Shown here piece by piece: positions 1 to 15,431 of a stretch of 15,431 nt of DNA; position 1 is the first letter of the stretch, and every line of letters starts with the position of its first letter. Source of the DNA: Candidatus Poribacteria bacterium (GTDB lineage Bacteria; Abyssobacteria; SURF-5); assembly GCA_016215705.1 (NCBI GenBank), contig JACRIR010000101.1, forward strand, positions 1 to 15,431, read 5' to 3'. The position numbers and the translations under genes are program-made. A model generated the notes under the pieces. The model ran no database searches and was not told the DNA's origin. It was given only the letters and a program-made list of their open reading frames with translations.

Positions 1-1
1 A

Positions 2-163
2 GTGACGCCCGGCATAACCGGCCTGTGGCAGATATACGGCAAAGAGAGCAACTGGTTCCACGATTGGATTCGGTACGACCTCAAGTACGTGGATGAGCGC
101 TCGCTCCGGCTCGACACCAAAATCATCCTCGTGACCGTCCTCAAGATGTTCAAAGTGACATAG
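2..163 (+). CDS. Sugar transferase, 3' end only (polyprenyl glycosylphosphotransferase type)
   Basis: Only the last 53 codons are in the window, in frame from base 2 to TAG at 161-163. The visible peptide carries VTPGITGLWQIYGKES near its start and a YDLKYVDERSLRLDTKIIL stretch, which match the C-terminal part of the bacterial sugar transferase family (Pfam Bac_transf). In that family a KPGITGLWQ-like motif precedes an R.DL.Y...WSL.LD motif and a short hydrophobic end. Members are membrane proteins that transfer a sugar phosphate to undecaprenyl phosphate to start exopolysaccharide or O-antigen synthesis. The exact sugar and the upstream domains cannot be seen. The gene is unrelated in function to the rest of the window and probably ends a polysaccharide operon. 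Family assignment is firm; the subfamily is not. Confidence 0.85.
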   Translation: MTPGITGLWQIYGKESNWFHDWIRYDLKYVDERSLRLDTKIILVTVLKMFKVT

Positions 164-164
164 A

Positions 165-199
165 AGCGCCTAAAGTGAGCTAAAGCGCCTAAAGTGAGC
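165..199. repeat. Short tandem repeat, period 19
   Basis: AGCGCCTAAAGTGAGC occurs at 165-180 and again at 184-199, a period of 19 bases, directly after the stop of the sugar transferase gene. A degenerate continuation (gagtgcttggagtgcgaag) follows to about 220. No coding or regulatory role is apparent. Confidence 0.75.
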
Positions 200-266
200 A
201 AGAGTGCTTGGAGTGCGAAGTTGAAGACAAAAGGGGATTAAGAAAAAGCGAATAGACATTCCTTAT

Positions 267-287
267 CTGTAGGTGCGAATTCATTCG
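267..287. repeat. Half copy of the CTGTAGGTGCGAAT repeat
   Basis: CTGTAGGTGCGAATTCATTC at 267-286 matches one arm of the complete inverted repeat at 8396-8464. The other arm is absent here, so this is a solo or decayed copy. The spacer 164-436 otherwise holds only the tandem repeat and the palindrome at 323-343; I see no gene in it. Confidence 0.65.
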
Positions 288-322
288 TACGGTCTTTCTC
301 GCTGATCTACTGCAAAAACGGG

Positions 323-343
323 GACACGATGCGACATCGTGTC
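323..343. repeat. Interspersed palindrome, copy A (short)
   Basis: GACACGATG at 323-331 and CATCGTGTC at 335-343 form a 9-bp perfect stem with a 3-base loop, preceded by CGGG. It shares the GGGGACAC/GTGTCCCC core with longer copies at 1828, 3303, 6378, 8307 and 10283. It lacks the outer AATT/AATT arms. It lies beyond the 3' end of regulator 1 (minus strand) and might contribute to transcript ending, although no T-run follows on that strand. Confidence 0.8.
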
Positions 344-436
344 TACTATTTTCTCACACATGCCCGAATTAATTCGGCCCCACAACTGGCGATGCGGCTC
401 CCCAAATATTTGACCGGCCCTGCGACGTGGTCCTGC

Positions 437-1780
437 TCATGTAATGGTGATACCCAGCCGCTTCATCTTGCGCCAAAGGGTGGTCTTGTGAATACCAAGC
501 TCTCTGGCAGTCACGGACCGGTTCCCGTCGTGCCGACGCAAAGCTTCTTTGATAAAGTGAGCTTCAATCTCCTGTATATTCGCCAAACTGGAAGTCTGCG
601 CCATTTTGCTGGTTTCCGGCCTCATATTCTGAGGCAAATGTTCCGGCATGATCAGGCCGTTCCGGCACAAGACGAAGGCGTGCTCGATGATATTCTCGAG
701 TTCGCGAACGTTGCCCGGGAAACTATGATTCATGAGCGCGGCCAACACCTCAGGCGACACGCTGCTGATGTCCTTCCCGCGAAGCCGGTTGAACCGCGCT
801 ATCAGACGCTCGACGAGCAACGGAACGTCGTCCATTCGCTCGCGTAAAGGCGGAATGGCAAGTTTGACCACGTTGATTCGATAATAGAGGTCCTGCCTGA
901 ACTGCCCCTCGTCAACGAGTTTCGACAAATCCTTGTTCGTTGCGGCGACAACGCGCACGTCGGCTTGCACCGGCTCCGTCGCTCCCAACGGCTCGTATGT
1001 TCTGTCCTGCAGAACCCTGAGCAATCGCACTTGCAGCGCAGGGGAGACGTCGCCGATCTCGTCGAGGAATATGGTCCCACCTTTGGCCAAAGCGAAACGT
1101 CCCGGCTTGTCCTTCTTCGCGTCGGTGAAGGCGCCCGCCTTGTACCCGAAGAGTTCCGATTCCAGTAAAGTGTCGGGCAGGGCTCCGCAGTTCACCGTCA
1201 CCAGTGGTCTTTTCCGGCGGAGACTTAGATTGTGGATTGCCCTCGCGAACAGCTCTTTGCCGGTTCCGCTCTCTCCTTCGATGAGAACCGTGCTCTCGCT
1301 CTCGGCGACTTCGGGCAGGATATCGAAAAGAAGCTGCATCTTGTGGTTCTTGCTGATTATATCGCCGAAGGTGAATTTGCGCGTGAGTTCCTTGCGGAGG
1401 TCCTCGACGACGCTCAAATCGCGGAAGGTCTCGACTCCTCCGATGGCGGCGCCATGTTTGTCCTTCAATATAGCCGTGGAAATGCTTATTGGAACCTTGT
1501 TGCCTTCTGCGTCTATGATAAAGACGGCTTTACCGATGACGGGACGGCCGGTCTCGAGCGTGCGTTTGAGCGCACAGTCGTTCTCGCAAATGCTCGCCTT
1601 GAACACGTCACAGCAGCGACTTCCAACTGCTTCGTTCCGGGTTATACCGGTTATGTCCTCGGCGGCGCGATTAAAGGATGTGATCCGCCACTCACTGTCC
1701 ACCGTGAAAACGCCGTCGGCAATGCTGTCGAGGATTGTATCGCGCTCACTCTCGATACCTTGCTTGCTTCTACTTATCAT
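437..1780 (-). CDS. Sigma54-dependent activator with PAS sensor domain (regulator 1)
   Basis: This 447-aa protein has the layout of an NtrC-family enhancer-binding protein without a receiver domain. A PAS domain (about 10-125) carries cysteines 56, 57, 65 and 69. An AAA+ domain (about 140-375) has Walker A GESGTGKE at 169-176, a GAFTGA-loop variant reading GAFTDA at 216-221, Walker B GGTIFLDEIG at 234-243 and arginine-finger region residues such as R295 and R301. A Fis-type helix-turn-helix ends it (about 418-443, TARELGIHKTTLWRKM). Family knowledge says such proteins bind upstream sites and hydrolyse ATP to open RNA polymerase-sigma54 promoters. Domain order and context resemble the activator encoded in the Desulfovibrio ORP locus. 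It is colinear with regulator 2 at 6948 up to about residue 380. It follows the DUF134 gene on the same strand with a 108-bp gap holding a palindrome, so it is probably co-transcribed. The ribosome binding site (AAAGAGA) is weak. Confidence 0.93.
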   Translation of the reverse strand: MISRSKQGIESERDTILDSIADGVFTVDSEWRITSFNRAAEDITGITRNEAVGSRCCDVFKASICENDCALKRTLETGRPVIGKAVFIIDAEGNKVPISISTAILKDKHGAAIGGVETFRDLSVVEDLRKELTRKFTFGDIISKNHKMQLLFDILPEVAESESTVLIEGESGTGKELFARAIHNLSLRRKRPLVTVNCGALPDTLLESELFGYKAGAFTDAKKDKPGRFALAKGGTIFLDEIGDVSPALQVRLLRVLQDRTYEPLGATEPVQADVRVVAATNKDLSKLVDEGQFRQDLYYRINVVKLAIPPLRERMDDVPLLVERLIARFNRLRGKDISSVSPEVLAALMNHSFPGNVRELENIIEHAFVLCRNGLIMPEHLPQNMRPETSKMAQTSSLANIQEIEAHFIKEALRRHDGNRSVTARELGIHKTTLWRKMKRLGITIT

Positions 1781-1827
1781 GAAACAATCTCTTTTCTTTC
1801 AACCCCTAAGAAACTAGCGACTGTTTT

Positions 1828-1872
1828 CCTTAATTCGGGGACACCTTGCCGCAAGGTGTCCCCGAATTAAGG
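1828..1872. repeat. Interspersed palindrome, copy B (22-bp perfect arms)
   Basis: Arms 1828-1849 and 1851-1872 are perfect reverse complements around a single base at 1850; the arm reads outward-in CCTTAATTCGGGG then ACACCTTGC. It lies between the DUF134 gene and regulator 1, inside the presumed operon, where it could form a strong mRNA hairpin that attenuates read-through or separates transcripts. Followed on the minus strand by GAAAACAGT rather than a U-tract. Confidence 0.92.
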
Positions 1873-1888
1873 GCTGTTTCTGACACAA

Positions 1889-2209
1889 TCAACTACGCCC
1901 CGCCGTGACCGGACGCTCGACCACCCGATAATTGCCCCCATTGATGCGAAGGGCCTTGCCACTGACAAGCGCCGTGGCTACCTTCTGATGGGCTCGAGCC
2001 AGAATTCGCGTGAAAGTCGGCCGTGACACTCCCATCTTCTCGGCTGCCTCGCTGTGCCGGAGGTCTTCGATATCCGCCCACCGAAGCGCCTCGAATTCGT
2101 CCACCGTCAGCGAGACCTTATCGAGCCTGGTCATGGGTATTCCCGCTGGCTTGAAGAAAATCACACGAGGCATCGCGGAGATGTATCGGCATTTCCTGGG
2201 CCTTGGCAT
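1889..2209 (-). CDS. DUF134 (UPF0251) DNA-binding protein
   Basis: This 106-aa protein opens with MPRPRKCRYI and contains TVDEFEALRWADIEDLRHSE, then a helix-turn-helix at about 49-75 (AAEKMGVSRPTFTRILARAH). This is the usual shape and length of the DUF134/UPF0251 family, small predicted DNA-binding proteins often found beside NifX-like and MinD-type ferredoxin ATPase genes. The start at 2209 was chosen over an in-frame ATG at 2278 because AAAGGAG lies six bases upstream, the family N-terminus begins here, and the 2278 start would lie at the -35 box of the promoter. It is divergent from the NifX operon and upstream of regulator 1. A repressor or co-regulator role, possibly acting on the palindrome at 2236-2251, is inference; no ligand can be read from the sequence. 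Confidence 0.9.
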   Translation of the reverse strand: MPRPRKCRYISAMPRVIFFKPAGIPMTRLDKVSLTVDEFEALRWADIEDLRHSEAAEKMGVSRPTFTRILARAHQKVATALVSGKALRINGGNYRVVERPVTAGRS

Positions 2210-2235
2210 GAGGTACTCCTTTCGGGCAGTCACAT

Positions 2236-2251
2236 ATGAACTATGGTTCAT
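2236..2251. promoter_or_regulatory. Palindromic operator candidate
   Basis: ATGAAC-TATG-GTTCAT is a perfect 6-bp inverted repeat with a 4-base spacer. It covers the predicted start point and touches the -10 box (2250-2255) of the minus-strand promoter, a classic repressor position. A protein encoded locally, such as the DUF134 product, is an obvious candidate binder, but that is inference. Confidence 0.55.
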
Positions 2252-2278
2252 TATACTCACCATGACTTGAAATGTCAA
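2250..2278 (-). promoter_or_regulatory. Sigma70-type promoter for DUF134 and regulator 1
   Basis: Read on the minus strand, TTGACA (2278-2273) is followed after exactly 17 bases by TATAAT (2255-2250), both identical to the housekeeping consensus. Expected start is near 2243, leaving about 35 bases of leader before the ATG at 2209. This implies vegetative expression of regulator 1, unlike the sigma54-driven units around it. Confidence 0.85.
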
Positions 2279-2299
2279 ATTGCATCACGCCCCGACTTC

Positions 2300-2315
2300 A
2301 TTGCGGTTCTGCAAC
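2300..2315. promoter_or_regulatory. Upstream activator site, distal (sigma54 unit 1)
   Basis: ATTGC-GGTTCT-GCAAC is an inverted repeat with TTGC/GCAA arms and a 6-base spacer, centred at 2307.5. A second site of the same form is centred exactly 34 bp downstream at 2341.5, and the pair recurs at 6721-6770. It is probably bound by one of the two Fis-type HTH activators in this window. Confidence 0.7.
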
Positions 2316-2332
2316 CATTCGGGCTCGAATGA

Positions 2333-2350
2333 GATTGCAGGTCGGCAATC
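2333..2350. promoter_or_regulatory. Upstream activator site, proximal (sigma54 unit 1)
   Basis: GATTGC-AGGTCG-GCAATC is a perfect 6-bp inverted repeat with a 6-base spacer, centred at 2341.5. It is 109 bp upstream of the -24 GG of the sigma54 promoter at 2449, a typical distance for enhancer binding with DNA looping. Confidence 0.72.
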
Positions 2351-2448
2351 CTCTCAGCGGAAAGACGTAATCCATTCTTATATCAAAAGTCTCGCATTTC
2401 ATGGTGTTTCGGTCAGATACAGTGCTTCTTGAGGGCATTCGAATTACA

Positions 2449-2464
2449 TGGCACGTTTGATGCC
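2449..2464 (+). promoter_or_regulatory. Sigma54 promoter of the NifX/ATPase cluster
   Basis: TGGCACGTTTGATGCC has the invariant GG (2450-2451) and GC (2462-2463) separated by ten bases, with a full TGGCACG -24 element. The expected start is near 2475, giving a leader of about 27 bases and a Shine-Dalgarno GGAGG at 2489-2493 before the ATG at 2502. Confidence 0.85.
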
Positions 2465-2501
2465 CTATCTAATGTCTCGGTGGTGCTCGGAGGCGCAAGA
2501 A

Positions 2502-2915
2502 ATGAAGGTCGCAATTCCGGTGTGGCAGTCAAGGGTTTCACCCGTATTCGACACCGCAGGGCGATTGCTCGTTGTGGAGGTCGAGAACGGAGCCGCGCGT
2601 TCTTCAGCCCAGGAATCACTTGTCGAATGTTCATTCTCGGGACGCATCAGCCGATTGACCGAACTCGGCGTGGATGTTCTGCTGTGCGGCGCGATCTCGA
2701 CTCCAATGGCGCAGGCCATAGAGGCTTCAGGGGTCAGGATCGTTCCGTGGATTTCGGGCGAGGTGAGTGAAGTACTGAGGGAATTTGTGGTTCGAAAGTC
2801 GATGGGAAAACGGTTCGTCATGCCCGGCCGCCAACGATGCCGCCGCCGGGCGGGTAACCGCCGCAAGAGCGGAACAGAATCCGTCTTGCCAAAACATCCG
2901 GAGGAAACGCTATGA
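2502..2915 (+). CDS. NifX/NifB-type dinitrogenase cofactor-domain protein 1
   Basis: This 137-aa protein begins MKVAIPVWQSRVSPVFDTAG, the opening beta strand and loop of the Nitro_FeMo-Co (NifX/NifB C-terminal) family. It continues with LGVDVLLCGAIS and a basic C-terminal tail (MPGRQRCRRRAGNRRK). Domain members bind iron-molybdenum or iron-sulfur clusters; outside nitrogen fixers their roles are mostly unknown, and nothing here indicates nitrogenase. The start at 2502 is supported by GGAGG eight bases upstream and by the promoter at 2449, which lies inside the longer alternative reading from 2448. The gene ends in an ATGA overlap with the next gene (2912-2915), so the two are translationally coupled. 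The basic, Arg-rich tail might bind nucleic acid or acidic partners; this is a guess. Confidence 0.88.
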   Translation: MKVAIPVWQSRVSPVFDTAGRLLVVEVENGAARSSAQESLVECSFSGRISRLTELGVDVLLCGAISTPMAQAIEASGVRIVPWISGEVSEVLREFVVRKSMGKRFVMPGRQRCRRRAGNRRKSGTESVLPKHPEETL

Positions 2916-3274
2916 AGATCGCCATAACCGCGCAAGACAACGAATTGCACAGCGCCGTGGACCCTCGGTTCGGACGCGCAAGATGGTTTATTGTAATTGA
3001 CATCGACACGGGTGATTTTGTCCCTGTAAGCAATGCCAAGAACCTCGATACGGGGCAGGGCGCGGGAATCCAGGCGGGCCGCCATGCGGCGGAGTTGGGA
3101 GTAAAAGCGGTTGTCACGGGGAATGTGGGTCCGAAAGCATTCAGAATCCTCAAGGCTGCCGGAATTGATGTGCATATCGGAGCAAAAGGTACAGTCGAGG
3201 AGGCGACGTGTCAGTTCAAAGCAGGCGTCCTCGGGTTGGCCAAGCAGGCAAATGTCGAAGGGCACTGGGCATGA
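2912..3274 (+). CDS. NifX/NifB-type dinitrogenase cofactor-domain protein 2
   Basis: This 120-aa protein is a standard single-domain member: MKIAITAQDNELHSAVDPRFGRARWFIV, then LGVKAVVTGNVGPKAFRILKAAGI and a short acidic or aromatic end. It is related to the well-known MTH1175-like group. A [Mo-Cu] or [Fe-S] ligand has been reported for some relatives, but no binding residue is certain here; C199-type tails are absent and the only cysteine lies near residue 100 (EATCQF). It overlaps the preceding gene by 4 bases (ATGA), uses GGAGG at 2900-2904 inside that gene, and is followed by a palindrome. It likely belongs to the sigma54 transcript from 2449. Confidence 0.9.
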   Translation: MKIAITAQDNELHSAVDPRFGRARWFIVIDIDTGDFVPVSNAKNLDTGQGAGIQAGRHAAELGVKAVVTGNVGPKAFRILKAAGIDVHIGAKGTVEEATCQFKAGVLGLAKQANVEGHWA

Positions 3275-3302
3275 AGAGAGGGGAAAGGAACAAGGCGAAA
3301 GC

Positions 3303-3351
3303 TCCCTTAATTCGGTGACATGATGCCTCATCGTGTCCCCGAATTAAGGGA
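3303..3351. repeat. Interspersed palindrome, copy C
   Basis: The outer arms CCCTTAATTCGG (3304-3315) and CCGAATTAAGGG (3339-3350) match perfectly. The inner part is imperfect (TGACATGATG against CATCGTGTCC with mismatches). It sits 29 bases after the second NifX-like gene and may act as a transcript boundary or processing hairpin within the cluster. Confidence 0.88.
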
Positions 3352-3359
3352 ACAATGGT

Positions 3360-3402
3360 AAGGTTCTTTGCGGTTTTAACCGTGAACCATAAACCCTGAA
3401 CC
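3360..3402. repeat. Duplicated leader segment, copy 1
   Basis: AAGGTTCTTTGCG at 3360-3372, followed by a TTTTAACC..GAACCATAAACC..GAACC run, recurs at 5688-5736. In both places it follows the right arm of the GTGTCCCCGAATTAA palindrome and precedes a gene start (3429 and 5762). It looks like a repeat cassette or a duplicated intergenic region; a regulatory role is not established. Confidence 0.75.
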
Positions 3403-3428
3403 TATTTTCTTACGAGGAGGATAAAGAA

Positions 3429-3674
3429 ATGCCGAGAGGAGATGGAACGGGCCCAATGGGCCAGGGTCAAGGAGCGGGAAAGGGAATGGGTCAAGGGCGC
3501 GGGAAACGCGGGGGAGGCGGAGGAGGCCAGGCAGGTGGTGGCCTTGGTTTCGGTCCCGGCGGCGCCTGCGTGTGTCTGAATTGCGGGAACTCTGTTGCGC
3601 ATGAGCAGGGCGTGCCGTGCAGCCAGGCGAATTACCCCAAGTGCGGGGCGCCAATGAGCAGACAGAGGTCTTAG
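3429..3674 (+). CDS. Gly-rich N-terminus plus small zinc-ribbon-like protein
   Basis: An 81-aa protein. Residues 1-46 are low-complexity Gly/Gln/Lys/Arg, starting MPRGDGTGPMGQGQGAG like the DUF5320-type proteins found beside NifX and Mrp genes in anaerobes. Residues 47-76 hold cysteines 47, 49, 52, 64 and 72 in a CVCLNCG...GVPC...YPKCGAPM pattern, a rubredoxin or zinc-ribbon knuckle arrangement. From memory, relatives have CPKCGAPM preceded by another Cys; here that position is Tyr69, which would leave the second knuckle short of one ligand. A strong Shine-Dalgarno (GAGGAGG) lies ten bases before the ATG. The stop abuts the ATG of the next gene, implying tight coupling to the ATPase. The function is unknown; metal or cluster binding in the ATPase assembly is the likeliest role. 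Confidence 0.82.
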   Translation: MPRGDGTGPMGQGQGAGKGMGQGRGKRGGGGGGQAGGGLGFGPGGACVCLNCGNSVAHEQGVPCSQANYPKCGAPMSRQRS

Positions 3675-4562
3675 ATGTTCGCAGAGCGCAGAAATGGCTC
3701 GTTAAGGATTGCAGTCGCAAGTGGAAAAGGGGGAACCGGAAAGACCGCCGTTGCGACAAATCTTGCGGCCACGCTCTCTTCCGAGGGATATAGGGTCGTG
3801 TACGCCGACTGTGACGTCGAGGAGCCCAACGGCCACATTTTCCTGAAGCCGACGATAAGAAGCGTGGAGCGCGTCGGAACGCCGGTTCCCGATGTTGATC
3901 TGTCGCGTTGCAACGGATGCGGCAAATGCGGCGACATCTGTGAATTCAGCGCAATCGTGTGCATGAACGGGAAGGTCATTACGTTTCCCGAACTGTGTCA
4001 CGGTTGCGACGGCTGCATACTCGTGTGTCCGGAGAACGCGATACGCGAAACACAGAGAGAAATCGGTTGTATCGAACGCGGCAGGAGGGACGGGATCGAG
4101 TTCATTCACGGAGTCCTCAGAGTCGGCGAGGCGATGTCGGCCCCTCTCATTCGGGCGGTCAAGCAGAAGCTTTCCGACGAGGACGTGGCGGTGATTGACG
4201 CGCCACCGGGGACCTCGTGCCCTGTCATCGAAACAGTCAGGGACACTGACTTTGTTCTTCTGGTCACGGAGCCGACTCCGTTCGGCCTCAGCGACTTGAG
4301 GCTTGCAGTCGAGATGGTTCGCGCGTTGAATCTCAAGCTTGGTGTGATTATTAACAGGTGCGATATCGGCAACAGTGGAGTAAGAGACTACTGTGCCGAA
4401 CAAGATATTCCTTTGTTGCTCGAGATACCGGATGATCGAGAAATCGCGAGGGCGTATTCTCGCGGGCAAATGGCAGTCGAAGTGGCGCCAAGCCTGAAGG
4501 TCGCATTCGCCGGATTATGGGAGCGCATCGTGACAAGAATATCCTCCCGGAATGACGAATGA
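3675..4562 (+). CDS. MinD/Mrp-type P-loop ATPase with inserted 2x[4Fe-4S] ferredoxin, 1
   Basis: This 295-aa protein starts with a deviant Walker A motif, ASGKGGTGKT at 15-24, and YADCDVEEP follows at 43-51. A bacterial ferredoxin module is inserted at about 76-125: Cys 79/82/85/89 (CNGCGKCGDIC) and Cys 108/111/114/118 (CHGCDGCILVC). VIDAPPGTSC (173-182) and LLVTEPTPFG follow, then NRCD near 227-230 as the base-recognition region. Such proteins are paired ferredoxin-ATPases of the Mrp/NBP35 relatives, found in the Desulfovibrio ORP complex, where they are linked to cell-division positioning and iron-sulfur handling. The pair here is most likely a heterodimer with the product of 4743. The start directly follows the TAG of the zinc-ribbon gene; AGAGGT lies upstream. 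Its substrate or cargo cannot be read from sequence. Confidence 0.92.
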   Translation: MFAERRNGSLRIAVASGKGGTGKTAVATNLAATLSSEGYRVVYADCDVEEPNGHIFLKPTIRSVERVGTPVPDVDLSRCNGCGKCGDICEFSAIVCMNGKVITFPELCHGCDGCILVCPENAIRETQREIGCIERGRRDGIEFIHGVLRVGEAMSAPLIRAVKQKLSDEDVAVIDAPPGTSCPVIETVRDTDFVLLVTEPTPFGLSDLRLAVEMVRALNLKLGVIINRCDIGNSGVRDYCAEQDIPLLLEIPDDREIARAYSRGQMAVEVAPSLKVAFAGLWERIVTRISSRNDE

Positions 4563-4733
4563 TCACCACTGTCCAATACGGCTTCTTCCACCGCAAAGGC
4601 GCAAAGGGCGCAAAGAAGGAATCAACGGTAAGAAGAAGAATAATTGTTCCAGTTATCTTGGACAAAGATCAAGAATGAGGAATAAGCGTCTCCTTTGCGC
4701 TCTTTGCGCCTTTGCGGTGAAAAACAGTGGTGA
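4563..4733. mobile_element. MITE-like element with inverted ends
   Basis: TCACCACTGT at 4563-4572 and ACAGTGGTGA at 4724-4733 are perfect 10-bp inverted ends. Inside them lies a second inverted pair, ACCGCAAAGGCGCAAAG (4590-4606) against CTTTGCGCCTTTGCGGT (4702-4718), and then about 70 unrelated bases. It has no open frame of note. It starts right after the stop of the first ATPase gene and its far end supplies the GAGGT region just before the second ATPase gene. The compact size and symmetric ends suggest a non-autonomous mobile or hairpin repeat; no transposase is in the window. Confidence 0.7.
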
Positions 4734-4742
4734 GGTCTGAAG

Positions 4743-5627
4743 ATGAAACAACTTGTTGTTATCAGCGGAAAAGGCGGGACCGGCAAGACAAGTATTGTGG
4801 CCTGTTTTGCGGCGCTCTCGCAGAACAGAGTGCTTGCCGACTGTGACGTTGACGCTGCCGACCTTCACCTTGTGATGGATGCGCGCGTCCGCCACAGAGA
4901 ACTTTTCCGCAGCGGCAAGAAGGCGAGCATCGTGTCTGAGAAATGCGTCGATTGCGGCGAATGTGAGAGACTTTGCCGACTCGGCGCAGTCATCCGAAAC
5001 GGAGACGCCAAAGGAAAGGATTCCGACAGTCTTCATATTGATCCGATTGTATGCGAGGGCTGCGGCGTATGCTATCATTTCTGTCCCGCCGACGCGATAG
5101 CGTTTGGAGAAACTGTCAGCGGAGAATGGTTCGTCTCGGAGACCCGGTGTGGACCTATGGTACATGCGAGACTCGGGATTGCCCAAGGGAACTCCGGCAA
5201 ACTGGTTTCCGTGGTGAGAAGTCAGGCCCGGGGTTTGGCCCTGAAGCACGGCCTCGATCTGATAATTATAGATGGTCCGCCGGGAATCGGATGTCCCGTG
5301 ATAGCATCGGTCACCGGCACGGACCTCGTGCTGGTTGTCACTGAACCGACCCTCTCCGGCGTTCACGACCTCGAGCGTGTGCGGCAGTTGGCGTCGCATT
5401 TCCGGACAAGAACTGTGGCCTGCATAAACAAGTGCGATCTGAATCCGAAAATGACAGCGCACATCGAAGAGCATTGCGAGGAGACCGGAATGGAAGTCGT
5501 TGGCCGCATTCGATACGATAAATCCGTGACTCTCGCCCAGATCGCGAAAACCAGTGTGGTGGAGTATTCTGATAGCCCGATATCACTGGAAATACGGCAA
5601 ATGTGGGAGCACATCGGGGCGCCATAA
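4743..5627 (+). CDS. MinD/Mrp-type P-loop ATPase with inserted 2x[4Fe-4S] ferredoxin, 2
   Basis: This 294-aa paralogue of the preceding ATPase has SGKGGTGKT at 8-16 and LADCDVDAAD at 31-40. Two cluster motifs follow, at Cys 68/71/74/78 (CVDCGECERLC) and Cys 104/107/110/114 (CEGCGVCYHFC), then IIIDGPPGIGC (174-184), VVTEPTLSG and NKCDLN. The linker before the second cluster is longer than in the first ATPase and carries a Lys/Asp-rich stretch (NGDAKGKDSD). Known pairs of this type are adjacent and probably form heterodimers coupling ATP binding to electron or cluster transfer. The 180-bp gap to the first ATPase gene is almost filled by the MITE-like element, so the natural operon spacing was probably only a few bases. 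GAGGT lies about seven bases before the ATG. Confidence 0.92.
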   Translation: MKQLVVISGKGGTGKTSIVACFAALSQNRVLADCDVDAADLHLVMDARVRHRELFRSGKKASIVSEKCVDCGECERLCRLGAVIRNGDAKGKDSDSLHIDPIVCEGCGVCYHFCPADAIAFGETVSGEWFVSETRCGPMVHARLGIAQGNSGKLVSVVRSQARGLALKHGLDLIIIDGPPGIGCPVIASVTGTDLVLVVTEPTLSGVHDLERVRQLASHFRTRTVACINKCDLNPKMTAHIEEHCEETGMEVVGRIRYDKSVTLAQIAKTSVVEYSDSPISLEIRQMWEHIGAP

Positions 5628-5648
5628 TTCGGAGATCTCGCCCAGGGC

Positions 5649-5674
5649 GGGACCCCATCGTGTCCCCGAATTAA
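5649..5674. repeat. Interspersed palindrome, copy D (degenerate)
   Basis: The right arm CATCGTGTCCCCGAATTAA (5656-5674) is intact but the left arm is nearly lost; only GGGAC (5649-5653) can pair with GTCCC (5662-5666). It follows the second ATPase gene and leads into the duplicated leader segment, as copy C does at 3303. Confidence 0.7.
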
Positions 5675-5687
5675 AGGAAATAATAGC

Positions 5688-5736
5688 AAGGTTCTTTGCG
5701 CTTTAACCATGTACCATGAACCATAAACCATGAACC
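5688..5736. repeat. Duplicated leader segment, copy 2
   Basis: AAGGTTCTTTGCG at 5688-5700, then TTTAACC and a run of short ACCATGAACC/ACCATAAACC units. It parallels 3360-3402 but with one extra unit (GTACCATGAACC). The following Shine-Dalgarno AAGGAGA (5752-5758) belongs to the gene at 5762. Confidence 0.75.
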
Positions 5737-5761
5737 GAATTTCACAGGAAGAAGGAGAAAC

Positions 5762-6124
5762 ATGAGGATTGCAATTCCAGTATCTGGAGGAAAACTATGC
5801 GCTCATTTCGGTCATTGTGAGGAGTTTGCTCTGCTCGATGTGGACGCAGACAAGAAACAAATCACAAAGACGGAGACGGTCGCCGCTCCCGAACATGAGC
5901 CCGGCTTATTGCCCCGCTGGCTCCATGGATTGGGCGCGACTACGGTTATCGCTGGCGGCATGGGAGGGCGGGCTCAGGATATCTTCGCCCAAAATGGGAT
6001 AAAAGTGATCACCGGAGCGCCTTCAGACGAACCCAAAGCCATTGTGATGGCATATCTCGATGATTCGCTCCAGATCGGCAATAATGCTTGCGACCACGGC
6101 AGCGATCACGTTTGCAGTCATTGA
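5762..6124 (+). CDS. NifX/NifB-type protein 3, orange-protein-like, with Cys/His tail
   Basis: This 120-aa protein begins MRIAIPVSGGKLCAHFGHCEEFALLDVD. The CAHFGHCEEF signature is typical of NifX-domain proteins encoded with ferredoxin-ATPases, the neighbourhood of the Desulfovibrio orange protein. LGATTVIAGGMGGRAQDIFAQNGIKV follows. The C-terminus, CDHGSDHVCSH, is rich in Cys and His and could add metal ligands. The first-loop Cys13 and Cys19 with His15 and His18 are additional candidates for metal or cluster binding. The start is supported by AAGGAGA four bases upstream. It sits last in the ATPase group, 134 bp after the second ATPase. The orange-protein link is by family and context; which cluster it binds cannot be told from sequence. 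Confidence 0.9.
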   Translation: MRIAIPVSGGKLCAHFGHCEEFALLDVDADKKQITKTETVAAPEHEPGLLPRWLHGLGATTVIAGGMGGRAQDIFAQNGIKVITGAPSDEPKAIVMAYLDDSLQIGNNACDHGSDHVCSH

Positions 6125-6131
6125 GGGAAGA

Positions 6132-6281
6132 GTGGATTCCCGGCGCGAAAGAGCCACGACTAAACCTGATGGAACCACCGGCCTCACGGACAGAGGCAAA
6201 CCGACAATCTTTTATGGTATTACGCTTGCCGTCGCCGCTGAACTGCTTGGATTGAAGCGATTTTGTCCGCACGGGATGTAG
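6132..6281 (+). CDS. Possible small protein, 49 aa, unrecognised
   Basis: A GTG at 6132, eight bases after the stop of the NifX-like gene and just after GAGGGAAGA, opens a 49-codon frame ending at 6281. The product is basic and polar for its first half, then hydrophobic (IFYGITLAVAAELLGL) and ends KRFCPHGM. I recognise no family. It could be a small membrane-associated protein, a decayed gene end, or chance. The close spacing and the Shine-Dalgarno-like run are the only support. Confidence 0.25.
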   Translation: MDSRRERATTKPDGTTGLTDRGKPTIFYGITLAVAAELLGLKRFCPHGM

Positions 6282-6307
6282 AGAGAGGCGTTCCTTCCCA
6301 CTCCCAA

Positions 6308-6361
6308 GCCGTCCCTATCCTGCAGGCGGAGAATCCCGCAACGCTTGCAGGAAGGGACGGC
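6308..6361. terminator. Strong hairpin after the ATPase cluster
   Basis: GCCGTCCCT-A-TCCTGCA (6308-6324) pairs with TGCAGGA-AGGGACGGC (6346-6361): a 16-bp stem with one bulged base and a 21-base loop. There is no T-run after it, so it would be an atypical terminator or an mRNA-stabilising structure at the 3' end of the NifX-3 transcript. Confidence 0.5.
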
Positions 6362-6377
6362 CGCATGTTAGAGACAG

Positions 6378-6420
6378 GCTGATTCGGAAACACGATGCCA
6401 CATCGTGTCCTCAAATCAGC
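6378..6420. repeat. Interspersed palindrome, copy E
   Basis: GCTGATT at 6378-6384 pairs with AATCAGC at 6414-6420, and ACACGATG at 6390-6397 pairs with CATCGTGT at 6401-6408. The middle of the arms has mismatches, and the flanks differ from the AATTCGGGG form of other copies. It lies 45 bases upstream of the FmdB-like gene. Confidence 0.8.
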
Positions 6421-6465
6421 ACGCGTTTCTCGTGGAAAGACATAGAATAGAAGGAGATCACAAGA

Positions 6466-6699
6466 GTGCCGATATATGAATTCAGTTGTCGAGAATGTGG
6501 ACGTATCAGTGAGGTTTTGATCCGCACGAACTTGAGTGAAGAAACCCCTGCATGTCCTGTGTGCAGCTCGAAGAACCTTGAGCGGCTCATCTCGCTTCCG
6601 AACGTTCCAAAGGAGCAAACAGTCTCAGCGCCGCGATGCGGCCAGGGACACACGTGCTGTGGCAGCACAACCCCCTGTGAAAAACCTCCGTGCTCCTGA
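6466..6699 (+). CDS. FmdB-family zinc-ribbon protein with Cys-rich tail
   Basis: A 77-aa protein starting with GTG, with AAGGAGA nine bases upstream. The N-terminal half is the FmdB/regulatory zinc-ribbon signature: MPIYEFSCRECG, then CPVCSS, giving Cys 8/11 and Cys 30/33 as zinc ligands, followed by LERLISLPN. The rest (50-77) is not part of the usual core and holds five more cysteines (58, 64, 65, 71, 76) plus His62, a possible second metal site. FmdB relatives are named after a putative regulator of formamidase; their molecular role is unresolved. It lies between the ATPase cluster and regulator 2, whose own promoter starts after it, so it may close the cluster's transcription unit. Confidence 0.85.
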   Translation: MPIYEFSCRECGRISEVLIRTNLSEETPACPVCSSKNLERLISLPNVPKEQTVSAPRCGQGHTCCGSTTPCEKPPCS

Positions 6700-6720
6700 G
6701 CGAGTTCCCAACTAAGTAAT

Positions 6721-6736
6721 GTTGCAAATATGCAAC
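6721..6736. promoter_or_regulatory. Upstream activator site, distal (regulator 2 promoter)
   Basis: GTTGC-AAATAT-GCAAC is a perfect inverted repeat with a 6-base spacer, centred at 6728.5. It has the same form as 2300-2315 and 2333-2350. Confidence 0.75.
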
Positions 6737-6754
6737 TGTTGCGCCGCACACGTG

Positions 6755-6770
6755 GTTGCGCTTATGCATC
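6755..6770. promoter_or_regulatory. Upstream activator site, proximal (regulator 2 promoter)
   Basis: GTTGC-GCTTAT-GCATC is a one-mismatch version, centred at 6762.5, exactly 34 bp from the distal site and 111 bp from the -24 GG at 6873. At the first sigma54 unit the same distances are 34 and 109. Confidence 0.65.
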
Positions 6771-6871
6771 TGCTTGTCCCTGCTCCATACTTCCATCTTT
6801 CGGCACAGGGCAAATGAATATCCCTGCATCTCTTCAGTATCAAGCAACCCGCTCCGCGTCCACATCCCGGT

Positions 6872-6887
6872 TGGCACAATCCGTGCA
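6872..6887 (+). promoter_or_regulatory. Sigma54 promoter of regulator 2
   Basis: TGGCACAATCCGTGCA has GG at 6873-6874 and GC at 6885-6886 with ten bases between. The expected start is near 6898. Together with the two activator sites this predicts that regulator 2 is controlled by itself or by regulator 1. The remainder of the 6700-6947 spacer holds no gene that I can support. Confidence 0.85.
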
Positions 6888-6947
6888 GCACTAAATTAAT
6901 GGAGGTGTCGTTTTGGGTCCAAATGCAACATCGATTTGTGAGGAAAC

Positions 6948-8294
6948 ATGTCATACAGGTACCATCTTGATCAAAAAGATATTTCAGCGATCATTTTTAA
7001 CAGCATCAGCGAGGGTGTGTTCACGACGGATCACGACTGTCGCATCACTTCTTTCAATCGAGCGGCGGAGAAGATTTCGGGTTTCAGCCGGGAAGAAGCG
7101 ATCGGCAAGTATTGTTTCGATATTTTCCGGACCGACCTTTGCCAGACGCGGTGTGCGCTCAGAAACACGCTGGAGAACGGGAAATCGGTTTCGAACGTTC
7201 GCGTAACGATCATCACTCGTGACGGCCGCAAGGCGCCTATCAGCGTGAGCACAACGCTGTTGCGCGACGAGTCAAAGCAATGTAACGGAGCGGTTGAATT
7301 CTTTCGAGACCTTTCCGAGATTGAGAACCTTCAGGAGAAGGTTTCGAGATTCAACCGTTTCGAGAATCTCGTCAGCAATAATGAGAAGATGCAACATATC
7401 TTCAAATTGCTTCCAGAGATCGCCGAGTCCGAATGCAGCGTGCTGATTCAAGGGCCAAGCGGCTCGGGAAAAGAACTTCTGGCGCAGGCAATCCACAACT
7501 TGAGCCCGCGCAAGCATAATCCGTATATCCGGATCAACTGTGCGGCGCTTCCTGAAACCTTGCTGGAATCAGAGCTTTTCGGTTATGCGAGGGGAGCTTT
7601 CACGGATGCCAAGCGGGACAAACCCGGGATGTTTTTTCTCGCTCAGGGCGGGACACTGCTTCTCGACGAGATCGGAGATATGCCGCTCTCGCTCCAGGTG
7701 AAGCTTCTGAGGGTGCTCAATAACGGCGAATATCAGCCACTGGGTTCGACACGAATGCTGCAAGCCGACGCGCGAATCATCACGTCCTCGAATCGCGACA
7801 TCAAGCAAATGGTTGAGCAGGGCACGTTCCGAGAGGACCTGTATTATCGCGTCAATGTGATTAACATACAGATTCCTCCGCTACGGGAAAGGCTCGAGGA
7901 TTTGCCGCTTCTGATCGAGCATTTTATTCAAAAGTTTCGCGACAAGCGGAAGAAGGACATTCGAGAGGTTTCGGGCGATGTGCTCAGGCTGCTCAGGAAC
8001 TACGATTTCCCCGGCAACGTGAGGGAACTCGAAAACGCGGTCGAACATGCTTTTGTGATATGCAGGGACAACATCATTCAGGTCAATCATTTGCCCGAAC
8101 GACTGCTGGAAGCGGCGCAGTCCGGCGTTATGCCTTCCGCGCCGGCCAACTACGGTTCAAGTTCCGAAGAGTCTATCATCCGGGAGACCCTGGCGAGGCA
8201 TCGTGGGAATCGGCTGGAAACCGCCCAAGAACTCGGCATGCATCGGGCCACGTTGTGGAGGAAGCTGCAAAAATATCATATCGAGCATCCGTAG
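6948..8294 (+). CDS. Sigma54-dependent activator with PAS sensor domain (regulator 2)
   Basis: This 448-aa paralogue of regulator 1 matches it position for position up to about residue 380. The PAS domain (10-125) has Cys 56, 65 and 69 in CFDIF...LCQTRCALRNTL. The AAA+ domain has Walker A GPSGSGKE 169-176, GAFTDA 216-221 and Walker B GGTLLLDEIG 234-243. A Fis-type HTH lies at about 420-443 (TAQELGMHRATLWRKL). The inter-domain segment before the HTH (about 388-410) is the least conserved part. The HTHs of the two regulators are similar enough to recognise related sites. The ATG at 6948 has AGGA only three bases away, but an in-frame stop at 6939 excludes an earlier start. A GGAGGTG at 6901 belongs to the leader and is not used in this frame. 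Expression is predicted to need sigma54. Confidence 0.93.
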   Translation: MSYRYHLDQKDISAIIFNSISEGVFTTDHDCRITSFNRAAEKISGFSREEAIGKYCFDIFRTDLCQTRCALRNTLENGKSVSNVRVTIITRDGRKAPISVSTTLLRDESKQCNGAVEFFRDLSEIENLQEKVSRFNRFENLVSNNEKMQHIFKLLPEIAESECSVLIQGPSGSGKELLAQAIHNLSPRKHNPYIRINCAALPETLLESELFGYARGAFTDAKRDKPGMFFLAQGGTLLLDEIGDMPLSLQVKLLRVLNNGEYQPLGSTRMLQADARIITSSNRDIKQMVEQGTFREDLYYRVNVINIQIPPLRERLEDLPLLIEHFIQKFRDKRKKDIREVSGDVLRLLRNYDFPGNVRELENAVEHAFVICRDNIIQVNHLPERLLEAAQSGVMPSAPANYGSSSEESIIRETLARHRGNRLETAQELGMHRATLWRKLQKYHIEHP

Positions 8295-8306
8295 AATCGG
8301 TGCAAG

Positions 8307-8344
8307 AAATTGGGGACACGATGCGGCATCGTGTCCCCAATTTT
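8307..8344. terminator. Interspersed palindrome, copy F, acting as a likely bidirectional terminator
   Basis: Arms 8307-8324 and 8326-8343 are perfect 18-bp reverse complements (AAATTGGGGACACGATGC around one G). TTTT at 8341-8344 follows on the plus strand, and an AATTTCTT run on the minus strand. It lies 12 bases after the stop of regulator 2, between convergent genes, so it is well placed to end transcription from both sides. Confidence 0.75.
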
Positions 8345-8395
8345 CACAAGACATCAACAGTGAGACCATCCCATAGTCGGCTGACGCACACTGGC

Positions 8396-8464
8396 TTCTG
8401 TAGGTGCGAATTTATTCGCAGGCATAATGTGAAATATTATGCGAACAAATTTGCACCTACAGAA
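8396..8464. repeat. Full inverted repeat, CTGTAGGTGCGAAT family
   Basis: TTCTGTAGGTGC at 8396-8407 pairs with GCACCTACAGAA at 8453-8464. The stem continues through GAATTTATTCGCA with two purine mismatches, and the tip is AT-rich. A solo arm of the same family is at 267-287. It lies in the convergent spacer between regulator 2 and the Usp-like gene, which otherwise contains only the terminator palindrome. Confidence 0.85.
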
Positions 8465-8516
8465 TTACGGGACAGCTTTCCAGAGAATCCTTCTCTATGT
8501 GTCTCTTCTTTTTCTT

Positions 8517-9077
8517 TTACGCCTTTGCCGCCGCCGCCTTTTCCTTGGCGCCCAATCTGATTTCCTGCCATGAACCGGCTGGCAGGTTCATTCTGTCAAG
8601 GATCAGCACGGCCGGCGGATTCAGGAAGTACTGATCTGCTCTATCCGGTCCGACGAGCACTACCGGCGCCTGAAACCTGTACGCGAACTCCTCGATAGGA
8701 ATGTTGCCGAAGGTGATTCCTTTCTCGAGGTATGGAACGACCAACAACTGGTATTCCCTGTGCATGAGACACGTGCGCAGTTCTTTTGCGTGTCTGCTCT
8801 CCTCGCACACCTTGAAGCCGACATCGACGAACTCGCCGAGGCACTTGTCATAGTACTCGCGCACCCGGCGGTCGGTCTGGACAAGAATCTTGTCTTCAAT
8901 CTTGCGCGGCGGACCCAGTGGCTCGCTGTACTTCTCATACGGTGAGCGAAGAAAATAGAAGATGTTCAACTGGCATTTGCTTTCGCGGGCGACTCGAAAC
9001 GCAAAATCGAACGCCCAATCTCCCTTTTGAGAAAAATGCGCGCACAGTCCTATGTCGTTTACGCCGACGGTTGTCAT
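8517..9077 (-). CDS. Universal stress protein (UspA-like) domain protein
   Basis: A 186-aa protein. Residues about 20-145 fit the Usp alpha/beta fold: DWAFDFAFRVARESKCQLNIFYFL (helix 1 and strand 2), a long charged helix, then YQLLVVPYLEKGITFGNIPIEEFAYRFQAPVVLVGP, which matches the usual D-L-L-V-V-G...S.AE.V.....PVLVV end of the fold. The classic G-2x-G-9x-G(S/T) ATP-loop is not obvious, so nucleotide binding is uncertain. The Ala/Lys tail (GAKEKAAAAKA) is low-complexity. The ATG has AAGGAGGAAAACC just upstream. It lies 27 bp after the NifX-DUF1847 gene and is probably the second gene of that sigma54 unit. A signalling or stress-adaptor role alongside the metal protein is inferred. Confidence 0.75.
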   Translation of the reverse strand: MTTVGVNDIGLCAHFSQKGDWAFDFAFRVARESKCQLNIFYFLRSPYEKYSEPLGPPRKIEDKILVQTDRRVREYYDKCLGEFVDVGFKVCEESRHAKELRTCLMHREYQLLVVPYLEKGITFGNIPIEEFAYRFQAPVVLVGPDRADQYFLNPPAVLILDRMNLPAGSWQEIRLGAKEKAAAAKA

Positions 9078-9104
9078 GGTTTTCCTCCTTCGTTAGAGAG
9101 TCTT

Positions 9105-10079
9105 TCAGATTTCTCTCAAGATGTCCTCGATATAGTATTTCGAATACAAAGCGCTGACCGGATTGTTCGCCAGCGATTTGTCTTTCACAAACAGCGTCGA
9201 CGTGGGCGCCTTGCTGTGCTGCGAGAAAATGAAGTCAACGCCCACGCACAGCCCTACGGTCGTATTGATGTCGGTCCCCAAGTCGTTCAGCACTTCAGTC
9301 TGACCGACAGGATTGCAGGAAACCCCGTTGGAGGCCGTAAAGAAATCGTGCTGTGAGTGTCCTCCGACTTTGCAGCAGACCGTGCTGACGCGGAAAAATC
9401 TCCGCAACAGCCGCGTAAGTATCTCGGCTTCTCGAAACATTTCCACACAGAACGCAACCCCGACATGCTTGTATTCCATTCCGATACAGTAATATATGAA
9501 TTCCGCCACTCGACACAACTTCCGGTGTGTTTCCGCTGCGATATCCATAGTCACGTCCATCGAATGGCGCAGGTCGGAATACCTATCCGCCAAAAACAGC
9601 ATCCCGAATTCATCGGTGCAGTTCTCGCCTTTCAGGCAAATCCGGTCAATGCACTCGATGCAGTCGAAAATCGGTCCTGTGCCCTCGCTCCGCTGGTCTC
9701 CGATTTGATCGGCGCGGACAAGATTCGTTTCGCCGGAAGCCCTCTTCAGGGGCCGCGTCGCCAACCCGTATCCTTTCCCGAGGCTTCCATGCCGTATGGC
9801 CGAGAGAGCTTCTTCAACGTCGGCCGCAACATCGTCGATCACCTTTATGCCATATGAACCGGCCTTCTCGATGAACTCCCCGTCTATGGCGCCGCAGATA
9901 AATAAATCAATCTCCAAATCCACAAGCTGCGCCAGGCGTTCGTCTTCGGTCATGCCGAGAGTCTCGATTATCTTTCGCGACACTTCTTGTTTTTCGACCA
10001 ACTGCACGAGCAAAGTCTTGTCCGAATACAAGCAGCGAGGAGAAACTCTTTTACCGAACAACGGAATGGCTACCCGCAC
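9105..10079 (-). CDS. NifX-type domain fused to DUF1847 metal-binding domain
   Basis: A 324-aa protein. Residues 1-100 (MRVAIPLFGKRVSPRC ... IDLFICGAIDGEFIEKAGSYGIKVI) form a NifX/NifB-type domain. Residues 137-324 match DUF1847: a Cys motif CIECIDRICLKGENC (140, 143, 148, 154), YKHVGVAFCVEMFREAEILTRLL (203-225), VCCKVGG (234-240), CNPVGQTEVLNDLGTDINTTVGLCVG (255-280) and KAPTSTLFVKDKSLANNPVSALY (290-312). DUF1847 members are predicted metal-binding proteins common in anaerobes. The GTG at 10079 was chosen because AGGAGA lies six bases before it and the NifX domain begins exactly there; the frame stays open to 10340, but that extension has no family match. It is first in a unit with the Usp-like gene, transcribed from the sigma54 promoter at 10203-10217, divergent from Qrc. 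The start and the fusion are well supported; the function is unknown. Confidence 0.85.
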   Translation of the reverse strand: MRVAIPLFGKRVSPRCLYSDKTLLVQLVEKQEVSRKIIETLGMTEDERLAQLVDLEIDLFICGAIDGEFIEKAGSYGIKVIDDVAADVEEALSAIRHGSLGKGYGLATRPLKRASGETNLVRADQIGDQRSEGTGPIFDCIECIDRICLKGENCTDEFGMLFLADRYSDLRHSMDVTMDIAAETHRKLCRVAEFIYYCIGMEYKHVGVAFCVEMFREAEILTRLLRRFFRVSTVCCKVGGHSQHDFFTASNGVSCNPVGQTEVLNDLGTDINTTVGLCVGVDFIFSQHSKAPTSTLFVKDKSLANNPVSALYSKYYIEDILREI

Positions 10080-10122
10080 CGTCCTTCTCCTGCCATGTTT
10101 ACCACCACGCCCGGCGACGTGG

Positions 10123-10147
10123 CGCAACGTCCATTTACGCCGTTGCG
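10123..10147. promoter_or_regulatory. Inverted repeat in the leader of the DUF1847 unit
   Basis: CGCAACG (10123-10129) and CGTTGCG (10141-10147) are perfect 7-bp arms around 11 bases. It contains the same GCAA/TTGC half-sites as the activator sites but in the opposite order, and lies downstream of the sigma54 start point. It could be an mRNA hairpin or an additional protein site. Confidence 0.35.
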
Positions 10148-10201
10148 ACGTCGAGCCGTATTGCGTCTTGGGCTGAAATCGCATCTCGTGAATCAGAAAC
10201 G

Positions 10202-10217
10202 GGCAAAAACTGTGCCA
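10202..10217 (-). promoter_or_regulatory. Sigma54 promoter of the DUF1847-Usp unit
   Basis: On the minus strand TGGCACAGTTTTTGCC runs from 10217 to 10202, with GG at 10216-10215, ten bases, and GC at 10204-10203. This is very close to the consensus TGGCACG-N4-TTGCA. Expected start near 10191, giving a leader of about 110 bases to the GTG at 10079. Confidence 0.85.
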
Positions 10218-10282
10218 GTGATTTTCTGCGTCGCTTCGCCAATATGAAAGCGACGTGTCAAGGAGAATGCCGATCCCGCTTT

Positions 10283-10327
10283 CCCTTAATCGGGGACACC
10301 ATGCAGCATGGTGTCCCCGATTAAGGG
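10283..10327. repeat. Interspersed palindrome, copy G (22-bp perfect arms)
   Basis: Arms 10283-10304 and 10306-10327 are perfect reverse complements around A10305; the inner arm reads GGGGACACCATGC. Compared with copies B and F, the bases inside GGGGACAC differ but always on both arms, keeping pairing. It lies in the divergent spacer upstream of both sigma54 units. Confidence 0.92.
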
Positions 10328-10386
10328 CCGCTTCCTTCACATATAATCCTGTCGCATGAAGGGGGCCTGATCACAAGTAAATATGT

Positions 10387-10458
10387 TTGCGTTCCAACGT
10401 CGCCCGTGTCGCATTGCGTCGCGACAAATGTTGCGTGCAACGCGCAAGCGCAACATTT
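10387..10458. promoter_or_regulatory. Candidate activator-binding region between divergent sigma54 units
   Basis: The stretch is dense in TTGC (10387, 10414, 10431) and GCAA (10437, 10444, 10450) half-sites. AAATGTTGCG at 10426-10435 and CGCAACATTT at 10449-10458 form a perfect 10-bp inverted repeat with a 13-base spacer, centred at 10442. That is 159 bp upstream of the -24 GG of the Qrc promoter and 226 bp from that of the DUF1847 unit. GTTGC-GT-GCAAC (10430-10441) is nested inside. The arrangement differs from the N6 sites at 2300 and 6721. The 10080-10680 spacer holds no gene I can support. Confidence 0.55.
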
Positions 10459-10599
10459 TTACTGTGATTGCAGCGCGTCGCCGCGTCCGGCGAACGCTGC
10501 CCCAAACTTCCTGCGGAATGACGCATCGCATTAAGTTACGGTTTCTTTTCGATTCGATGTTGCTTGCGCGGAGCCGCCCTGAAATGCGAGCGGCGCCGA

Positions 10600-10615
10600 T
10601 GGCATAGTTCTTGCC
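10600..10615 (+). promoter_or_regulatory. Sigma54 promoter of the qrc operon
   Basis: TGGCATAGTTCTTGCC has GG at 10601-10602 and GC at 10613-10614, ten bases apart, with TTGCC at -12. Expected start is near 10626, about 55 bases before the GTG at 10681. Confidence 0.82.
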
Positions 10616-10680
10616 CATTAATCAGGCGGGCAACACGAGCGCGCAAGGCGCGACTGCAACACGCGGGAGGGAGTCAAAAG

Positions 10681-11325
10681 GTGGAGAGCGGAGTGAAAAA
10701 ACTAAAGAAGGGTGAGCGCGAATTCGCGATCACGGCGGGAGTATTCTTCGTAGGACTCATAATCTTTCTCCTTGCAGGATGGACTGTGCTTCCAAGGCTG
10801 TCATATGCGGAAAAAGTGCAGCCTGTCGAATTCAGGCACGCATTTCATGGCGAGGACGTGGGAATCACGTGCGACACATGCCACTTCTTTTATAAAGACG
10901 GGAGTTGGGCGGGCATCCCCAAGATGGAAATCTGCGTGGACTGCCACGTCTACCTGCTCGGACAGTCGCCCGAGGAGAAAAAGTTCGTCCATGAATATGT
11001 GCTGAAAAACAGGCATGTGAAATGGGGCCTCTATTTCAGACAGCCGGAATGCGTGTCGTTCTCGCATTCCTCTCACGTACGAATGGCCAAGGTTGCGTGT
11101 GAAACGTGTCATGGGCCACAGGGGCTTTCCAAGAAGCCTACGGAATACCGGACAAACAGAATCACGAAGTATAGCTTTGTCGTATATGGCGCCGAAGCGC
11201 CTTCCAACAACTATGGTGGCCTGAAAAAGGAGAAAAGCGTGTGGGGGACCATAAGAATGGATGAATGCGCGGACTGTCATCGAAGCAGAGGCAAGAGCAC
11301 GGCTTGCTTCTTGTGCCATAAATGA
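10681..11325 (+). CDS. qrcA: Menaquinone reductase multiheme cytochrome c subunit, QrcA-like
   Basis: A 214-aa protein with an N-terminal membrane anchor at about 15-38 (FAITAGVFFVGLIIFLLAGW), which places the heme part outside the cytoplasm. Five CXXCH motifs start at Cys 64, 85, 140, 196 and 209. A lone Cys124 with FSHSSH (128-132) marks where some relatives have extra ligands. In Qrc of Desulfovibrio the cytochrome subunit takes electrons from periplasmic cytochrome c3 and passes them to the iron-sulfur chain; six hemes are reported there, against five canonical motifs here. The GTG at 10681 is supported by AGGGAG seven bases upstream and the anchor starting ten residues in. It is the first gene after the sigma54 promoter and is followed by the QrcB-like gene. 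ActA of alternative complex III is a possible alternative, but gene order argues for Qrc. Confidence 0.85.
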   Translation: MESGVKKLKKGEREFAITAGVFFVGLIIFLLAGWTVLPRLSYAEKVQPVEFRHAFHGEDVGITCDTCHFFYKDGSWAGIPKMEICVDCHVYLLGQSPEEKKFVHEYVLKNRHVKWGLYFRQPECVSFSHSSHVRMAKVACETCHGPQGLSKKPTEYRTNRITKYSFVVYGAEAPSNNYGGLKKEKSVWGTIRMDECADCHRSRGKSTACFLCHK

Positions 11326-11376
11326 AATCCTGTGTTCACACACAAAGCATAAGAAAGAATAGAGGAATGAGTAACC

Positions 11377-13761
11377 GTGAAACTTGATCGCAGAGCATTC
11401 GTGAAAACGATGGCGTTTGGCGGAGGGAGCGCGCTCGGCCTCATGCTCTCACCTGCGCCGTGGTATCTGGTCAGAGACCTGGCATTCTGGACTCAGAACT
11501 GGTCTTGGGCGCCGGCCCCCGAGCCGGGAGAATCCGTCGTTCAACACGCTACGTGCAGGTTCTGCGAAGGGGGATGCGGCATCGAGGTCAGACGGGTTGA
11601 CGAACGACTCGTGCATATTGACGGGAGCAAGAATCATCCCGTGAACAAAGGCGCCATATGTCCGCTGGCAACGGCCGGCCTGCAGTTGTTGTATAGCCCC
11701 GCTCGCCTGAAAGAGCCCATTAGGCAGATCGGCTCTCGAGACAATCCCGAGTGGGAACCCATTTCATGGTCTCAGGCCATGGCGGAAATCACGGGAAGAA
11801 TAAGGGAACTGCGAGGCGCCGGCAAATCGCATACGGTCGCCTGTATCGCCGGAAACGCGGAGAGCGCCGCCAACGAGCTCTTCGAGCGGCTTCTCACAGC
11901 CATAGGCTCGAACAATTTCGTGAAGACTCCCTCCGCAACGGAAGCACAGAATCTCGCCTTTTGGCTCATGCAAGGACTCGACGGCAACGCTGCATGGGAC
12001 ATTGAAAATACCAGGTACGTCCTGAGCTTCGGCTGCGACTTGCTCGGGGGCTGGAGCGCGCCTGGTCGAATGCAATCCGCTTTCGCCCGCCTGCTCGATG
12101 AGCCGGAGGAGACACGGATGCAAGTCGTCCAGATCGAACCCAATCTTTCGGTAACGGCGGCAAAGATGTCACGATGGGTCCCGATTGAGCCCGGCGCCGA
12201 AGGAGCGCTCGCGCTTGCCATTGCGCATGTGCTCATCAGGGACAGCCTTTACGACAAGGCCTTTGTAGAGAAACACTGCTTTGGATTTGATGATTGGCGC
12301 GACGGCGAAGGTGAATCGCATCGAGGATTCAAGACCGAAGTTCTCGCGGGTTATTCTCCCAAGGCCGCCGAGTTGATCACACAAATTCCTGCAAGAGAGA
12401 TCGAGGAACTCGCATATGAGTTTGCTAGGAACCGGCCCTCGTTGGCGATCGGTGGCAGGGGGAGCGGTGACCGCATCGTAGATATCTACGAATTGATGGC
12501 TATCCACAGCCTGAATGCGCTCGTGGGAAACATCAACCAGCGCGGAGGCGTTTTGAGGCAGTCCCGGGCGCCGATAAGCCGGCTTCCTGAAGTCAAGCCC
12601 GACAAGAAAGCGATTCGCGGGCTTTCTGCAAAGAGAAAAGACGGCTCCTTCCCTCTGCAAACTGAGTATGGGCTGGCCGGACTGACTACCGACGAAATCA
12701 ACCTGCTGTTCCTTCATGAGACAAATCCCTATTACATGCTGCCAGACGGCAAAACGGCAGATGCCATCTTCACCGACGTCCCTTTCATTGTCAGCTTCTC
12801 CTCGTATAGGGACGAGAGCAGTGCCCGGGCCGACTTGATTCTGCCGATTGCGGCCTCCTTTGAGAGATGGGACGACCATGTGGGCGTGCCGGGTCTGCAG
12901 TATCCGGTGTACAGCTTGAACCACCCCCTCGTCGAGCCGGCCGGACAAGCCAGAAACGCCGGCGACGTGGTGATCGAGATTGCGCGACAACTGGGCGGAG
13001 CCGTTGCGGATTCGTTCCCGTGGATGAGTGTAACAGAGGTGATCAGGGAAAGAGCCAGAGGTCTATACAAGTCAGGCGGAGGAATGATATGCGGCTCGGA
13101 AACCAACGGCGAATCGGGACAAGATGAAATTAGCGGAGGGTTCTCGGCCGGCAAGTACTCAACTTTTTCCGAGTTCTGGGCCGGCCTGGTTCAGAGCGGT
13201 TGTTGGTTCGATCCGTCGTATGCCTATGGGGACCCTTCGAGGTTCCTGCTGACCGCAAGCGGCAAATTTGAGTTCTTCAGTCAGACGTTGCGTCGCGAGC
13301 TCAAATTTGCGGAAGACATCCTCTGTCTCCCTCATTACAACCCACCCATCCCGAATCCGGAAGGATTCGACTTGACGTTGATGCCGGAGGACATCCTCTC
13401 GCCTGCAAACAGAGAGATAGGCATGCCGGCCATGCTAATGAAACAGCTCGGCAATGACGTACTCGTGAAAAACGACCTGTTTGTAAGAATGAATATCGCC
13501 ACCGCAGTGTACCATGGGCTCAGAGACGGCGACAGCGCAATATTGGAATCGTCTTACAGCAAAGTAAAAGTCCGCGTGAACACATTCGCGGGAGTGCGCG
13601 AAGGGGTGGTGCTGGTTCCACTCGGATTCGGGCATACTGCCTACGACCAGTACTTGCAAGACAAAGGAATCAATGCGTATCGGCTGATAGGCGCAGAGAG
13701 AGACCCGGTCACCGGACTGTCGACTTGGTGGGCGACGCCCGGAAAGATATCGAGAGTGTAG
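11377..13761 (+). CDS. qrcB: Menaquinone reductase molybdopterin-binding-like subunit, QrcB-like
   Basis: A 794-aa protein of the molybdopterin oxidoreductase superfamily. It starts with a Tat-like MKLDRRAFVK and a hydrophobic stretch, then WTQNWSWAP, which I recall as typical of QrcB. Cys 60/63/67/95 (CRFCEGGC ... CP) form an N-terminal [4Fe-4S] motif. Where catalytic members have a Cys or Sec ligand to Mo (about 184-190, TPSATEA) there is none, in keeping with a non-catalytic QrcB that only carries electrons. Later landmarks are LFLHETNPYYMLPDG, RADLILPIAASFERWDDHVG and a C-terminal molydopterin-dinucleotide domain (VYHGLRDGDSAILES). The start is GTG at 11377 with GAGGAA nine bases before; a nearby ATG at 11367 gives only six codons. 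The 51-bp gap to the cytochrome gene and 3-bp gap to the next gene indicate one operon. Confidence 0.88.
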   Translation: MKLDRRAFVKTMAFGGGSALGLMLSPAPWYLVRDLAFWTQNWSWAPAPEPGESVVQHATCRFCEGGCGIEVRRVDERLVHIDGSKNHPVNKGAICPLATAGLQLLYSPARLKEPIRQIGSRDNPEWEPISWSQAMAEITGRIRELRGAGKSHTVACIAGNAESAANELFERLLTAIGSNNFVKTPSATEAQNLAFWLMQGLDGNAAWDIENTRYVLSFGCDLLGGWSAPGRMQSAFARLLDEPEETRMQVVQIEPNLSVTAAKMSRWVPIEPGAEGALALAIAHVLIRDSLYDKAFVEKHCFGFDDWRDGEGESHRGFKTEVLAGYSPKAAELITQIPAREIEELAYEFARNRPSLAIGGRGSGDRIVDIYELMAIHSLNALVGNINQRGGVLRQSRAPISRLPEVKPDKKAIRGLSAKRKDGSFPLQTEYGLAGLTTDEINLLFLHETNPYYMLPDGKTADAIFTDVPFIVSFSSYRDESSARADLILPIAASFERWDDHVGVPGLQYPVYSLNHPLVEPAGQARNAGDVVIEIARQLGGAVADSFPWMSVTEVIRERARGLYKSGGGMICGSETNGESGQDEISGGFSAGKYSTFSEFWAGLVQSGCWFDPSYAYGDPSRFLLTASGKFEFFSQTLRRELKFAEDILCLPHYNPPIPNPEGFDLTLMPEDILSPANREIGMPAMLMKQLGNDVLVKNDLFVRMNIATAVYHGLRDGDSAILESSYSKVKVRVNTFAGVREGVVLVPLGFGHTAYDQYLQDKGINAYRLIGAERDPVTGLSTWWATPGKISRV

Positions 13762-13764
13762 AAA

Positions 13765-14517
13765 GTGATGAAGACCCGAGAAGAGACATCCAGGTTGATC
13801 CGTTATGGAATGACCATTGACGTCGACAAGTGCACCGGCTGCAGTAACTGTGCGGTCGCTTGTCACATGGAGAATAACGTTCCTTGCAGGACCGACGAAA
13901 CCGACAAGTCCCGAAATATCGCGTGGATGCGCATATATAAGGTGACGAACGGGGCGGAGTACCCGCTCACAAGAATCGTCTATTTCCCCCGCCCGTGTAT
14001 GCAGTGTGACCATCACACTCCCTGTGTCTCAGTGTGTCCGGCGAGTGCGACCAATTACGACGAACTGACCGGAGTCGTAGATCAGATCAATACGCGCTGC
14101 ATAGGCTGCCGATATTGCATGGCGGCATGCCCGTACATGGTTCGCTGTTTCAACTGGTGGGACCCCGTCTGGGTCGGAGATACGGGAAAACAACTGAACC
14201 CCGATGTTGCGCCCCGGATGCGGGGCGTCGTGGAGAAATGCACCTTTTGCTCCCACCGCTATTCGAAGGCAAAAAACAAGGCGCATAACGATGGAAGAGG
14301 TTATCTCAAAGAGGATGAATATGTGCCCGCTTGCGTGGAAGCCTGTCCGATGGGAGCAATGCGCTTCGGCGATTTGAACAACCCTGAACACGAGGTCTCA
14401 AGACTCATAAAGAGTCCGCGGGCGTTCCGCCTGTTGGAGAAACTGCATACCGAGCCCAAAGTGTATTACCTGAGTTCCAGTCGTTGGATCAGAGACATGG
14501 CGGATAATTACGTCTAG
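13765..14517 (+). CDS. qrcC: Menaquinone reductase iron-sulfur subunit, QrcC-like
   Basis: A 250-aa ferredoxin-type subunit of the DmsB/PsrB family. Cysteines occur in four groups: 23/26/29/33 (CTGCSNCAVAC), 78/81/87/91 (CMQCDHHTPCVSVC), 112/115/118/122 (CIGCRYCMAAC), and 159/162 with 190/194 (CTFC ... CVEAC). That makes sixteen ligands, enough for four cubane clusters. It has no signal peptide and is presumably exported with the Tat-bearing QrcB subunit. Its role is to pass electrons between QrcA/B and the membrane subunit. The GTG at 13765 is 3 bases after the previous stop; an ATG at 13768 is an equally possible start and changes one residue. The Shine-Dalgarno is weak (GAGAG), so coupling with the preceding gene is likely. 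A repeat-filled 190-bp gap separates it from qrcD. Confidence 0.9.
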   Translation: MMKTREETSRLIRYGMTIDVDKCTGCSNCAVACHMENNVPCRTDETDKSRNIAWMRIYKVTNGAEYPLTRIVYFPRPCMQCDHHTPCVSVCPASATNYDELTGVVDQINTRCIGCRYCMAACPYMVRCFNWWDPVWVGDTGKQLNPDVAPRMRGVVEKCTFCSHRYSKAKNKAHNDGRGYLKEDEYVPACVEACPMGAMRFGDLNNPEHEVSRLIKSPRAFRLLEKLHTEPKVYYLSSSRWIRDMADNYV

Positions 14518-14535
14518 AAGCTACCGGACCCGAAA

Positions 14536-14622
14536 CGTCATTCTGAGAGAAGCGAAGAATCTCTGCAAAATGCAGTGGCTTGGAAACCGACGACGAGATT
14601 CTTCGCTCCGCTCAGAATGACG
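14536..14622. repeat. Long hairpin repeat inside the qrc operon
   Basis: CGTCATTCTGAG (14536-14547) pairs with CTCAGAATGACG (14611-14622), and GCGAAGAATCTC (14552-14563) pairs with GAGATTCTTCGC (14595-14606), with a 4-base bulge. The loop is about 30 bases. This GTCATTCTGAG..GAAGAATCT hairpin is of a kind seen between genes in many bacterial genomes. Here it interrupts the qrcC-qrcD spacer and could uncouple expression of the last gene. Confidence 0.88.
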
Positions 14623-14707
14623 GCAATGGTCAGGATGCCGCATGACCGCCAGGATACCACCCAATGATTATTCAGAATGCGTTTTACCGGAACAGAGATA
14701 AAAGAAC

Positions 14708-15431
14708 ATGACAACAGAACACACTTCACAGAAGCTGGAAAGATGTTCTCAGAGGAAATTCCTCCCGTGGCTGGCATTCTGGGGACTGGTTTTCGTATTC
14801 GGCATATACGCCGCTTTCCTTTGCCTGTTCAAGGGATTAAACCAGACCGGAATGAACAACTATTTTGTGTTCGGCCTCTGGATATCGTTTGACCTCGCAA
14901 TCATTGCGCTGGGAGCCGGAGCCTTCTTCAGCGGGTTCCTGTTCTACATCCTCAAGCGCGATTTTCTCAAAGACCTGATAGGGGCGTCGGTGGTCATCGG
15001 GTTTGTCTGTTACAGCGGCGCCATCGGAATGCTGACGATAGACATCGGGCAGCCTCTCAGGGGATACTTCAGTTTCTGGCATGCAAACGTCCACTCGATG
15101 CTGACCGAAGTCATCTTCTGCATCACCTGTTACCTGTTTGTCCTCACAATCGAGTTCGTGCCGCTGGTAGCCGAGAACAAGACTGTGAGCAGTTTCCCTC
15201 TGTTCAAATACATCGGAGAGAATTTGCACGGCATCATGCCCGTGTTCGCGCTTGTGGGCACGTTCCTGTCCTTCTTCCATCAGGGATCGCTCGGCGGAAT
15301 GTTCGGCGCATTGCACGCGCGTCCGTTTTCGTACAGGACGGGCATCGCCATATGGCCGTGGACATTTTTCCTGTTCATCTTGTCCGCGATAACGGCCGGC
15401 CCCTCACTTATCGTGCTGGTCGTATGGACCA
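14708..15431 (+). CDS. qrcD: Menaquinone reductase integral membrane subunit, QrcD-like (NrfD family), 3' end missing
   Basis: The ATG at 14708 opens a frame that runs off the window; 241 residues are visible. Hydrophobic segments at about 19-42, 54-82, 91-112, 130-152, 176-192 and 212-238 are transmembrane helices. FGLWISFDLAIIALGAGAFFSGFLFYIL (55-82) and FLSFFHQGSLGGMFG (186-200) are the NrfD/PsrC-like signatures of QrcD and ActC subunits. This subunit binds menaquinone and receives electrons from the iron-sulfur subunit. It has no soluble cofactor motif. The Shine-Dalgarno is poor (CAGAGATAAA upstream), and the gene lies 190 bp after qrcC behind a hairpin repeat, unlike the tight spacing of qrcB-qrcC. 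The remaining C-terminus and any following genes are unseen. Confidence 0.88.
   Translation, partial: MTTEHTSQKLERCSQRKFLPWLAFWGLVFVFGIYAAFLCLFKGLNQTGMNNYFVFGLWISFDLAIIALGAGAFFSGFLFYILKRDFLKDLIGASVVIGFVCYSGAIGMLTIDIGQPLRGYFSFWHANVHSMLTEVIFCITCYLFVLTIEFVPLVAENKTVSSFPLFKYIGENLHGIMPVFALVGTFLSFFHQGSLGGMFGALHARPFSYRTGIAIWPWTFFLFILSAITAGPSLIVLVVWT

Follow-up and report, generated by a model that had tools for sequence, protein, structure and literature searches.

Two sigma54 promoters in the stretch of DNA analysed here (15,431 nucleotides, hereafter the window) are each preceded by a pair of inverted repeats of the type GTTGC-N6-GCAAC. This raises the question of whether the pairs are control elements and, if so, which protein reads them. 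According to Pfam, the window harbors an ORP-like gene cluster flanked by two PAS-AAA+-Fis activators, regulator 1 (reg1) and regulator 2 (reg2), which are ~52% identical in an alignment. Reg1 matches PF00158 (1.2e-68), PF02954 (1.8e-13) and PAS_9, and its recognition helix reads GIHKTTLWRKM; that of reg2 reads GMHRATLWRKL. A DUF134 gene is located between reg1 and the orp operon, divergently oriented and adjoining the orp pair. MrpORP passes Fe-S clusters to ORP proteins, and the activator family that governs these ORP/Fe-S assembly clusters in anaerobes is large and little studied. A predicted recognition motif, target genes and a site geometry for it are supplied below.

Paired sites at two sigma54 promoters

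A window-wide pattern search for RTTGC-N6-GCAWY returned exactly four matches, which form the two pairs listed in Table 1, and none elsewhere. Centre spacing was remeasured as 34.0 and 34.0 bp, the value given for both promoters by the first-pass annotation, and its 109 and 111 bp from the proximal centre to the -24 GG hold as well, the distance being 108.5 and 110.5 bp when taken upstream from the first G of the GG to the centre of the proximal site. Its statement that the spacers differ entirely went too far, as 8 of the 18 inter-site bases agree between the two pairs; nothing suggests a recent duplication.

Table 1. Features of the window, and paired sites in the genomes of two further genera of the phylum (G001, G002). 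Spacing is between site centres; distance is from the centre of the proximal site (or of the named site) to the -24 GG.
Feature	Position	Strand	Remarks
reg1 (regulator 1)	437..1780	-	PAS, AAA+ sigma54-activation domain, Fis-type HTH; predicted enhancer-binding protein
orp promoter, putative distal enhancer site ATTGCGGTTCTGCAAC	2300..2315		distance 142.5 bp
orp promoter, putative proximal enhancer site ATTGCAGGTCGGCAAT	2334..2349		distance 108.5 bp
orp-like operon sigma54 -24/-12 promoter TGGCACGTTTGATGCC	2449..2464	+	scan score 19.0 of 20.8
Two NifX/NafY-type genes, operon start	2502..3274 (2502-2915, 2912-3274)	+	PF02579, 5.4e-10 and 4.6e-22
Remainder of ORP-like operon	3429..6124	+	same gene set adjoins reg1 orthologues in other phyla
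DUF5320-like gene	3429-3674	+	ORP-like operon
Two Mrp/NBP35-like ATPases	3675-4562, 4743-5627	+	ferredoxin (4Fe-4S) inserts
Third NifX-type gene	5762-6124	+	PF02579 type; ORP-like operon
Zinc-ribbon protein	6466..6699	+	PF09723, 2.4e-14; final gene ahead of second enhancer
reg2 promoter, putative distal enhancer site GTTGCAAATATGCAAC	6721..6736		distance 144.5 bp
reg2 promoter, putative proximal enhancer site GTTGCGCTTATGCATC	6755..6770		distance 110.5 bp
reg2 sigma54 -24/-12 promoter TGGCACAATCCGTGCA	6872..6887	+	scan score 19.3 of 20.8
reg2 (regulator 2)	6948..8294	+	PAS, AAA+, Fis-type HTH (Pfam; PF00158)
G002 orp promoter			spacing 34 bp, distance 111.5 bp
G002 reg2 promoter			spacing 33 bp, distance 110.5 bp
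G001 orp promoter			spacing 33 bp, distance 107.5 bp
G001 reg2 promoter			spacing 34 bp, distance 111.5 bp
G002 reg2 paralogue (L080), own promoter			spacing 34 bp, distance 107.5 bp
G001 radical-SAM gene promoter			spacing 32 bp, distance 107.5 bp

Scored against an ad hoc consensus (TGGCAC-N5-TTGC, maximum 20.8), the orp and reg2 promoters rank among the highest-scoring of the window's sigma54 promoters, and the position of both is conserved in G001 and G002. The sequence hallmarks of a sigma54 enhancer are found at both, i.e. a -24/-12 element with dyad sites within roughly 80-200 bp upstream and a neighbouring AAA+ activator with a GAFTGA-type loop, which reads GAFTDA in both regulators. 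Those of a DVU2106-type ORP system are likewise present, namely a one-component PAS-AAA+-Fis activator adjoining NifX-type and Mrp/NBP35 genes, and putative activator palindromes ahead of the orp sigma54 promoter. An N6 pair is missing from the third and fourth of the window's sigma54 promoters (10217, minus strand; 10600, plus strand). Between enhancer and promoter, no IHF site with at most one mismatch to WATCARNNNNTTR was found at either window promoter, this being an E. coli-type consensus; in this phylum, IHF may recognise a different one.

Rarity of the pairs in the genome

Pattern searches across the 5,470,412-bp genome detected no pair at 33-35 bp spacing beyond the two in the window. 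Single RTTGC-N6-GCAWY matches (53+49 strand hits) occur at about the frequency predicted by base composition, so that chance should give only ~0.001 pairs genome-wide at a spacing of exactly 34 bp, or ~0.01 if 30-38 bp is allowed, which places the pairs at 34 bp ~1000-fold above expectation. Occurrence of the pair at random genome positions, the outcome that had been set against an enhancer reading from the outset, was searched for and not seen. When up to one core mismatch was allowed, three genomes of the phylum (~15 Mb) yielded seven pairs at 33 or 34 bp, all seven at an orp promoter or at the promoter of a reg2-type activator gene; pairs with two mismatches dropped to approximately the control rate. 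Paired TTGCGCCGGCGCAA motifs in an unrelated genome (G026) were set aside as repeat-like.

Conservation within and beyond the phylum

The phylum was sampled with one genome from each of three genera, i.e. that of the window, G001 and G002. The latter two encode orthologues of reg1 and reg2, and their corresponding orp and reg2 promoters show the same pair layout, with spacings of 33-34 bp and distances to the -24 GG of 107.5-111.5 bp. The first-pass annotation had suggested looking for the paired motif in relatives, and it was found at these orthologous promoters as well as in other phyla.

A profile search with both regulators identified reg1 orthologues (50-63% identical) in Desulfobacterota, Verrucomicrobia, Planctomycetes, Fibrobacterota and Spirochaetes, which adjoin orp genes in several phyla. 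The usual order is reg1 followed by nifX1 on the same strand and then the Mrp genes, with the sigma54 promoter located in the reg1-nifX1 gap and, at most loci, without a reg2-type second activator beside the cluster. A strict TTGC-N6-GCAA core scan of these loci gave almost no pairs, both on account of variation in the third base (GTYGC, GTAGC) and because the orp genes mostly follow reg1 in the same orientation instead of diverging from it; scanning the reg1-nifX gap instead recovered the external pairs. In the first external set, the best-scoring GTYGC-N6-GCRAC pair ahead of the promoter was 32-34 bp apart at 11 of 18 loci, as compared to a mean of 0.9 and a maximum of 4 in dinucleotide shuffles (n=300).

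This is supported by two held-out sets of reg1 orthologues from ~400 Desulfobacterota genomes, for which the procedure was fixed beforehand. A pair at 32-34 bp was found at 19 of 57 promoters in the first set (shuffle mean 4.1, max 10), where the spacing was 31-33 bp at 27 of the 57 and 34 bp at none, and a pair at 31-34 bp at 24 of 35 in the second (shuffle mean 3.4, max 8). In these sets, 29/89 and 21/56 loci, respectively, lacked a qualifying promoter immediately behind the activator gene, and some external promoters combine one good site with one degenerate half. The site matrices (GTTGC-N6-GCAAC and GGGC-N9-GCCC) were set up by eye on a subset of the data, a bias that held-out sets reduce but do not remove, and the related genomes are non-independent, which makes the p-values given here too small. 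Since the pairs range from 31 to 34 bp across the held-out sets, the conserved quantity is three helical turns, with exactly 34 bp as the local value. Hence, the geometry described as conserved by the first-pass annotation holds as three-turn pairing in the phylum, in other phyla and in both held-out sets, but not as a spacing of exactly 34 bp.

Palindrome and recognition helix

An indication of the binding protein comes from the comparison of activators with different recognition helices. Of 19 promoters that belong to GxHxxTLxRK activators, 18 match the GTTGC-N6-GCAAC matrix (z >= 2) and 2 match GGGC-N9-GCCC. Those of the SKDTLRR activators, the Desulfovibrionaceae orthologues, match GGGC-N9-GCCC in 20/22 cases and GTTGC-N6-GCAAC in 0/22. 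The GGGC-N9-GCCC palindromes are often ~30-34 bp apart as well, with a weaker count (9/22, as compared to 2.8 on average and at most 7 in shuffles). Helices of a third class, G[DG]RTTLWRK, are associated with GTTTC-N6-GAAAC at about the same spacing (L323, L341, L352 and L354). Because the motif varies with the helix under an unchanged geometry, these data point to the reg1 family as the binder of the palindromes. The earlier proposal that one or both regulators recognise the motif of the pairs is thereby supported, as the motif tracks the recognition helix of the regulator-1 orthologues. At the external orp promoters reg1 alone may be sufficient, since most such loci lack a neighbouring second activator.

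Concerning reg2, autoregulation or cross-regulation is likely, given that its helix differs little (HRATLWRKL) and that its own promoter carries a pair. The first half-site base is G at 13 of 16 reg2 sites and at 3 of 12 orp sites, where A is favoured (p = 0.006, from few and related sites). As this base differs slightly between the two groups, reg1 and reg2 may have separate site preferences.

Stepped distance to the promoter

The ~110 bp between enhancer and promoter that had been noted in the window recur in the phylum; across phyla the distance varies, in steps of roughly one helical turn, with proximal-site-to-GG distances clustering near 73, 84, 96 and 107 bp. In the first held-out set, the best period was 11.6 bp (R = 0.73); compared with a jitter null for which the maximum over all periods was taken, this gave p = 0.001. 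With period and phase preset from the earlier sets, the second gave V = 0.64 and p ~1e-4, uncorrected for relatedness. The period lies closer to 11-11.5 bp than to 10.5 bp, and adding the window's own lineage (107.5-111.5 bp) moves the period towards 12. Stepping by helical turns is thus a likely, not a proven, reading.

Taken together, we slightly favour the view that natural variation follows a spacing and recognition code, in which sites lie three turns apart, the promoter distance changes in steps of about one turn, and the palindrome follows the recognition helix. The corresponding helix classes would be GxHxxTLxRK for GTNGC-N6-GCNAC, G[DG]RTTLWRK for GTTTC-N6-GAAAC and SKDTLRR for GGGC-N9-GCCC. 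If true, this would amount to a readable code for one sigma54 activator family, and the helix-to-motif table could be used for regulon prediction of PAS-type sigma54 activators. In addition, the natural variation of more than 80 promoters provides a data set for the question of whether helical phasing with the promoter is obligatory for sigma54 enhancers, which is usually addressed with a few synthetic constructs.

Proposed mechanism and alternative readings

From the sequence evidence, the paired sites are very probably a genuine control element, widely retained and of a type already known, i.e. the tandem enhancer of an ORP activator. Each pair would act as the tandem upstream enhancer of a sigma54 promoter, with a dimer of regulator 1, the DVU2106-like one-component PAS-AAA+-Fis protein, presumably bound to each GTTGC-N6-GCAAC palindrome. 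At a spacing of three turns (31-34 bp), the two dimers would sit on roughly one face of the DNA, where they may bind cooperatively and allow assembly of the active AAA+ ring, which could then loop over ~110 bp and open the sigma54 polymerase. The proposed mechanism is NtrC-like. Its ancestral target was probably the orp operon. Regulator 2, a paralogue with a nearly identical recognition helix, carries the same putative enhancer at its own promoter and would therefore be under the control of regulator 1, of regulator 2 itself, or of both through common sites. The pairs, their spacing and promoter geometry, their conservation and the joint change of motif and helix are read directly from sequence, and binding, cooperativity, looping and the occupancy of each pair in the cell are inferred from them.

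A possible, if less probable, division of labour would have the two pairs read by different activators through similar but non-identical motifs, regulator 1 at orp and regulator 2 at its own gene. The A-rich first half-site base at orp and the G at reg2-type promoters (p = 0.006) would fit this, as would the slight difference between the helices (HKTTLWRKM and HRATLWRKL) and the pair that the reg2 paralogue of G002 (L080) also carries at its own promoter. However, the first-base difference is small and drawn from few related sites, and orp sites of other phyla, the predicted targets of reg1 orthologues, often start with G too.

Binding by another protein, e.g. the DUF134 protein as a repressor, appears improbable. 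Its gene divergently adjoins the orp pair, and some orthologous clusters have a DUF134-like gene in their vicinity; yet no such ORF was detected between reg1 and orp in G001 and G002, nor at most external loci, where the sites are kept. Moreover, the sites are positioned as an enhancer rather than as a repressor target, and they follow the helix type of the activator. Chance palindromes, for which only the composition-like frequency of single sites speaks, can be given practically no weight in view of the ~1000-fold excess of 34-bp pairs and the same placement in other genera and phyla, and are refuted by the recurrence in held-out sets. The tandem enhancer of an ORP activator hence remains the preferred reading.

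Relation to known systems

The NtrC enhancer of E. coli glnAp2 consists of a tandem dyad pair ~three turns apart that precedes a sigma54 promoter by ~100-140 bp. The window pairs resemble it in having tandem dyads ~three turns apart at a similar distance upstream of such a promoter, and differ in motif, in target genes and in the regulator, which is the two-component NtrC in one case and a PAS one-component protein in the other. More generally, tandem activator sites constitute the minimal sigma54 enhancer (PMC4740811). In Vibrio fischeri, qrr1 is preceded by two TTGCAWWWTGCAA sites that are possibly common to LuxO and SypG (PMC10162802). Two TTGCA...TGCAA sites thus serve one sigma54 promoter with two possible activators, as may also hold for reg1 and reg2. 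In contrast, the half-sites of this unrelated target are 5 bases apart (TTGC-N5-GCAA), and the window sites, with 6, do not conform to the LuxO enhancer.

A text search of the literature with several spellings of the motif returned no paper that prints it; the 2011 paper defining the DVU2106 sites lay outside this search. Fievet 2011 reportedly defined these sites and would hold priority for the Desulfovibrio form of the motif. In the literature searched, no description was apparent of the window's motif, of how broadly it occurs or of the stepped geometry.

The closest relative is the orp1-orp2 system of D. vulgaris Hildenborough, in which DVU2106, a single-component activator containing GAFTDA, switches on two divergent orp operons; its palindromic sites precede their sigma54 promoters, and IHF is needed as co-factor (PMC3897727). 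The published D. vulgaris IHF sequences, used as a marker of its orp locus, had no match in the Desulfovibrionaceae loci examined. Shared with the window are the one-component GAFTDA sigma54 activator beside an ORP cluster and the palindromes upstream of sigma54 promoters. In contrast, IHF sites are not evident at the window promoters, and the Desulfovibrionaceae relatives have their enhancer nearer to the promoter and use GGGC-N9-GCCC with another recognition helix in place of the GTTGC-N6-GCAAC of the window. The recognition sequence is a variable rather than a defining feature of the DVU2106-type ORP regulatory family.

Further candidate targets and promoters lacking the site pair

The N6 site pair, i.e. 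two RTTGC-N6-GCAWY palindromes, likely has further targets in the sister genera, namely a radical-SAM gene (L061, position 9593, minus strand; centre spacing 32 bp, proximal centre 107.5 bp from the -24 GG) and an uncharacterised gene (L081, 8709, minus strand; 34 bp and 145.5 bp). TTGCGCCGGCGCAA pairs are numerous in the unrelated genome G026 (loci L034, L047, L051 and L055), several of them likewise spaced by exactly 34 bases. They resemble a dispersed hairpin repeat more than enhancers and were set aside.

In the window, the N6 site pair is absent at two strong divergent sigma54 promoters (see table), which are both retained in both sister genera (L058, L061, L077). They serve a NifX-like/USP pair and a cytochrome c3/molybdopterin oxidoreductase operon. 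The window and L058 each have a GTTGC-N2-GCAAC palindrome in the interval separating the two promoters.

Features of the window and of regulator 1
Feature	Position	Strand	Remark
DUF134 gene	1889-2212	minus	between reg1 and orp promoter
Sigma54 promoter TGGCACAGTTTTTGCC	10202-10217	minus	strong
Sigma54 promoter TGGCATAGTTCTTGCC	10600-10615	plus	strong
GGGGACAC-N11-GTGTCCCC repeat copies	324-350, 1837-1863, 3306-3350, 5645-5675, 6385-6412, 8312-8338, 10292-10318		
PAS cysteines of reg1	residues 56, 65, 69		alignment of seven regulators

Spacers, intergenic repeats and regulator input

The inter-site spacer at the promoter of the ORP-like operon (orp, 2316-2333) is palindromic in its own right (CATTCG-GGCT-CGAATG), whereas reg2-type promoters have, in its place, an additional GTTGC or GCAAC half-site within the spacer (window 6738, L058, L077, L080). 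In the two sister genomes (G001, G002), inspection of the matching positions revealed no DUF134 open reading frame.

Intergenic stretches of the window also contain copies of a palindromic repeat, GGGGACAC-N11-GTGTCCCC, frequently flanked by CCCTTAATTCG/CGAATTAAGGG. A pattern search of the whole genome returned about 400 matches per strand and none for the reversed control; the repeat is a very abundant REP-like family.

As for the input of the two sigma54 activators reg1 (437-1780) and reg2 (6948-8294), three PAS-domain cysteines (C-x8-C-x3-C) are shared without exception by the seven regulators in the alignment, both of these included, which suggests that the PAS domain may sense metal or redox state.
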